From: Tildeniella torsiva UHER 1998/13D
GTDB taxonomy: Bacteria > Cyanobacteriota > Cyanobacteriia > Phormidesmidales > Phormidesmidaceae
Assembly: GCA_019358835.1 (NCBI GenBank)
Contig: JAHHIH010000012.1
Span: forward strand, 62,001 to 126,000
Length of the DNA: 64,000 nt
Reading direction: 5' to 3'
Shown: positions 1-64,000 of the stretch, piece by piece
Position numbering within the stretch: position 1 is the stretch's first letter
Layout: every line of letters begins with the position of its first letter
The notes under the pieces: model-generated
Seen by the model: the letters and a program-made list of their open reading frames with translations, nothing else
What the model was told of the DNA's origin: nothing
Database searches by the model: none
Translations under genes and position numbers: made by a program

Positions 1-387
1 CCGGTGCTGCCAGATCAGCCGCCGCACCCGCTGGCGCAGCACGGCCCAGTTAATCGGTTTAGTGACATAGTCCACTACCCCAATTTCAAAGGCCTGATCC
101 ACAGATTTTTCGTCTTCTAGACCGGTGATCATCAGCACCGGGGCCAGGTTGCCCTGGGTTAGAGACTGCAACCGACGGCACACCTCAAAACCGTCTACCA
201 CCGGCATCAGCGCATCGAGCAGCACCAGATCGGGCAGGTGGTCAAAGTACAGGTTGAGGGCCGCTTCGCCGTGGGGCGCTTCGATGACCTGATAGCCCTC
301 GCGCTCAAGGTAGCGGGTTAGCATGTGGCGAATGAAGGGGTCATCGTCGGCCACCAAAATTACCGCTGAATCAGCGTTGACTGACAT
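1..387 (-). CDS. Response regulator receiver protein, 3' end outside window
   Basis: The first 129 residues form a CheY-like receiver domain: acidic pocket D14-D16, phosphoacceptor D58 in the motif LLDALMP, and conserved lysine K110 in VTKP. The reading frame stays open to the window edge, so the C-terminus and any output domain are not visible. The ATG lies 17 bp inside the end of the upstream hybrid kinase gene and is preceded by a strong Shine-Dalgarno, so the two are probably translationally coupled and this receiver is a likely partner of that kinase. The receiver assignment is very firm; the partner is inference. Confidence 0.93.
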
Positions 388-3265
388 AGTTGGTTACCTC
401 CTGGGAAACCAAGACAGATTTTAGGGCCGTTTTAACGTCGGTTAGGGCGTAGCGAATGGCCTCCACTCGGTCGGCGACGGCCGGATTGGGATCTTGGCGC
501 AGCACCGCCTCCAGATCGCGGCAGAGGTCGGAGAGGGCCTCTGCACTGACGGAAGCGCTGCTCGACTTGAGGGTATGGGCCGCCCGCTGGAGGGCGGGCC
601 AGTCGTGCTGCTCCAGGGCGGTGCCCATGTCAGCTACGAGCTGCTCGGCACTCTCCAGGTAACTGGCAATCAGGTCGGCCATAAACTGAGCATCGCCGCC
701 GCCTATGGTGGTTGCAAAGGTGTGCAGTGCCGCCAAATTGACGGCGGGGGCGGGGGGCCGCTGACCGGCCTCTAGAACCCGAATTAATTCCTTCAGGCGA
801 ATAGGTTTGCTGATGTAGTCATCCATGCCGGCCCGGAGGCACTGTTCGCGATCGCCCTGCATGGCGTTGGCGGTAACGGCAACCAGGCGAGGGCGGCGGC
901 TGGGCCAACGCTGAACGATCTGCCGGGCGGCGGCCAGGCCGTCCATTTCAGGCATTTGCACATCCATCAGCACCAGGTCGTAGGGCCGCTGGTCGAGGGC
1001 GGCCAGCACCTCGTAGCCGTTGGCGGCCACATCGGCCCGATAGCCCAGGCGCTGCAAAATCTGGAGGGCCACCTTTTGATTGACCACGTTGTCTTCGGCC
1101 AGCAAAATGCGCTGGGGACACCGCCGCCCCAGGTCGGTATCGACCGGCGTAGGGCGAGGCCGAGGCGACACCCGCACGGCCTCAGGTCGATCGGCCAGGG
1201 CGTTGGCCAGGGCATCTATCAGCTGGGCTTGCTTCACGGGCTTGGTCAGGTAGGCCGCAAACAGGCCCTGTTGGGCAATGCTGTGGTGCCAGCCGAGGGA
1301 GGTCAGCATGACTAGGGGCAGCAATCGCTCCGCGAACCGTCGGTGCAGAGCCTGGGCTAGGGCCAGGCCGTCCATACCTGGCATTTGCATATCCAAAATG
1401 GCCAGGTCAAAGCGCTGGGTTTCAATCGCCTCTAAGGCCGCCAAGCCGGAATCTACGGTCACTACCGCCATCCCCCACCCCTGGAGCTGGAGCTGAAGAA
1501 TCTTGCGGTTGGTGGCGTTGTCATCGACCACCAGCAGGCGACGGCCCTGGAGCATGGTGGTAGGGGCCAGCGCGGCGGGCGGCGGCGGCTGGGGGTCGAG
1601 GGTGGCCTGCAGGGTGAAGTAAAAGGTTGATCCCTGGCCCTCGGTGCTCTCTACCCAGAGGCTGCCGCCCATCAGTTTGCACAGGCGCTGGCTAATGGCT
1701 AGGCCCAACCCGGTGCCGCCAAACTGCCGGGTGGTTGAGGCATCCACCTGGCAAAAGGGCTGAAACAGCCGGTGCAGCCGATCGGCTGGAATGCCAATCC
1801 CCGTGTCTTTGATCGCCACCTGAAGGACAATCTGCCCGGCTGTAGTCTGGGGCTGGGCCTGCACCGAGACAATCACTTCCCCTGCGGGGGTGAATTTGAT
1901 GGCATTGCTGACCAGGTTGACGAGCACCTGGCGCAGGCGGCTGACATCGCCCAGCAGGTACTGGGGCACCTGGGTCGGCAGCAGGTAGGCCAGCTCTAGC
2001 CCTTTCTCCGAGGCCTTGGCGGCCAGCAGGTCGAGGGCTTCTTCCAAACAGGTGCGCAGGTTAAAGGGCTGGGTCTCTAGCTCCAGCTTGCCCGACTCAA
2101 TTTTTGAGAAGTCGAGGATGTCGTTGATGATGGTCAGCAGGCTATCGCTCGCGTTGCGGGTGGTTTCGACAAAGTCGCGCTGCTGGTCGGTGAGGGCGGT
2201 GTCGAGCAGCAGGCCGGTCATGCCAATGACGGCGTTCATCGGGGTGCGAATTTCGTGGCTCATCATGGCCAAGAACTCGCTTTTGGCCTGGTTGGCGGCC
2301 TCGGCGGCGCAGCGGGCCTGTTCGAGGTCGTGCAGATTTTGGTGTAGCTGGGCTTCGGCCAGTTTGCGATCGCTGATGTCGGTCTGAATGCCAATAAAGT
2401 GAGTCAGCTGGCCCTGGTGGTCATGGATGGGGGCAATGCTGAGCTGGTTCCAGTACGGCGTGCCGTCTTTGCGGTAGTTAATCACCTCTACGGTGCAGTC
2501 TTGGCCTGCGGCCACCGCCTGGCGCAGGGCTGGTAGGCCGGGCTGGTCTCGGTGCCCCCCCTGCAAAAAACGGCAGTTTAGCCCCAGCGCCTCGGCGGCG
2601 GAGTAGCTGGTGATGCGCTCAAAGGCCGGGTTGACGTAGATGACCGGATTGTTGGGCTGGCGGGCGTCGGTAATGATGATGCCGTTGCGGCTGGCCGCGA
2701 TCGCCCGCTCTTGTAGGCGCAGGGTTTCTTCCAGGCGCTGGCGCTCTAGGTTAGCCTGCTGGCTCAGCTCGATCTGGCGGTGCAGCTCAAGCTGAGCCAC
2801 CACCTGGGCCGCCAGCATCTCTAGGGCCTGGCGCTGTTGGGCGGTGAGGATGCGGGGCACGTGGTCAATCACACACAGGGTGCCCAGGGCATAGCCATCG
2901 GCCGTGATCAGCGGCATGCCTGCATAGAAGCGCAGGTTAAGCTCGCCCAGCACCAGAGGATTGTCAAAAAACCGCTCGTCTTCTAAAGCGTTGGGTACTT
3001 CCATCAGCCCCGGCTGCAAAATGGCGTGGGCGCAAAACGCCAGTTCACGGACGGTTTCGGTGGGGCCAACCTCGCCCACTCGCGCCTTAAACCACTGGCG
3101 CTGCCGGTCGATCAGGCTGACTACGGCAATGGGCACACCACATACCATCGCCGCCAGTCGGGTCAGGTTGTCAAACCCCTCAGCCGGGGGCGTATCGAGA
3201 ATGTGGTGGTCGTACAGCGCCTGTAGACGACAGGCTTCATTGGCGGGCAGAGGTGCAGGTTGCAT
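371..3265 (-). CDS. LOV-domain hybrid sensor histidine kinase (GAF-LOV-HisKA-HATPase-REC-REC-HPt)
   Basis: The product is a 964-residue cytoplasmic sensor. Domains in order: GAF (about 10-165, opening with the usual [11 protein letters not shown]), a PAS domain of LOV type (about 185-300), HisKA with H337 in SHEIRTP, HATPase_c, two receivers, and an HPt domain near the C-terminus (AHTLKSSSA). The LOV domain carries the flavin-adduct cysteine in GLNCRFLQG (C231), plus N263 and N273 in [11 protein letters not shown] and Q294 in IGIQ. In LOV proteins these residues bind FMN and form the blue-light photoadduct. The frame is open upstream to 3457, but the GAF family begins at this ATG, so I chose 3265. 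The 3' end overlaps the next receiver gene by 17 bp. Blue-light sensing is inferred from the conserved residues. Confidence 0.9.
397..402 (-). promoter_or_regulatory. Strong ribosome binding site for the receiver gene
   Basis: On the minus strand AGGAGG sits 9 nt before the ATG at 387, inside the last codons of the LOV kinase gene. It fixes the start of the receiver gene and supports translational coupling of the pair. Confidence 0.85.
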
Positions 3266-3490
3266 AGGCCATCGCCCTTTGGGGCAGAGACGCGAGGCGA
3301 GGCCGGTCTTGCAACCACACCCCGCCGAGGGTAGCGATATATCCTTGAGAGTACCCAGCTTGGGGTAGCAAAATGTTACGGTTCGCTCGCTCAGGTCTCC
3401 GTAAAGGCACCGGTTCAAACCGCTGTTTTTGGCTAGTCTAGGGCTGACTACTCTCAACTCCTACGGTAGAGGCTGGCGTTAGTCCTGTCG

Positions 3491-3505
3491 CCAGGAAATT
3501 CCTGA
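3491..3505 (-). promoter_or_regulatory. 15-nt partial palindrome, TCAGGAATTTCCTGG
   Basis: Lies between the divergent LOV kinase (start 3265, minus) and NarL-type regulator (start 3688, plus). It matches the recurring motif also seen at 4509, 5207, 7218, 21806, 41243 and 59898. Regulatory function is inferred only from recurrence and position. Confidence 0.4.
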
Positions 3506-3687
3506 GTTCTGGGCCATTGAGGCCTGAGATTGCGATCGCGATCGGGCCCTGTTTTGGCTGAATGGACTGGGTGAGGGCGATCGCCGTTTAAAACTTCTCG
3601 TTACTGAGACAGGGCGGCTGTGTAGACTTGGGGGTAACCCCGGTATGGATTAGGGCAATCGTGGTTTAGGTTAAAACAGAGGCTGGT

Positions 3688-4338
3688 ATGTCAACGATTC
3701 AGCTGGTAATTGCCGACAATCACACCCTGGTGCGGGCGGGCTTTCGATCGCTGGTCGAGGAGCTGGACGGTATTGAAGTGATTGGCGAAGCCGAAAACGG
3801 TCGCGACGCCCTCCATCTGATCGAAACCCTCAAGCCCCAGATTGTGCTGATGGATATTGCCATGCCCGAGATGAACGGGCTAGAGGCCACCGCCCGCATT
3901 GCCCGCGAGTTTCCCCAGGTAAAGGTGCTGATTTTGTCGATGCACGCCAACGAAGAGTACGTCTACCAGGCGCTGCGCTCGGGGGCCAGCGGCTATCTGC
4001 TCAAAGACAGCGGTACCGAAGAGCTGGAGCTGGCCCTGCGGGCGATCGCTCGGGGTGAAACCTACCTCTGCCCGGCGGTGTCGAAGTATGTGGTCAGCGA
4101 CTACGTCCGCCGCCTCAGCCAAGATCAGAATCCCCTCGACCAGATCACCCCCCGCCAGCGCGAAATTTTGCAGCTGATTGCCGAGGGCAAAAGCACTAAA
4201 GACATTGCCGATATTCTCTACATCAGCACCAAAACCGTCGAGACCCACCGCACACAACTCATGGATCGCCTCGATATCCACGATATTGCCGGGCTGGTGC
4301 GCTACGCGATTCGCACCGGGCTGGTGGTGTTGGAGTAA
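3688..4338 (+). CDS. NarL/FixJ-family response regulator (REC-LuxR HTH)
   Basis: A 216-residue two-domain transcription factor. The receiver has phosphoacceptor D56 (LMDIAMPEM) and the conserved lysine in YLLKDSG; the usual second acidic residue of the DD pocket is Asn (D10-N11). The C-terminal third is a LuxR-type helix-turn-helix (TPRQREILQLIAEGKSTKDIA, then STKTVETHR). Length is typical of the family. It diverges from the LOV kinase across a 422-bp gap and precedes the cyanobacteriochrome-type kinase, so it may serve either; no partner can be proven from sequence. Confidence 0.93.
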   Translation: MSTIQLVIADNHTLVRAGFRSLVEELDGIEVIGEAENGRDALHLIETLKPQIVLMDIAMPEMNGLEATARIAREFPQVKVLILSMHANEEYVYQALRSGASGYLLKDSGTEELELALRAIARGETYLCPAVSKYVVSDYVRRLSQDQNPLDQITPRQREILQLIAEGKSTKDIADILYISTKTVETHRTQLMDRLDIHDIAGLVRYAIRTGLVVLE

Positions 4339-4403
4339 GGGAAGTGCTGGCTGGCCGGGTTGGTGAACAGGCGAGGCAGGAGGGCCTCTCCTTAACTTGT
4401 CTT

Positions 4404-4449
4404 GGCAATCCCCGTTCCCTGAGCGGAGTCGAAGGGAACGGGGATTGCC
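4404..4449. repeat. REP-like palindrome
   Basis: Perfect 16-bp inverted arms (GGCAATCCCCGTTCCC and its complement) flank a 14-nt loop, TGAGCGGAGTCGAA. The loop and inner stem resemble the widely dispersed bacterial element with core GAGCGNAGTCGAAGGG. It lies 65 bp after the NarL regulator stop and could also terminate its transcript. Confidence 0.7.
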
Positions 4450-4508
4450 AGCTGTGGCTGTTGCAGCGTGGGGAATTGCCCAAACCTCAGGTCTTAAGAA
4501 CCTTAAAC

Positions 4509-4523
4509 TCAGGAATTTGCTGA
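4509..4523 (+). promoter_or_regulatory. 15-nt partial palindrome, TCAGGAATTTGCTGA
   Basis: Copy of the recurring motif, followed by TGG, 167 bp before the membrane protein start at 4691. Function is inferred from recurrence only. Confidence 0.4.
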
Positions 4524-4564
4524 TGGAGTGAGGTGTCTGCGATCGCTACGGTGGAGTCAGCTGC

Positions 4565-4647
4565 TGTAGCCGTAGCCAGTCTGGTTGAGACATTTCCCTC
4601 AAAATGTTTGACCGTTCGAACGTTAACCAACCTGACTATGGCTATAG
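4565..4647. repeat. Dispersed repeat, copy A
   Basis: Shares an extended block with 51557-51661: GTAGCYGTRGCYAGT, then TGGTTGAGAC, TTTCCC, a TTTGA/GTT-rich centre, CTGACT and a GCTATAG end. It encodes nothing evident. It looks like a non-autonomous mobile or REP-type element. Confidence 0.55.
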
Positions 4648-4690
4648 ATGCTCCGATGCGTCTGGAGTATTTTTCCCCTGAGGACTGACG

Positions 4691-5164
4691 ATGAAACTCA
4701 GCAATTCTGCCCCCATTAGCAGCGACAGCGTGCTGGCCCGCATGGCCCCAGAGGTGGCCGCGACCTTTAGCCCCGCGCAGGTTCAGGCATTGCAGGTGGC
4801 CCTGACGCCGCGCCGCCACCCGGTCAATATTCGCCTATCGCTGCCGCTGGGCATAACCCGAATCTACCTAGTGGTGCTGGCCGGTACCGAAGTGCGATCG
4901 GCGACTCGCCGCCGCCAGGATGCGGCCCAGCATCCCCTATGGACGCCGACCAATATGCTGGTGATGGCCGGTACGATGGGCCTGGGTATTTTGGCCCTGC
5001 TGGCGATGGTGCAGATCACCAGTGTCGATTTGGCGGCGGTGTTTAACCCCAAAGCGGCCCCGGCAGGCATTCCCTTCAAGGCAGACCGCAGCAGTTGTGA
5101 AGAGAGTGGGCGCACCTGGCGCGAGGGTAACTGCCTCGATTTTGGCCACGACCCCACGTTTTAG
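4691..5164 (+). CDS. Conserved cyanobacterial-type membrane protein with C-terminal cysteine pair
   Basis: 157 residues with one clear transmembrane segment (about 89-109). The N-terminal part (about 13-75, basic at the end) would face the cytoplasm. The C-terminal tail carries two cysteines, C136 and C148, in the pattern C-x4-GRTW-x4-C, which could form a disulfide outside the cytoplasm. I do not recognise a characterised family and assign no function. It sits alone on the plus strand between two signalling genes. Confidence 0.75.
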   Translation: MKLSNSAPISSDSVLARMAPEVAATFSPAQVQALQVALTPRRHPVNIRLSLPLGITRIYLVVLAGTEVRSATRRRQDAAQHPLWTPTNMLVMAGTMGLGILALLAMVQITSVDLAAVFNPKAAPAGIPFKADRSSCEESGRTWREGNCLDFGHDPTF

Positions 5165-5206
5165 GCGCACGGCACCGCCCTTAACCAGGCAACCTGGAGG
5201 TAAACC

Positions 5207-5221
5207 TCAGCGTTTTCCTGA
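5207..5221 (+). promoter_or_regulatory. 15-nt partial palindrome, TCAGCGTTTTCCTGA
   Basis: Copy of the recurring motif 92 bp before the start of the cyanobacteriochrome-type kinase. Function is inferred from recurrence. Confidence 0.4.
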
Positions 5222-5313
5222 TGCGAGACGAGGGCTCCATTGCTTACCGTGGATGTACCCATGGGCATCGACCGTAGCTGACATCAGGGGCATAGAGAGT
5301 TAGGAAAGCGGCT

Positions 5314-7194
5314 ATGAAATATACCTGCGCTGATCATATTGAATCGCATACCGCCCGTTATCTGGGGCTGGCCTTTGAGCCTCGCCACCCGCTGCCCGAG
5401 ACTGGGACGACTCAGCCAGTCCTGGGGGCAGAGCCTGGGCAGAGCGATTTCGGGACGGCTACTCGCTCCGAGTCGGTTCCTGTTTCTGGGATGCCGCAGG
5501 CTTCACGCGTCGCGAGTCGCCATCCCCTGACGCAGGCGTTTAGCTCGCTGCAGCGCATTCACCAGTCTTTAGATCTCGCTGTAGTGCTGCCGACAACGGT
5601 GGCTGAGGTGCGGCAACTGTTGCAGGTAGAGCGAGTGTTTTTGTTTCGCTTTGAGCCTGACTGGAGCGGGGTGGTCGAGGTGGAAGACTGCGCCCCCGGC
5701 TGTCTGCCGCTGCGGGGGCAGTGGGTGTACGACGAGTGCTTTGCCGACAAATGGGTCAGTGCCTACACCCAGGGCCGAGTGCAGGCGGTGGGCGATGTAG
5801 AGCAGGCTGGGTTGACGCCCTGCCACCTAGAGTTACTCAGAGGTTTGGGGGTACGGGCCAATTTAGTGGTGCCGCTGCTGGCCCACGATCGCCTATGGGG
5901 GCTGCTAGTGGCCCAGCAATGCTCGGCGCCGCGCCCCTGGCAGCTGGCGGAGGTGCAGATGATGCAGCAGCTGGCGGTGCAGGTGGGTTTGGCCATTCAG
6001 CAGGCAGAGCTGTACCAGCAGATGCAGGCGGAGCTGACCGCCCGGCGGCAGGCAGAAGCCCAGCTCTTGCAGCAGGCCCAGCGATCGCGCGATCGCCACC
6101 TGGAGAGCATTGGCACCCTGGCTGGGGGCATGGCCCACGACCTCAGCGACATTCTCACCCCCATTCTGCTGGCGGCAGAAATGCTCAAGCAGCCTGCCCT
6201 CGACAGCGAGCAGCAGCAGCAGTGGCTCAACCGCATTCACACCAGCGCCCACCGGGGCGTCAGTCTGGTCGATCAGGTGCTCTCCTTTGCCCAGGGTATG
6301 GGCGGTCAGCGGGCGGAGATTCAGCTGGCCTACCTGCTGGGGGAACTGGTGCAAACCCTGCAAGAGACTCGTCCGGCGGGCCTCACCGTGACCTCGCGCC
6401 TGCGACAGTCTCGCCTGTGGACGGTGTATGCCAACGCTACCCAGCTGCACCAGGTGTTTATGAACCTCTGCCGCAACGGGTTTGAGGCCATGGCCCAGGG
6501 CGGCACCCTGCACCTAGAGGCGCGCAACGTGTGGTGGCGGGGAGCCCCTGAGCATCCCCACCTCAAGTCAGGGGCCTATGTGGTTGTGACCGTGACTGAT
6601 ACGGGCACGGGGATGACTCCGGCGGTGTGCGATCGCAGCTGCGACCCCTTTTTTACCACCCGCGCCGAGGCGGGCCATTCTGGGCTGGGGCTGTCTACGG
6701 CCCAGGGGCTGGTCAAGGGCCACGGCGGCTGGCTCAAAATCTCTAGCCAGCCCGGCAGCGGTACCACTATTGAGGTCTATCTTCCGGCGATCGCCGAGCC
6801 CGCCGAGCTGATTGTAGACCCGCTGCCCACGGGGTTAGAGGGCGGCAACGCCTTAGTGCTCTTGGTGATGGCCGATGACCCCACCCGCGAGTGGCACCGC
6901 GCCCTGCTAGAGAGCTACGGCTACCGGGTGCTGGGGGCGGAGGAAGGGGCCGATGCGATCGCCCTGTTTATTCAGCACCAGGCTGAACTGGGGGCGGTGG
7001 TCTTAGACCTGGCCCTACCCACCCTCAACGGCACAGCCATGCTGCGCCGCATGCAGCACATTGTGCCCGCGCTACCCCTCGTCGCCCTGGGCCATGGCGA
7101 CCTTGCCGAGGTGGCAGTGACCACCCTAGACTCCCCCGATGGCGCGACCCTACTGGTTACCCTAGCCCAGGTGTGCTCCCCGCCCCAGACCTAA
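5314..7194 (+). CDS. Cyanobacteriochrome-type hybrid histidine kinase (DXCF GAF-HisKA-HATPase-REC')
   Basis: 626 residues. A GAF domain (about 78-235) has the bilin-lyase consensus of cyanobacteriochromes: C170-H171 in GLTPCHLELL followed by RANLVVP, and an upstream D140-E-C142-F143. That matches the D-X-C-F signature of dual-cysteine sensors, which usually photocycle in violet/blue and green or orange. A coiled-coil linker leads to a kinase core with H275 (GGMAHDLSDILTP) and an HATPase_c domain (GLGLSTAQGLVKGHGG). The C-terminal receiver-like domain keeps the aspartate in VVLDLALP but lacks the usual KP lysine, so it is probably degenerate. TTAGGAAAG precedes the ATG. Light sensing is inferred from these residues. 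Confidence 0.88.
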   Translation: MKYTCADHIESHTARYLGLAFEPRHPLPETGTTQPVLGAEPGQSDFGTATRSESVPVSGMPQASRVASRHPLTQAFSSLQRIHQSLDLAVVLPTTVAEVRQLLQVERVFLFRFEPDWSGVVEVEDCAPGCLPLRGQWVYDECFADKWVSAYTQGRVQAVGDVEQAGLTPCHLELLRGLGVRANLVVPLLAHDRLWGLLVAQQCSAPRPWQLAEVQMMQQLAVQVGLAIQQAELYQQMQAELTARRQAEAQLLQQAQRSRDRHLESIGTLAGGMAHDLSDILTPILLAAEMLKQPALDSEQQQQWLNRIHTSAHRGVSLVDQVLSFAQGMGGQRAEIQLAYLLGELVQTLQETRPAGLTVTSRLRQSRLWTVYANATQLHQVFMNLCRNGFEAMAQGGTLHLEARNVWWRGAPEHPHLKSGAYVVVTVTDTGTGMTPAVCDRSCDPFFTTRAEAGHSGLGLSTAQGLVKGHGGWLKISSQPGSGTTIEVYLPAIAEPAELIVDPLPTGLEGGNALVLLVMADDPTREWHRALLESYGYRVLGAEEGADAIALFIQHQAELGAVVLDLALPTLNGTAMLRRMQHIVPALPLVALGHGDLAEVAVTTLDSPDGATLLVTLAQVCSPPQT

Positions 7195-7217
7195 CTCAGG
7201 CATAATCGGCCCCAGAC

Positions 7218-7232
7218 TCAGGCATTTCCTGA
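7218..7232 (+). promoter_or_regulatory. 15-nt partial palindrome, TCAGGCATTTCCTGA
   Basis: Copy of the recurring motif, followed by TGG, between the cyanobacteriochrome-type kinase and the GGDEF/EAL gene. Function is inferred from recurrence. Confidence 0.4.
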
Positions 7233-7399
7233 TGGGGAAAGCCATGGGCAACGCCTAATCTAGAACTGTCTAAGAGATGTGCTACCGGGGTAAGCCAGGG
7301 CTGGGTTCATCAACAAGCTGTCACTTGCTCCGGTTTTTTCGCCCTTGGCCCCCCTGAGTGCAGACATCATTTCTTCGTCCCCCTTACTGTTTACAGGCT

Positions 7400-9331
7400 A
7401 TGGCACAGTCTCTCACCACTGCCTACCAGTGCATTCCCTTTGTGCCCCTGGCTGAATCTGCGGCGGCTCAGCCCACCCTGACCACCGCCCCCGGCCAGCT
7501 CCTGCGCCACTGTGCCGCTGAGTTCAGTGCCTATCTCCAGCGCTGCTCAAACCTGCCTGACCTGTTGCAAACCGCCCTGGCCAAGATTTGTGGGGCGATC
7601 GCCGCCGATGTGGTGGCGGTGAGCCAGCGGTCATCTCATGACGATGACTGCCTGTTAGCTACAGTCTATGGCCATGGCCCTACGCCGGAGGTCTGCCCGC
7701 GCTATTTTCGCTGGGGGGTGGGCCTGGCTGGCCCAGAACACACCCAGTGTCTCAACGCTACCGCCCTACAGCAGATGCCCGCTGCCCTAGAGCAGGGTTT
7801 ACAGCTTCAGCACATGGACAATGGCTGGATCGTGCCCCTGTGGTACAACGGGCAGGTCTGGGGGCACTTGATGGGGTTCTGGCGATCGCCCTTTTCCCCC
7901 AGAGCCGTGGATATTATGGCGCACCTAGAGCAGATGGCAGCCCAGATCATGGTGGGCATCAGACTGATTGAGCTTCAGCGACAGGCCGACTACAGCCAGG
8001 GTCAGCAGCGGCGGCTAGAGCAATTGCTCCATCACCTTCAGCTGCACGACTCGCTGACCGGGCTGCCCAACCGCAAGCACCTTTTGCAACAGCTCTCCCA
8101 GGCGCTGGCCGCCGAGTCGGCCTCCCAATTGACCGGGGTGGTGCTGGTGAATATCGATCGGTTTCAGGCGATTAACGACAGCCTGGGCCACGAGGCCGGT
8201 GATCAGCTGCTGCTAGAGGTTAGCTTTCGGCTAGCTCAGGCCCTAAAACCAACCCACGCATTGGCCCACTGGGGCGAAGACACCTTTGCCATTGTGCTGC
8301 GGCAGCTGCCTGACGCAGATAGCGCGGAGGCGATCGCCGCCAAACTCCGCCACGAAATTGAGCGCCCCTACGACTGCAACCAAATTGAGGTCTTTCTCAC
8401 TTGCTGCATGGGCATTTCCCTGAGTCGCTCTGCCCACACCACCCCTGAAACCCTAGTCCAAGAAGCTGACACGGCGCTAAACCGGGCTAAAGGCCAGGGC
8501 AAGGGGCAAGTTTTGAGTTTTCAGCCCGATATGCACGATCAGGTGGTGGCCCGTCTTCAGCTCGAAATCGATCTGCGCAAAGCCATCCAGAATCAAGAGT
8601 TTTCGCTTTACTACCAGCCTATTGTGACCTTGCGCGACAAAACGCTAGTGGGCTTTGAGGCCCTGGTGCGCTGGCAACACCCCACCCTAGGAATGATCTC
8701 TCCAGCAGATTTTATCCCCCTCGCCGAAGAAACCGGGCTGATTGTGGCGATTGATCAGTGGTGCTTACAAACTGCCTGCCAGCAGATGCGCCAGTGGCAG
8801 CAGCAGTGGCCCGACCTACCACCCCTGACCATTAGCGTTAATCTCTCTAGCCAGCATTTTTCTCAACCCAATTTGGCCAAGCAGATTCAGGCCTGTCTAG
8901 AGACGGCGGAGATTGCTCCCGATCGCCTCAAACTCGAAATTACCGAAAGCGTTTTAATTGGCAACACCGGTTTGGCGACCGCTATTTTAATTGAGCTTCA
9001 GCAGCTCGGCCTGCAAGTCAGCATGGATGACTTTGGCACGGGCTACTCATCGCTCAACTATTTGCACCAGTTTAAGTTCAACACCCTCAAAGTTGATCAG
9101 TCATTTATCGCGCTGCTAGAGGCCGGTACTAAAAAAACGGCGATCGTTCAGGCCATTATTACCCTGGCCCACGCCCTGGGCATGAATGTGGTAGCCGAAG
9201 GGGTAGAAACCTCAGCGCAGCACGATTTATTGGTAGCTATGCATTGCGAGTATGGTCAGGGCTATTTATTCGCCAGGCCTCTGACCGCAGATGACGCCAC
9301 CAGCGCAATTGAGCAGCAATGCTTTCGATAG
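7400..9331 (+). CDS. GAF-like, degenerate GGDEF and EAL domain protein; probable c-di-GMP phosphodiesterase
   Basis: About 643 residues. A GAF-like sensor occupies roughly the first 210. The diguanylate cyclase domain follows (LTGLPNRKHL), but its signature loop reads WGEDT instead of GGDEF, so cyclase activity is unlikely. The EAL domain is complete: EALVRW, NLSSQHF, EITES, DDFGTGYSSL, KVDQSF and EGVET. The expected reaction is hydrolysis of c-di-GMP to pGpG, with the degenerate GGDEF as a possible GTP-sensing regulator. A GTG at 7358 is an alternative start; I prefer the ATG at 7400, which has AGG 5 nt upstream. The gene is followed by a region holding a remnant of a second EAL domain. Confidence 0.9.
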   Translation: MAQSLTTAYQCIPFVPLAESAAAQPTLTTAPGQLLRHCAAEFSAYLQRCSNLPDLLQTALAKICGAIAADVVAVSQRSSHDDDCLLATVYGHGPTPEVCPRYFRWGVGLAGPEHTQCLNATALQQMPAALEQGLQLQHMDNGWIVPLWYNGQVWGHLMGFWRSPFSPRAVDIMAHLEQMAAQIMVGIRLIELQRQADYSQGQQRRLEQLLHHLQLHDSLTGLPNRKHLLQQLSQALAAESASQLTGVVLVNIDRFQAINDSLGHEAGDQLLLEVSFRLAQALKPTHALAHWGEDTFAIVLRQLPDADSAEAIAAKLRHEIERPYDCNQIEVFLTCCMGISLSRSAHTTPETLVQEADTALNRAKGQGKGQVLSFQPDMHDQVVARLQLEIDLRKAIQNQEFSLYYQPIVTLRDKTLVGFEALVRWQHPTLGMISPADFIPLAEETGLIVAIDQWCLQTACQQMRQWQQQWPDLPPLTISVNLSSQHFSQPNLAKQIQACLETAEIAPDRLKLEITESVLIGNTGLATAILIELQQLGLQVSMDDFGTGYSSLNYLHQFKFNTLKVDQSFIALLEAGTKKTAIVQAIITLAHALGMNVVAEGVETSAQHDLLVAMHCEYGQGYLFARPLTADDATSAIEQQCFR

Positions 9332-9370
9332 TAAGCTCCAGGGCATTAATTAAATTAGGGATAACATCTT

Positions 9371-9474
9371 TACCAAATCCAATTCCTAAAACTCCGATTC
9401 ATCACCGATACCCCGTAGGGGCATTGCAGTACAATGCCCCTACAAAGCGGGGGTTATACAGATAGGATTTGGTA
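9371..9474. mobile_element. MITE-like element with TA-flanked terminal inverted repeats
   Basis: 104 bp bounded by TACCAAATCC and its exact complement GGATTTGGTA. The outermost TA on each side would fit target duplication by an IS630/Tc1-type transposase. Inside is a perfect 12-bp-arm hairpin with a 5-nt loop (9415-9443, GTAGGGGCATTG and complement), of a type also found inside the ligase gene. There is no coding capacity, so mobilisation would have to be in trans. Confidence 0.6.
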
Positions 9475-9640
9475 TTACTCTCATTCCAATCTGGGCCTGT
9501 GAATAAGATATTTATAATTTTACTAAGTAAACAGTCTTAAATAAATGATGCTGTAGAGCGCACTGTGGCATCAGCTCAACGCACTACCAGGCCTGGGCTG
9601 GTGCATTGTCGCAGACCATAACGCATCTTACGAATAATCT

Positions 9641-9712
9641 AGCCTGCTGACTATGCAGTGCAAATATGAACAGGGCTATTTATTCGTAAACCCCCTTGCC
9701 TCAATAAAATGA
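9641..9712 (+). pseudogene. Remnant of an EAL-domain C-terminus
   Basis: A short frame ending at TGA (9710-9712) translates as SLLTMQCKYEQGYLF followed by VNPLASIK. It closely matches the C-terminal LLVAMHCEYGQGYLFARPL of the EAL protein ending at 9331. The nucleotide match is strong over CAGGGCTATTTATTCG. A TAA stop lies two codons upstream and the rest of the domain is not recognisable, so this is a decayed partial duplicate or the tail of a lost second EAL gene. Confidence 0.6.
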
Positions 9713-10433
9713 GCCCCATTTAACTGAGAAACAGTTCTTCCTCACACAGAAGCCTCTGCTATGGATAGCAAGGCGGAAGATGTCACTGTGAATTGGGATA
9801 AAAATGCTTAAAGAGCAAACTGCAAACTCCGAAAAAAGTGGCCTCGGTAATTAAGATTTGACAAATCTGGAAGGACTTAATATCTTTATATATGCTTATT
9901 TCAGGGTTCACAAAATACGCTTTTTAGCAAATCCGGAAAGTTCTTGAGTTTGTTGATATAAAGTTAATATTCGTTGATTGTTTAGTTCATTTTCTGCATA
10001 TGTTTCTGTCAGAATTAGGCGGCGTAAGTTAGATCATTTTTTATTCTCAACTATCTCGATGTAATTACGTAAAAAAATCTAGATTTGAAAATAAACTAGC
10101 AAAAATTAAGTGCAATTAGCGTGGGTTAATTGGGTTGTATCCCCTAAATTAGTAGACATGGAGGAAAGAGATAAAAGCCTGGTTGTAAGCAAGCGATTCA
10201 CCCATCTGCTACTCGAAGAACGAAACGATTAGCACCTTCGCCAACAGACTCAATCAGCCATCTCTTTACTTCATTGCAAGCTACCGCAATTCTGGCTAAG
10301 GAAGAGGTTGTTCCCTCAGTTACAAAGGGGAATGTATTTCTAAGCCCAACCCAGAATGTAGGCCGCAGGGGGCTTTATCTATACCCTGCAAAACTCAAAT
10401 CAGGCAAACCATTGCCACTTCAGGAGACTCATT

Positions 10434-10943
10434 ATGTTTGCTCAAACCTTCCGTAATACCCTAGTTGCTTCTAGCCTGCTCATCGGTGCCTCTCTACTCG
10501 CTGGCCCCGCTGCCTTAGCACAAAGCTCTGACGGTGTATCAGGTGATGTTCAAGCCGTTAACACGGTTACCTTTACAGGTGCCGAAAATACATCAATCAC
10601 TGGTGGCACCGGCCAGTCAGCTTACACCATAGGGACATTGGCCATTCAAAGCAACGATCCCGATGGTTGGGAGCTCGATGTTAAATCCGCTAATGGAGGG
10701 GAACTCGTAAACGGATCTTACGACATTACCTATAACGACCTAACCACTGCTGCAATCACAGGGGCAACCATTAACCTTGTAGACGTGGACACTGCGGATA
10801 CTGATGAAGAAGTGATCGATGCTATTTACGACATTGATGTTGCGAATGCCGTAAGTGTTAGCGTAACGGCTAACCTCGTAGGCGAGTACGTTCCCGCTGG
10901 AACTTACAGCGACACGTTGACCTTCACCATAACCGGTAAATAA
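10434..10943 (+). CDS. Secreted beta-sandwich pilus subunit (spore coat U/sigma-fimbria-like)
   Basis: 169 residues with a Sec signal peptide cleaved after about residue 29 (PAALA-Q). The mature part is Thr/Asp/Val-rich, cysteine-free and beta-rich, ending in PAGTYSDTLTFTITGK. That alternating hydrophobic terminal strand is typical of spore-coat-U and related chaperone-usher subunits. CAGGAG lies 7 nt before the ATG. It is first in an operon with a second subunit, a PapD-type chaperone and an usher, so it is the likely major pilin; a strong hairpin follows the gene. The fold is inferred from these features and the context. Confidence 0.8.
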   Translation: MFAQTFRNTLVASSLLIGASLLAGPAALAQSSDGVSGDVQAVNTVTFTGAENTSITGGTGQSAYTIGTLAIQSNDPDGWELDVKSANGGELVNGSYDITYNDLTTAAITGATINLVDVDTADTDEEVIDAIYDIDVANAVSVSVTANLVGEYVPAGTYSDTLTFTITGK

Positions 10944-10996
10944 TCCTTCCTTGAGGAATTTAGAGTTAACGTGACGGTCTGATTTAATCACTACGT

Positions 10997-11028
10997 TATG
11001 TGGAGGTGCCCTAGGGTGCCTCCACATA
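10997..11028 (+). repeat. Stable intercistronic hairpin after the first pilin
   Basis: TATGTGGAGG and its exact complement form 10-bp arms around a 12-nt loop that itself contains CCCTAGGG. No U-tract follows. Such hairpins can stabilise the upstream message, so this may raise first-subunit expression over the downstream genes. Confidence 0.6.
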
Positions 11029-11053
11029 GTGAGCGTGGTTTAGAGGGCACAAA

Positions 11054-11518
11054 ATGCGAAATTACCACCTCTTGAACTGGCTGATTCCTGCCGCGATGGG
11101 GCTCAGTGGGCTATTCCCGGCAGCGGCTTTGGCCCTGGGAATTGTTGACTACACTGCTAGCGCTAGCTTTACCCTCAATCCCAGTGCCGGTAACCCCAAC
11201 CAAGACTTTGGCACCGTTCATATTCAGTCTGACAGTGCTACCGGGTGGGTGTTGTTCGTGCGCTCTACTAAGGGCGGCAGCCTCTCCCACGGCACTCATC
11301 CATCTGCCATTCCCTACAGCTTGATCGTGGATGGTCTTCAGGTCAGTAGCCTGGCTGGTGGTGACGATGTTATAGCACTGACCGCCTCAACGCTGACCTG
11401 CCCACCACCCATCGGCTGCACTCTGCCGGTGCGGGCCACTACGCTACCCAGCGACATCGCCGGAAAACCAGCCGGATCTTATTCAGATGCGCTGGTGTTT
11501 ACCCTGATTAATCAATAA
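11054..11518 (+). CDS. Second secreted pilus subunit
   Basis: 154 residues with a signal peptide (hydrophobic 8-28, cleavage near ALA-LG). The mature domain resembles the preceding subunit: TASASFTLNPSAG at the start, a central GWVLFVRSTKGG block parallel to GWELDVKSANGG, and the terminal strand KPAGSYSDALVFTLINQ. It also has a C-x6-C pair (CPPPIGC), absent from the first subunit, suggesting a disulfide-stabilised minor, adaptor or tip subunit. The start ATG follows the hairpin by 25 bp. Homology of the two subunits is visible; their roles are inferred. Confidence 0.78.
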   Translation: MRNYHLLNWLIPAAMGLSGLFPAAALALGIVDYTASASFTLNPSAGNPNQDFGTVHIQSDSATGWVLFVRSTKGGSLSHGTHPSAIPYSLIVDGLQVSSLAGGDDVIALTASTLTCPPPIGCTLPVRATTLPSDIAGKPAGSYSDALVFTLINQ

Positions 11519-11700
11519 AAATAAATCAATCTTGATATCCCCAGTGATATTCCCTTAAATCCCCTAGGGAGACGGATAAATTGCTAAGAAAAGGGGCACT
11601 ATTAACCCAGTGGTTAGCTACAAAAACCAGGGTTAATTTACCGCATTTCTTCAGCAGTTTTAAGCCTAGTCTCTCCGCAGCACACCATGGAGAATCGACA

Positions 11701-12474
11701 ATGAAAATTTTGGCACAAACCTTGGCACCCGTCGGCTGTCTAGCCTCACTTCTACTGGGGGCAGGGGCTTTGATGGCCCCACCCAGCTGGGCCGATGCCA
11801 CCTACCAGCTCTCCCCCTCCAGCCTCACCCTATCACCCAGCGGCGCTCGCTCCACGGGCTCGTTTCAGGTGCGCAGCACAGGCGATGAACCCGTAGCCGT
11901 TGAAATTCGCGTCACCGAACGCCAGATGGATTTAAATGGCAGAGAAACCCGCCCCGATGCAGAAGATGATTTTGTCATCTACCCGCCCCAGATTTTGCTG
12001 CAACCGGGCCAAGTTCAGACCATACGAGTCACTTGGCTGGGCGAGCCTAGCCCAGAGCATGAACTGCCCTTTCGACTGATTGCTGAGCAGTTATCCATTG
12101 CCCTCGACGAGCCTGAGGCAGTGGTCACTACCCCAGTGGTAAGAATCAACGCCCTCTATAACTTTGTGGCGTCTCTCTACGTTGCACCCCAAGGGGTCAG
12201 CCCCAACGTGGTGCTCGAAAGCGCCAGCCATCAAAACATCAATGGGCAAGATGCTCTGGTGGTGCAGTTCCAAAACCAGGGTACGGCCCATCAGTTGCTA
12301 ACGGGCCTGCACCTCACGCTAGAGGCAGGCGGGCAGACGGTGACCCTCGGCCCCGAGCAACTGCAAGGGATCAGCGGCGAAAACCTGCTGGCCCAAAACC
12401 AGCGGCAGTTTACCGTGCCCTGGCCCGCTGGGCTGCCCGTGGGGCCAGTTACCGCCACCTTTGCTCTGCAATAA
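11701..12474 (+). CDS. PapD-like periplasmic pilus chaperone
   Basis: 257 residues with an N-terminal signal peptide ending near PSWADA. The mature protein begins YQLSPSSLTLSPSG and continues with FQVRSTGDEPVAVEIRV, the first immunoglobulin-like domain of PapD chaperones. FVIYPPQILLQPGQVQTIRV matches the family's P-x-x-x-x-L-x-P-G-x-x-Q-x-x-R pattern. The second domain runs to about residue 257 and ends in a beta-rich PVGPVTATFAL. GGAGA precedes the ATG at 11701; the frame is open further upstream but without a better start. It would donate strands to the two subunits and deliver them to the usher. Confidence 0.9.
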   Translation: MKILAQTLAPVGCLASLLLGAGALMAPPSWADATYQLSPSSLTLSPSGARSTGSFQVRSTGDEPVAVEIRVTERQMDLNGRETRPDAEDDFVIYPPQILLQPGQVQTIRVTWLGEPSPEHELPFRLIAEQLSIALDEPEAVVTTPVVRINALYNFVASLYVAPQGVSPNVVLESASHQNINGQDALVVQFQNQGTAHQLLTGLHLTLEAGGQTVTLGPEQLQGISGENLLAQNQRQFTVPWPAGLPVGPVTATFALQ

Positions 12475-12493
12475 GCCCTGCCCTATAGCGCTG

Positions 12494-12543
12494 GCCAGAT
12501 AGCTCAGGAGCTGGCAAAGCCAAAACCTGGGACGCTATCTGGC
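12494..12543 (+). repeat. First intercistronic stem-loop between chaperone and usher
   Basis: GCCAGATAGC (12494-12503) pairs exactly with GCTATCTGGC (12534-12543), leaving a 30-nt loop. It starts 20 nt after the chaperone stop and is followed 2 nt later by another stem-loop. Confidence 0.6.
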
Positions 12544-12545
12544 TC

Positions 12546-12599
12546 GCGATCGCCCCGACCGAAGCGCTGTCTTCGGCTGGGTTTAGTAGGGGCGATCGC
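12546..12599 (+). repeat. Second, nested intercistronic stem-loop before the usher
   Basis: GCGATCGCCCC (12546-12556) pairs exactly with GGGGCGATCGC (12589-12599). Inside, CCGAAG (12559-12564) pairs with CTTCGG (12571-12576). Both outer arms carry HIP1 octamers. The structure ends 43 nt before the first usable usher start codon and could limit usher synthesis. Confidence 0.6.
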
Positions 12600-12642
12600 T
12601 ATCCCTCTCTGTGCGCTGGTTCAAGCGCCCCCTGGATGCCCC

Positions 12643-15600
12643 GTGTTAACGCCTTACCTGCTCACGGCAACGACGGCAAATCTGCCGGTTAATCCCCTAC
12701 CTCCCCCCCTGGCCGAGTCTGCGCTTACGGCTGCGGCTGAAGCTTTGACACCACCACAGATTGCCGTGGCCCCCAACCCTGAAGCGGCGGGGGGCCATGC
12801 CTTGGTCTCTGGGTTACCGGCTCCGCAACCGTCGTTTTCGACGGCCCGGCAACCCCTGGCAACAGCAGCTCTCCCTTTAGCAGCGACTATCCCAGCTGCT
12901 GACCTAGTTGAACAACAGCCGTTAGAGCCTGAATCTGCCTCTGCCCAAGTCAAAGTCGCTAACCCGATGCACCCTGGGGCTCAAGGGTATAGCCGCCCTA
13001 GTTTGCCAGAGCTGGGACATAGCGCTAGCCAGGCGGCCTGGAGTCAGAAGGTAGCCGCTGCGCCACCGACCTTGGTGCCCCGGCCAGAGGCTGCGATGGC
13101 CTTTGGCCGGTCTTCGACCATCGCCCCTCCAGCACCACTGACAATAAACTCAGACGAACTCCCTAAACTTGAAACTGTCTCAGAGACCGAAACGATCGCT
13201 TTAGAAGCTGAAATCCCCAATTCAGAACCGGCAGCTTCTACGGTAGAGACTGAAAACCAACCTGAACCCTCCACACCAGAGAGCGCAACCCCAGCCCCAG
13301 CGGCCCCTAATCCTGAGCCTGAAATTCTTGATTCAGACCCTGTAGATTCTTCCCCTGAGACCGAAGACTCTGAGCCAGAACCAGATGCTACTTCTACCGA
13401 AGCACCGGCCTCTGAATCTACAGAAGAATCGGCTGAAACCGAGGCTGAACTGTTTGAGCGCATATTTGGCCGCCCGCCACCGCAGGATCAGGCGATCGCG
13501 GTGCCCTTTTTCATTAACGATCAGCCCCAGGGGCAGGCGATCGTGGTGATTGCTGAGGGCAGTGCCAGCCAGGTACAGGCTGCCCCAGTGCTCGACAAAA
13601 CTGCGTCTATTTTGCAGCCAGACTTGCAGAGCCAATTGGCAGCGATCGCCGATAGCGAGGGTTACTTACCCCTAGATCAGCTCCAACAACTGGGCATTGC
13701 GGTTGTGTTTGACCAAACCCAGCTCGAACTTTATCTACAAATTCCGGCGGAGCTGCGGCGTACCAATGTCGTGGGGGTCTCTGGGTTGCCCCCCGAGGCG
13801 GCGGATGCTCTGCCCGTGAGCACCGTCAGCGGCTACCTGAATATTTTGGCGGGCGAAGATATTGTCTGGTCAGGCTCGGGGAGCACTGGACGGCAGCCCT
13901 TGCGCATTGCCCTCGATGGGGCGCTAAATGTATCGGGCTGGGTACTAGAGGGCCGAGCCAACGTCATTGAAAGGGGTGCGCCGGGGTTCAGCCGGGGCGA
14001 TGTGCGACTGGTGCACGACGACCCGGTCAATGCTCTGCGCTACATCGCGGGGGATCTGTCGATTCCGGTGAGTGGCGCGTTTCAGACGGTGGTGCCCCTG
14101 GGCGGTATTTCGGTATCTCGCAACTACAGCTTGCAGCCCTATCGCATCACCCGCCCCACCGGAGAATTTACGTTCTTTTTAGAGCGGCCTTCGAGAGTGG
14201 AAATCTACATTAACGGGGTCAGGGTGCAGCAGTTGCAGCTAGAGGCGGGGCCTCAAGACATTCGCAACCTGGCCCTGAGCACCGGGGCCAACGATATTCA
14301 GCTGGTGATTACCGATGACCTAGGCCAAGTGCAGCGCCTCGACTTTGCCACCGCCCTAGCCGGTAATTTGTTGGCACCGGGGCTACAGCAGTTTTCTTAC
14401 AATCTGGGGTTCCCCACTCGCACTCTAAGCGGGCAGCGACAGTACCAGTGGGATGAGCCGCAGCTCGCCCTGGCCCATCGCTGGGGGGCGAGTTCGACGC
14501 TAACGCTGGGCGGCTATGCGCAACTGACGCCCTCCTATCAAATGGTAGAAACCGATGGGGTGTGGGCGTCGGAAGTGGGCAACTGGGGTTGGGATATCGC
14601 GGCGAGCCACACAAGCGCCCTGGGCACGGGTCTGGCCATGCGATTGCAGTATGAATTACCTCCCAGCCCCCAAGATGCCACCAATCGATCGCTGCGGATT
14701 GCGGCGGAGTACCGGGGCGATCGCTTCACCACCTTTGGCTCGCTCAGCCCCAGCCCCGACTGGCTTACCCTGTCAGCTGCCTACAGTCAGCGCATCTTTG
14801 GCGACACGAGCTTAAATATTGGCGGCGGCTATCGCCTGGGGCGAGATGGGCCAGATAGCTATAGCGCTAACCTGGGCCTGTCGCGATCGCTGGGCAACGG
14901 TCTCAACGGCAGCCTTAACCTCAACCACAGCCGCAACCAGCAGGGCCAGAATGAAACTCGCGCCTTTTTGGGGCTGTCTTGGCTGATGCCCCAGCGCCGT
15001 CAGTCTCTAGCGCTCAACACCACGGTGAGTAACACCGAGGCGATCGGCAACCGCCTGTCGTGGAGCCGCAGCCCCGATCGCCGACTGCGAAGCCCAGGCC
15101 TAGCGCTCGATCTAAACCGAGGGGGCCAGGGTTACGATCTCTCAGGACGGCTGACCTACACCGACTATCGCTTTGATCTGGGCCTGACCCACGATATCTC
15201 TTGGCCCACAGCGGCAGGAGCTACTACTAGCAACACCACTCGACTGACCCTGGGTACAGCCCTGGTGTTTGCCGATGGCCACTTTGGCTGGTCACGACCG
15301 ATTACCAACAGCTTTGTGCTGGTGGTACCGCGCGATCGCTGGCGGGGTCAAACCATTGGCGTCAACCCCAGCCAGGAGGGCTATGGAGCCGTCGTCGATG
15401 GGTTTGGCCCCGCCGTGCTGCCCGATCTCCAGCCCTACTACGTCTCGCGGGTGCGGCTCGACGCCCCGGAGGCTCCCCTGGGCTATGACCTGGGCACCGA
15501 TGAGTATGTGATTATGCCCAGCTACCGCAGCGGTACGCTGATCATGGCCGGTACCGAAGCCTCGGCGTTTGTTCGGGGCGTGCTGGTAGATGAAGCCGGG

Positions 15601-15822
15601 GCACCGCTGGGGTTGCAGGCGGGCGAGGTGGTCTCGTTGTCAGACGCCGACTGGGTGGCCCAGACCCTGTTTACCAACCGAAATGGTCGGTTTGCCCTGC
15701 TGGGGTTCACCCCAGGGAGGTATGAGATTCGGCTGCGCGATCGCGCCCCCCTGCAATTTGAAATTGCCCCCGACCAGGAAGGCTTAATCGATCTCGGCAC
15801 CTTGCAGCTTGGCCCTCCCTAA
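12643..15822 (+). CDS. Outer-membrane usher (FimD/PapC-like) with long Pro/Glu-rich N-terminal extension
   Basis: At least 1059 residues. Residues 1-270 are low-complexity, rich in Pro, Ala, Glu and Ser. From about 275 the sequence resembles ushers: FFINDQPQG, the plug/barrel region with FTFFLERPSRVEIYINGVRV and ALSTGANDIQLVITDDLG, then many amphipathic barrel strands (GYRLGRDGPDSYSANLGLSR). It ends in VRGVLVDEAGAPLG...NRNGRFALLGFTPGRYEIRL, a carboxypeptidase-regulatory-like domain. The start is uncertain: GTG 12643 is the first standard start, but the encoded N-terminus is a poor signal peptide. Upstream, in the same frame, is a good basic-plus-hydrophobic segment with no ATG, GTG or TTG. 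It would translocate the two subunits. Confidence 0.85.
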   Translation: MLTPYLLTATTANLPVNPLPPPLAESALTAAAEALTPPQIAVAPNPEAAGGHALVSGLPAPQPSFSTARQPLATAALPLAATIPAADLVEQQPLEPESASAQVKVANPMHPGAQGYSRPSLPELGHSASQAAWSQKVAAAPPTLVPRPEAAMAFGRSSTIAPPAPLTINSDELPKLETVSETETIALEAEIPNSEPAASTVETENQPEPSTPESATPAPAAPNPEPEILDSDPVDSSPETEDSEPEPDATSTEAPASESTEESAETEAELFERIFGRPPPQDQAIAVPFFINDQPQGQAIVVIAEGSASQVQAAPVLDKTASILQPDLQSQLAAIADSEGYLPLDQLQQLGIAVVFDQTQLELYLQIPAELRRTNVVGVSGLPPEAADALPVSTVSGYLNILAGEDIVWSGSGSTGRQPLRIALDGALNVSGWVLEGRANVIERGAPGFSRGDVRLVHDDPVNALRYIAGDLSIPVSGAFQTVVPLGGISVSRNYSLQPYRITRPTGEFTFFLERPSRVEIYINGVRVQQLQLEAGPQDIRNLALSTGANDIQLVITDDLGQVQRLDFATALAGNLLAPGLQQFSYNLGFPTRTLSGQRQYQWDEPQLALAHRWGASSTLTLGGYAQLTPSYQMVETDGVWASEVGNWGWDIAASHTSALGTGLAMRLQYELPPSPQDATNRSLRIAAEYRGDRFTTFGSLSPSPDWLTLSAAYSQRIFGDTSLNIGGGYRLGRDGPDSYSANLGLSRSLGNGLNGSLNLNHSRNQQGQNETRAFLGLSWLMPQRRQSLALNTTVSNTEAIGNRLSWSRSPDRRLRSPGLALDLNRGGQGYDLSGRLTYTDYRFDLGLTHDISWPTAAGATTSNTTRLTLGTALVFADGHFGWSRPITNSFVLVVPRDRWRGQTIGVNPSQEGYGAVVDGFGPAVLPDLQPYYVSRVRLDAPEAPLGYDLGTDEYVIMPSYRSGTLIMAGTEASAFVRGVLVDEAGAPLGLQAGEVVSLSDADWVAQTLFTNRNGRFALLGFTPGRYEIRLRDRAPLQFEIAPDQEGLIDLGTLQLGPP

Positions 15823-15836
15823 GCCCAGCAAAAAAC

Positions 15837-15862
15837 CTCTGGGGTCTTTAAAGACCCCAGAG
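15837..15862. terminator. Bidirectional terminator between usher and pentapeptide gene
   Basis: A perfect 26-nt palindrome, CTCTGGGGTCTTT plus complement, lies between two convergent genes. On the minus strand it is followed by GTTTTTTG, a good Rho-independent signal for the pentapeptide gene; on the plus strand only ATTTG follows. Confidence 0.85.
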
Positions 15863-15893
15863 ATTTGTCCTTTAGACGAGACCTGAAACTGAG

Positions 15894-17270
15894 CTAGGCC
15901 ACCGACACCCAGCCTTTCACTAGAGCCAGGGGAATGCTGATGTAGGGGTTTTGGGTAAACACCCGAATTAGCTCGCCGCTGCCTGCCTCTAGAGCCTTGA
16001 GCAGCCGGGCTTTAAACTCAGGGTTGACCCGAGCTTTTTTCTGCAGGGCGTTGCTCACCACCTGGGGCCGCTGGTGGGCAGGTACCTGGGGGGCCTGCTC
16101 GGCTAGCTGTTGCAGCAACTCCTCCACCTGAACGACGAGTTCAAAGTCAGAGACCGTATCCATCGCGTGCTGATTGTACTGCACCGATTTTTGCTGGCCC
16201 CCGGCCTCAACGGTGTCGGCAAAGCTACCGATGTTGGCACCGCGCATGTCGTACTTAGATACACCAGTCATAATGCTATTCTCCGTTACAGAAACTGATT
16301 GAACGTAAACGTTTTGCCGGGTCATGGCCTTGAGCAGCTCCAGCAGCTCGTCGTTTTGCCGCCGCACTGTGGCCATCTGCTCTTCTTTAACTTGCAGCTG
16401 CTGGCGATAGAAATCGCCCCGACCCAGGGTGCTAAACAACTGCTGCACCGAGGGCTTTTCCACCGCAGGCGGTGGGGGTGCTTTAAGGCCAGGCACTCCC
16501 ACCCGCACCATCAGGTCGCCATCGCTCTGACGCTCTACCGATTGCAGGTAGATGTCAGGGCCAACGGCATTGACTGACGCGGGCCAGTCAATGCGGTAGT
16601 GCCGGGGGCCGTCGTTTTCACAGGCTTCCAGAAAGCTCTGGTAAAACTGATGTAGGGCTGAGCGAAAGTAAGCGGTGTAGGTGTTGGCCGTCTCACCACT
16701 GCCCCCCTGAGCCATGCAAGACAGCACGTAAACGTGGTCGCAGGTCACGTTTTCTAGGGTGGCCAGCACGCCAATATCGACATCGCTGACCATAATGCCG
16801 GTTAGATCAGCCCCGGTCATCCGAGCATTGGTGAGCTTGGCGTTGGTGAGCTTGGCTCCCTTAAGATTGGCCCCGGTGAGGTCGGTGCCGGTGAGGTTGG
16901 CCCCCGCCAGGTTAGTCATGCTGAGGTTAGCGCGGTGCAGGTTAGCGCCGCGCAGGTCAGCCTGGCTGAGATTAGCACTCAGTAACTCGGCCTCGGCCAG
17001 GTTGGCCCTAGCGAGGTTGGTGTTGCCCAGATTGGCGCTGCTGAGATTGGCAGCCCGCACATCGGCATGGCTCAGGTCGGCCCCCCACAGATCGGCGGAG
17101 TACAGGTCGGCCTTGTGCAGATTGGCTCCGCTAAGGTTGGCCGCGCTGAGGTCACTGGCGCAGAGGTAGGCTTCGCTTAGATCGGGTTCTATGGTTGGGT
17201 TATCATTGCGCCAGCGGTTCCAGGTTTCGATGTTTTGCTTTAGATGCACGAGGTGGGTTGGGCTGCCCAT
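15894..17270 (-). CDS. Pentapeptide-repeat protein with C-terminal coiled-coil/effector-like region
   Basis: 458 residues. After a 30-residue lead (LKQNIETWNRWR) come about 25 pentapeptide repeats of A(D/N)LxX type up to about residue 165, which fold as a right-handed beta-helix. A middle domain (about 170-270) follows, then a short coiled coil (VRRQNDELLELLKAM) and a C-terminal part with YDMRGANIGSFADTVEAG and a final NPYISIPLALVKGWVSVA. As far as I can recall, this tail type occurs on other cyanobacterial pentapeptide proteins. The ATG at 17270 has GGAGG 8 nt upstream, which decides it over a GTG three codons earlier. Function is unknown; adaptor or effector roles are speculation. Confidence 0.85.
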   Translation of the reverse strand: MGSPTHLVHLKQNIETWNRWRNDNPTIEPDLSEAYLCASDLSAANLSGANLHKADLYSADLWGADLSHADVRAANLSSANLGNTNLARANLAEAELLSANLSQADLRGANLHRANLSMTNLAGANLTGTDLTGANLKGAKLTNAKLTNARMTGADLTGIMVSDVDIGVLATLENVTCDHVYVLSCMAQGGSGETANTYTAYFRSALHQFYQSFLEACENDGPRHYRIDWPASVNAVGPDIYLQSVERQSDGDLMVRVGVPGLKAPPPPAVEKPSVQQLFSTLGRGDFYRQQLQVKEEQMATVRRQNDELLELLKAMTRQNVYVQSVSVTENSIMTGVSKYDMRGANIGSFADTVEAGGQQKSVQYNQHAMDTVSDFELVVQVEELLQQLAEQAPQVPAHQRPQVVSNALQKKARVNPEFKARLLKALEAGSGELIRVFTQNPYISIPLALVKGWVSVA

Positions 17271-17315
17271 GAGACGCACCTCCCCTAAGTAATAGGCCCT
17301 GATGATGAGAGAGAC

Positions 17316-17519
17316 GCTTCAGCACAGAAAAGATGCAAAGGGCTGAAGTTGATGAACGCCTAGCCAAAGGGCTAGTTGGGTAACAGGAGGCTTCAGCGGT
17401 GAAAAGATGCAGGGGCTGAAGCCGCTAGACACTAGCCAAGGGGCTAGATAGAGAACATAACGCTTCAGCAGTGAAAAGATGCAGGGGCTGAAGCTGGTAG
17501 ACACTAGCCGAGTGGCTAG
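17316..17519. repeat. Three tandem double-hairpin repeats (about 73-bp period)
   Basis: Copies begin at 17316, 17390 and 17462. Each has GCTTCAGC...GCTGAAG flanking a conserved GAAAAGATGCA centre, then CTAGCC-(4 or 5 nt)-GGCTAG. The third copy runs 4 bp into the following minus-strand gene and supplies its TAG stop. Six stem-loops therefore lie in the 3' untranslated part of that operon and just upstream of the pentapeptide gene. Confidence 0.75.
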
Positions 17520-18601
17520 TCTGGCAGTGCCACTCGCACGATGGTCTGCTGCCCAGGAATGCTCTCGATGAGCACTTCACCCCGGTGCAGCTCGACCAGG
17601 CGTTTAGCAATGGTGAGACCCAGGCCAGTGCCGGTGGCTTCTGACTCGGGTTCAAACTGGAGGTAGGCCCCCACGTGGGCGATTTGGTCAGGGGTCATGC
17701 CCTGGCCGTAGTCGATCACGTAGAACGTGACTTTGCCGTCACCGCGCGACCCAAATAGTTTGATTGGGGTGCCTACGGCAGAAAATTTAAAGGCGTTGTC
17801 GAGCAGCTCTTCGCAGACCTTGCGCAGCTGCGCCTCGGACATGGGCACTTCTAAGTGCTCTAGGGAGATCTCCAGGTCGTCTTCGCGCAGGTAGTCGGTG
17901 GCGAGGGCACGGGCGATCTCGGTGATTACCTCGTCGGCGCGATCGGTGTGCTGGTGCTGGAGAGCTTCAGCGGAGATTTGTTCAGGGCTGAGCCGCTCAA
18001 GCTTGGCAAACAGCATCACGTTTTGGGTGAGCCGGGCGGTGCGCTGGGCGTTGCGGTGAATGGCCTTGGCCAGGGTGACGACCTCTTCGGGTTCGAGGGT
18101 TTCGGCCTCGTCGATCAGGGTGGTGGAGAGCTTGAGCACTTCTCTCATGGGGGCACCCAGCTCTCGCGGCAGAGCAATGCTAATGCTGCTGCGCAGGGCG
18201 TTGAGGTGCTGCTGGGTTTTTTGCTCCACGGCGCTCTGGGCTCCCAGGCGGGTTTGAATCATGCGCAGCAGATCGTCGTGGGTGAAGGGCTTGGTGAGGT
18301 AGTCGTCGGCCCCCAGATCCATGCCGCTGCGAAAGTCAACCCGTTCGGCCTTGGCGGTGAGAAACACAAAGGGCAGGGTGGCCAAGCCGGGATCTTGGCG
18401 GATCTGCTGCAGGACGCCGAAGCCGTCGAGCACGGGCATCATGACGTCGCAGATTACCATATCGGGCTTGAACTCGTGAATTTGGCGCAGGCCCTCTTCG
18501 CCGTTGGCGGCGCTGTCCACAATAAAGTCTTCGGCGTTGAGAATATCAACGATGCTGTCGCGTACCCCAGCTTCGTCTTCGATCACCAGAATTTTAGCCA
18601 T
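17516..18601 (-). CDS. Response regulator fused to histidine-kinase ATPase domain, phosphoacceptor His replaced
   Basis: 361 residues. The N-terminal receiver is complete (D52 in VICDVMMP, YLTKPF). A HisKA-like helical region follows, but the H-box reads LPRELGAPM, with R146 where histidine is expected. The HATPase_c domain keeps N (LLDNAFKFS), G1 (DYGQGM) and G2 (GTGLGLTIAKRL). It can probably bind ATP but should not autophosphorylate in the normal way. The ATG overlaps the stop of the upstream CBS-GAF-PAS kinase by 8 bp (ATGGCTAA), so the two are translationally coupled and probably form one pathway. The start is chosen at MAKILVIEDE rather than a weaker upstream codon. Confidence 0.88.
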   Translation of the reverse strand: MAKILVIEDEAGVRDSIVDILNAEDFIVDSAANGEEGLRQIHEFKPDMVICDVMMPVLDGFGVLQQIRQDPGLATLPFVFLTAKAERVDFRSGMDLGADDYLTKPFTHDDLLRMIQTRLGAQSAVEQKTQQHLNALRSSISIALPRELGAPMREVLKLSTTLIDEAETLEPEEVVTLAKAIHRNAQRTARLTQNVMLFAKLERLSPEQISAEALQHQHTDRADEVITEIARALATDYLREDDLEISLEHLEVPMSEAQLRKVCEELLDNAFKFSAVGTPIKLFGSRGDGKVTFYVIDYGQGMTPDQIAHVGAYLQFEPESEATGTGLGLTIAKRLVELHRGEVLIESIPGQQTIVRVALPD

Positions 18602-21600
18602 GATGGTCACTCCATAGTACAAGGGGTAATACAACGGTAAAGGTGGTGCCTATGCCCGCTTCACTGACAAACGAAATCCGCCCCTGATGGGCTTCGGCGG
18701 CCCGCTTGGCGATTACCAAGCCGAGGCCAGTGCCGGAGATATTCCCCACGTTGTCGGCCCGGTGAAAGGCTCCGAAGAGCCGCGTCTGGTCGGCGGGGGG
18801 AATGCCAATGCCGCGATCGCTCACCTGCAGCACGGTCTGGTCAGCCCCACAGTTGAGGGTGAAGGTGACCGGGGTGTGCTCGGGGGAATATTTCACCGCG
18901 TTGGAGAGCAGGTTGAGGAGCATGTGCCGCAGCAGCTTTTCATCGGCCAGCACCGGGCCGCTCTCGCCCGTGGCGATGAACTCGATGGGGCTGGCGGTGC
19001 TGACCTGGGCAAACTGCACCTCTTCGACTAGGTCGAGGCAAAACTGTTTTAGGTCAATGGGGGACACGGTGCAGTCGAGCTTGCCCGCTTCGGCTTTGCC
19101 CACGGTGAGCACGTCGTTGAGCAGGCCAATCATGTGGTGCACCGAGGTTTGAATGCGTTTGAGCACCACCTGCTGCTTCTCGGGGGTAAACTTTTGGCTG
19201 TAGCGCTCCAGGGTTTCGGCTGAGGCCAAAATGGTGGTCAGCGGGGTGCGAAACTCGTGGGAGGCCATGGAGATAAAGCGGGTCTTGAGGTCGCCCAACT
19301 CTTTCTCGCGGGTGAGGGCTTTGCGAATGTTGACTTCGACCTGCTTGCGCTCGGTGATGTCGCGGGTGATGCCCCGGTAGCCCTCAAACTCACCCTCGGG
19401 GGTAAAGATGGGCGAGCCGCTGATGTCGAGGGTGACGGCCTCGCCGCTGGGGCGCAGGCAGGTGGCCTCAAGCTGGGTGAAGGGCTGGCGCTGGCCCACC
19501 AGCAGCGCCAAAATGGTGTTAAATCGCACTGCTTCGTCGTCGGCCATGAAGTCGGTAAAGCGGTGGTTGAGAATCGCTTCGGCGGGGCGGTCGAGAATTT
19601 CGCTGGCGCGGGGGTTGATGTAGCTAAAGGCAAACTGGCGATCGATTTCCCACACCCAGTCGTTGGTTTGCTCGACCAGGCTGCGAAACTTAATTTCACT
19701 GGTCTGCAGGGCGGCTTTGGCCCGCTCGCGATCGCTAATATCTAGCCCGACAAACACCGCCGCCGAGCCCTGGTCATACTTTTGGGCCACCATTAGCCAC
19801 TGGCTGACCAGGCCGTTCATGGCAAAGGTCAATTCTTCGCTGATGATGTCGGTGCCGCTCTGTAAAAACCGCTCCGCAAAGTCACAAAATGGTGACGCTG
19901 CCTGCCCCAAAAAGCCCAGAGGCTGGCCGGCAAAGTCGGGGGGAATGAGTTGAAACGATGCCGCTAAGCGGTGGTTGCAGCCCAGGTACAGCCCGTCTTT
20001 GCTCACCCATGACACCATGGCGGGCACGGCGTCGAGTACTGCCTGAAGCTGCTGGTTGGTTTGGGCCAGGGTTTTCTCGGCCTGGCGACGCTGGTCTATT
20101 TCTTGAGTCAGCTTTTCGGTTACTTGACGCCAGGAGGCGGTGCGTTCTTCCACCCGCTGCTCTAGCTGATCGTTCAGCTGTTGCAGGTGAAGCTCATACT
20201 GCTTGCGGGCTTCGAGATCCTCCTGGAGCTTTTGGTACAGCTCTGACTGGCGCACAGCAATGGCCACCGATCGCGCCAGCTGCTCCACCAGGCGAATTTC
20301 CCAATCGCGCCAGCGCCGAGAGTTACCACACTGGTTAATGACCAGTAGCCCCCAGAGCCGGTGGTTGCAGACAATGGGCACTACCAGATTTGATTTGATT
20401 TGCAGGTCTTCGAGCAGGGCGATGTGGCAGGGGCTGAGGCCCGCCCGCTGAATGTCTTCGACTGCTTGAATGCGGCCATAGCGGTAGGCCTCAGCCCAAT
20501 GCTGGTCAAAGTAGCAATCTTCAATGGTGTGGCCTAGCAGCGAATTCCAGGGGGGTACTACCGTCTCTACAGCCACGGTGCCGCCGCCAGCGCTGTTAAG
20601 CCGATAGATTAGAGCGCGATCGGCGTGGAGCAGCTGTTGCACCTCCCTCACTGTGATGGCGAGAATGTCTTGCACATCAAGGGATTCGTGTATGCGCTGA
20701 GTAAGGGTAGTGAGCAGGCGATCGCACTTGGCCTGTTCTTCAAGCTGCTCGGTACGCCCCTGCACTAGGCGTTCTAGCTCGGAGCTGTGGCTTTTCCAGA
20801 TCTCAACCTTCTCACTGTCAGACTGCTTAAAGGACTGCCACAAATGGCTAAAAGAGGCTTGCAGTTCGCGCAGGTCAAGGCTGTATAGCAGGTCTGACTG
20901 ACTGATCACCCCCAGGGGCTGCTGCTCAGGGGTGCTTACTACCAGGCAGGGTAGGTGGTGCTGGCCCATCTCTTGATAGGCTAGCCAGAGCGAATCGTCG
21001 GGTTTGAGGCAAAGTTGCGGATCTCGCATCATGGCTCGCACTGGCAGCTGGGCCAGGTCGACATGCCGTGCCTGAAAGCGCAGCACATCCTGCCGCAGTA
21101 CCAGACCCAGCAACACCCCGGCGGCGGTGGGGGCAACCACGGCAACACAGCTAACCTGGTATTCTGCCAGCTGCGTTGCGACAGCTAGAGCTGAGTCGGT
21201 GGGATGGGCGGTGACTATAGTGGCCATGCGCGACTGCGCCCGCTGTAGCTTAAGCACGTGGGGGGGCTGGAGCGCTCGTTGGAGCGAGTCGATGGTAATC
21301 AACCGCACTGGACGCTGATCGTGATCGACTAGGGGCACATGGTGAATCTGCCGCTGGCGCATGAGGTCTAATACATCGAGGGCGCTGATGGATTCGTTGA
21401 CCGGCAGCACCGTTAGCGAGTCGGTCATGCGCTGGTGAATCGGGGTATTTAGATCCACACCGCTGACTACTAGGCGAATGGCATCGCGATCGGTGACGAG
21501 CCCCACCAGCTGATTTCCCTGCACCACCAGCACGCAGCTATGCCCCTGAATCGAGTCGCTCAGGTAGCTAATCACCTCTTGCAGAGTAGCGGTTTGAGGT

Positions 21601-21737
21601 ACCGTCGCCAGGGTAGTCCCTAGCGACCAGAGGGCCTCGGGTTTGTGATTTTGGGCAAAATTTGCGGTTTGAAGGTTGGGCATGGCTTGAACCGCCGATA
21701 GAGATGGGAAACTTGAATCGCGTCGCTGCTGGGGCAT
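18594..21737 (-). CDS. CBS-GAF-PAS-PAS sensor histidine kinase with bilin-type GAF
   Basis: 1047 residues, soluble. Four CBS motifs (two Bateman modules, about 40-285) could bind adenine nucleotides. A coiled coil leads to a GAF domain (about 345-500) with C437-H438 in GLSPCHIALL followed by KSNLVVP, the cyanobacteriochrome chromophore-cysteine consensus. The second-cysteine site reads D407-C-Y-F410, so the DXCF cysteine is replaced by tyrosine and a cysteine sits one residue earlier. Two PAS domains follow (about 560-670 and 680-800), then HisKA (H827 in SHEFRTPL) and HATPase_c (GTGLGLVIAKR). It is co-transcribed with, and overlaps, the REC-ATPase gene. Combined light and energy sensing is inference. 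Confidence 0.88.
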   Translation of the reverse strand: MPQQRRDSSFPSLSAVQAMPNLQTANFAQNHKPEALWSLGTTLATVPQTATLQEVISYLSDSIQGHSCVLVVQGNQLVGLVTDRDAIRLVVSGVDLNTPIHQRMTDSLTVLPVNESISALDVLDLMRQRQIHHVPLVDHDQRPVRLITIDSLQRALQPPHVLKLQRAQSRMATIVTAHPTDSALAVATQLAEYQVSCVAVVAPTAAGVLLGLVLRQDVLRFQARHVDLAQLPVRAMMRDPQLCLKPDDSLWLAYQEMGQHHLPCLVVSTPEQQPLGVISQSDLLYSLDLRELQASFSHLWQSFKQSDSEKVEIWKSHSSELERLVQGRTEQLEEQAKCDRLLTTLTQRIHESLDVQDILAITVREVQQLLHADRALIYRLNSAGGGTVAVETVVPPWNSLLGHTIEDCYFDQHWAEAYRYGRIQAVEDIQRAGLSPCHIALLEDLQIKSNLVVPIVCNHRLWGLLVINQCGNSRRWRDWEIRLVEQLARSVAIAVRQSELYQKLQEDLEARKQYELHLQQLNDQLEQRVEERTASWRQVTEKLTQEIDQRRQAEKTLAQTNQQLQAVLDAVPAMVSWVSKDGLYLGCNHRLAASFQLIPPDFAGQPLGFLGQAASPFCDFAERFLQSGTDIISEELTFAMNGLVSQWLMVAQKYDQGSAAVFVGLDISDRERAKAALQTSEIKFRSLVEQTNDWVWEIDRQFAFSYINPRASEILDRPAEAILNHRFTDFMADDEAVRFNTILALLVGQRQPFTQLEATCLRPSGEAVTLDISGSPIFTPEGEFEGYRGITRDITERKQVEVNIRKALTREKELGDLKTRFISMASHEFRTPLTTILASAETLERYSQKFTPEKQQVVLKRIQTSVHHMIGLLNDVLTVGKAEAGKLDCTVSPIDLKQFCLDLVEEVQFAQVSTASPIEFIATGESGPVLADEKLLRHMLLNLLSNAVKYSPEHTPVTFTLNCGADQTVLQVSDRGIGIPPADQTRLFGAFHRADNVGNISGTGLGLVIAKRAAEAHQGRISFVSEAGIGTTFTVVLPLVLWSDHHG

Positions 21738-22135
21738 AACCGCACAGCCTGGGGGAAACTGCTTCTCCCTTTCTCTAACCTACGGGCAACCCATCGGATG
21801 TCGTATCAGGAGATACCTGAGATCCTCTCCGAAATATCCTGATCCGTCGAAACCCTTGGGCTGAGGTGGCGCTTGAGGCCCCAGCGCCGCGCGCCACTTT
21901 GGTTAGAACCAGCGAAGACCAAACGCCTGGAGTGGCGATCGCAGCCCAACCCAACGACCCAGCGCTAGCCCCTCTCACCCAACCCTTTAGGCGTCAAACG
22001 CGCTAAGACAGCCATTCCTTCCCCCTAGCCCGGCCCGATCGCCAATAGCCGACCAGTTTAGAATCTGGCTCCTGGCGTGGGGAAACCTATTTTTCTCCGC
22101 TGAAGGTAGCTGCATCAAAAGGTCAGGAGTTCCCC
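21738..22135. other. 398-bp divergent intergenic region
   Basis: Separates the CBS-GAF-PAS kinase (minus) from the TPR gene (plus). It holds the recurring palindrome at 21806-21820 and a half-related TCAGGATATTTC on the minus strand near 21830-21841. No gene was seen. Confidence 0.55.
21806..21820 (-). promoter_or_regulatory. 15-nt palindrome, TCAGGTATCTCCTGA
   Basis: Copy of the recurring motif 69 bp before the start of the CBS-GAF-PAS kinase, with perfect 5-bp arms. Function is inferred from recurrence. Confidence 0.45.
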
Positions 22136-22846
22136 ATGACAATCGCCTCTCGCCAGCACCACGCCGAATGTCTGATCTTTTTGTGGCAGCTCACGGCCCA
22201 ACACGAGGGCGATGCCGCACCGGTATACCAATGGCTGTTGGCTCATCCTGCTGATCACCCGGAAGCCCTGGCGGCGGCACTGCCCCTGGCAGCCTCGCGC
22301 TGGCTGGCGGCCCATCCCACACCTCGATCGGTGGCCCTGCGGGTGATGGCCACCTTTGCCAACGCCATGCAGCAGAGCACCCTGGGCAACCGAGCCGACC
22401 AGATTGAGCTTGCGATCGCCACCTATAATTGGGTGCTCACCGAGCTGCCAGCCAGCTCCGTTGACTGGGCCACCACCCTCAACAACTTAGCCACCGCCTA
22501 CCGCCACCGCCTGGTGGGCGACTCAGCCGATAATCTAGAGCAGGCGATTGAACTCTACAGCCAGGCCCTGGCGGTGCCCTCGCCCCTCACCTGGCCCGTC
22601 ACCATGACTGGGCTGGCGGCCGCCTACCGCGATCGCATCCACGGCGACCCGGCGGAGAATATAGCGCGCGCGATCGCCGCCTACGAGCAAGCCCTGGGCG
22701 CAATTTCTCGCCCCAGCCAGCCGATGGCCTGGGCGATGGTGACCAACCATTTGGCGGCGGTCTACGGCGATCGCCAAAGGGGCGATCGGCTGCAAAACAT
22801 AGATGTTGCCATCAATACCTACCAGCGAGCCTTTGCCGAACTGTAG
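22136..22846 (+). CDS. TPR-repeat protein
   Basis: 236 residues. After an all-helical N-terminus (about 1-80) come three degenerate tetratricopeptide-like units of about 50 residues. They show the pattern GD-x-x-x-NIExAI-x-x-Y-x-x-AL...W-x-x-x-x-x-x-LA-x-x-YxxR, as in the TPR arrays preceding CHAT protease domains. No CHAT or other catalytic domain follows, because the frame stops at AFAEL; it may be a free-standing scaffold or the truncated N-terminus of a larger protein. AGGAG lies 7 nt before the ATG. The protein-binding role is general to TPRs; no partner is evident. Confidence 0.82.
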   Translation: MTIASRQHHAECLIFLWQLTAQHEGDAAPVYQWLLAHPADHPEALAAALPLAASRWLAAHPTPRSVALRVMATFANAMQQSTLGNRADQIELAIATYNWVLTELPASSVDWATTLNNLATAYRHRLVGDSADNLEQAIELYSQALAVPSPLTWPVTMTGLAAAYRDRIHGDPAENIARAIAAYEQALGAISRPSQPMAWAMVTNHLAAVYGDRQRGDRLQNIDVAINTYQRAFAEL

Positions 22847-22961
22847 CCCTCTGCGGGCCAGGAGTCTATTGATCTGGCAGCAGTGTAGAAATTCTCCCAG
22901 TTCCTAGCAGTCACAGGCTCGCTCGAATGACCATCGCTATGGGCGTTGTCCTAGCCTCAGG

Positions 22962-25691
22962 TCACTCCACGCTGTACTTGACTAGCTCCCCCGGCGAGAT
23001 GGTTTCGAGCACGGTTTCGGGGGTAAAGTAGCCCAGCGCCTGGATGATGCGGGCAATGCAGCCCGTCCAACCGGTCTGGTGGCTGGCCCCAATGCCCGAG
23101 CCATCGTCGCCGTGGAAGTATTCGTAGAACAAAATCAGATCTTGCCAGTGGGGATCGGTCTGGAATTTCTCGGCCCCACCGTAGACAGGGCGGCGACCGT
23201 TTTCGTCTTTGGTGAAGATGCTGACCAGGCGCTCGCTGATGCACTGGGTAATTTCAAACAGCGTCTTTTCGTCACCCGAGCCGGTGGGATACTCCATTTT
23301 GAAGTCGTCGCCGTAGTAGCTGTAGAGCTGCAAGAGCGCCCGAATCAGCAGCAGGTTGACGGGCATCCAGATCGGGCCCCGCCAGTTGGAGTTACCGCCA
23401 AACATGCCCGAGGTCGAGTCGCCCGGCACGTAGCCGACTTTGTACTCCTGCCCCGCGTGGTAAAAGACGTAGGGATTGTCGTGGTGGAAGCGCGACAGGG
23501 AGCGAATGCCGTAGTCGCTGAGAAATTCACCCTTATCGAGCATGCGGGTGAGCACTTTGCGCAGCTTGTCTTCGTTGAGAATCGACAACATGACCCGATT
23601 GCTGTAGCCCTGCTTAATAGGCAGGTGCACGTTGCCCACCAGCTCGGGGTGGCGACGGATAAACTTATCGACCCGCTCCCGCAGCCGAGGCAGCTGGTCA
23701 AAGGCCTCGCGGGGGAAGACGGCGACGGCCATCAGCGAGAGCAGGCCGACCAGCGATCGCACCTTCAGCCGGGTCGAGTTGCCGTCAGGTAACCGCAGCA
23801 CATCGTAGAAAAAGCCGTCCTCCTCATCCCACAGCTCGTCTTGGTGGACGCCGATGCGATCCATGGCTCCGGCAATCCACATGGTGTGCTCAAAGAACTT
23901 GATCGCCAGGTCTTCGTAGAGGTGGTCGTGGAGGGCCAGCTCAATGGCGATTTGGAACATGCGCTGGCTAAAGAACACCATCCAGGCGGTGCCGTCGGCC
24001 TGCTCCAGTCTACCCCCGGTGGGCAGCGGCGAGCTGCGGTCAAACACGCCAATGTTGTCGAGGCCGAGGAACCCACCCTCAAACAGGTTGTTGCCGCCTT
24101 CGTCTTTGCGGTTGACCCACCAGGTGAAGTTAATCAGCAGCTTCGAGAAAGCATATTTGAGAAACTCCAGGTCGCCCTGGCCGTCGTTGCGCTCGCGATC
24201 GCGCACGTAAATTTCCCACGTTGCAAAGGCGTGCACGGGCGGGTTGACATCGCCAAAGTTCCACTCGTAGGCGGGGATCTGGCCGTTGGGGTGCAGGTAG
24301 TCTTCGCGCAGCATCAGCATCAGCTGCGACTTGGCAAAGTCGGGGTCAATCAGACTGATGGGGATGACGTGAAAGGCTAAATCCCAAGCCGCGTACCAGG
24401 GGTACTCCCACTTGTCGGGCATCGATACGATGTCGTCATTCATCATGTGGAACCACTCGCTGTTGCGCACGTTGCGCTTGTCGATCGCGGGTGTCCAGGG
24501 GGTGACGTTGCGCTCGCGCAGCCAGAGGTCGAGGTCGTAGTAGAAGTACTGCTTCGTCCACATCATGCCGGCTAGGGCCTGGCGCATGACATTGGCGCGA
24601 TCGCCATCAGCCATCACCGCCGGAGGAATCACCGTGGCGTAGAAGGCGTCGGCCTCCTGCACCCGAGCGGCAAACTGAAGGTCGAAGTAGTCGCCAAAGG
24701 GGTTGCCCACCTCCGCAGGGCTGCTCTTGGTCAGCCGCAGCTTGACCACCACCGTTTCGCCCGCCCCCACGGTGAGCTGGTAGTGGGGCGAGACTTTGGT
24801 GCCCACCCCATCGGGGTTGACGGCCTCGGTCTGGCCATTCACCACGCAGTTGTTGATGCCATCTTTGACGTAGGGGGTCTTGTTGGGGGTGCCAAAGATG
24901 CGCTCTGCGTTGGTTTCGTTTTCGGTAAACAGCAGCGGCACCCCGGCATCGCAGTAGAAATAGTAGTCGCGGATTAAGTCCGTCAGCTCTGGGTTGGTGA
25001 CGCGGGCCTGCACCACCCCGTTGCCCAAAGCCTTCAGCTCCGACTTTTCTCCGGTTTCCTTCCACGACCAGGTGTTGCGAAACCACAGGGTAGGCAGCAG
25101 GTGCAGCGGGGCCGCCTCTGGCCCCCGGTTGGCCACGCTGATCTGAATCAGCACGTCTTCGGCGTCGGCCTTGGCGTACTCCACGAACACGTCGAAGTAT
25201 TTGTCCTCGTCAAAAATGCCCGTATCCAGCAGCTCGTACTCCAGCTCGTAGCGATTGCGACCGGCGTTGGTGTTGACCAAATCTTCGTAGGGATACGCCG
25301 CCTGGGGGTACTTGTAGAGGTACTTCATGTAGGAGTGGGTCGGCGTGCTGTCGAGGTAGAAGTAGTACTCCTTCACGTCTTCGCCGTGGTTGCCCTGGCT
25401 GTTGGTGAGGCCAAACAGCCGCTCTTTCAGGATGGGATCCTGGCCATTCCACAGGGCCAGGGCAAAGCACAGCAGGTTGTGGTCGTCGGTAATGCCGCCG
25501 AGGCCGTCTTCGCCCCAGCGGTAAGCCCGCGATCGCGCCTGGTCATGGGGAAAATAATCCCACGCGTTGCCGTCGGTGCTGTAGTCTTCGCGTACGGTGC
25601 CCCACTGGCGCTCGCTCAGGTAAGGCCCCCACTTTTGCCAGGGGGCAATTTGGGCACGGGTTTCTGCTAGGCGATTAGCTTCTGCGCTCAC
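22962..25691 (-). CDS. GH63-family glycoside hydrolase (MGH1-like glucosidase)
   Basis: 909 residues with no signal peptide, hence cytoplasmic. The N-terminal beta domain includes WGPYLSERQWGTVREDYS and WDYFPHDQARSRAYRWGEDG. The (alpha/alpha)6 catalytic domain shows the conserved DKWEYPWYAAWDLAF, FDRSSPLPTGGRLEQADGTAWM and GNSNWRGPIWMPVNLLL segments of the mannosyl-oligosaccharide glucosidase/GH63 group. Length matches bacterial members. It probably releases glucose from a small glucoside or oligosaccharide; glucosylglycerate or other compatible-solute turnover is possible but not shown. The start is a GTG with GGACAG upstream. It is a single gene divergent from the DUF3611 gene. Confidence 0.87.
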   Translation of the reverse strand: MSAEANRLAETRAQIAPWQKWGPYLSERQWGTVREDYSTDGNAWDYFPHDQARSRAYRWGEDGLGGITDDHNLLCFALALWNGQDPILKERLFGLTNSQGNHGEDVKEYYFYLDSTPTHSYMKYLYKYPQAAYPYEDLVNTNAGRNRYELEYELLDTGIFDEDKYFDVFVEYAKADAEDVLIQISVANRGPEAAPLHLLPTLWFRNTWSWKETGEKSELKALGNGVVQARVTNPELTDLIRDYYFYCDAGVPLLFTENETNAERIFGTPNKTPYVKDGINNCVVNGQTEAVNPDGVGTKVSPHYQLTVGAGETVVVKLRLTKSSPAEVGNPFGDYFDLQFAARVQEADAFYATVIPPAVMADGDRANVMRQALAGMMWTKQYFYYDLDLWLRERNVTPWTPAIDKRNVRNSEWFHMMNDDIVSMPDKWEYPWYAAWDLAFHVIPISLIDPDFAKSQLMLMLREDYLHPNGQIPAYEWNFGDVNPPVHAFATWEIYVRDRERNDGQGDLEFLKYAFSKLLINFTWWVNRKDEGGNNLFEGGFLGLDNIGVFDRSSPLPTGGRLEQADGTAWMVFFSQRMFQIAIELALHDHLYEDLAIKFFEHTMWIAGAMDRIGVHQDELWDEEDGFFYDVLRLPDGNSTRLKVRSLVGLLSLMAVAVFPREAFDQLPRLRERVDKFIRRHPELVGNVHLPIKQGYSNRVMLSILNEDKLRKVLTRMLDKGEFLSDYGIRSLSRFHHDNPYVFYHAGQEYKVGYVPGDSTSGMFGGNSNWRGPIWMPVNLLLIRALLQLYSYYGDDFKMEYPTGSGDEKTLFEITQCISERLVSIFTKDENGRRPVYGGAEKFQTDPHWQDLILFYEYFHGDDGSGIGASHQTGWTGCIARIIQALGYFTPETVLETISPGELVKYSVE

Positions 25692-25860
25692 GGTGCTGTC
25701 CTGCCTGATGAAAGTAGCTAGATTTTTGCCCGATCCCCAGGGGAGCCTCAGAAATCTCCAAAAGACTTAAGCCCAGAGGGAGCAGGCTAGCAGCTATCTT
25801 CTCGAAACTTCCTATGAAATTCCTATGGTCAGCGGTGAATATGGAGAGTCGGGAGTGAAA

Positions 25861-25924
25861 GTGTTGAGTTTTGAATTTTGAATTTTTAGTTTTGAGCTTA
25901 GTCTCGTAACTTAAAACTCAACAC
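25861..25924. repeat. Long-loop inverted repeat in divergent promoter region
   Basis: GTGTTGAGTTTT (25861-25872) is matched exactly by AAAACTCAACAC (25913-25924) across a 40-nt AT-rich loop. Further imperfect copies of ACTCAACAC follow at once. It lies in the 295-bp gap between two divergent genes, in which I saw no other feature. Function unknown. Confidence 0.5.
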
Positions 25925-25986
25925 TCAACACTTAAAACTCTATCTTCATGCCTTAACTCCCCCACCCCCCACCCCCCACCCTCCCC

Positions 25987-26586
25987 ATGTTCGACTTCCT
26001 CCGCACCCAGCCCTCTAGCCCCAGCCCCACGCAAATCGCCCGCTACTGCCGCACCCTCGGCTGGGTCGGGCTGATACTTCAGTCGCTGTTGGGGGTGATT
26101 CCGCTGCTGGTGGTGATTGCCCGCATTGTGATCAACCCCCAGTGGCGCGATGTGCGATCGGCCTGGGGGTTGTGGCTGGCGGTGCTGGGTCTGGGGATTT
26201 TGCTGTTTAGCATCTACTGGTGTTTCCGCTACATCCATATGGCGCGGCGGCTCGAAGACCCCGACCTGCGCCCGGCTAAGTCGGTGGTGAGGCGCAACCT
26301 TAAGCTGGGGCTGCTGAGCAACCTGGTGCTGATGTCGATTGGTGTGCTGCTGGCCCTCTGGCGGGTGACGCTGCTGAGCATCAAAATGCTGACGATTCCC
26401 CAGGGTACGACGGTGGTTAGCCCTGGCGCGGCGGCGGTGCCGGGCGGGTTGATTACGCCTTCCAGCATGATTGCGATTCAGGCGATGGTGAGTGCGATCG
26501 CGGCGGGTTTGGTCGGCGTGGTGATTGCCCTACTGCTGATCTACCAGGTGGGCCGCCACCGCAACTCCCCAGATTTGTTCACCTAG
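25987..26586 (+). CDS. DUF3611 family membrane protein
   Basis: 199 residues with four predicted membrane segments: about 24-48 (GWVGLILQSLLGVIPLLVVIA), 60-82, 107-127 and 156-185. The first helix is preceded by QIARYCRTLGW and the loop after helix 2 carries RYIHMARRLEDPDLRPAKS. These features match DUF3611, a family of cyanobacteria and plastid-bearing lineages with no established biochemical role. The basic C-terminus YQVGRHRNSPDLF is probably cytoplasmic. It stands alone on the plus strand, so context gives no hint of function. Confidence 0.82.
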   Translation: MFDFLRTQPSSPSPTQIARYCRTLGWVGLILQSLLGVIPLLVVIARIVINPQWRDVRSAWGLWLAVLGLGILLFSIYWCFRYIHMARRLEDPDLRPAKSVVRRNLKLGLLSNLVLMSIGVLLALWRVTLLSIKMLTIPQGTTVVSPGAAAVPGGLITPSSMIAIQAMVSAIAAGLVGVVIALLLIYQVGRHRNSPDLFT

Positions 26587-27068
26587 AGTTCTTTAGCTGA
26601 AGACGGTTAGCTGGCTTGCCGCAGAACTGTAATTTTGGCCTGCAACACTACATAGCTGTGCCAATAAGCTTCACTGCGGGGTCGATATGCTTCATTGCGG
26701 CCTCGGATGTTCAAACGGGCTGCTCAATATGCCAAGTTGAGGGGGTAGTAGGCCTTATGTTGGCGATCGCATCCCCCCATGTATGCTTGTGAGGTGAGCT
26801 GTCTGTTGGTGTTGAAATCACCTTCAGGCAGCGCTAAAACTTTCTAGTTCTGCATGGCGACCGTTCTGCTCGAACGGTTCAGTGGTTGAGTCTATTGGTG
26901 TGATCGCTCCCCGTCAATCGTGGAGCAGAAATGTATATTTGCCTATATGGTGCAGGGAGAAGGTTACGTGTGATCATCCCTGTCTCCTGAATTTATATAA
27001 AAGTTTTTCTGGCGATCACTGCAACGAAAGGTATTATGCGGAAGATTTCTGTATCAGCGATCCATATT
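26587..27068. other. 482-bp intergenic region at the edge of a lower-GC patch
   Basis: Contains an imperfect 21-bp tandem (GCTTCACTGCGGGGTCGATAT / GCTTCATTGCGGCCTCGGATG, near 26670-26711) and a short hairpin ACCGTTC-TGCTC-GAACGGT (26860-26878). I see no supported gene. Confidence 0.5.
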
Positions 27069-27491
27069 ATGACTGAAAACCCAAATTTGAAAGAATCAGG
27101 CGCAGTGAATATAGACCCTGCAGCACTTCTTGGAGTTGTCCTAGCTGGTGCTTTAACTACAGCATTTGCTGATGATAGTCCTTACAACTGGGCAGGCTTA
27201 GCTATTGGTGTAACACTGCTTTTGGTGCTTCATGCTTTTGACTCAAAGAGCGATATCAAGATGCAAAAAAGTGCTAATAATTGGCTCAAAAAAGTGGTTT
27301 GTTATTTCACCTTTGGTGCGGTTTGGTCTCTTTGCTTTATGCTTATTGCTGGCCCCCTTCTCGAGCTTAATGCGGGTACGTTGGGTAAAGGAAAAACGGG
27401 GGTTACCGATATAAATTATCTCATTGTTTGGGCCATGGCAACTTTAATTGTTTCTTGTCTCCGATTTAAGCGACAACTGCCCTGGAAATAA
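27069..27491 (+). CDS. Hypothetical membrane protein
   Basis: About 140 residues with four hydrophobic segments (DPAALLGVVLAGALTTAFA; WAGLAIGVTLLLVLHAF; VVCYFTFGAVWSLCFMLIAGPLL; YLIVWAMATLIVSCL) and a short basic C-terminus. I do not recognise a family. Codon use and composition are more AT-rich than most of the window, like the following oxidoreductase gene, which may indicate transfer. An upstream in-frame ATG at 27036 would add 11 residues; the ATG at 27069 starts at the natural hydrophilic lead. Function unknown. Confidence 0.6.
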   Translation: MTENPNLKESGAVNIDPAALLGVVLAGALTTAFADDSPYNWAGLAIGVTLLLVLHAFDSKSDIKMQKSANNWLKKVVCYFTFGAVWSLCFMLIAGPLLELNAGTLGKGKTGVTDINYLIVWAMATLIVSCLRFKRQLPWK

Positions 27492-27827
27492 ACGACGCTA
27501 GACAAGACGCAGAAAGTACAATCCTAGTTGAAGTGCATTGAAAAGATCCGATAGCACGCTAGATGTGTTGAAAACTAGACACCCATTGAAGGGAAAAAGT
27601 GTGTCAACCAATCTCTTTAGCGATGGTGAGTGATTAACTGCTTTCAACTAGCCATTTTGCACCTATCCCAAAGGTGGGCGATCAGACTCCCAACTTCTCT
27701 GCCTCACTTAATGCTGCAATTTTGTTTTACTCATATCGATCGCCGCTCTCCATACCATCAGATTTGGCAAATCCATCGTACGGAAGATTGTGGTGAACTA
27801 CACTAAAGCTACCGTTGAGGAGTATTG
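27492..27827. other. 336-bp intergenic region
   Basis: AT-richer than average. It carries one copy of a 45-bp element (about 27650-27700) that recurs at about 29850-29898. No gene was seen; a promoter for the downstream oxidoreductase is expected here. Confidence 0.5.
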
Positions 27828-28808
27828 ATGAAAGCGATCGCATGTACAGAATATGGATCACCTGAAGTTCTTCAGCTAAAGGAGGTAGAGAAACCTACCC
27901 CTAAAGAAAATGAAGTTCTGATTAAAATTTATGCAACAACCGTTACTTCGGCAGACATCCGCATCCGCAGGGCTGACCCATTTGGCGTCAGATTGTTCTA
28001 TGGCCTCAGAAACCCCAAAAAGAACACAATACTGGGTGCTGAACTCGCTGGAGAAATTGAGGCGATCGGTAAGAATGTAAAGCAATTCAACATTGGCGAT
28101 CAGGTGTTCGCTGGGGCAGGAACCAACTTTGGTGCTAATGCCGAGTACATTTGCCTGCCTGAAGCAGCGGCCGTTGTGCTAAAGCCGATCAATATGACCT
28201 ATGAGGAAGCTGCTGCTGTGCCTTTTGGGGGAACAACTGCATTGATTTTCCTGCAAAATAAAGGAAAGATTCAAAAAGGACAAAGCGTTTTGATCTACGG
28301 AGCTTCCGGATCTCTAGGTACAGCCGCTGTGCAACTTGCCAAGTTCTTTGGGGCAGATATTACCGGGGTCTGTAGTACAGCAAAGATAGAGTTAGTGAAA
28401 TCCCTGGGAGCCGACGAGGTTATTGACTACACCAGAGAAGACTTTACCAAAAGCGGCAAGACCTACGATATTATTTTTGACACAACAGGCAAGAGTTCGT
28501 TTTCAGGCTGTTTAAAGTCACTCAAGCAAAATGGAATCTATCTCAGAGCTGTTCACATAGACTTGGTCTCAATACTTCGAGGACTGTGGGTTTCAATGAC
28601 AACCAGTCAGAAAGTCATTGGTGGGGTAGCGATCGAGCGAAAAGAAGACCTAATTTTCCTCAAAGAGCTAATTGAGGCAGGGAAATTCAAAACGGTCGTA
28701 GATCGGTTTTATTCGCTGGAACAAACAGCTGATGCTCACAGATATATCGAACAAGGACTCAAGAAAGGAAATGTAGTCATCACCGTGAAACACAGCAACA
28801 AAGCCTAA
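27828..28808 (+). CDS. NAD(P)-dependent medium-chain oxidoreductase, quinone-reductase type
   Basis: 326 residues. The N-terminal GroES-like domain ([17 protein letters not shown]) and Rossmann domain ([19 protein letters not shown]) define the MDR superfamily. The catalytic zinc cysteines and structural four-cysteine lobe of alcohol dehydrogenases are absent, placing it with quinone oxidoreductases and related zinc-free reductases. It probably reduces an activated C=C or quinone with NADPH; substrate unknown. GAGGAG lies just upstream of the ATG (27828, directly after a TTG). It is AT-rich relative to the window and lies in a patch with an unrecognised membrane protein, which suggests acquisition. 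Confidence 0.85.
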
Positions 28809-29036
28809 CAATCGCACTGCGCCAAATCTTCACACCACGTCCACAAGGCCCGCTGGTTCCGTTGCGCCCATTATGCCAATCATCAATTTTTGTGTTGAGA
28901 TTGGTGACCTGTTGTGCCGTTCCCTTTCACACTGGCCCCCGTCCTGCTCTACCCCTTACTTTCTAGACCTACAACATAAACAGCCTCCAGTAGAGCAAGA
29001 TACGATAGAAGCAGACTCTGGGAGATGTGGCTCACC

Positions 29037-29315
29037 ATGCAAATTACCCTCGATTTGCCCGATGAACTGGCTCAGCACTTTAACTCCGAGCACTTGGCCC
29101 GTGAAATTTTAGAAGCCCTCGTAGCCCATGCCTACCAGGTCGAAAAAATTACTAGCGCTGAAGTCGGGCGCATTTTAGGTCTACCCTCTCGCTGGGCCAT
29201 TGATGCCTTTTTGAAACAGCACAACGCCGATCTTCACTACGACACGGCTGATTTAGAGCGCGATCGCGCCACCCTGCGCCAGCTCCGCCAGCAACAGCCT
29301 TCCAACAACCTATGA
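29037..29315 (+). CDS. UPF0175-family antitoxin
   Basis: 92 residues. It begins MQITLDLPDELAQHF, then LAREILEALVAHAYQVEKITSAEVGRILGLPSRWAIDAFLKQHNADLHY, the compact helical UPF0175 fold with its typical IT-x-x-x-x-G-x-x-LG-x-x-x-R-x-x-x-x-x-FL motif. These proteins pair with DUF3368 PIN-type toxins. The stop overlaps the next ATG by 4 bp (ATGA), typical of toxin-antitoxin operons. An ATG four codons earlier (29025) is possible, but family alignment favours this one. It probably neutralises the adjacent nuclease and represses the operon. Confidence 0.85.
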   Translation: MQITLDLPDELAQHFNSEHLAREILEALVAHAYQVEKITSAEVGRILGLPSRWAIDAFLKQHNADLHYDTADLERDRATLRQLRQQQPSNNL

Positions 29316-29791
29316 TTGTTGTTGCCGACACCTCCCCTATCCACTATCTTCTGCTCATTGGCCAAATCGACCTGCTCCCCCGATTGTTTGGGCAAATCAT
29401 CATTCCCGATGCCGTACGCGATGAAATGCTCGATCCAGGCGCTCCCGTTGTTCTTCAACAGTGGATCGCCAAGCCACAGCCTTGGCTCGTCGTGCAAACC
29501 ATCATTGTCACCGATGAAACCCTCAACGCCCTTGACCGAGGCGAACAGGCCGCCATTACTCTGGCTCAAACTTGGCCAGCAGATCTCCTGATTATTGATG
29601 AACGCAGGGGAAGGCGGGCGGCAAGCGATCGCGGGTTATCCCTGATCGGCACCCTGGGTATCTTAGACGACGCGGCGAGTCAAGGTTGGCTTGATCTTGC
29701 AGACGCGATCGCTCAACTGCAACAAACGAATTTCCGTATTTCCCGTCAAATTATCGAGAGATTGCTGCGAAAAGAGGTCAATGACCAGTGA
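29312..29791 (+). CDS. DUF3368 PIN-like toxin
   Basis: 159 residues. VVADTSPIHYLL gives the first acidic residue of the PIN fold (D6), followed by IPDAVRDEML (E38 region), ALDRGEQAAITLA and LLIIDERRGRRAA. This set of acidic residues would coordinate metal for RNA cleavage in PIN nucleases. DUF3368 proteins are the usual partners of UPF0175 antitoxins, and the 4-bp overlap confirms the pairing. The frame is full length with no damage, so the module looks intact. RNase activity is expected from the family, not shown here. Confidence 0.86.
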   Translation: MIVVADTSPIHYLLLIGQIDLLPRLFGQIIIPDAVRDEMLDPGAPVVLQQWIAKPQPWLVVQTIIVTDETLNALDRGEQAAITLAQTWPADLLIIDERRGRRAASDRGLSLIGTLGILDDAASQGWLDLADAIAQLQQTNFRISRQIIERLLRKEVNDQ

Positions 29792-29909
29792 AGCAATCCT
29801 AGAGTTCAGCAGATGCACAACTAGCCCGTTGGCCCGTTGTGATTATCCTTTCTGCACCTGTCCCAAGGGTGGGCGATAATACCCTCGGTTTCTCTGCCCC
29901 CAACCGCCC

Positions 29910-30860
29910 ATGCTCAACTACGTGCGATCGCGCTTCCTCCCCTACCTGCGCACCCAGGTTCTGCCCTCCAAACCCGCCCAGCTGCTGATTCAAACCTGGC
30001 TCAAGTGGGATCGCGACAACGTCCCCGGCATGGCGGCGGCGCTGTCATACTACGCGCTGTTCTCCCTGTTTCCGCTGCTGTTGGTGGTGCTGAGCATCAT
30101 CGGGGCGCTGGTGGGGCCAAACACCGAAGTATTTGAGGCCATTGAGGATGTGATTGTGCGCTACCTGCCCCCCGAAGTGCACGACCTGATCAAAGACACC
30201 ATCATCGCCCTCAACGAAAACAGCGTCGGGGCAGGGCTGATTGGCTTTGGCATTTTGATGTTTGCCGCCAGCACTATCTTTGCCATCCTCAAGCGATCGG
30301 TGAACAAAATTTGGGAATCCCCCAGTCGGGTTAGCGAAGCCGGGTCGCCCGCTCGTATGGCGCTCTTTTTTGTGGTCAACAAACTGTCGGCCTTTGTGCT
30401 GGTGCTGGCTACGGCGCTGCTGCTGCTGGCCTCGCTGCTGTCAGAAATTGTTATCAAGATCATTCTCACCCTGGTGAATACCTTTCAAGAAACCTTCGAC
30501 TTTCTCACCATTGACGAAGTCATTTTGAGCAAAAGCTTGCAGGCGGGCTGGTCATTTTTTGCCCTGGGGGTCGCGATCGCTGGCCTGTTCCGCATCCTCC
30601 CCAGCATCAAACTCTCCTGGCGCGACATCTGGCCCGGTGCGCTGCTCACCACTCTGCTGCTGGCGGGGTTGCAGTGGCTGGTTAGCAACAGCGTGATTAG
30701 CCTGGGCAGCCGCTTCGTCTCCTACGGCGTGATCGGCAGCGTAATGATCTTGATGCTGTGGATTTTTCTCGCCTGCCAAATTTTCTTTGCGGGCTGCGAA
30801 TTTTCGTTTGTTTACGCCCACTTGTTTGGCACCAAGCGCCGAGCCGCCCGGTTTGGCTAG
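29910..30860 (+). CDS. YihY/UPF0761 family membrane protein
   Basis: 316 residues with about six membrane helices. The family hallmark near the N-terminus is W-x-x-DNVPGMAAALSYYALFSLFPLLLVV, followed by a conserved KRSVNKIWE loop and the C-terminal GALLTTLLLAGLQWLVS and GSVMILMLWIFLACQIFFAGCEF helices. Members were once annotated as ribonuclease BN or BrkB and are now regarded as integral membrane proteins of unknown transport or envelope function. It follows the toxin gene by 118 bp, which includes a copy of a dispersed 45-bp element, so it probably has its own promoter. Confidence 0.9.
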   Translation: MLNYVRSRFLPYLRTQVLPSKPAQLLIQTWLKWDRDNVPGMAAALSYYALFSLFPLLLVVLSIIGALVGPNTEVFEAIEDVIVRYLPPEVHDLIKDTIIALNENSVGAGLIGFGILMFAASTIFAILKRSVNKIWESPSRVSEAGSPARMALFFVVNKLSAFVLVLATALLLLASLLSEIVIKIILTLVNTFQETFDFLTIDEVILSKSLQAGWSFFALGVAIAGLFRILPSIKLSWRDIWPGALLTTLLLAGLQWLVSNSVISLGSRFVSYGVIGSVMILMLWIFLACQIFFAGCEFSFVYAHLFGTKRRAARFG

Positions 30861-30936
30861 TAGGGTAGGGGGACGACCTACTGAGCCACCGCTACCGTAG
30901 GTACTAGAGAGAAGACTTAACCCAACAGAGGTTGAT

Positions 30937-31572
30937 ATGCCTGATTTAGCAACGCTTAGTCTGTTTTTTACCGCCGCTTTTATTCTCAGCATTACGCCAG
31001 GGCCGGGCATTCTCTACACGCTGGCTCGCAGCCTCAACGGCGGCAAATCTGAGGGCATGGCGTCGGCCTTGGGCCTGTTTCTTGGGGGGCTGGTGCATGT
31101 TTTCGCCGCCGCTGTCGGTATTTCTAGTCTGCTGATGACCTCTGCGGTGGCATTCACCCTGGTGAAATACGCCGGAGCAGCTTACCTAATTTATCTGGGG
31201 CTGCGCACTTTGCTGAGTCAAGATACGCTACTCGTCAATGCGGATGCCGTTGTGCCGCCGTCCCGTCGAGGCAGCGCGATTTATCAGGGTGTAGTGACTG
31301 AAGTGCTCAATCCTAAGACGGCGCTGTTTTTCCTGGCCTTTATTCCGCAGTTTATCAATATTGAAAGCGGCACTGTTTTGACTCAATTTTTAGTGTTGGG
31401 TCTGATTACCAATTTTCTGAATCTGGCTGTGGATGTTTTTGTTGCGTCTTTTGCCGGGCCGCTGGGGCAAAGGCTGCGGACGAGCAGCAGCTTTAGACGC
31501 GGTCAGCGCATTACGTCGGGCTGCACCATGATTGGTCTGGGCGCCTATGTTGCAGTTGCCGATCAACACTAG
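30937..31572 (+). CDS. LysE/RhtB-family amino-acid exporter
   Basis: 211 residues and about six transmembrane helices, standard for the family. The signature lies near the N-terminus, FILSITPGPGILYTLARSLNGGKSEG, followed by GAAYLIYLGLRTLL and GVVTEVLNPKTALFFLAFIPQF. Members export amino acids such as lysine, threonine or homoserine lactones by proton antiport; the substrate cannot be read from the sequence. A GAGG-like Shine-Dalgarno precedes the ATG. The spacing of 76 bp from yihY and 66 bp to the next gene allows a loose operon. Confidence 0.9.
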   Translation: MPDLATLSLFFTAAFILSITPGPGILYTLARSLNGGKSEGMASALGLFLGGLVHVFAAAVGISSLLMTSAVAFTLVKYAGAAYLIYLGLRTLLSQDTLLVNADAVVPPSRRGSAIYQGVVTEVLNPKTALFFLAFIPQFINIESGTVLTQFLVLGLITNFLNLAVDVFVASFAGPLGQRLRTSSSFRRGQRITSGCTMIGLGAYVAVADQH

Positions 31573-31638
31573 TGGACTGGGCAGTCAGCCATGCCGTCGG
31601 GGCGCATGCTGGGCGAACTAACCGAGGGATAACGTCTA

Positions 31639-32196
31639 ATGGTGAGCTTGAGATTAGTACTGATCGGGTTGAGCCTGGGGCTGCTGTCGGCCTGCGCGAC
31701 GCAAACCCCGGCGACGAGCCCTGCGCCCACGGTGCCTGCCCAAGAGCGGTTTAGCGATCGCCCCGGCGTCACCGTCCTCGCCGCTGCCCCAGCCACCGCA
31801 GTGCAGGGGCAAACCCTCTACGTGCCGGTGTATTCCGAAATTTTTGACTCCGAGGCCGATCGCACCTTTCAGCTGACCGTGACCCTGAGTTTGCGCAACA
31901 GCGATCGCAGCCAGCCCATCACCATTACCACGCTGGATTATTACAATTCGGGGGGCGATCGCATTGTCACCTACCTCGACGAGCCCATCCAGCTTGGCCC
32001 CCTCGCCTCCACCGAAGTCGTCGTTGACCGCACCAATGTGTCTGGCGGTGTGGGGGCCAACTTCATCGTCGCCTGGCAATCCGTCGTCCCCGTCAGCGAC
32101 CCCGTCATTGAAGCGGTGATGATCAGCACCGCCTCCCAGCAGGGCGTGTCTTTCACCAGCCCCGCCCGCGTGATTGAAGACTTGCCAGCACAGTAA
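31639..32196 (+). CDS. DUF3124 lipoprotein
   Basis: 185 residues. The N-terminus VLIGLSLGLLSAC is a lipoprotein signal with lipobox LSAC (lipidated cysteine at residue 19), then a Pro/Thr linker. The mature domain (about 50-182) includes TLYVPVYSEIFDSEADRTFQLTVTLSLRNSD and TLDYYNSGGD, matching DUF3124, a small beta-rich family of unknown function. It is likely anchored to a membrane facing the periplasm. Neighbours give no pathway. Confidence 0.83.
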   Translation: MVSLRLVLIGLSLGLLSACATQTPATSPAPTVPAQERFSDRPGVTVLAAAPATAVQGQTLYVPVYSEIFDSEADRTFQLTVTLSLRNSDRSQPITITTLDYYNSGGDRIVTYLDEPIQLGPLASTEVVVDRTNVSGGVGANFIVAWQSVVPVSDPVIEAVMISTASQQGVSFTSPARVIEDLPAQ

Positions 32197-32240
32197 CCTG
32201 AACTAGCCCACCAGCAATCCTAACGCCACGATCTCTAGCC

Positions 32241-32750
32241 ATGCTAACCATACGGTGCCAACTCACTGCCGACGACTATGTTAAAGCTCAGTATTTACAC
32301 ATTCGACCTAGCCCCTGGGTTAAGTACCTGGCCCTTGGTTTGCTAGGGCTGAGTCTTGTCGTGTTAGTTAGCGGCACCCTTTCCCCATTTCTACTCACTA
32401 ATCTTTTAATTGCGGCTTTACCCATATTATTTTTCGGAATTATTTATGGGTTTATCTTGGTGGTGATTGTGCCTAGCAAAACTCGTCGGGTCTTTGCCCA
32501 GCAAAAGTCTCTCCAGGCTCAGTACGAGATTGTGATTTCTCCAGATACCATTGAAACGACTTCAGAACAGGGCAACTCTAGGATGGCGATCGCCGATTTT
32601 TACAAATACAAAGTCGGCAAAGATTTAGTGCTTTTGTATCAATCCCAAGCGCTCTTTCACATGTTTCCGCGTCGTGTTTTTGACTCTGAGACAGACTTCA
32701 AGCAGTTTCTAACCTATCTAGAAGCCAACCTAGGTCATCCCCGCAATTAA
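32241..32750 (+). CDS. YcxB-like membrane protein
   Basis: 169 residues with two adjacent membrane helices (about 28-48 and 52-75) and a soluble C-terminal domain including VISPDTIETTSEQGNSRMAIADFYKYKVGKDLVLLYQSQALFHMFPRRVF. That domain matches the YcxB-like family, in which a cytoplasmic PH-like fold follows a helical hairpin. Function is unknown for the family. It is separated from the flanking genes by short gaps on the same strand. Confidence 0.78.
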   Translation: MLTIRCQLTADDYVKAQYLHIRPSPWVKYLALGLLGLSLVVLVSGTLSPFLLTNLLIAALPILFFGIIYGFILVVIVPSKTRRVFAQQKSLQAQYEIVISPDTIETTSEQGNSRMAIADFYKYKVGKDLVLLYQSQALFHMFPRRVFDSETDFKQFLTYLEANLGHPRN

Positions 32751-32807
32751 GTCAGGGATGGGCCCGGCATAATAGGTCTAGCTTCACTACCTACCCCATT
32801 TCCTGCT

Positions 32808-33890
32808 ATGGCGACCATTCACCCCTCCGTTGACTTCCGCTCCGACACCGTCACCTGGCCCACCCCCGCTATGGTCGAGGCCATGGCCACCGCCGAACTG
32901 GGGGATGACGTCTACGGCGAAGACCCCACCGTCAACGAGCTAGAAACCTTGGCCGCCACCCTGCTGGGCAAAGAGGCCGGGCTGTTTGTCACCAGCGGTA
33001 CCCAGGGCAACCTGATCGCCGCCCTCACCCACGCCCAGCGCGGCGACGAAGCCATCCTCGGCGAAGACGCCCACACCTTCTGCTGGGAGGCCGGGGGAAT
33101 TGCCGTGCTCGGCGGCATTACCACTCGCCCGCTGCCCACCGACAGCCGGGGCCGGATGGCGATCGATCAAATTAAAGCGGCAATTCGAGTGGATAATCCC
33201 CACCTGCCCCACAGCCGGTTGATATTGCTAGAGAACAGTTCTGGCGGCAACAATGGCGCGGCGATCGAGCCAGAGTATTTCGCGGCGATCGGCACCCTGG
33301 CCCAGGCGCATCAGCTCAAGGTGCATCTGGATGGGGCACGCCTATTCAACGCTGTCACCGCCCTAGGAGTTGACCCGACCGCGATTACGGCCCATGTCGA
33401 TTCGGTGAGCGTGTGCCTGAGCAAAGGGCTCTGTGCCCCGGTGGGTTCCCTGCTGGTGGGCAGCGAGGCCTTTATTCACCAGGCCCGCCGCCACCGCAAG
33501 CTGCTGGGGGGCGGCATGCGCCAGGCCGGGGGGCTGGCGGCAGCGGGCATTATTGCCCTCAAGACCATGACCCAGCGCTTGCAGACCGACCACGACAACG
33601 CCCAGGCCCTGGCCCAGGGGTTGGCGACGATTCCAGGCATTGCGATCGACCCGGCGGTGGTTGAAACCAACATGGTGTTTTTTGACCTGGCCGAGGGCGT
33701 GGCGATTTCTCCAGAAGACCTGATCAAGGCGCTGAAGGTTGAGTATGGGCTGCATATTGGTGGATATGGCGATTCCCGAAGGGATCGCTGCGCGAATCGC
33801 ACCCTGCGAGCCGTCACCCACTACTGGATTGAGCCACCCCAGGTCGAGCGGCTTATATCAGCCCTGCGCACCATTCTGACTCGACCTTGA
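32808..33890 (+). CDS. ltaE: Low-specificity L-threonine aldolase
   Basis: 360 residues, fold-type I PLP enzyme. VDFRSDTVTWPTPAMVEAMATAELGDDVYGEDPTV is the family N-terminal signature. KVHLDGARLFNA carries the PLP-contacting aspartate, and SVSVCLSKGLCAPVGSLLVG carries the Schiff-base lysine. It cleaves threonine and allo-threonine to glycine and acetaldehyde. Full length, intact, and apparently monocistronic; glycine supply or photorespiratory C2 metabolism is a plausible context, but no neighbour proves it. Confidence 0.92.
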   Translation: MATIHPSVDFRSDTVTWPTPAMVEAMATAELGDDVYGEDPTVNELETLAATLLGKEAGLFVTSGTQGNLIAALTHAQRGDEAILGEDAHTFCWEAGGIAVLGGITTRPLPTDSRGRMAIDQIKAAIRVDNPHLPHSRLILLENSSGGNNGAAIEPEYFAAIGTLAQAHQLKVHLDGARLFNAVTALGVDPTAITAHVDSVSVCLSKGLCAPVGSLLVGSEAFIHQARRHRKLLGGGMRQAGGLAAAGIIALKTMTQRLQTDHDNAQALAQGLATIPGIAIDPAVVETNMVFFDLAEGVAISPEDLIKALKVEYGLHIGGYGDSRRDRCANRTLRAVTHYWIEPPQVERLISALRTILTRP

Positions 33891-34064
33891 TTCCAGCAGC
33901 AGGACAATTGGCGACGAGGGTGTAGGGTTTAAGGAGCGTGACGCAGCCACCCTCTGGCTTTAGTTATGGAGGGATCCGGCTGTGGCGATCGCGCTGCTGG
34001 TTGCGCTGCACCCCAGACCTGGATACACTTAAGCCCAGCAAACCGACCCTTACCCAGCCGCCTT

Positions 34065-34685
34065 ATGGAATGGCATGTGACCGATGCCCAAAGCCTGCGA
34101 GTGATCGATTCCGAAATTGGCGACCACAGCTTCTCGCCGTCGGAATACGAAATTGTGCGCCGGGTAATCTACGCCACCGCAGACTTTGACTTTAAAGACC
34201 ACATCCATTTCTCTGACCAGGCGCTGCAGTCGGGGGCCGCAGCTCTAGCGGCCCGCACCACCATCATTGTCGATGTGCCCATGGTGCAGGTGGGCATTAC
34301 CCCCTGCATTCAGCAGACCTTTGCCAACCCCGTCTATTGCAGCATGGATGCCCTGACCCGGCCCCAGAAGGGCAAAAGCCAGGCATCTTGGGGAGTCGAA
34401 ACCCTGGCCCAGCGCTACCCCGAAGGCATTTTTGTACTGGGAGCTTCTGAAGCAGCCCTCGCTACCCTGGTAGAACTGATCGACGCCGAGAAGGTGCGCC
34501 CGGCCCTGGTGGTGGCAACCCCCGCTGGGTTCATCAATACTGCGGTGGTCAAAGCTCGCCTGCAAGACACGATGGTGCCCCACGTGAGCATCAATGGCCG
34601 CAAGGGTAGCCCCGTGGTCGCCGCTGCGATCGTCAACGGCCTAGTAGACCTGGCCTGGCAGGCCTACGGCAAAGAGAATCCCTAG
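34065..34685 (+). CDS. cobH: Precorrin-8X methylmutase
   Basis: 206 residues. From MEWHVTDAQSLRVIDSEIGDHSFSPSEYEIVRRVIYATADFDF onward it matches CobH/CbiC, which moves the methyl group from C11 to C12 in precorrin-8X to form hydrogenobyrinate (or the cobalt analogue). Other family segments are VDVPMVQVGI and VATPAGFINTAVVKA with GRKGSPVVAAAIVNGL. The frame is open upstream to 33966, but the family starts at this ATG. No other cobalamin genes are in the window; cyanobacterial cob genes are commonly scattered. Confidence 0.93.
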   Translation: MEWHVTDAQSLRVIDSEIGDHSFSPSEYEIVRRVIYATADFDFKDHIHFSDQALQSGAAALAARTTIIVDVPMVQVGITPCIQQTFANPVYCSMDALTRPQKGKSQASWGVETLAQRYPEGIFVLGASEAALATLVELIDAEKVRPALVVATPAGFINTAVVKARLQDTMVPHVSINGRKGSPVVAAAIVNGLVDLAWQAYGKENP

Positions 34686-34782
34686 TGGCTGTGGGGGGTA
34701 GGATTCAAGGGAATGGCCTTCACCCTGTACCCCACAGACCTTCTGTAGTAGATCGCAAAGCCCTGCTAGCCCTCTCCCCAAA

Positions 34783-34808
34783 CCCCTCTCCCAAAATTGG
34801 GAGAGGGG
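34783..34808. repeat. Palindromic repeat CCCCTCTCCCAA...TTGGGAGAGGGG
   Basis: A perfect 12-bp-arm palindrome with a 2-nt centre lies between the convergent cobH and pentapeptide genes, preceded by an imperfect CCCTCTCCCC direct copy. The same core, CCCTCTCCCA/TGGGAGAGGG, forms the hairpin at 48046-48087, so it is a dispersed repeat that may also act as a terminator here. Confidence 0.65.
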
Positions 34809-34842
34809 CTTTGAGCCATTGACCTTTCCTCACAACCGCCGT

Positions 34843-35397
34843 TTAACAGTCGCGGTTCTCGATCGCACCGTCGGGCATAGTGGTATTGCAAAACAGCACC
34901 ATACTGCGGTTGACGCCGCGCAGATTAGCGCCCTTGAGGTTGGCCCCCTTCAGGTTGGCACTGCCGAGGGTGACGCTGAGCATGACCGCACCGCTGAGGT
35001 TAGCGTCGGTGAGGTCAGCATCGTTGAGGTTGGCCTGGGTCATTTCGACGTTAGAGAGGTCAGCCCCCGTCAGGTTTGCCCCAGGCAGGTTCGCACCGTT
35101 CATTTGGGCACCGACCAGGCGGGCACCGCTGAGGTTGGCCCCTTCCATGTCGCTGAGCATGAGGTTGGCGTTGCCCAGGTCTGCCCCCGCTAGATTAGCC
35201 CCGGTGAGCACCGCGATTTTGAGGTTGGCACCGCTGAGGTCGGTGTTGCTGAGGTCAGCCTCGTTGAGAATGCACACCTGGCACTTTTTGGTTTCGAGCA
35301 GCTTTTGCACATCATCGGGAATGGCGGCTTCGGCGGAGGCAAAGCTCAGGCTCCAGAACATGAGGGCGAGGGCCAGCATGGCTGTCAAGCGTTTCAT
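34843..35397 (-). CDS. Secreted pentapeptide-repeat protein
   Basis: 184 residues. A signal peptide (LTAMLALALMFWSLSFASAEA, cleavage near AEA-AI) is followed by PDDVQKLLETKKCQVCILNEADLS, then about 20 pentapeptide repeats (A(D/N)LxG-type) to residue 165. The tail is NRSMVLFCNTTMPDGAIENRDC. The CQVC motif and terminal cysteines suggest disulfides. Cyanobacterial proteins of this design act in the thylakoid lumen or periplasm; function unknown. The start at 35397 begins a normal signal peptide, whereas a TTG upstream would extend it unnaturally. Confidence 0.85.
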   Translation of the reverse strand: MKRLTAMLALALMFWSLSFASAEAAIPDDVQKLLETKKCQVCILNEADLSNTDLSGANLKIAVLTGANLAGADLGNANLMLSDMEGANLSGARLVGAQMNGANLPGANLTGADLSNVEMTQANLNDADLTDANLSGAVMLSVTLGSANLKGANLKGANLRGVNRSMVLFCNTTMPDGAIENRDC

Positions 35398-35499
35398 AGT
35401 CGGCAACAAGTCCTGTAAGGCGGGTCTTGGCTATTCTCCCATTCATTGGGCTACCTGGGGGGTACCCAAGTGGCTAAACCCAGGGCAACTCCCAGACGT

Positions 35500-36198
35500 T
35501 TAGAAGGACAATTGCCCCAGCCAAAACATCTCAGGCTGGGGGTTGTGGCGGCAGGGGGGCCAGGAACTCAGACCCTCGGCATCGAGCTGGGGGGGCGGCA
35601 GCGGCAGGTCTTGGGCCATGCACAGATGGGCGATCGCCCGGCGAAACTCAGCCCCGTGCCCTGGCATTCTGACGATGCCGTGGGCCAGCTCGTGGGCCAC
35701 CAGCCCCGGCCAGTCGGCGGGCACAATGCGCCCCGGATCGACCATCAGGGTGATGGCGCTGGGGCGTTCGCGCAGCCTCCCCTCTGGGGAATCGCTCTGA
35801 AGATCTAAGTCTGGGACATCGCAGCAAAACCCGTCTACCCCTGCATGGGGCGCAATGGGGGCCGCCAAAATTTGCACATTGGGCTGCGATGCCGCCTCAA
35901 AACAGTCCAGCAGGTCGCTCAAAATGCTGTGGAACCGCTGGTTGACCCGGTGAATATGTTGGCCCATCCAGCTCAGGGCTTCCCCTGGGGGGTCGGCAAC
36001 ATGGGCCAGACTAATCCAGCTGGGCTGAACGGCCAGATCGCGCAGTACACCAAGGTACTGCGTAGCTCGCCGTACAGGGTCATCGTTGTGGGTTGGGGCC
36101 TGCTGCCAATAGCTAGCCTGAAACTGGGAATTCTGATCTAAGGCCGAGGCCCCATTAGGGCGATTCCAGAACGAATCGCTGCGCGAATTGCTGGCCAT
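35500..36198 (-). CDS. Putative zinc metallopeptidase (HEXXH)
   Basis: 232 residues without signal peptide. Near the C-terminus LVAHELAHGIVRMPGHGAEFRRAI has HELAH followed by HG, a zincin-type metal site (HExxH plus a downstream His) of the SprT/M48-like group. The N-terminal two thirds is less distinctive, with a helical part around VNQRFHSILSDLLDCFE. It resembles unnamed cyanobacterial proteins as far as I can recall. Catalysis is likely from the motif; the substrate is unknown. It lies convergent to nothing obvious and is followed 102 bp later by the secreted pentapeptide gene. Confidence 0.72.
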   Translation of the reverse strand: MASNSRSDSFWNRPNGASALDQNSQFQASYWQQAPTHNDDPVRRATQYLGVLRDLAVQPSWISLAHVADPPGEALSWMGQHIHRVNQRFHSILSDLLDCFEAASQPNVQILAAPIAPHAGVDGFCCDVPDLDLQSDSPEGRLRERPSAITLMVDPGRIVPADWPGLVAHELAHGIVRMPGHGAEFRRAIAHLCMAQDLPLPPPQLDAEGLSSWPPCRHNPQPEMFWLGQLSF

Positions 36199-36475
36199 GG
36201 GTCAAAGCCTGAAAACCGGGGCAGTAGGCAAAATTTTCCCACAGTATCTCGCGATCGGTCAGCAACGAACACTTTAGCAACGCTACTTTCGCTAGGGTAG
36301 ATAGGAATACAACGCAATAAGTTATGCCCGGTTGATTCTCCGATAACGCCCATCCAGATTGAGAATCTAGGCAATATACAGCCTCCAGAGCACAGAATTT
36401 TCCTCCGTCAACGGGGCAAAGTTATATATTTAATAAAGAACCTTTGGTAAAACGCAGCATTCATCCTCAAGATTC

Positions 36476-37213
36476 ATGGTTGCCACTCCTAGTCTCAGCA
36501 CCCTTAGCCAGCGTCCCCGCACGGGGGATGCAGAATCGCTGAGAAAAATTTTCGCCACTGTAGACGCAACCAGCTGCCCCTATACCTACAACTTTCACAT
36601 GCACACCGCTTGCTCCGACGGCAAGCTCACCCCCGCTGGCCTGATGGAGCAGGTGGTTGACATTGGCCTCAGCGCCTTTGCCATTACCGACCACCACACC
36701 GTCAAGGGCTATAAGCAGGCCAAGGCCTGGCTCGAAGACTGGCAGTGGCGCAACCCCACCTCCCTGCGCAGCCGCAAGCGTGGCAGAGCGGGTGCCGTAC
36801 CCCGACTGTTTACCGGCGTAGAAATCACCGCCATTCTGGCTGAAACCGAGGTGCACATTTTGGGCTACGGCTTTGCGCCCAGCCACGGTGCGATCGAGCC
36901 CTACTTGCAGGGCCATGCGCCTCGGGGCGATGCCAAACTGGCGGGGGCTGTCATTGCGGCCATTCAGTCGGCGGGGGGCATGGCGGTGCTGGCCCACCCC
37001 GCCCGCTACCGCACCTCGGCTAAAACCCTGGTGCCCGTCGCGGCTGCCCTCGGCATTGATGGGGTCGAAACCTACTACGCCTACGCCAACCCCGAAGACT
37101 GGGTGCCCTGCCCCCGCCATACCCCTACCGTGGAGCAACTGGCCCAAGATCACGGCCTGCTCACCACCTGCGGTACCGATACCCACGGGCCTAGCTTGCT
37201 GCGGCGACTGTAG
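36476..37213 (+). CDS. PHP-domain metal-dependent phosphoesterase
   Basis: 245 residues. YNFHMHTACSDGKLTP contains the first metal-binding HxH, followed by AFAITDHHTVKGY, LFTGVEITA (Glu), VLAHPARY and a final CGTDTHG. Together these are the metal ligands of the PHP fold as in YciV/RNase AM and related phosphoesterases. Substrates in the family include 3',5'-bisphosphonucleotides and short RNA ends; which applies here is unknown. There is no clear Shine-Dalgarno before the ATG, but the PHP core starts after about 38 residues and no other start fits. Confidence 0.86.
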   Translation: MVATPSLSTLSQRPRTGDAESLRKIFATVDATSCPYTYNFHMHTACSDGKLTPAGLMEQVVDIGLSAFAITDHHTVKGYKQAKAWLEDWQWRNPTSLRSRKRGRAGAVPRLFTGVEITAILAETEVHILGYGFAPSHGAIEPYLQGHAPRGDAKLAGAVIAAIQSAGGMAVLAHPARYRTSAKTLVPVAAALGIDGVETYYAYANPEDWVPCPRHTPTVEQLAQDHGLLTTCGTDTHGPSLLRRL

Positions 37214-37315
37214 TTTCCTGGGGCTATTGATCTATCCCTCTGGCGGCGGTGTATAACAGGGCGATCGCGCTGAAGCGAGAACTGGACAGGTCACCGCCTG
37301 GGGAGCGATCGCTAC

Positions 37316-37927
37316 CTACCGCCGAAACACAAACAAATTGCCCGTCGCCCCGCGCCCAAACCGCAGGTCTTCATCCAGGTAAGAGGTAATCCACAGCGCC
37401 TCTTGGCGGAGAAATTCGAGCACAGGCACGGTGATCTGGGGCAGGTTTAGCCCAGCAATGCCCAGCAGGCGGGTGGCCTGCACCGTAAACGCCCCGAAGC
37501 TAACTCGGGCGCTTTCGCCTTCTTCATAGGGCTTCCAGATGCCCTGGGCTGTGGTAGTGAGTTCACCAAAAAAGGGAATTGAGAGTACGGCCCCATTTTC
37601 GGTGGCAATTTCGGCGCTGTTGCCTTCGGGGTTATTTAACCGCTGCCACACCCGGCGAATGCCCACAGGGAGAGGAAACTGACGATTGACGCGGCGCGTG
37701 ACCACCGTGCCCCGCGAGGCGTAGACCAATGCCCAAGACCCCAACAACATGGGCCAGTGCTCTGGCCGCAGGGGCTGGTCGATGGGGTTGAGCGTTTCTA
37801 ATTCGCAGATAATTTGGTCGATCGCAGGATGCTCAGCGGGCAGAATGGCCTCTTCGGGCTCTAGCTGGTCGATCTGCTGGAACAGCTGGTTTTTGAGCTG
37901 AAGGCGACGGTGATGAACAGGAGTCAT
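37316..37927 (-). CDS. PAP/fibrillin family protein
   Basis: 203 residues, no signal peptide. The lipocalin-like PAP/fibrillin core includes LETLNPIDQPLRPEHWPMLLGSWALVYASRGTVVTRR, typical of the family's LxGxWxLxYxS motif, and ends with the DEDLRFGRGATGNLFVF segment. Plastid and cyanobacterial members associate with plastoglobules or thylakoid lipids and protect photosynthesis under stress. It lies 63 bp downstream of the GlcF-like gene on the same strand and may share its transcript. Confidence 0.87.
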   Translation of the reverse strand: MTPVHHRRLQLKNQLFQQIDQLEPEEAILPAEHPAIDQIICELETLNPIDQPLRPEHWPMLLGSWALVYASRGTVVTRRVNRQFPLPVGIRRVWQRLNNPEGNSAEIATENGAVLSIPFFGELTTTAQGIWKPYEEGESARVSFGAFTVQATRLLGIAGLNLPQITVPVLEFLRQEALWITSYLDEDLRFGRGATGNLFVFRR

Positions 37928-37990
37928 AGCAGCAGGGAAACGAAGGGGATGGCCTGACTTGGGCCTAGAGTCTTAGGATACCCCGCCGAG

Positions 37991-39364
37991 TCAAACAGTC
38001 TTCTCCAGCGGTAGCGGCAGATTGCGAATCGACAAATCGAGCAGCTCCATGGGGTGAAACAGAGGGATGGTGCGTGCCTGCTCCGCCATGTGCTGCTGAA
38101 TTTGCAGCGAGCAGCCGGGGTTAGGGGAGGCGACCAGGGCCGCACCTGTATTCAGCAGGTTTCTCACCTTCATCTGGCCCAGCTCGGTGGCCACTTCGGG
38201 GTGGAGCATGTTGTAGACTCCGGCGCTGCCGCAGCAGAGGGCGGCGTCAATGGGTTCTCGCAGGGTGACGCCAGGAATTTGTTTGAGCAACTGCCGGGGC
38301 TGGAGGCTGATTTTTTGGCCGTGGAGCAAGTGACAGGCGTCTTGATACACGATCGGCAGAGCGCCCTCGGTAATGGGATGCAGAGGGGTGACTAAACCCA
38401 CCTGAGCGAGGAACTCTTGCACGTCGCGGACTTTGGCCACAAAGGCTTTGGCTCGCTCAGAATACTCTGGGTCATCCTGCAAAATGTGGTGGTATTCCTT
38501 CAGGGTGTGGCCGCAGCCCGTTGCGTTGATCACCACAAAATCGACCGCTGCGGTCTCGAAGCAGTCGATCATGCGGCGGGCTAGCGCCTGGGCCTGGGCC
38601 TCTTGCCCCTGGTGGGCGGGCAACGCCGAGCAGCACCCCTGCTCGTGGGGAATCACCACCTCGCAGCCGTTGGCACTTAGCACGCGTGCCGTCGCCGCAT
38701 TCACATCGGAGAAAAAGACGCGCTGCACACAGCCCAGCACCATGCCCACCCGGTAGCGCTGGGTGCCCACAGCCGGAATCAGCTCGGGCAGATCGTCCTG
38801 AAAGCTCTCGGCGGTGATGGGAGGGAGCAAGGATTCCATAGCGGCCAAGCTGGGGGAAAGTTTGGCCAGCAGCCCGGTCTTCTGCACCAGCTTAGAGATA
38901 CCCAGCTTTTGGTACAGGTACAGTGGCCCTGCGATCGCTCGTAGCCGGGTGGGGTAGGGAAAGAGGCTGAAAATGAGCGATCGCACCAACCGCTCCGGCA
39001 GTGGCCGTTCATGGTGACGCTCTACCTGGGGCCGCACCGCCGCAATTAGCTGGTCGTACTGTACCCCCGAGGGGCAGGCGGTAGTGCAGGCCAGGCAGCC
39101 CAGGCAGGAGTCAAAATGCTTCGCCGAAGTGGCTGACAGGGGTGCCTCACCGGTATTGATCGCATCCATTAGATAGATGCGGCCTCGGGGGGAATCCATT
39201 TCGGTGCCGAGCACGCGGTAGCTGGGGCAGGTGGTGAGGCAAAAGCCGCAGTGCACGCAGGCATCGATCAGTTTTGGGTCGGGAGGATGTTGGGCATCAA
39301 ACCCGTTGGCCACACTGTCGGGCGTTGGCCAAGCTGGGGGCGCTGAAGACTCGGTGGTCGGCAT
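37991..39364 (-). CDS. glcF: GlcF-type Fe-S subunit of glycolate oxidase (heterodisulfide reductase-like)
   Basis: 457 residues. Two 4Fe-4S binding motifs appear early: CVHCGFCLTTCP (about 36-47) and CLGCLACTTACP (about 93-104). Two cysteine-rich CCG domains follow, GCVQRVFFSD...GCCSALPAHQG and QDACHLLHGQ...CCGSAGVYN. This is the GlcF layout, transferring electrons from glycolate dehydrogenase to the quinone pool in photorespiration. The catalytic GlcD and GlcE partners are not adjacent, as is common in cyanobacteria. Related Fe-S subunits exist, so the exact substrate carries some doubt. Confidence 0.87.
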   Translation of the reverse strand: MPTTESSAPPAWPTPDSVANGFDAQHPPDPKLIDACVHCGFCLTTCPSYRVLGTEMDSPRGRIYLMDAINTGEAPLSATSAKHFDSCLGCLACTTACPSGVQYDQLIAAVRPQVERHHERPLPERLVRSLIFSLFPYPTRLRAIAGPLYLYQKLGISKLVQKTGLLAKLSPSLAAMESLLPPITAESFQDDLPELIPAVGTQRYRVGMVLGCVQRVFFSDVNAATARVLSANGCEVVIPHEQGCCSALPAHQGQEAQAQALARRMIDCFETAAVDFVVINATGCGHTLKEYHHILQDDPEYSERAKAFVAKVRDVQEFLAQVGLVTPLHPITEGALPIVYQDACHLLHGQKISLQPRQLLKQIPGVTLREPIDAALCCGSAGVYNMLHPEVATELGQMKVRNLLNTGAALVASPNPGCSLQIQQHMAEQARTIPLFHPMELLDLSIRNLPLPLEKTV

Positions 39365-39536
39365 GGAAACGTGGGTAAGGACTGCTTTTCAGCCTAGCGC
39401 GATTGCCTGTCTGTTAACCTTAGGACGGCGAAAATCCCGCAATGGTCAGCATAGGGATAGGGGTGGGGTGAATGATCTCCCGGCTTTTCGGGGCTGTTCA
39501 CTGGTACTGCGACTGCGCCTCGGCAATAATGCTGTC

Positions 39537-40535
39537 ATGACCTACCAGCCGCCCTTTGGGATTACTCCAACCATTGTCAACCAGATCAGTGCGATCGCTG
39601 GCTTAGTCGAGCGGCTCGACGGTTCACCACTGACCACCTCCCCTCAACTCCGCAAGCAAAACCGCATTCGCACCATTCAAGGCACCCTTGCGATCGAGGG
39701 CAATAGCCTCACCCTCGACCAAATCACCGCCATTCTCAACGGCCAGCGGGTACTCGGCCACCCTCGCGAAATCAGCGAAGTCCAGGGCGCAATCCGCGCC
39801 TACGAAACCCTTCCCACCTGGGTTCCCACCTCGCGCCAAGACCTGCTTCAGGCCTACCGCCTGCTTATGGCCGACATTCTCACCGATCCTGGCAAACTGC
39901 GCACAGGTGGCGTTGGCATCTACAAAAGTACCCAGGTTTCCCACATTGCCCCTCCGGCCAAACTCGTTCCTCGGTTGATCGGCGACCTCCTCCACTGGCT
40001 AGTTACCACCGACCACCATCCGCTGATCACCAGCGGCGTCTTCCACTACGAACTCGAATTCATCCACCCCTTCGTCGATGGCAATGGCCGCATGGGCCGC
40101 CTATGGCAAACCCTCATTCTGGGTCAATGGCACGATCTCTTTTACCTACTGCCGATCGAAAGCCTGATCAAAGACCAGCAAGACCGCTACTACCAAGCCT
40201 TAGAGGAGGCCGACCGAGCTGCCGCCAGTACCTGCTTTATCGAGTTCATGCTGGATATTATTCGGACAACGCTCAGTCAAGGCAGCGAACTCAGCCGCAG
40301 CACCCTAGTCGATTTCCTGGGCGATCAAGTAAGCGATCAAGTAAAACAGCTGCTCACCCTTATGGATGACCGCTATTGGAGCCCCCGAGAGCTGATGGAA
40401 CGTCTATCACTCACTCACCAACCCACCTTTCGTAGAAACTACCTCAACCCTGCTCTCAAAGCCGGTCTTGTGGTGATGAAATATCCAGACAGCCCCCGTA
40501 GCCCCAATCAAAAATACAAAAAAGCTCGGGCATAG
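39537..40535 (+). CDS. Fic-domain protein with N-terminal inhibitory motif
   Basis: 332 residues. The catalytic motif HPFVDGNGRMGR (177-188) is complete, with H177. The N-terminal helix carries T50-L-A-I-E54-G55-N56, the class II (S/T)xxxE(G/N) inhibitory motif whose Glu blocks ATP binding. A C-terminal winged-helix-like part (DDRYWSPRELMERLSLTHQPTFRRNYL) follows, as in many DUF4172/Fic proteins. Such enzymes AMPylate or otherwise modify hydroxyl groups on target proteins. The open frame extends upstream into the region opposite glcF, but the family begins at MTYQPPFGITP. Target unknown; no separate antitoxin is adjacent. Confidence 0.9.
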   Translation: MTYQPPFGITPTIVNQISAIAGLVERLDGSPLTTSPQLRKQNRIRTIQGTLAIEGNSLTLDQITAILNGQRVLGHPREISEVQGAIRAYETLPTWVPTSRQDLLQAYRLLMADILTDPGKLRTGGVGIYKSTQVSHIAPPAKLVPRLIGDLLHWLVTTDHHPLITSGVFHYELEFIHPFVDGNGRMGRLWQTLILGQWHDLFYLLPIESLIKDQQDRYYQALEEADRAAASTCFIEFMLDIIRTTLSQGSELSRSTLVDFLGDQVSDQVKQLLTLMDDRYWSPRELMERLSLTHQPTFRRNYLNPALKAGLVVMKYPDSPRSPNQKYKKARA

Positions 40536-40548
40536 CTTTTGAACCGAT

Positions 40549-41094
40549 TTAGTCCACCCCGCGCAGCTTGCGGGTGTTGTCGTAGAGACTCTGGGCGAGG
40601 CCGTCGAGACGCTGGGAGAGTTTTTCATCGACGATTTTGCCCTGGTCATCAAAGGCTTGCCAGGCCTGGCCGATCGCCACTTGCTCCGGCACTACCCAAG
40701 TGTGCACCCAGCGCAGAATGGTGCGCAGATCGTTGAGGGCGTTGTTGTTTGATTGGCCGCCAAGAATGCTAACGGCCCCGGCTACTTTGCCGTCGAGCTG
40801 GTCAAAGCTCATCAGATCGAGCGCGTTCTTAAGCACGCCGCTGACGCTGCCGTGGTACTCGGGCGTAACCAGCACAAAGCCATCGGCTTCCAGAAAGGCC
40901 TGGCGCAGACGCTCCACGTCGGGGTGATTGGGGTAATCTTTGCCGCCGTGGCAGAGGGGCAAGTCCATCTCGCGCAGGTCGAGCAGTTCAACCTCGGCCC
41001 CTAGGGCGCGGAGGCGATCGCCCACCAGCCCCAGTGCTAGTTGACTGTAGGAATTGGGCCGTAAACTTCCGGCAATGCCGACAAACTTCACCAT
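40549..41094 (-). CDS. NAD(P)H-dependent FMN reductase
   Basis: 181 residues with a flavodoxin-like fold. GIAGSLRPNSYSQLAL binds the FMN phosphate and TPEYHGSVSGVLKNALDLMS is the hallmark of the NADPH-dependent FMN reductase family (azoreductase or chromate-reductase-like). AGGAGG lies 6 nt before the ATG, an exceptionally good ribosome binding site. It is convergent with the Fic gene (13-bp gap). Quinone or flavin reduction under oxidative stress is the likely role; the substrate is not determined by sequence. Confidence 0.9.
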   Translation of the reverse strand: MVKFVGIAGSLRPNSYSQLALGLVGDRLRALGAEVELLDLREMDLPLCHGGKDYPNHPDVERLRQAFLEADGFVLVTPEYHGSVSGVLKNALDLMSFDQLDGKVAGAVSILGGQSNNNALNDLRTILRWVHTWVVPEQVAIGQAWQAFDDQGKIVDEKLSQRLDGLAQSLYDNTRKLRGVD

Positions 41095-41242
41095 TGCATA
41101 CCTCCTAACTGCTTAGTCATAATCGTAATGACTTCAGGTTAATGAGTTTCGTGGCAATTTGTCAAGGCGCCGCACAGTTTTCGTTTTTCGTTCTTTTGCG
41201 ATACGCCCTACAGTTTGCCAGCTCCAAGAAACAGTTCAAAAA

Positions 41243-41257
41243 TCAGGAATTCGCTGA
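41243..41257 (+). promoter_or_regulatory. 15-nt partial palindrome, TCAGGAATTCGCTGA
   Basis: Copy of the recurring motif 79 bp before the deacylase start at 41337; its divergent neighbour is the FMN reductase. This is the only copy not beside a signalling gene or the small membrane protein. Function is inferred from recurrence. Confidence 0.35.
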
Positions 41258-41336
41258 TCCTATCCCTAGGTGAATTGGCTATAGTGGCGAGACACTGCCC
41301 CTCCCGAGCTGGGGCTGCTCCGGGTTGATAGTCAGC

Positions 41337-42380
41337 ATGGTAAAACCTACGCCAGATTCTCTCCGGCGAGTGGGCACGGCTAGCCCGCTGCTCATGCCCT
41401 CCGATACGGCGCCCCCGACTCCGCTGGTGATTGGGGGCGAAACCATTCCTCGGGGCAAGCGGGTGCGGCTCGATTTGCCGGTAGCTCGCCTGCCCACCGG
41501 CACAATGTTGCCGCTACCGGTCACGGTGATCAACGGCAAAAACCCAGGGCCGCGCCTGTGGCTGAGCGCGGCCATCCACGGGGACGAGCTCAACGGGGTC
41601 GATATTATTCGCCGGGTGGCCAGGGCGATTCAGCCCCACCGGCTCCACGGGGCGGTGATTGCTGTGCCGGTGGTGAATATTTTTGGTCTGCTAGAGCAGT
41701 CGCGCTACCTGCCCGATCGCCGCGATCTCAACCGCTCGTTTCCGGGTTCGGCGCGGGGGTCAATGGCCAGTCGGCTGGCGGCGCTGTTTATGCGCGAGGT
41801 GGTCAGCCACTGCACCCACGGCATTGACCTGCACACGGCGGCGATTCACCGCATCAACCTGCCCCAGGTGCGGGCCGACCTGCAAGACCCGGCCACCTAC
41901 GCCTTTGCCCAGGCCTTTGGAGCTCCGGTGATTCTCCATGCCTCCCACCGCGACGGCTCTCTGCGCCAGGCCGCCGCCAAGCGCCACATTCCCACGCTAC
42001 TCTATGAGGCAGGCGAAGCCCTGCGGTTTGACGAAGAGGCCATTCAAACCGGGGTCGATGGCATCTACCGGGTGATGGCCTACCTGGGTATGTACGCTCC
42101 CCCTGGCACTCCGCCACCGCCGTCGGTAGAGGCGCAAGAAACCCGCTGGGTGCGGGCCTCGCGCGGCGGCATCTGGCACCGGGCGATCGCCCTGGGCGAT
42201 GAGGTCAAGCAGCGCCAGCCGCTTGGCTTTATCAGCGACACCTTTGGCGATAAGCCCGTGCAGGTGCGCAGCCCTATGGCGGGCATCGTCATTGGGCACG
42301 GCCAAAACCCGTTGGTCAACCAGGGCGATGCCCTAGTTCATGTCGCCAGTGTGAGGGCAGCGATCGAGCCAGACTTGTAG
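41337..42380 (+). CDS. Succinylglutamate desuccinylase/aspartoacylase-family zinc hydrolase
   Basis: 347 residues. The zinc site is visible as SAAIHGDELNGVDIIRR (H-x-x-E) and GIDLHTAA (third ligand His), with the arginine motif DRRDLNRSFPG. These define the M14 AstE/AspA group, which removes acyl groups from N-acyl amino acids or related amides. The C-terminal part (about 265-345) forms a beta-barrel with ASRGGIWHRAIALGDEVKQRQPLG and RSPMAGIVIG, resembling biotinyl-lipoyl-like folds. The ATG is preferred to a TTG four codons upstream. The substrate is unknown. Confidence 0.87.
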   Translation: MVKPTPDSLRRVGTASPLLMPSDTAPPTPLVIGGETIPRGKRVRLDLPVARLPTGTMLPLPVTVINGKNPGPRLWLSAAIHGDELNGVDIIRRVARAIQPHRLHGAVIAVPVVNIFGLLEQSRYLPDRRDLNRSFPGSARGSMASRLAALFMREVVSHCTHGIDLHTAAIHRINLPQVRADLQDPATYAFAQAFGAPVILHASHRDGSLRQAAAKRHIPTLLYEAGEALRFDEEAIQTGVDGIYRVMAYLGMYAPPGTPPPPSVEAQETRWVRASRGGIWHRAIALGDEVKQRQPLGFISDTFGDKPVQVRSPMAGIVIGHGQNPLVNQGDALVHVASVRAAIEPDL

Positions 42381-42478
42381 GATGTAGCTGAAGAACGAAA
42401 AACGAAGAGCGAAGTAGAAAGGCTGACAGGTCTGATTCTGTACCGCTGAATTTTTCGGGCCGAGACGCAAACTTTTCT

Positions 42479-44143
42479 ATGCAGCGATTTACCCAGCTTT
42501 TTTTGGATATTGACGCCACCACCTCGACGAATGAGAAGGTGCGATCGCTGCAAGCCTACTTTCAAGCCCAAGAGGCCGAACCCGCCGACAAGGTTTGGGC
42601 GCTGTACCTGCTGCTGGGCAAAACCCGTCGTCGCACGGTGACCTCGCGGGTGCTGCGGGATGTGTTTCTGCAAATTTCCGATATTCCCGAATGGCTGTTT
42701 AAAGACTGTTACGCCCAGGTGGGCGACTCGGCGGAGGTGATCGCCCTGCTGCTGCGGGATGTGGATTTGCCTGTCCGTAGGGGCGCAGCATGCTGCGCCC
42801 CTATCCCAGGCCATGATGAGAACCAACTTCCTGCGGCCCCCATCCCCCTGCACCAGTGGATGGAGACGATTATTCCCATGTACAAGGCAGTGGAGACCGA
42901 TGACGAGCGGCGCGATTTGATCGTCTCCTGGTGGGCGGCGCTGGATAACACCGCGATTTTTGTGCTCAACAAAATTCTCACTGGAGCCTTTCGGGTCGGC
43001 GCATCGGCAAAGCTGGTGATTAAGGGCCTCGCTGCCGCCACGGGCATTTCCGAAGCCGTGCTGACCCACCGGCTGATGGGCGACTTTAGCCCCACGGTGG
43101 AGTTCTACACCACCCTGACCAGCGAAGCGGCGACGCAAAATGCCCCCAGCCAGCCCTACCCCTTCTTTCTCGCCACGTCGTTGGACGAAGAGAAATTCCA
43201 GACCGAAGACGTTTCTCGCTGGCGGGCGGAGTGGAAGTGGGACGGCATTCGCGCTCAGGTGATTAAGCGAGACGATCAGGTGTTTGTCTGGTCGCGGGGC
43301 GAAGACCTGGTCACCGCCCAGTTCCCAGAAATTGAGGCGATGATGGCCGCCTTCCCCAACGGCATTGTGATGGATGGGGAAATTCTCTGCTGGCAAGACG
43401 GCATGCCGCTGTCGTTTAACCATCTGCAAAAGCGCCTGGGCCGCAAGAAAGTCAGCAAAAAGGTGATGGAGGAAAGCCCGGTGCACTTCATCGCCTACGA
43501 CTTGCTGGAATACGGCGGGGTGGATATGCGGGAGAAAAGCTGGGGCGATCGCACCCAATCCCTCTCCACTCTGCTCGCCGTGCACACCGCTCCTAACCTG
43601 CACCAGTCCACTCCCCTTGAGTTTCAATCCTTTGCGGAACTGGCGGAACTGCGCGAAAGCTCTCGCCAGCAGGGGGCCGAGGGGCTGGTGGTGAAGGCGA
43701 TCGACAGCCCCTACCTGGTGGGCCGCAAGCGCGGCTACTGGTGGAAGTACAAAGTTGAGCCTATGAGCCTCGACGCGGTGCTGATCTACGCCCAGGCGGG
43801 CAGCGGCAAGCGGGCTAATCTTTTCACCGACTACACCTTTGCCCTCTGGCAGGGTGACACCCTGGTGCCTTTCGCCAAAGCCTACAGCGGTTTGGACAAT
43901 GCGGAGATTGACGCGCTGGATAAGTGGATTCGTCGCCACACAACGGAGCGGTTTGGGCCGGTGCGATCGGTCGAACCGATTCACGTGTTTGAGATCGGCT
44001 TTGAGGGCATCGCCGCATCGACCCGCCACAAGTCGGGCATTTCGGTGCGCTTTCCCCGCATTCTGCGCTGGCGGAAGGACAAACCTGCCGCCGAAGCCGA
44101 TACCCTGGCCTCAGCTCAGGATTTACTGGCCATTTTCCGATAG
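42479..44143 (+). CDS. ATP-dependent DNA ligase carrying an in-frame palindromic insert
   Basis: 554 residues. Nucleotidyl-transferase motif I is AEWKWDGIRAQ with the AMP-accepting lysine; motifs III-V are visible as MDGEILCW, IAYDLLEYGG and AEGLVVKAIDSPY...YWWKYK. It also has an N-terminal DNA-binding region and C-terminal OB fold (RFGPVRSVEPIHVFEIGFEGI). This layout matches bacterial ATP ligases linked to DNA repair; the usual exonuclease and helicase partners are not adjacent. Between DVDLP and the APIPLHQW segment, codons for about 20 residues (VRRGAACCAPIPGHDENQ) arise partly from a perfect 26-bp palindrome (42778-42803). This looks like a tolerated repeat insertion. Confidence 0.9.
   Translation: MQRFTQLFLDIDATTSTNEKVRSLQAYFQAQEAEPADKVWALYLLLGKTRRRTVTSRVLRDVFLQISDIPEWLFKDCYAQVGDSAEVIALLLRDVDLPVRRGAACCAPIPGHDENQLPAAPIPLHQWMETIIPMYKAVETDDERRDLIVSWWAALDNTAIFVLNKILTGAFRVGASAKLVIKGLAAATGISEAVLTHRLMGDFSPTVEFYTTLTSEAATQNAPSQPYPFFLATSLDEEKFQTEDVSRWRAEWKWDGIRAQVIKRDDQVFVWSRGEDLVTAQFPEIEAMMAAFPNGIVMDGEILCWQDGMPLSFNHLQKRLGRKKVSKKVMEESPVHFIAYDLLEYGGVDMREKSWGDRTQSLSTLLAVHTAPNLHQSTPLEFQSFAELAELRESSRQQGAEGLVVKAIDSPYLVGRKRGYWWKYKVEPMSLDAVLIYAQAGSGKRANLFTDYTFALWQGDTLVPFAKAYSGLDNAEIDALDKWIRRHTTERFGPVRSVEPIHVFEIGFEGIAASTRHKSGISVRFPRILRWRKDKPAAEADTLASAQDLLAIFR
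42778..42803. repeat. REP-type palindrome inside the ligase gene
   Basis: TAGGGGCGCAGCA and its exact complement form a perfect 26-bp palindrome. It is translated in frame as RRGAACCAPI. The TAGGGGC/GCCCCTA ends match the hairpin within the MITE-like element at 9415-9443. Confidence 0.7.
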
Positions 44144-44227
44144 CCAGAATAGGGTTTAGGCTGTCTCCATTGCCAGGGCGATGTCACTCGATGGCCTGAC
44201 CCAGTTGCACGTATTTCCGGTGGCTAG

Positions 44228-45277
44228 ATGGTGGATGAAATAGGCGTAGGGTTAATTGGCTCTGGCATGGCGGCGCGTATATTCCATGCGCCGGTTATTC
44301 AGGCCGTGCCTGCTTTGCGGCTCAAAAAGGTTGTAGCGCGTCACCGTGCCCCCTGGCTGGACGGCTATCCGGGGGTTGAGGTGGTGCCTGACGTGGCGGC
44401 CCTTTTGCAAGACGAGGCGATCGCCCTGGTCGTCATCGCGACCCCCAATAGCTCCCACTTCGACTTGGCCAGCCAGTCTCTACTCGCCAATCGGCACGTT
44501 GTGGTTGAAAAGCCGTTCACCACATCATCAGCCCAGGCCCAGCAGCTAATCGATCTGGCGCATGGGCAAAACAGGCTGATCAGCATCCACCACAATCGAC
44601 GGTGGGACGGCGATTTTCAGACCGTAAAGCGGCTGTTGAGCGGCAGTCTCCTGGGCCGCCTGGTCGAATACGAATCCCATTACGATCGCTTCAGAAATTT
44701 CCTGAGGCCCAACGCCTGGAAGGAATCGGACGGCGAGGGCAGCGGTATTCTCTTCGATCTCGGCTCTCACCTGATCGATCAGGCGCAGGTCTTGTTTGGT
44801 CTGCCGCAGCTGGTGACGGCTGACCTCAGAGTTCAGCGCGATTTCGCCAAGGCTGTCGATAATTTTGATCTGACCCTGCATTACGACGGGCTGAAGGTGA
44901 TTTTAAAAGGGGGAATGCTGGTGCGCGGGCGGGAACCCCGATTTGTGCTGCGCGGCACGGAGGGCTCCTTCGTCAAATACGGCATGGATCCGCAGGAGGA
45001 AGCGCTGAAGCGTGGACTCACCCCAGCGGAGCCTGGCTGGGGTGAAGAGCCGAAGGAGCTTTGGGGCACCCTCAACACGCACCTCGACGGGCTGAACCTA
45101 GAAGGGCAGGTGGAGACGCTGGCGGGCTGCTACCAGGCCTATTATCAGAACATCGCTGATGCGATCGCCGGACGCGCCGAACTAGAGGTTAAGCCCGAAG
45201 AAGCCCGAGACACCATCCGCATCATCGAGCTGGCGATGCAAAGCAACGAACAAAAACGCACACTTCCCCTGCCATAG
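44228..45277 (+). CDS. Gfo/Idh/MocA-family NAD(P)-dependent oxidoreductase
   Basis: 349 residues. The N-terminal Rossmann motif is GVGLIGSGMAARIFHAPV; the family lysine is in HVVVEKPFTTS; the C-terminal domain contains GSGILFDLGSHLIDQAQVLFG with the conserved histidine. It resembles the YdgJ/YvaA branch (HNRRWDGDFQTVKRLL). Members oxidise or reduce cyclic polyols, sugars or biliverdin-like compounds. The substrate is not predictable from sequence, and neighbours (ligase, phosphonate transporter) do not help. Confidence 0.88.
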   Translation: MVDEIGVGLIGSGMAARIFHAPVIQAVPALRLKKVVARHRAPWLDGYPGVEVVPDVAALLQDEAIALVVIATPNSSHFDLASQSLLANRHVVVEKPFTTSSAQAQQLIDLAHGQNRLISIHHNRRWDGDFQTVKRLLSGSLLGRLVEYESHYDRFRNFLRPNAWKESDGEGSGILFDLGSHLIDQAQVLFGLPQLVTADLRVQRDFAKAVDNFDLTLHYDGLKVILKGGMLVRGREPRFVLRGTEGSFVKYGMDPQEEALKRGLTPAEPGWGEEPKELWGTLNTHLDGLNLEGQVETLAGCYQAYYQNIADAIAGRAELEVKPEEARDTIRIIELAMQSNEQKRTLPLP

Positions 45278-45384
45278 GGGTGAGCATGAAAGGTTATTTC
45301 GTTCAACCAAAATCAGCTTGCTTGGGTTAGGCCGCCCATGGCATCGGTACCAGGTGGTGTAGTCGGAGGGTAATGGGTTTGGGC

Positions 45385-46119
45385 TTAGGGTTTGTAGATC
45401 ACATCTAGACCGGTCGCGCTCACCTGGCTGGTGGGGCGATCGAGCACTAATTTCCCCGCCTGAATGCCGAGGATGCGATCGCCATATTTCAGCGCCAGAT
45501 CGACCTGGTGCAGGTTGCACACCACGGTCAGCCCTTCGTTGCGACAGAGCGATCGCAGCAGCCCCAGGACCACGTGGGCGGTTTCAGGGTCCAGGCTAGC
45601 CACGGGTTCATCCGCCAAAATCAGGCTGGCTCGCTGGGTGAGGGCGCGGGCGATCGCCACCCGCTGCTGCTGGCCGCCCGAGAGCCGATCCGCCCGCTGA
45701 AAGGCCGCATCCAAGAGCTGCACCCGCTCCAGAGCTGCCATGCCCTCCCGCAGCAACTCCGGTGGAAACTGGTTGAGCCAACAGCGCCAAAGGGGCAGCT
45801 CCGGCAGACGTCCCCCCAGGCAGTTTTCCAGCGCGGTGCGGCGGCGCACCAGATTGAACTGCTGGGCAATGGTGGCGATTTGGGTGCGGGCCTGCCGCAG
45901 TTCACGGGCTGAGCAGGTGGTCAAGTTCTGGCCCTGAAAGTACACCTGACCTGCCGTCGGCTTAATCAGCTGAAGAATGCAGCGCATCAGCGTCGTTTTG
46001 CCCGCCCCGCTCGGCCCCAAAATGGCGGTGAAGGTGTGCGGCTCGATCTCAAAGCTAATGTCGTCGAGGGCGGTGCGGTTGCGGTCGTAAACCTTAGAAA
46101 GGTGTTCAATGCTCAGCAT
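45385..46119 (-). CDS. phnC: Phosphonate/phosphite-type ABC transporter ATPase
   Basis: 244 residues. Walker A GPSGAGKTT, ABC signature RLSGGQQQRVAIARA, Walker B SLILADEPVASLDP, and the switch histidine region LHQVDLAL are all intact. Sequence and context place it as PhnC, energising uptake of phosphonates or phosphite through PhnE. It is the last gene of a phnD-phnE-phnC operon; AGGATG precedes its ATG, 4 bp after the phnE stop. The ligand could be phosphonate, phosphite or related phosphate analogues. Confidence 0.9.
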   Translation of the reverse strand: MLSIEHLSKVYDRNRTALDDISFEIEPHTFTAILGPSGAGKTTLMRCILQLIKPTAGQVYFQGQNLTTCSARELRQARTQIATIAQQFNLVRRRTALENCLGGRLPELPLWRCWLNQFPPELLREGMAALERVQLLDAAFQRADRLSGGQQQRVAIARALTQRASLILADEPVASLDPETAHVVLGLLRSLCRNEGLTVVCNLHQVDLALKYGDRILGIQAGKLVLDRPTSQVSATGLDVIYKP

Positions 46120-46123
46120 GGTT

Positions 46124-46969
46124 TCATCCTAACCGCTGCCGCAGCCGGGCACTCAGGGCATCGATCAGCGTCACCATGGCCAAAATCAGCAGCAAAATCG
46201 TGCAGAGTCGAGGAAAATCCAGCAGCTTGAGGCTGACCAGCAGCTCGTAGCCAATGCCGCCCGCGCCGACAATGCCCAAAATCACTGACGATCGCACGTT
46301 GAACTCCCACAGATAGAGGCTGATGCCGATCAGGCCGGGCAGTGCCTCGGGCAGTACTGCAAAGGTAAAGGTGCGCATGCGATTGCACCCCGTCGCCTCT
46401 ACCGCTTCGATCGGCTCAGACGGCAGGGTCTCTAGCACCTCGGCGTAGAGCTTGGCCATCGACCCGGTGGTGTGCAGCGCCACCCCCAGCGCCCCAGCAA
46501 AGGGGCCAAGGCCCACAATCGAGACAAAGAACAGGGCAAAAATCGCCGTGTCAATGCCCCGCAGCAGGTTGAGCAAGCTCCGCAAGGGCAGTGATAGCAG
46601 CCTGAACGGGGTAACGTTGCGGGCCACAATTATAGCTAGGGGCAATGCCATAACCATAGCCGCGCCCGTCCCGACAATGGCGATCGCCAGCGTCTCCCAA
46701 ATTGCCCCAAAAAAGCTAGGTAGCTCTGAGAAATCGGGCGGAAACAGCCGCACCAGCCATTCGCCTAGCTGGGGCAGCCGCGACCAAAACTGCTGCAAAT
46801 CGACCTCAGCTCCGTGGGCACTGGCGATGACCACCGCCACCGCCAGCACCCCCCAAAAGCCCTGCTGGAGGATTCGCCAAACTCCACCCTGTCGCTGCCA
46901 CTCGCGCTGCAAGAGTGCATCGAAATCGGTGACCGGATGGCTACCGTTACTGGAGGGTGGCTCTATCAC
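46124..46969 (-). CDS. phnE: Phosphonate/phosphite-type ABC transporter permease
   Basis: 281 residues with about six membrane helices. The cytoplasmic coupling segment reads VEATGCNRMRTFTFAVLPEALPGLIGISLY, the EAA-loop of binding-protein-dependent permeases; LLNLLRGIDTAIFALFFVSIVGLGPFAG matches PhnE. The start is a GTG that overlaps the phnD stop (GTGA), showing tight coupling. N-terminal residues 1-35 are hydrophilic and cytoplasmic. Confidence 0.9.
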   Translation of the reverse strand: MIEPPSSNGSHPVTDFDALLQREWQRQGGVWRILQQGFWGVLAVAVVIASAHGAEVDLQQFWSRLPQLGEWLVRLFPPDFSELPSFFGAIWETLAIAIVGTGAAMVMALPLAIIVARNVTPFRLLSLPLRSLLNLLRGIDTAIFALFFVSIVGLGPFAGALGVALHTTGSMAKLYAEVLETLPSEPIEAVEATGCNRMRTFTFAVLPEALPGLIGISLYLWEFNVRSSVILGIVGAGGIGYELLVSLKLLDFPRLCTILLLILAMVTLIDALSARLRQRLG

Positions 46970-47895
46970 TCCAACTTGCCGACAGATTTGCCAGCCGTCT
47001 CAATTGGGCTGTAGTTGCTGCCGTCGGAGACCTCAAAGCCGGTGTAGTTTTTGGGCAACAGGGTTTGGGTCTGCTCTGAGGTGAGGTTGACCAGGGCATC
47101 TTGCAGCCTGGTTTTCAGTTCGGCGGGGAAGTCGCCCCGCACGACGATCGGGTCATTGGGCAGGGGCTCTGACTGCCAGATAATCTTGAGCTGGCTTTTG
47201 TCGATTTTGCCCTGGTCGGTCAGCACGTCGAGGTTGCGATCGTAGTCAGAGGCAATGTCGGTCTGATCGCTCAGCACCGCGATCGCCTGGGCAGCGTGGC
47301 TGGCCCCTTCGCTGTAGTCAAACACCGCTTCGGGGTCTAGCCCCCGCCGCTTAAACTCCGCTTGAGGAATCAGCCAGCCCGAGGTTGACCCCACATCCGC
47401 CAGGCTGAGCTTGAGCTTCTGCCCCTGCTGACTGAGAGCGATCGCCTCATCCAGCGTGTCAAAGGGCGCGTCGGCTTTGGCCATCAGCACCGAGTAGTAG
47501 GTCGGTTTATCTTTGTATTTAACGGTGGCGATCGCCTCCAGGGCTGGTTCGTTGTGGTGGGCCAGCACATAGCCCCAGGGGCCTAACCAGGCGACATCCA
47601 GCGTGCCCGATCGCAGCGCTTCAGAAATGCCAATCCAATCGTCGGCCACGGTCACATCGGCGGGCAGATCTAGCTGCTGGGCCACTGCCTCAAACAGCGG
47701 CTCAAACTGCTTGCGGTTCTCGTTGGGGGTGGGGAAGTAAGGCCCAACGCCAAACTTGAGTTCCGTCAGCGCCTTAGGGGCCGAATCCGCAGCCGTTTGG
47801 TTGCTAGACTGGGGCGCGCAGGCCACGACAACGACCAAAGCCACCAATCCAGCCAGCCAAGCGCTCAGCCAGCCTTTGAGGCGAAATCTATTCAT
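46966..47895 (-). CDS. phnD: Phosphate-analogue (phosphonate/phosphite) substrate-binding lipoprotein
   Basis: 309 residues. The N-terminus WLAGLVALVVVVAC is a lipoprotein signal with lipobox VVAC, followed by a Ser/Gln/Asn linker. The mature domain fits the PhnD/PtxB family: LKFGVGPYFPTPNENRKQFEPLF, DVAWLGPWGYVLAH and SGWLIPQAEFKRRG. It captures the ligand in the periplasm for PhnE and PhnC. It is the first gene of the operon; 245 bp upstream, including a strong hairpin (48046-48087), separate it from the CphA2-like gene. The ligand is not determined. Confidence 0.9.
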   Translation of the reverse strand: MNRFRLKGWLSAWLAGLVALVVVVACAPQSSNQTAADSAPKALTELKFGVGPYFPTPNENRKQFEPLFEAVAQQLDLPADVTVADDWIGISEALRSGTLDVAWLGPWGYVLAHHNEPALEAIATVKYKDKPTYYSVLMAKADAPFDTLDEAIALSQQGQKLKLSLADVGSTSGWLIPQAEFKRRGLDPEAVFDYSEGASHAAQAIAVLSDQTDIASDYDRNLDVLTDQGKIDKSQLKIIWQSEPLPNDPIVVRGDFPAELKTRLQDALVNLTSEQTQTLLPKNYTGFEVSDGSNYSPIETAGKSVGKLE

Positions 47896-48045
47896 ACACG
47901 TCTTTGACTCTTTTAAAGAATTTTTGCTTGCAGAGATTATTAAATCGCATCGTGACTGCTCTTAATAAAAAGAAAATCAGCAGCCCAGATTGAACCCTTA
48001 GCCTACGCCTAACCGAGCGCCTGGAAGCAGAACATACTGTATCGT

Positions 48046-48087
48046 CCTGCCTCCCCCTCTCCCATTTTTGGGAGAGGGGGAGGCAGG
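48046..48087. terminator. Perfect 19-bp hairpin, probable terminator of the CphA2-like gene
   Basis: CCTGCCTCCCCCTCTCCCA and its exact complement flank a TTTT loop. It lies between the stop of the minus-strand CphA2-like gene and the phnD start. The CCCTCTCCCA core is shared with 34783-34808. No long U-tract follows, so it may be a repeat element used as a terminator. Confidence 0.6.
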
Positions 48088-48139
48088 GGGTGAGGGCAAA
48101 GGGGCATGGCAAATGGACAGTTATTTCCATGTCGCACTC

Positions 48140-50077
48140 TTAGGCCAAGATTGTCCCCATCTCCTTGAGATAGACGCGGCTAAAGGGTTCGCTTCCGCCC
48201 AAACGGTACTGCTCAATTAGCCCCTGGCGACGAATTGAGACATTGCTGCCCTCGCGCACCACCACCGTCGAATGGGGAAAGACATCGCGGGTGAGCAGGG
48301 TTTCCGTTTCGGTGGGGTTGTCTAAGACGACCATGTCGCTGCCCGAGTAGAACATGCCGTCCTGCTCAAAGATTTCGCCGCGATATTCGGCAATCAACAG
48401 GTCGAGTCTGGGGTTGCGCAGCAGGTTGCTCACATTGATGTTGTAGTTTGCACTCAACACCTTCTCAGAACGGTTGATCAGCACCCCCTCCCGACATACC
48501 GCCCCGATCACCCAGTTGGGGTACTGCAACAGCAGATGGTCGATCAGCTCCTGCAAATCGCCCATTGACACCCGATTAAACGTCAGGATGGGAATGCGGG
48601 GGCTGGTTTCGGCGGGGAAGAAGGTTTCTAGGATAGGAGAGGTGACATCGACGCGATCGCCCACCGACGGGTTGAGGTGCATCGAAATCCCCGGTGCCGA
48701 GTTGATTTCCAGAATGCCAAAATTGCCGTCCTTCCACGATCGTGACAGGTCGCGGGTAATTGCATCGATGCCCAGACAGGTCAGCCGAAAGTGTTGCGCA
48801 ATATCCTGGGCCAAAATCACATTGTCGGGGTGAATGGTGGACGTGGCGTCAATGCTGACCCCCCCGGCAGATAGGTTGGCCACCTTGCGCAGGTAGACAA
48901 TTTGGCCCGCCTCTAGCACGCTCTCTAGGGTGAACCCCTGCTGAGCCAGGTACACCTCCATGGCATTGTCGGCTTTGATCTTGCCCAGGGGGGACATGGG
49001 GGTGTCGCTGCGGGCGGCGGCTCGGTTCGCCTCGCGAATCAGGTCGCTGACGGTCGATTGGCCATCCCCCGTGACCGAGGCGGGTTTGCGCTCCATGGCC
49101 GCCACAAATCGACCGTTGACGCACAAAATTCGAAAGTCGGAACCCGCGATACTCGTTTCGACAATCACCTCCACCGGCTGGTCGCCAGGGATAGCCTCAA
49201 CGGCGCGATCGAAGGCGGCTTTTAGCTCTTCACTGTCGCCCACGTCGGCGGTGACCCCTTCCCCCTTATGCCCCGACACCGGCTTCACCGCAATCGGATA
49301 GCCGATGCGATCGGCAGCGGCCAGGGCCTCGCTACGAGTCGTCACAATCTCTCCGCTGGGCACCGGAAACCCCAGGGTGCTGAGAAAGGCTTTGCAGTCG
49401 TCTTTGCGGGTGGTGAAATCTGAGTCTAGATGGCTGTCGGTATCAAAGGTGGTGGCGACGCCGCGCACCAGCTTTTTGCCGTAGCCGTACTGCATTAAGC
49501 CCTCATCCCACAGATAAAACGCGGGGATGCTCTTTTCGTGGGCGGTGCGCAGCAGCGCATACACGGTAGGGCCGCCGTAAACCGACTGCCGAAACAGCCG
49601 CTGAAAGACCTCAATTTGATCTTCAATATAAAAGTGATGGCCCTGGGTAATCGCCTCAAACCAATCCCACACGGCGTAGACGACGGATCGCGTCGTGCGG
49701 CCGTGCAGAGCTTCAATGGCCAGGCGGCAGCGACTGCCCGGATGGGTCACGCTCCACTGGTGCAGGTGCAGCCCAATATCGAGCTGGTTGACCTCGGCCG
49801 CCACCTGGGCAAAGAGATGGGCGTAGGAGTCGTAGGTGCGATCGCCGAGGTGAGGGTAGCGATCGCCCACCGCTTCGATATAGGCCTCAATCGGCAACGG
49901 GTCGCTGTTTCCGGTAAGGGCGAAGTCAAAAACGAAGGCCGCCGTGTTCAGATAAGGGTTGCTGCCCTCACAGAACCGACTGTTATAGATATCAAACGCA
50001 TCGGTTTGACGAGCGTTCACGCGAGATACCGGAAGTTGATCGAGAATCACTTTCTCCTCCAAGGCAAATACCTTCAT
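48140..50077 (-). CDS. cphA2: CphA2-like cyanophycin synthetase (P-loop-less, truncated Mur-ligase region)
   Basis: 645 residues. The N-terminal domain is followed by an ATP-grasp domain (about 225-480) with YPIAVKPVSGHKGEGVTADV, DFRILCVNGRFVAAMERKPASVTGDG and GILEINSAPGISMH. The region after RIPILTF aligns by eye with the start of the Mur-ligase domain of CphA. However, the GTNGKTT P-loop is replaced by NRVSMGDLQ, and the protein ends about 200 residues earlier than the roughly 870-residue CphA. This is the pattern of CphA2, which polymerises beta-aspartyl-arginine dipeptides with one ATP site. No cphA1 or cphB is in the window. A distinct amino-acid ligase is the alternative. Confidence 0.75.
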   Translation of the reverse strand: MKVFALEEKVILDQLPVSRVNARQTDAFDIYNSRFCEGSNPYLNTAAFVFDFALTGNSDPLPIEAYIEAVGDRYPHLGDRTYDSYAHLFAQVAAEVNQLDIGLHLHQWSVTHPGSRCRLAIEALHGRTTRSVVYAVWDWFEAITQGHHFYIEDQIEVFQRLFRQSVYGGPTVYALLRTAHEKSIPAFYLWDEGLMQYGYGKKLVRGVATTFDTDSHLDSDFTTRKDDCKAFLSTLGFPVPSGEIVTTRSEALAAADRIGYPIAVKPVSGHKGEGVTADVGDSEELKAAFDRAVEAIPGDQPVEVIVETSIAGSDFRILCVNGRFVAAMERKPASVTGDGQSTVSDLIREANRAAARSDTPMSPLGKIKADNAMEVYLAQQGFTLESVLEAGQIVYLRKVANLSAGGVSIDATSTIHPDNVILAQDIAQHFRLTCLGIDAITRDLSRSWKDGNFGILEINSAPGISMHLNPSVGDRVDVTSPILETFFPAETSPRIPILTFNRVSMGDLQELIDHLLLQYPNWVIGAVCREGVLINRSEKVLSANYNINVSNLLRNPRLDLLIAEYRGEIFEQDGMFYSGSDMVVLDNPTETETLLTRDVFPHSTVVVREGSNVSIRRQGLIEQYRLGGSEPFSRVYLKEMGTILA

Positions 50078-50321
50078 CCTAGGCAGAGCCCGCGCGCGCT
50101 TTCATGTACCCCAGGCATGAGAAACACCTAGACGTTAGATACATTGCAACGTCAATTTGAGATATTGCGGTGTGCAACTGGCAATTTGCCCTGTGAGGGC
50201 AATACCCTGCGGGGCCAGTCTGTTGGATTGCCGCTTTGGGTTATGGGGCCAAGTTGCGGGGCAGTGGGATTGGCTTTGGCGATCGCCCGCCACCACCAGC
50301 GATACGGCACGCTAGGCGAGC

Positions 50322-50360
50322 AAAACTGTAGGAGCAAATATCATCTACTCCTACAGTTTT
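50322..50360. terminator. Hairpin terminator downstream of the alcohol dehydrogenase
   Basis: AAAACTGTAGGAG and its exact complement CTCCTACAGTTTT form 13-bp arms around a 13-nt loop, 39 bp after the minus-strand gene's stop. On that strand the stem ends in TTTT, consistent with Rho-independent termination. Confidence 0.7.
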
Positions 50361-50398
50361 ACGTCTGCAAAATCGAAGCTGTGCGATCGAATTTGCGA

Positions 50399-51454
50399 TC
50401 AGTCCTGCAGCGAAGCCATATCGATCACAAAGCGATACTTCACATCGCTTTTCTGCATACGTCCGTAGGCTTCATTGATATCCTGAATCTTGATCACTTC
50501 CACATCTGACGTGATGCCCTGTTCACCGCAAAAATCGAGCATTTCCTGAGTTTCGGCAATGCCGCCGATGAGCGACCCAGCCACCGATTTACGCCCCATA
50601 ATCAGCGGCACCGTATTCAAGGTTGGCATTAAATTTCCTAGGAACCCGACCAGCACCACCGTGCCGTCCAGCGACAGCGTGGGCAGATAGGGGTTGAGAT
50701 CATGCTCGATCGGTACGGTATCGATAATCAGTTCAAACTGCCCCTTCACGGCGTCCATCTGGGCGTCATCGGTCGAGATCACAATGTGATCTGCCCCCAA
50801 ACGGCGGGCATCGTCTTCTTTACCGGGGGAGCGAGTAAACAGCGTGACATCTGCGCCTAGGCCCTTGGCCAGTTTCAGTGCCATGTGCCCCAAACCGCCC
50901 AGGCCGACAACCGCCACCCGGCTGCCCTCGCCCACTTGCCAGTGACGCAGGGGTGACCAGGTGGTAATTCCGGCGCACAGCAGCGGTGCGGCCCCTTTGA
51001 GGTCGAGCCCGGCAGGAATTTTCAGCACAAATTTATCCGACACGACGATTTTCTCGGAATAACCGCCGAAGGTGGGGGTTTGATCCTGGCGGTCTTTACC
51101 GTCGTAGGTAAAGGTGGGAAATTCCTCGCAATATTGCTCCAAGCCTTTTCCGCAGGGCGCACAGTGTTGGCAAGAATCGACCATACAGCCGACACCAACT
51201 TGATCGCCGGGTTTAAAGCGCGTCACCTCTGCCCCAACGCTGGTTACACGACCAATAACCTCGTGGCCGGGTACAACCGGGTAGGTCGTTCCTCCCCAGT
51301 CATTGCGGGCCGTATGTAAATCGGAGTGGCAGACGCCACAGTAGAGGATCTCGATCTCGACATCGTTAGGACGCGGATCGCGGCGCGTAAAGCGATAGGG
51401 GGCCAAATCATCGGTAGCAGACTTTGCAGCGTAGCCAAGTACATTCGAGGTCAT
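50399..51454 (-). CDS. Zinc-dependent NAD(P)H alcohol dehydrogenase/aldehyde reductase (YahK/CAD type)
   Basis: 351 residues. GroES-like domain with the zinc motifs CGVCHSDLHTARND (catalytic Cys) and GHEVIGRV (His-Glu), the structural-zinc lobe CQHCAPCGKGLEQYC, and the Rossmann motif GLGGLGHMALKLAK. GHMAL and SLIGGIAET are typical of the cinnamyl-alcohol-dehydrogenase/YahK group, NADPH-dependent broad aldehyde reductases. The frame extends upstream to 51643 through a dispersed repeat, but the conserved protein begins at MTSNVLGYAA. It lies downstream of SDR and hydrolase genes and probably belongs to the AraC-controlled set. Confidence 0.9.
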   Translation of the reverse strand: MTSNVLGYAAKSATDDLAPYRFTRRDPRPNDVEIEILYCGVCHSDLHTARNDWGGTTYPVVPGHEVIGRVTSVGAEVTRFKPGDQVGVGCMVDSCQHCAPCGKGLEQYCEEFPTFTYDGKDRQDQTPTFGGYSEKIVVSDKFVLKIPAGLDLKGAAPLLCAGITTWSPLRHWQVGEGSRVAVVGLGGLGHMALKLAKGLGADVTLFTRSPGKEDDARRLGADHIVISTDDAQMDAVKGQFELIIDTVPIEHDLNPYLPTLSLDGTVVLVGFLGNLMPTLNTVPLIMGRKSVAGSLIGGIAETQEMLDFCGEQGITSDVEVIKIQDINEAYGRMQKSDVKYRFVIDMASLQD

Positions 51455-51556
51455 GGGTTCGTCTCTATGGGTGATTGCGCAGTGATGGGGCTGCTCTACT
51501 TTTAATACGGCATTAGGCGGTTGTAGGAATGCATCTAAGGAACCATTTTCGCCATT

Positions 51557-51661
51557 TGTAGCTGTGGCTAGTTTGGTTGAGACGTTTCCCGTCTCAGCGT
51601 TTGAAGGTTTAAATGTTTGAAGGTTTTCTGACTGTATTAACAAAGCGGCTGTAGCTATAGC
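51557..51661. repeat. Dispersed repeat, copy B
   Basis: Shares the blocks listed for 4565-4647 (GTAGCTGTGGCTAG, TTGGTTGAGAC, TTTCCC, CTGACT, GCTATAG) and is about 20 bp longer in the middle. It lies in the leader region of the alcohol dehydrogenase gene. Confidence 0.55.
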
Positions 51662-51853
51662 GATGGTTATGGGCTCCCGCGTTTCGGGATGGCGAGCCCC
51701 GCACCGCGATCTTGGCGGTGGTGGCGATCGCCCCGGTGTTTTCCTTCAGGCGATGCAGCTCTGTAGCGCTTGGAGTCGGCACAATCTAGGTTTGGGCCAG
51801 CAGCTAGGCGATCGCGCTCTGCGTTTATAGCTGGAGCGTATTGGCGACGAATA

Positions 51854-52627
51854 TCACTGCACCGTTTGACCGCCATCGATTACCATGGCGTGGCCGATCA
51901 TGAAAGCAGCCGCGTCTGAGCACAGCCAGATGACAGCCGCAGCGATCTCCTCAGGCTTGCCCATCCGTCCGACCGGCTCTTCTGAAATCACCTTTGCGCG
52001 CCCTTCGTCTGTGTCGCCAGTGAAGCGGCCCATCATTGGGGTGTCGATGTAGCCAGGGCAAACGGCATTAACGCGGATGTTCTGTGCGGCGTAGTCGAGA
52101 GCCGCTGCTTTGGTCAGTCCGATCACGCCATGCTTCGCGGCGGTGTACGCGGGGCTGCCCTTGATGCCGATGATGCCCGCACCGGAGGAAGTGTTGACGA
52201 TCGCACCGCCCTGCTTGAGGATCAGCGGAATCTCGTGCTTCATGCACAGAAAAACGCCGCGCAGGTCAATGTCGATAATCCGGTTCCACTCTTCCTCGTC
52301 GTACTCCGCTGTTGGGGCGGCCTTCTTCGGCTCAATGCCTGCGTTGTTAAAAGCTAAGTCCAGTCGCCCGAAAGCCTCAACGGTCTTGTCCAGAGCCGCC
52401 TTCACGTCCTCGGTTCGCGTCACATCGCACTGGACGGCGATCGCTCGCCCGCCCAATTCTTCGATCATGCGGGCCGTTGCTTGATTGCCTGGTTCTGAAA
52501 CATCAGCAACCCCCACGTTAGCTCCCTCGCGGGCAAACGCCAGTGCCGTAGCTCGACCAATGCCGCTGGCGGCTCCGGTCACGAAAGCGACTTTACCGAC
52601 AAAGTTTCCATTTGATTGTGTTGGCAT
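51854..52627 (-). CDS. SDR-family oxidoreductase
   Basis: 257 residues. Classical short-chain dehydrogenase: TGAASGIG cofactor motif, NNAG in LAFNNAGIE, catalytic serine in VNTSSGAG, YTAAKHG (Tyr-x-x-x-Lys), and VNAVCPGYIDTPM. A GGAGAAAAT Shine-Dalgarno precedes the ATG at 52627, deciding it over an upstream ATG. The gene lies 32 bp downstream of the alpha/beta hydrolase stop. Substrate unknown; the NADPH-versus-NADH preference was not judged. Confidence 0.92.
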   Translation of the reverse strand: MPTQSNGNFVGKVAFVTGAASGIGRATALAFAREGANVGVADVSEPGNQATARMIEELGGRAIAVQCDVTRTEDVKAALDKTVEAFGRLDLAFNNAGIEPKKAAPTAEYDEEEWNRIIDIDLRGVFLCMKHEIPLILKQGGAIVNTSSGAGIIGIKGSPAYTAAKHGVIGLTKAAALDYAAQNIRVNAVCPGYIDTPMMGRFTGDTDEGRAKVISEEPVGRMGKPEEIAAAVIWLCSDAAAFMIGHAMVIDGGQTVQ

Positions 52628-52659
52628 ATTTTCTCCTATGGCGCTTACCAGTTGTGCGC

Positions 52660-53829
52660 CTATGCGCTGAGATAGCTTGTGAAAAAGGACTGAAGCTTGT
52701 CCCACGGAATCAGATTCACCTGGTCATAAAGATCAACATGACCGGCTCCAGGAACGATATAGAGTTCCTTCGGCTCTGACGCTTTTGTGAAGGCTTGCTC
52801 ACTAAAGATGCGTGAATGCGCCTGGTCTCCGGTGATGAACAAAACTGGACGCGGGGAAATCCAGTTGAGATGCTCGAACGACCAAGCCTGCATCAGAGGG
52901 GCACTGCTGGTGACCGACATTGCCGTTGTCGATCGCGGGTGTTGGCCGCGCGGCATGCGGTAGTAGTCGTAGAACTCTTGATCAATCGCCGATGAGCTTG
53001 CTGTGATAGCTTCGGGCGTGCCAATGTTCATCGCTCTTTCTGCGCCATCGACCTCTGCCCAGCGTTGTGCGGCAATTTTCTCTAAAGACTGTTTGAGCGC
53101 AGCTTTGTCCAGACTCTCGGCTAGGCCCTGCCGCTGGGCCTGGGCGATGTCATACATGCTGACGGTGGCGATCGCCCTGATACGGGGATCAATTTCAGCC
53201 GCCGCCAATCCAAAGCCACCACTGCCGCAAACGCCGATGACACCGATGCGATCGCGGTCAACCAGAGGGTTGCGACCCAAAAAGTCCACGGCGGCGCTAA
53301 AGTCCTCAACGAAGGCTTCCGGGGAGGCGATGAAATGGGGTTGGCCACCGCTTTCGCCGTTATAGGAGGCATCCTGAGCCAGGGTGATGAAGCCGCGCTC
53401 GGCCATCGTTTGAGCATAGAGACCAGACGTCTGTTCCTTCACGCCGCCGAAAGGGTGTCCGACCACCAGGGCAGGCTGCCGACGAGAGCGGTCAAGATTC
53501 TTCGGAACATACAGATCCGCGATTAGAGCAATGCCCAAACGGTTGTAAAAAGAGACTTTTTGGTGCTCTACGCGATCGCTCTGGGGGAAGGTCTTGTCCC
53601 ACGCCAGACTGTTGGCTGCGGGGGCTGCGGCGCGGGTTGGTGTGTTAGTGTCCACCGCACTGTTGGTGGGCATGGGTTGGTCAGGTTGTACTGTCTGCGC
53701 TTGGGCGACACCTGACAGCAATGGTGCTGAAATGAGTCCTGCGCTCGCCAGCACAAATTCTCGCCGCCCTACTCTAGGCAGGCTGTTCTTTGTTTTGGAG
53801 TTTGAATGTTGACTGTTCATTTCAATCAT
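52660..53829 (-). CDS. Tat-exported alpha/beta hydrolase
   Basis: 389 residues. The N-terminus VGRREFVLASAGLISAPLLSGVAQA is a twin-arginine signal with cleavage near AQA. The mature enzyme has the alpha/beta hydrolase nucleophile elbow GVCGSGGFG (Ser within G-x-S-x-G), QDASYNGESGGQP, an aspartate in FITGDQAHSR, and the catalytic histidine in GAGHVDLYD. This resembles acetyl-xylan-esterase or dienelactone-hydrolase-like proteins often linked to AraC/YqhC and reductase genes. It is periplasmic if the Tat signal works. An ATG at 53820 is an alternative start that keeps the signal. Confidence 0.85.
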   Translation of the reverse strand: MIEMNSQHSNSKTKNSLPRVGRREFVLASAGLISAPLLSGVAQAQTVQPDQPMPTNSAVDTNTPTRAAAPAANSLAWDKTFPQSDRVEHQKVSFYNRLGIALIADLYVPKNLDRSRRQPALVVGHPFGGVKEQTSGLYAQTMAERGFITLAQDASYNGESGGQPHFIASPEAFVEDFSAAVDFLGRNPLVDRDRIGVIGVCGSGGFGLAAAEIDPRIRAIATVSMYDIAQAQRQGLAESLDKAALKQSLEKIAAQRWAEVDGAERAMNIGTPEAITASSSAIDQEFYDYYRMPRGQHPRSTTAMSVTSSAPLMQAWSFEHLNWISPRPVLFITGDQAHSRIFSEQAFTKASEPKELYIVPGAGHVDLYDQVNLIPWDKLQSFFTSYLSA

Positions 53830-53901
53830 TGAGTATCGTTGATAAAGTTGTGTATTCTACATTGCTCATTACTCATGGCTCGATGCAGACTTACTACCGT
53901 G

Positions 53902-54252
53902 CTACTGCACTAGCTCGATGGCCACGTCTACAGAGCCAGGCACATTCAATGCCTCAATACCACTGTCTATTTTCCCAAGAATTACGAGTTCATTTGAGTA
54001 TTTAAAGTCTCGGTAATATATTGCCAAATTTCCCCAAGGAGCGTAATACGCAATATCTCCCGCAGACGGATCGCTGCCTGGGGGTGCATCTTCTGTCGAT
54101 AATCTCCTGGGTAGAGTACTGATTTTTTCAGTACTCGCGTAATCGTCTAGCGTCAGCGTTAAGGGCAGCAAAGAAACAAAATCCTGCGTCGTCTCGCTGT
54201 CGATTAACGTGGCTGTAATAGCTTGGTCTCCAATGTTGATGTTTATTTTCAT
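53902..54252 (-). CDS. Cyclophilin-like fold protein
   Basis: About 116 residues from MKININIGDQAITATLIDSETTQDFVSLLPLTLTLDDYASTEKI to VDVAIELV, with SAGDIAYYAPWGNLAIYY. These segments match the cyclophilin-like domain (PF18050-type), often found beside aldehyde or quinone reductases and AraC regulators. Upstream in the same frame is LLSLPCYNNTPNNDPSPMPLEP, which looks like a lipobox and linker. A hydrophobic signal begins with an ATG in a different frame near 54382, so a frameshifted or mis-started lipoprotein signal is possible. Function unknown. Confidence 0.7.
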   Translation of the reverse strand: MKININIGDQAITATLIDSETTQDFVSLLPLTLTLDDYASTEKISTLPRRLSTEDAPPGSDPSAGDIAYYAPWGNLAIYYRDFKYSNELVILGKIDSGIEALNVPGSVDVAIELVQ

Positions 54253-54330
54253 ACTGGTAGCCTGCTGGGTTAATGGTTCGAGCGGCATTGGCGATGGGTC
54301 ATTGTTAGGAGTATTGTTGTAGCACGGCAA

Positions 54331-54820
54331 GCTGAGTAGCCCAAGGACATTGCTAGAGCAAGGATAGCTGTCATTTTTGAGCCACTTCGTTTGATGTCTA
54401 TGGGCTGAGTTCTTTTACTTAATGCCAGCTGCTAGCCCAATCGTAGAGATTTGGCTCTAATTACTCCCTCTATCGATAGAAATTTAACTTTTTAAGCTGC
54501 AAGGTTTGCCTTGGTTTAGGCTTGTTTTTGTTTGAGGCCACTTGGGTCGCCAGGTGACAATTTTTACTGAATCAAACTCCAGTTTTCTATTGAATAAAAA
54601 TCTAGGCGCCTGCAAGCAGCCAAAACCGTCTTTATTGCCTTGACATCATTCTAGGCATCCTTAACAGCAAGCCATAGGACGATTGTCTAAAATCGTTGTA
54701 CAATCCTGCAAACCTATACCCGCTCCGGCTCCAGCCGCGCTAGATTCTTGTACAGGATTGGCACGGCTAAACCCTTTCCAAAGCTTGATGTGTTCAAAAA
54801 TCTTTTGAAGCGGTACAGAA
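54331..54820. other. 490-bp divergent control region
   Basis: Lies between the cyclophilin-like gene (minus) and the AraC gene (plus). TTGTACA occurs at 54696 and 54748, 52 bp apart. CAATCCTG (54701-54708) and CAGGATTG (54753-54760) form an inverted pair overlapping them. These are candidate AraC sites. No gene was seen apart from the possible signal peptide noted for the cyclophilin-like protein. Confidence 0.5.
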
Positions 54821-55804
54821 ATGAACGCTACAAAACCGAGTCAACCGCCCAGTAGAACTTTGATAGACCACCCGCAGGCCCAGCGCGAGGCAGATCGAGC
54901 GCAAGCTAACCGAGAGGAACTGACGGAACGAATTGTCCAGGTGATTCGTCAAGATGGAACGGTCGAGCCACTGAAGGGCTTGCATCTTCACCGCTTCTCC
55001 TCGCCGATGGAAGCCTGCCATACGGCCTCTATCCCATCCTTTTGTGTGCTGGCTCAGGGCAGCAAAGAAATCTTACTAGGGAGCGATCGCTATCGGTATG
55101 ACCCGGCCCATTATCTGCTGGTGACGGTCGAGCTGCCGATCATCAGCCAAATTCTAGAAGCATCCAAAGCGGAACCCTGCCTGAGCCTTCGACTCGATCT
55201 CGACCCCGTTCTGGTCGGTTCAGTCATGGTCGAGTCGGGTTATCCCTCGGTGAGCCGAGGTAGCCATGTAAAAGCGGTTGATGTCAGTCCGCTGGGGGTA
55301 GATTTGTTAGACGCTGTGGTTCGGCTGATTAGGCTGCTCGATTCCCCGGCTGAAGCGCCTGTGCTCGCACCCCTAATTCAACGGGAAATCATTTATCGAC
55401 TCCTGATGGGTGCGCAGGGGGATCGGCTCCGTCAGATCGCCGTTTTGGGGGGCTACACCCACCACATCGCCAGGGCTGTCGAGCGATTGCGCCAAGACTT
55501 TAACCAGCCGCTGCGGATTGAAACCATTGCCCGAGAGCTGGGCATGAGTGTTTCGGGTTTTCACCATCACTTCAAAGCGGTCACGGCTATGAGCCCGTTG
55601 CAATTTCAGAAGCAGCTGCGGCTCCAGGAGGCGCGCCGTCTGATGCTGGGGCAAAACCTGGATGCGAGCAGCGCGGCCTACCGGGTGGGGTATGACGATG
55701 CTTCGCACTTCAACCGAGAGTACAAGCGGCTCTTTGGGCAACCCCCGATGCGCGATGTGGAGCGGCTGCGAGCAGCGGCCCAGGAACCGGCGAATTCAAT
55801 CTGA
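54821..55804 (+). CDS. AraC-family transcriptional regulator (YqhC-like)
   Basis: 327 residues. The N-terminal domain (about 55-210; FCVLAQGSKEILLGSDRYRYDPAHYLLVTVELPIISQI) matches the AraC_N family that precedes YqhC-type regulators. Two helix-turn-helix motifs follow (LRIETIARELGMSVSGFHHHFKAVT and DASSAAYRVGYDDASHFNREYKRLFG). It is divergent from cyclophilin-like, hydrolase, SDR and alcohol dehydrogenase genes. In enterobacteria YqhC activates the aldehyde reductase gene yqhD, so activation of this divergent set by aldehydes is a reasonable inference. Confidence 0.9.
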   Translation: MNATKPSQPPSRTLIDHPQAQREADRAQANREELTERIVQVIRQDGTVEPLKGLHLHRFSSPMEACHTASIPSFCVLAQGSKEILLGSDRYRYDPAHYLLVTVELPIISQILEASKAEPCLSLRLDLDPVLVGSVMVESGYPSVSRGSHVKAVDVSPLGVDLLDAVVRLIRLLDSPAEAPVLAPLIQREIIYRLLMGAQGDRLRQIAVLGGYTHHIARAVERLRQDFNQPLRIETIARELGMSVSGFHHHFKAVTAMSPLQFQKQLRLQEARRLMLGQNLDASSAAYRVGYDDASHFNREYKRLFGQPPMRDVERLRAAAQEPANSI

Positions 55805-55858
55805 TCGTCGGGGGCGATCGCGACCCATGGAGTAAAACTGGAGTAAAACGGCTTGACC

Positions 55859-56965
55859 CTAGGCAGCCCGCGATAGCGCAAGCTCATCATCAAAGCACAG
55901 CTGCCCGTCTAACACCTGGCGCATCAGCAGACAGGCAATTCCCATACTGTCGAGGGGCTCTGAGAAGTAGTAGCCCTGCATTTTTTGGTAGCCCAACTCT
56001 TTAAGCACCACCAGATCGTCCAGGGTTTCAACCCCTTCGACAATCACATCGAGCCGCAGCCGCTCGGCCAGCATGAATATGGCCTCGCTCATGGCCCAGT
56101 TTTTGTTGCGAATAAACGAGCGATCGATTTTGAGGGTGTCAAAGGGCAGGTCTTGCAGCCGCCCCAGGGAGGAATAGCCGGTGCCAAAATCGTCGATGTA
56201 GAGCTGGATGCCCATCTGGCGCAGTTCGACCAAGGCCCAGAGAGCTAGATCCTTATTTTCAATCAGCGCGCTTTCGGTGACTTCGAGCTTGAGGCTATGG
56301 GGGGCAATCTGATGACGCTCAATGATCTGGCGAATGTTTTCCACCAGGTGGGGATGGCGCAGCTGCACCGCCGAGAGGTTGACGCTAACGCTGAGGGGCG
56401 TGACGGACGGAAACTGGGTCTGCCACTGGCGCAGCTGTCGGCAGGCCTGGTCGAGCAAAAACAGCCCTAGAGTATCGATTAGGTCTGCTTTTTCGGCCAG
56501 GGGAATGAACACCTCCGGAGAAATAATGCCCCGGTGGTCGTGCTGCCATCGGGCCAGGGCCTCAAAACCAATGATCTGGTTGTGTTCGATCGACACAATG
56601 GGCTGGTAGGCCAGGTAAATGGCCTGCTGCTCCACCGCCTGGTGGAGATCGTTTTCGAGCTGAAGCAGCTCTAGCCCGGCGCCCGACAGCAGCGTCAGCA
56701 GGGGGGTGGGCTGGTTTTCTAGGGCGTTGGCAAGCCGGTTGAGGCGATCGGCGTTGTTGATGGCGATCGCCAGCAGCTTTTGGCCATCGTCAGAGAGCGC
56801 CCCCGACTGCTCATACCCCAAGAGCTTGAGCGCCCCCTGAATCGAGGCAAGGGGGGTGCGCAGCTCGTGGCAAATTAGCAGCGAGAGGTCGTCAAAGGGG
56901 TGGCTGGAGCAGTCGGCCAGAGAACACAAGTCTTCACTGGGCCGGGCCGAGTTGGGATACGCCAT
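55859..56965 (-). CDS. HisKA-EAL fusion, probable c-di-GMP phosphodiesterase
   Basis: 368 residues. Residues 22-85 form a histidine-kinase dimerisation domain with a complete H-box, LICHELRTPLASI (H33), but no ATPase domain follows. The rest is a full EAL domain: E135-A-L in FEALARW, NLSAVQL, EVTES, DDFGTGYSSL, KIDRSF and EGVET. H33 could be phosphorylated in trans by another kinase, or the domain may only dimerise the phosphodiesterase. No REC or GGDEF is present. The gene lies near several regulators. The architecture is clear; the control mechanism is inference. Confidence 0.9.
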   Translation of the reverse strand: MAYPNSARPSEDLCSLADCSSHPFDDLSLLICHELRTPLASIQGALKLLGYEQSGALSDDGQKLLAIAINNADRLNRLANALENQPTPLLTLLSGAGLELLQLENDLHQAVEQQAIYLAYQPIVSIEHNQIIGFEALARWQHDHRGIISPEVFIPLAEKADLIDTLGLFLLDQACRQLRQWQTQFPSVTPLSVSVNLSAVQLRHPHLVENIRQIIERHQIAPHSLKLEVTESALIENKDLALWALVELRQMGIQLYIDDFGTGYSSLGRLQDLPFDTLKIDRSFIRNKNWAMSEAIFMLAERLRLDVIVEGVETLDDLVVLKELGYQKMQGYYFSEPLDSMGIACLLMRQVLDGQLCFDDELALSRAA

Positions 56966-57034
56966 GGAAGATGCTTAATACCGTAGGAACAATCAGTGGG
57001 TTGGGGCATGGGGGCGGATGAATTGGGACGGGGG

Positions 57035-57277
57035 CTAGGCAATCTGCGATCGCATCTCAACCCAAATGGTGTAGTGGGTTTTAGAGACGGTGATGCACAC
57101 CTTAAAACCTTTACTGCTTTCCTGGGTGGCTTGGCGGTAGGCCTGACTCCGTTCAGCCAGGGCGAACTGCTGCAGGCTAATGTAAAAGTCGTTGCGATAG
57201 AGCATGCCGTCGTGGATGCCCTGGTTCCAGAATTTAAAGGTCGAGATTAAATCCTCAACCACGATCAGGGGGAGCAT
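57035..57277 (-). CDS. Small conserved-looking protein
   Basis: 80 residues: LPLIVVEDLISTFKFWNQGIHDGMLYRNDFY followed by LQQFALAERSQAYRQA and VCITVSKTHYTIWVEMRSQ. Charge and hydrophobic spacing look like a real folded protein; the frame has an ATG at 57277 and another 17 codons upstream. I recall similar short cyanobacterial proteins but cannot name a family. It lies between the HisKA-EAL gene and a receiver gene, with a 16-bp palindrome just upstream, so a regulatory role is possible. Confidence 0.6.
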   Translation of the reverse strand: MLPLIVVEDLISTFKFWNQGIHDGMLYRNDFYISLQQFALAERSQAYRQATQESSKGFKVCITVSKTHYTIWVEMRSQIA

Positions 57278-57299
57278 AGCAGGGCTTTGGCAAGACGTC

Positions 57300-57315
57300 T
57301 TCTTAATATTAAGAA
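57300..57315. promoter_or_regulatory. Perfect 16-bp palindrome TTCTTAATATTAAGAA
   Basis: Lies 23 bp upstream of the ATG (57277) of the 80-residue protein and 46 bp downstream of the receiver gene's stop. It is AT-rich in a GC-rich neighbourhood, as for an operator. The binding protein is unknown. Confidence 0.45.
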
Positions 57316-57361
57316 ACAAATGTGGCAACTCTGTGAACGCCCCTGCCCCCAGAAAATTCGC

Positions 57362-57739
57362 CTACTGCCAGCCCAGGGCCAGCTCGATTTGACCGCCCAG
57401 CAGACCTGGGTCAAAGGGTTTGACCAGCACCGCCCGCGCCCCTGCCGCCACAAAGGACGGCTGGGTCGCCAGCCGCAGGGTGGCCGTGAGTAAAATCACG
57501 GGAATGTGGCAAGTCTCAGCATTTTCACCGAGCTTAATCAGGGTGGCCAGCCCGTCCACCTTGGGCATGATCACATCGAGCAGAATGGCGTCGGGGCGGT
57601 GGGTCGCGGCTAGGGCAACTCCCTCCTCCCCTGAGGCGGCGGTGGTCACGTCCCACTGCTTGGTGATTTCGAGGCTTACCTTGGCGATTTCTCGCACATC
57701 GGCTTCGTCGTCAATGATCAAAATGCGTCGGGCGGTCAT
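57362..57739 (-). CDS. Single-domain response regulator
   Basis: 125 residues, a stand-alone CheY-like receiver: ILIIDDEADVREIA (acidic pocket), phosphoacceptor in AILLDVIMPKVDG, threonine in ILLTATL and lysine in AVLVKPFDP. GGAG lies 8 nt before the ATG. It follows the large REC-wHTH-HPt gene by 48 bp on the same strand, so it may exchange phosphate with that protein's HPt domain. Confidence 0.92.
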   Translation of the reverse strand: MTARRILIIDDEADVREIAKVSLEITKQWDVTTAASGEEGVALAATHRPDAILLDVIMPKVDGLATLIKLGENAETCHIPVILLTATLRLATQPSFVAAGARAVLVKPFDPGLLGGQIELALGWQ

Positions 57740-57787
57740 GGTCTAAGCTCCAGGGATGGCCGGTGGTGGAAAAAAGAGCGGGATGGT

Positions 57788-59710
57788 CTACTCAATCGCG
57801 GTCAGCCGCTGGGTTGCCTGCTGGTAAAGCCGCTCCAGGGTTTGGCCATCGGTGGGAAAGGTGGCTTCACCCAGGTGAAGCACCAGATCGTCTGGGCTTG
57901 AGGGTAGCTGATTGCCTAAGACCTGGGCGAGGGTTGGCCCCAAGGCATCGCGGGGCGATCGCCAGTCGGGCGCTAGGGCACCGACCAAAATAGATTGGGC
58001 AGACCAGCGGGCGATCGCATCGCCCCGGCGCAGCAGGCTGGGCAGCACCGCTGCCAGGGCCGCTATGCGCTCAGGGAACCCAGGCTCTAGCTGGAGCAGC
58101 ACCAGACTGAGGGGCTGGCGGTGGCGGTGGGCTAAATGCAGCAGCAGGTCGAGTTCGATGGTGCCCTTGCGGCGGTTGGCCAGGCCGGTGAGGGGGTCGG
58201 TGCCCGCCAGGGTTTGCAGCAGGCGACCCCGCTCTAGCCGCTGAAATAGGCGGTTGACCAACTCCGGCTCCAGAATCGGCTTGGGCAAATAGTCGTCGGC
58301 CCCGGCCTGGTAGAGTTCGTAGACGGCGGTGGCCTCGCGACAGGCGGTGAGAAACAGAATCGGCAGGGTCTGCCAGCGCTCCTGCTGCCGCAGCTGCCGA
58401 CAGAGTTCCACGCCCCTGAGGTGGGGCATATCCAGATCGAGCAGTACCAGGTCGGGGGGGCTGGCCTCCAGGGTGGCCCAGGTCTGGCGCGGGTCATTGA
58501 GGGGCACCACGTCGAGGCCCCAGGGGGGCAGCAGGCGCTGGAGCTGGGCCAAAATGAGCGGGTCGTCGTCAATGGCCAGCACCCGATACCGGGTGTCGGT
58601 GGGGCGGGGCGGCCCAATTGCGGATCGGGTCGTCCCGCCGAGCGGCGCTGAGCTTTCCTCCGGCCCAGCAGCGAGCTGGGCATCGAGCTGACGAACCAGG
58701 GCTTTAAACGCCTCCCCCTCAGCCTCGCTGGGCCGCCTCAGCCACTCCTCCAGACTGCGGGCCAGGTGTGACCCCTCGGCAAAGCCAAACAGCCCTAGGG
58801 ATCCGGCTAGCTTGTGGGCGGCCGCCTGCGCCGCCGCCCGATCCTCCTCTAGTAGGGGGGGCTGGTCTAGGGCGATCGCCGCCCGGTGCAGGGCCGCCAT
58901 GCGATCGCCAATGATGGGCCGAAACTGGTCAAAGGCGGCGATCGCCGCCGCTCGGGCCGCCTCAGCCTTCGCCTGCTCTGGGCCGATCGTCTCTAGCCGG
59001 GGAGGCACCGAGGCCGACAGGGCTGGCTCTGCCGACCGTGGGGCGGGCCTGAGGCGGTAGCCCATGCCGTAGACATTCTCAATCATGTCGTCGGCCCCGG
59101 CCTGCTTGAGCTTGCGCCGCAGTCGCTTGATGTGGGTGCGAATGGTTTCTTCCCCAGGGGAGTCGTCGGCACTCCACAGGCGTTCTAGCAGCACGGTGTT
59201 GCTAAAGATGCGATCGGGATGGCGCAGCAGCAGCTCCAGCAGCCCATACTCCTTAGGGGAAAGCACCACCGCCTGGTCAGCCACCGTTACCAGACCCGCA
59301 TTGGGGTCGAGCTGAAGCAAGCCCCACCGCAGCGTGGGGCTGCTCACCGCATTGGGTCGGCGCAGCAGCGCGCGCAGGCGGGCGGTCAGCTCGGCCAGGG
59401 TGTAGGGTTTAACCAGGTAGTCGTCGGCCCCGGCATTGAGCCCGTCTACTTTGTCGGCGCTGCCGCTGCGCCCGGTCAGTAGCAAAATCGCCCCACTGTA
59501 GCCCGTCTGGCGCAGCCTGCGGCAGAGCGACAGCCCGTCGAGGCCCGGCAGGTCGATGTCCAACACAATTAAATCGTAGGGGGCAGACCGGGCGTATTCC
59601 CAGCCCAAGAGTCCGTCGGTGGTGGTGTCGACGACGTAGTTTTGGGCCGCTAGATCGCTGGTCAGCCGCTCAATTAAGACCTCGTCGTCATCCACTAAAA
59701 GAATTTTCAT
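57788..59710 (-). CDS. Multidomain response regulator (REC-wHTH-HPt-REC-GGDEF')
   Basis: 640 residues. N-terminal receiver (ILLVDDDEVL, D in LIVLDIDLPG, K in YLVKPYT) followed by an OmpR-type winged helix (VLSPKEYGLLELLLRHPDRIFSNTVLLERLW). Then come an HPt domain (AAAHKLAGSLGLFGFAEGS), a second receiver (VLAIDDDPLIL, LVLLDLDMPH, YLPKPI) and a GGDEF-like domain that starts DPLTGLANRRKG. Its active-site loop reads RWSAQSI, with no GG(D/E)EF, so it cannot be a normal cyclase. GAGG precedes MKILLVDDDE; a long upstream open frame is ignored for that reason. It combines phosphorelay and DNA binding in one chain. Likely partners are the adjacent receiver and the giant kinase. Confidence 0.9.
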   Translation of the reverse strand: MKILLVDDDEVLIERLTSDLAAQNYVVDTTTDGLLGWEYARSAPYDLIVLDIDLPGLDGLSLCRRLRQTGYSGAILLLTGRSGSADKVDGLNAGADDYLVKPYTLAELTARLRALLRRPNAVSSPTLRWGLLQLDPNAGLVTVADQAVVLSPKEYGLLELLLRHPDRIFSNTVLLERLWSADDSPGEETIRTHIKRLRRKLKQAGADDMIENVYGMGYRLRPAPRSAEPALSASVPPRLETIGPEQAKAEAARAAAIAAFDQFRPIIGDRMAALHRAAIALDQPPLLEEDRAAAQAAAHKLAGSLGLFGFAEGSHLARSLEEWLRRPSEAEGEAFKALVRQLDAQLAAGPEESSAPLGGTTRSAIGPPRPTDTRYRVLAIDDDPLILAQLQRLLPPWGLDVVPLNDPRQTWATLEASPPDLVLLDLDMPHLRGVELCRQLRQQERWQTLPILFLTACREATAVYELYQAGADDYLPKPILEPELVNRLFQRLERGRLLQTLAGTDPLTGLANRRKGTIELDLLLHLAHRHRQPLSLVLLQLEPGFPERIAALAAVLPSLLRRGDAIARWSAQSILVGALAPDWRSPRDALGPTLAQVLGNQLPSSPDDLVLHLGEATFPTDGQTLERLYQQATQRLTAIE

Positions 59711-60105
59711 GGTGGCCTCATTAATGGCCTCACTGGGCACGGCAGGAGCGTAGCTAGGGTGCCCATGGCGATCGCAGAATCCCCAAGCCAGCGGCGTTTT
59801 GTCCCTTTCTCTGGCCAAATTTTACGCTGCCGTCGGTGTTCACAAGATTGTCACAGTTGCCGCCCATCATGGGCATATTCCTGAAACTGCACTAGCGGGC
59901 AGGAGTTCCTGAGACCGGTGTGGGCGGTCTGACGCGACCCTCAGATCGCCTGCGGGGGCAAGACAGATCGTTGGGGTGGGGGTAGATCGCCCCATCCCAA
60001 CGATCTGTTGTGGTTTTCACTCCCACCGTTTCATTAGTTTTTGGGAAAAGCCCGGCCCAATGGGGAATCTTGGCTACATTGGTCTTGCTCTAACGCCTTG
60101 GATTC
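59711..60105. other. 395-bp divergent intergenic region
   Basis: Separates two signalling genes. It holds a minus-strand motif copy at 59898-59912 and a related TCAGGAATATGCCCA on the minus strand at 59870-59884. A GATCGCCCCATCCCAACGATC palindrome-like block lies near 59985. No gene was seen. Confidence 0.5.
59898..59912 (-). promoter_or_regulatory. Palindrome copy, TCAGGAACTCCTGCC
   Basis: Variant of the recurring motif (one base shorter between arms) about 190 bp before the start of the REC-wHTH-HPt gene, with a second related half-site at 59870-59884. Confidence 0.3.
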
Positions 60106-63100
60106 ATGTCGCCGATCTGCTCCGACCTCGCGATGCTCCACCCCGACCGAGTTGCCGCTGGCGAAACCCTGCTGATCGTCGATGACTCCTTAGAAAACCT
60201 CAGGTTTCTCACCAAGACCCTCAAGGGGCAGGGGTATGGAGTGCGCTGCGCCCGCAGCGGGGCCATGGCGCTGATCGCCGTGAACGCCACCCGCCCCGAC
60301 CTGATCCTGCTGGATATTCGCATGCCCGAGATGGACGGCTACTCGGTGTGCCAGCGGCTCAAGGCCGACCCCAGCACCCAGGCGATTCCGGTGATTTTTC
60401 TCAGCGCCCTCGATGAGGCCCTCGACAAGGTCAAGGCGTTTGAGGTGGGGGGGGCCGACTATCTCACCAAGCCCTTTCAGGTGGAAGAACTGCTGGCCCG
60501 AGTGGCCAACCAGCTGACGATTCGGCGCTTGCAGCAGGGCATGACGGCCCAAAACCAGCAGCTCCAGCAGGAAATCGGCGATCGCCGCCAGGCCGAGACC
60601 CGTCTTCAACAGATGACGGCCCGGCTGTCCACGCTGGTTGAGCATCTCCAGGTGGGGGTGATATTGGAGACCCTCACGGGCCAGGTGGTGATGGTCAACC
60701 AGCCCTACTGTGACCTGTTTCGTCTGGCGTGCCCTGCGACCGCCCTGATTGGTGCCGACGGCCAGACCTTTGCCCAGGACAGCGCCGGACTGTGGCGCGA
60801 CCCCGCCGCCTTTGCCCAGCGCATAGCGGCCCTGCGGCAGGCCCAGCAGCCGGTGGTGGCTGAAGAAATTGCCCTGGCCGACGGTCGCACCCTTGAGCGC
60901 GACTACGTGCCCCTGGGGGGCGATCGCGGCGGTTCGGGCCACCTCTGGCAGTACCGCGACATTACGGCCCGCAAGCAGGCCGAGCAAATTTTGCTGCAAA
61001 ATTCCCAAGCGCTCAACCACTTTAGCCAGAGCCTGAAGCAGCTGCACCGCCTCAGCCTGACCCAGTTTGACAGCTTTGACGCCCTGCTCCACGACTACCT
61101 CGACACCGGTTGCCAGGTGCTAGGGTTTGCCGGTGGTCTGGTAGGCAAAATTGAGGGCGGAGACTACGTGGCGATTGCGATGGAAGCGACCCTGCCCAGG
61201 CTAGAGCCCGACCTGCGCTGCCCCCTTGACGACACCTTTTGTGGCATGGCAATTCAGCAGCAGCGCACCGTGGGCTTTACCCACATCGGTGCCCACCCAG
61301 AGCTGCGCCAACACCCCCTGTATCAAACGCTGCGCCTAGAGTCGTACCTGGGCACCCCGATCTGGGTGGAAGGCGAGGTCTATGGCAACCTGTGCTTTTT
61401 TGACACGACCCCGCGTCCCCAGGGGTTTAACCAGCACGAAACCGAAATTATTGAGCTGATGGCCCAGAGCATTGGCAAGGTGGTCAGCACCGACCGACTA
61501 GAGCAGCAGCGGCAGCGGGCCAGGGCCAAATTACAGCAGAGTGAAGAGCGCTGGCAGCTGGCCATTCAGGGCAGCAACGCGGGCATCTACGACCTCGATT
61601 TTCGTACCCAGACGGCGTTTTTCTCCGAGCGCTACCGGGCGCTGCTGGGCTACAGCGACCCCGTCGCCAACGAGCGGCTGAGCGACGACGACCTGCGCTG
61701 GGAGTCGCGCATTCACCCCGACGATTACGATCGCGTCATGGCGGTGCACCACGCCTACCTGGTCCAGCGCTGCCTGCCCACCTACGAGGTGGAGTACCGG
61801 CTGCGCTGCCGCGACCAGAGCTACAAGTGGGTGATCTCGCGGGGCCAGGCGCTGTGGGATCACCAGGACCAGCCGATTCGCCTGGTGGGTTCGACCGGCG
61901 ACATCAGCGAACGGATGCGGCTTGAAGCCGAACGCAAGCGGGCCGAGGTCGCCCTGCGCCAGAGCGAAGAAAAATTTCGCCAGCTGGCCGAATACATCGA
62001 CAGCGTCTTTTGGATCTACGAACCCCAGCAGCAGCGGTTTGGCTACGTTTCGCCCGCCTACGAGAGCATCTGGGGCCGCCAGCGAGAGGAGCTTTACCAC
62101 AACCCGCTCGCCTGGCTCGAGGCGGTGCACCCCGACGATCGCGATCGGGTGGCGCGGGGTCTGCCCCGCCGCCGCGACCCTGCCGCCCTGGCCCACTTTA
62201 GCTACGACGAAGAGTTTCGCATCGCTCGACCCCAGGGGCAGCAGGCCTGGGTGCGGGTGCGGGCCTTCCCCATTCGCAATGACCAGGGGGAGGTGTACCG
62301 CCTGGTGGGGGTGGCCGAAGACCTCACCCAGGTGAAGCGCCAGGAGGAGTCGCTGCGGCTGATTGTCGAAGGCACCGCCGCCAAAACCGGCCACGACTTC
62401 TTTGAGTCGCTGGTGCGCTATCTGGCCGATATTTTGCAGGTGCGCTACGCCATCGTCACCCAGCGACTGCTGACTGACCCAGGGCGGGTCAGCACCCTGG
62501 CCTTTTGGCAGCAGGGTCAACTGGGCGATCGCCTGGAGTACGACCTGGCGGGCACCCCCTGTGAGCGGGTGGTGGCGGGCGAGGTGGTTTACATACCCCA
62601 GCGGGTGCGGGTGCTCTACCCCGACGATGCCGATTTGGAATTGCTGGGGGCGGTTAGCTTTTTGGGCATTCCCCTGGTAGATGCGGCATCCCAGGTGATT
62701 GGCCACCTGGCGGTGATCGACGATAAACCCATGGCCGAGGATCACACCCGCGAGCTGATTTTGCGCATCTTTGCGGCTCGGGCGGCGGCGGAGCTTAAGC
62801 GCCAGCAGGCCGAAGACGCCCTGCGCCAGGCCCGCGAAACCGCCGATGCCGCCAACCAGGCCAAGAGCGTCTTTCTGGCCAACATGAGCCACGAGCTGCG
62901 TACTCCCCTCAACACCATCATTGGCTTTGCCCAGCTGATCACCCGCGACTGCCATCTCGATGCCGAGGCCCAAGACTACCTGGCAATTATCAGCCGCAGC
63001 GGCGAACACCTGCTGGCGCTGATCAACGACGTGCTCGAGATGTCAAAGATTGAGGCCGGGCGGATTTCGCTCCATATCACCACCTTTGACCTGTCGTACC

Positions 63101-64000
63101 TGCTGTCTAGCCTAGAGGCCATGCTCACGCTCCAGGCCGAGGCCAAGGGGCTCAGCCTCAGTTTTGACTGCGACCCGGCCTTACCCACCTATATCGCCAC
63201 CGACGAGGGCAAACTGCGCCAGGTGCTGATCAATCTGCTGGGCAACGCCATCAAATTTACCCAGACCGGCCGGGTGCTGCTGCGGGTGCGCTGCCAGCCG
63301 CCGCTAGAGCCGCCCTTGGCGGCTGGCCCTGAGGCCGTCGACCTGGAGTTTGCTGTGGTTGACACCGGCCCCGGCATTGCCCCCGAAGAGATGAACCGTC
63401 TTTTTGAGCCGTTTATTCAGAGTACGGCGGGGCTGCGCTGGTCAGAGAATAATCTGGGGCCATCGCACCAGGGCAGCGGCCTGGGGCTGCCGATTAGCCA
63501 ACAGTTTGTGCAGCTGATGGGCGGCGAACTCACCCTGGAAACCCAGCTCAACCAGGGATCAACCTTTACCTTTGTGCTGCCGGTGCAGCGGATCGAGCGA
63601 TCGGCGGTGTTTTCGGCGCTCAACGAACCCCCGATTGAGGGGCTGGCCCCAGGTCAACCCCCCTGGCGGCTGCTGGTGGTCGAAGACCACCCCGCCAACC
63701 GCTATCTGCTGGTGCGCCTGCTCACCTCCGCCGGGTTTGAGGTGCAGGCCGCCCAGGATGGCTATGCCGCCGTTGACCAGGCGCAGACATGGTGCCCCCA
63801 CCTGATCTGGATGGACATTCGCATGCCCGGCCTCGACGGCTACGCCGCCACGGGCCAGATTCGGGCGCTGCACCTCGATCCCAAGCCGGTGATTATTGCC
63901 CTCACCGCCAGCCCCTTTGAAGAGGAGCGCGCTAAAATCTTAGCCGCTGGGTGCGACGACTTTGTGCGCAAGCCCTTTCAAATGCAGGTCATACTGCAAA
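60106..64000 (+). CDS. Giant multisensor hybrid histidine kinase, 3' end outside window
   Basis: At least 1298 residues; the frame is open to the window edge. Domains in order: receiver ([30 protein letters not shown]), coiled coil, PAS, GAF (about 300-460, [11 protein letters not shown]), two PAS domains each ending in a typical PAC segment ([18 protein letters not shown]), GAF (about 770-900), HisKA ([15 protein letters not shown]), HATPase_c ([22 protein letters not shown]) and a C-terminal receiver ([28 protein letters not shown]) running off the edge. ATGs at 60106 and 60133 are both possible starts. The N-terminal receiver makes it a kinase that itself receives phosphate. Signal unknown. 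Confidence 0.9.

Follow-up and report, generated by a model that had tools for sequence, protein, structure and literature searches.

The phosphoacceptor histidine of HisKA domains lies in the motif HExxT/N, and a DHp domain devoid of the CA (HATPase_c) domain is unable to phosphorylate itself. Receiver-bearing c-di-GMP enzymes are common, and in the REC-EAL regulators RocR, PvrR and VieA an EAL phosphodiesterase is controlled by a phosphorelay; PvrR is named a response regulator phosphodiesterase in NCBIfam. The HisKA-EAL protein described here resembles these regulators as an EAL phosphodiesterase that would be placed under phosphorelay control, the difference being that their acceptor is an Asp in a receiver and its candidate acceptor a His in a DHp domain.

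A phosphoacceptor His in a DHp domain without a working ATPase is also the hallmark of Spo0B, ChpT and PhyT, and the HisKA-EAL protein shares this property. PhyT, a DHp protein without a working CA domain, receives its phosphate from the single-domain receiver SdrG, and Spo0F is the single-domain receiver that pairs with Spo0B (PMC5898713); ChpT is unable to autophosphorylate and acts together with the hybrid kinase CckA (PMC3433190). These proteins are described as degenerate kinases or retain an ATPase-like domain and pass the phosphate to another receiver, the DHp of PhyT being of the HWE/HisKA_2 type, whereas HisKA-EAL carries no CA domain and its attached C-terminal domain is an EAL phosphodiesterase and not a degenerate ATPase-like domain. 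EAL sequences of the Caulobacterales and Rhizobiales are reported in combination with HisKA, Hpt, HAMP and HATPase domains (PMC9756655), a domain cluster that, unlike HisKA-EAL, includes HATPase. Alr2306 of Anabaena is described as a REC-GGDEF-EAL protein (PMC13075795), and the excerpts of PMC13075795 and PMC7063779 carry no mention of HisKA. A search of the open-licence literature returned no report of a HATPase-less HisKA-EAL protein among the matches listed.

The window, that is the whole stretch of 64,000 nucleotides analysed from Tildeniella torsiva, encodes on its minus strand (55859..56965) an ATG-started ORF of 368 aa with two domains, a HisKA (DHp) domain at residues 31-82 (56720..56875, minus strand; Pfam PF00512, 42.6 bits against a cut-off of 26.9) and an EAL domain at residues 105-337 (55955..56653, minus strand; Pfam PF00563, 240 bits against a cut-off of 31.3). 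These two were the only Pfam matches with E-values up to 1, HATPase_c, Response_reg, the HPt profile PF01627 and any third family being absent at that threshold, in agreement with the sequence-only reading, which had described a HisKA domain with H33 joined to EAL with no ATPase or receiver. The H-box reads HELRTPL, in which H33-E-L-R-T fits the HExxT/N motif, and H33 is encoded by CAC at 56867-56869 (minus-strand reading). The EAL residues E135, N196, E228, E231, D258, D259, K279, E310 and Q330 are all present, and the protein thus has the domain with metal-binding and catalytic residues expected of an EAL phosphodiesterase, these roles being ones that we take over from known EAL enzymes. The protein is predicted to be a c-di-GMP phosphodiesterase in which a DHp hairpin of the kinase type, without an ATPase of its own, serves as the regulatory domain. 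In a single-chain AlphaFold model, helices are placed at residues 27-35, 39-48 and 59-84, with pLDDT below 50 across residues 1-94, and the linker joining the DHp to the EAL domain is helical at residues 95-112. The host genome (5.84 Mb) holds 28 EAL matches, and among named organisms it is closest to Nodosilinea and related filamentous cyanobacteria.

The HisKA-EAL gene is the last of four minus-strand genes, in the order RppA-type regulator, single-domain receiver, o97 and HisKA-EAL, separated by gaps of 48, 84 and 69 bp. The RppA-type response regulator (57788..59710, minus strand) combines a wHTH, an HPt, a second receiver and an incomplete GGDEF domain as judged by Pfam and NCBIfam; translation more likely starts at residue 37 of the ORF, an ATG at 59710, than at the TTG at 59818, since the RppA match begins at that residue. 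The best Pfam stretch of the GGDEF domain in the 57788-59818 ORF covers model positions 2-40 only, and the domain is probably inactive. The single-domain receiver (REC; 57362..57739, minus strand; 125 aa; Pfam PF00072, 80.9 bits), two genes upstream of HisKA-EAL, has its phospho-site at D55. It is followed by o97 (57035..57277, minus strand), which encodes a conserved protein of 80 aa if started from the ATG at 57277, as the alignment of homologues favours, and of 97 aa as a TTG-started ORF. A divergent gene upstream of this four-gene cluster (60106..64000, plus strand) encodes a hybrid histidine kinase of 1413 aa with REC, PAS, GAF, HisKA, HATPase and a second REC, and extends beyond the end of the window.

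The HisKA-EAL architecture is widespread in cyanobacteria and often adjoins phosphorelay genes. A near-full-length match was present in 25 of 57 genomes comprising the host and its relatives (hand count), and the scan of the genome contigs of close relatives recovered 12 loci in cyanobacteria and a single one in Pseudomonas, the latter matching the window protein only from residue 65 on, inside a frame of 1087 aa. The search for the architecture that the sequence-only reading had called for was carried out with a 13-row profile in 388 Cyanobacteriia genomes and recovered stand-alone HisKA-EAL in at least 54 of them (at least 63 rows in 10 families, hand count), both figures being lower bounds as the best five candidates per genome were scored. 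Rows were counted if they started at query position 31 or earlier, scored above 344 bits and lay in a frame of 327-446 aa; the partial row G244 and the row G156:C87 (921-aa frame) were left out of the 63. One or two stops occur inside the matched stretch in 11 of the 63 rows, and at all 11 loci an open frame spans both domains. Because the same stand-alone architecture recurs in at least 54 of 388 genomes, the window gene is not a fragment, and the two-domain open frames of like length across many genomes rule out chance, a broken kinase or an assembly artefact as well. Among 72,556 plasmid records, three were matched (E-values up to 1e-60), in all three over the EAL part only.

For comparative analysis a set of 65 distinct proteins was assembled after removal of two duplicates and of L108; the G011 copy (L005) lies outside the set. 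L108 (921 aa) had been considered as a longer HisKA-EAL protein and was dropped, its HisKA part being badly aligned and the protein appearing by eye to be GGDEF-EAL. One member, L107, is the first piece of a broken gene, the HisKA-EAL gene at L107:4824-6010 (G336) being split into two overlapping frames. In G105 a tandem pair of HisKA-EAL genes with overlapping stop-to-stop frames was observed (L075:4821-7066). Pfam assigned EAL to 65 of the 65 proteins, HisKA to 64 and a weak DUF6832 to one, and detected neither HATPase_c nor a receiver in any at E-values up to 0.01, the CA domain of a histidine kinase being missing from all 65 at this threshold. At least eight of the 65 fall below the curated Pfam cut-off for HisKA, namely the six proteins without H33 described below, L090 and L098 (eight divergent members were scanned singly).

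A tree of 78 EAL domains (64 HisKA-EAL proteins, the cut-off L107 being excluded, and 14 others at hand as a non-exhaustive outgroup) separates the HisKA-EAL rows from the rest by a branch supported at 95/76, just below the strong mark of the tool, and recovered in 93% of 200 bootstrap trees. The fusion probably had a single origin, since the EAL domains of HisKA-EAL form one branch against the 14 others. The best matches after HisKA-EAL mostly sit in larger proteins. The GGDEF-EAL proteins of cyanobacteria have the EAL family in common with HisKA-EAL, whereas the EAL domains of the latter form a separate branch. At five loci (L040, L109, L110, L111 and L120) a GGDEF-EAL gene of 703-734 aa directly follows HisKA-EAL on the same strand, and four of the HisKA-EAL proteins from these five loci group together (branch support 82/71). 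A recent capture of the DHp from a kinase of the same genome is unsupported, the next-best matches to the window DHp among the other DHps of the host being just 46% and 49% identical and on other contigs.

Across the 65 proteins the H-box is well conserved (H33 in 59, E34 in 64, T37 in 57 and P38 in 61). In seven Nodosilinea-type relatives the identity to the window protein is 0.92-0.93 in HisKA versus 0.78-0.83 in EAL, which points to a strong constraint on the phosphoacceptor domain in these relatives; in the nearest rows the two domains are alike (0.93 and 0.89-0.94, respectively), and in most rows of distant families HisKA is conserved about as much as EAL or less (L100: 0.42 vs 0.56). H33 is replaced in six of the 65, by D in L100, Q in L104 and Y in L102 and in L105, L106 and L112, the last three of one genus, and the checked EAL residues of all six are identical to those of the window protein. 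The loss maps to four changes on the EAL tree (three to four in bootstrap trees), of which strongly supported branches force two; L104 lies on a long branch. Since these six proteins retain an intact EAL domain although residue 33 is Y, D or Q, H33 is not essential everywhere, and the histidine is dispensable in some members though kept in most. T37 or P38 is also altered in five of the six, and the whole motif thus seems to have been released. Four proteins that keep H33 have lost T37, which is H in three of them and I in the fourth; L090, L098 and L107 form a branch with the T37-to-H change. In the whole set, deviations in the EAL domain comprise an A-to-G or A-to-V substitution in the EAL motif of six proteins, the cut-off L107 deviating as well, and the tandem copy L075:5903-7066 has E228K and a changed EAL motif.

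The neighbourhoods were compared at the 58 of 65 loci with at least 2.5 kb of upstream sequence, 52 of which carry H33 and six of which do not. Among the 52 H-bearing loci, about twenty of which belong to the genus of the window, 33 have a same-strand single-domain receiver no more than 3 kb upstream and 30 have o97 in that interval; both are present in 22, at least one of them in 41 and neither in 11. The fetched stretch contains, at any position, an RppA-type regulator in 28 of the 52 and a kinase similar to the hybrid kinase of the window (BLAST E <1e-20) in 41 as a raw count. The receiver together with o97 is found in other families also, for example at L074, L076, L077 and L079 (f15) and L083 (f24), and the receivers outside the close relatives, matched by similarity and counted raw, are mostly 42-67% identical to that of the window. 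D, T and K are kept in all 36 receivers neighbouring HisKA-EAL. The six H-less loci have one receiver, no o97, one RppA-type regulator and two kinases (Fisher p against the H-bearing loci 0.07, 0.009, 0.19 and 0.03, respectively, for four features uncorrected for multiple tests or relatedness, three of the six loci being of one genus), and the association of H33 with these neighbours is suggestive only. L104, with Q33, still adjoins an intact receiver, one of the 36, and is a counterexample to a simple rule. Co-variation of DHp and receiver proved weak and is not specific to the DHp, the partial correlation of DHp with receiver distances given EAL being 0.14 (permutation p 0.045) against 0.56 for EAL with receiver distances given the DHp.

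The o97 family was detected in 131 of the 388 genomes (E-values up to 1e-8), often with paralogues and with at least 13 copies in one genome, the best 13 candidates per genome having been scored. Its core reads FKYWxxGIxxGM...CITVSKTxYxVWxxLRS, and no Pfam match below an E-value of 0.08 was obtained among 22 members. The 15 best-scoring copies all adjoin HisKA-EAL (positions compared by hand, with a profile built from such copies). Because o97 is present in more genomes than HisKA-EAL is, it is not a partner of HisKA-EAL alone.

Starting from the observed architecture, the intact residues, the probable single origin of the fusion and the recurrent neighbourhood, we tentatively favour a Spo0B-like role in which the DHp would obtain phosphate from a receiver of the same locus and thereby gate the phosphodiesterase, without regarding this reading as probable in absolute terms. 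The DHp would dimerise into a four-helix bundle; the hybrid kinase would feed the single-domain receiver and the HPt-bearing regulator; and H33 would be phosphorylated from one of the receivers encoded at the locus, the best candidate being the single-domain REC. Transfer from receiver to DHp would be the simplest route because a stand-alone receiver is encoded in the operon-like cluster. Phosphorylation, or docking of the receiver, would alter the bundle, and the helical linker would pass this change on to the EAL dimer and affect its activity; with co-transcription of the cluster one relay could set both transcription and c-di-GMP breakdown. In favour of this reading are the complete HisKA and EAL domains, the conservation of H33 and E34, the constraint on HisKA in the Nodosilinea-type relatives, the close same-strand spacing of receiver, o97 and HisKA-EAL, the upstream receiver or o97 at 41 of 52 H-bearing loci and their scarcity at H-less loci, and the intact neighbouring receivers. 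It is weakened by the six H-less proteins with an intact EAL domain, by L104 with its intact receiver, by the 11 of 52 H-bearing loci with neither receiver nor o97 upstream, by the weak co-variation of DHp and receiver, by the lack of extra HisKA conservation in most rows of distant families and by the low confidence of the structural model in the DHp. A serious rival, though in our estimate an unlikely one, is that the HisKA hairpin merely dimerises and holds the EAL domain as a scaffold, H33 being a relic or kept for packing. EAL enzymes commonly act as dimers, and pure scaffolding stays a real alternative because H-less members exist, with about four changes on the tree and the EAL domain intact; however, few residues of the domain are as well conserved as H33 and E34, the accompanying change of T37 or P38 in five of the six looks like release of a whole motif, and the recurrent neighbours are phosphorelay proteins.

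The presence of the HExxT motif, and of a receiver gene upstream at 33 of the 52 loci with H33, would also suit a DHp that binds the single-domain receiver and drains its phosphate through the E/T motif beside H33, EAL activity being set by receiver occupancy and not by phosphohistidine that is stored; this seems improbable to us, as four proteins have H or I in place of T37 with H33 kept. About as doubtful is the idea that another kinase uses its ATPase domain to phosphorylate H33 directly, whether in trans or within a mixed dimer. A kinase like the hybrid kinase of the window does occur in 41 of 52 H-bearing loci (raw count), but a mixed dimer would favour near-identical DHps, those of the host genome being at best 46% and 49% identical and elsewhere, and the neighbouring hybrid kinase is absent from the seven matches listed (E-values up to 0.01). 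A separate kinase acting on H33, as the sequence-only reading had proposed, is thus a possible route among others, and the wider proposal of phosphotransfer to the phosphodiesterase stands in part: it accords with the intact phosphoacceptor motif, the missing CA, the intact EAL catalytic residues and the recurrent receiver, HPt-bearing regulator and hybrid kinases, and is weakened by the six of 65 relatives that kept EAL without the histidine. Similarly unlikely is a two-way coupling, with a phosphotransferase and a second-messenger enzyme united in one chain, in which phosphohistidine on a Spo0B-like DHp would gate EAL, EAL-bound c-di-GMP would tune the phosphate flow to the HPt-bearing regulator and o97 would be an added partner.

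The 'unusual direct link' claimed from the sequence was overstated as regards the link itself, receiver-bearing c-di-GMP enzymes being common, although a histidine acceptor is indeed unusual. Receiver-mediated control of c-di-GMP enzymes is routine; HisKA-EAL instead joins a signalling module made of a DHp alone to a phosphodiesterase. Should H33 prove to be a working acceptor, the family would provide a c-di-GMP phosphodiesterase controlled by phosphohistidine and not by phosphoaspartate, and a kinase DHp separated from its ATPase would have been put to a new use. As several lineages have lost the histidine and kept the enzyme, H33-dependent and H33-independent versions may be compared within one family.
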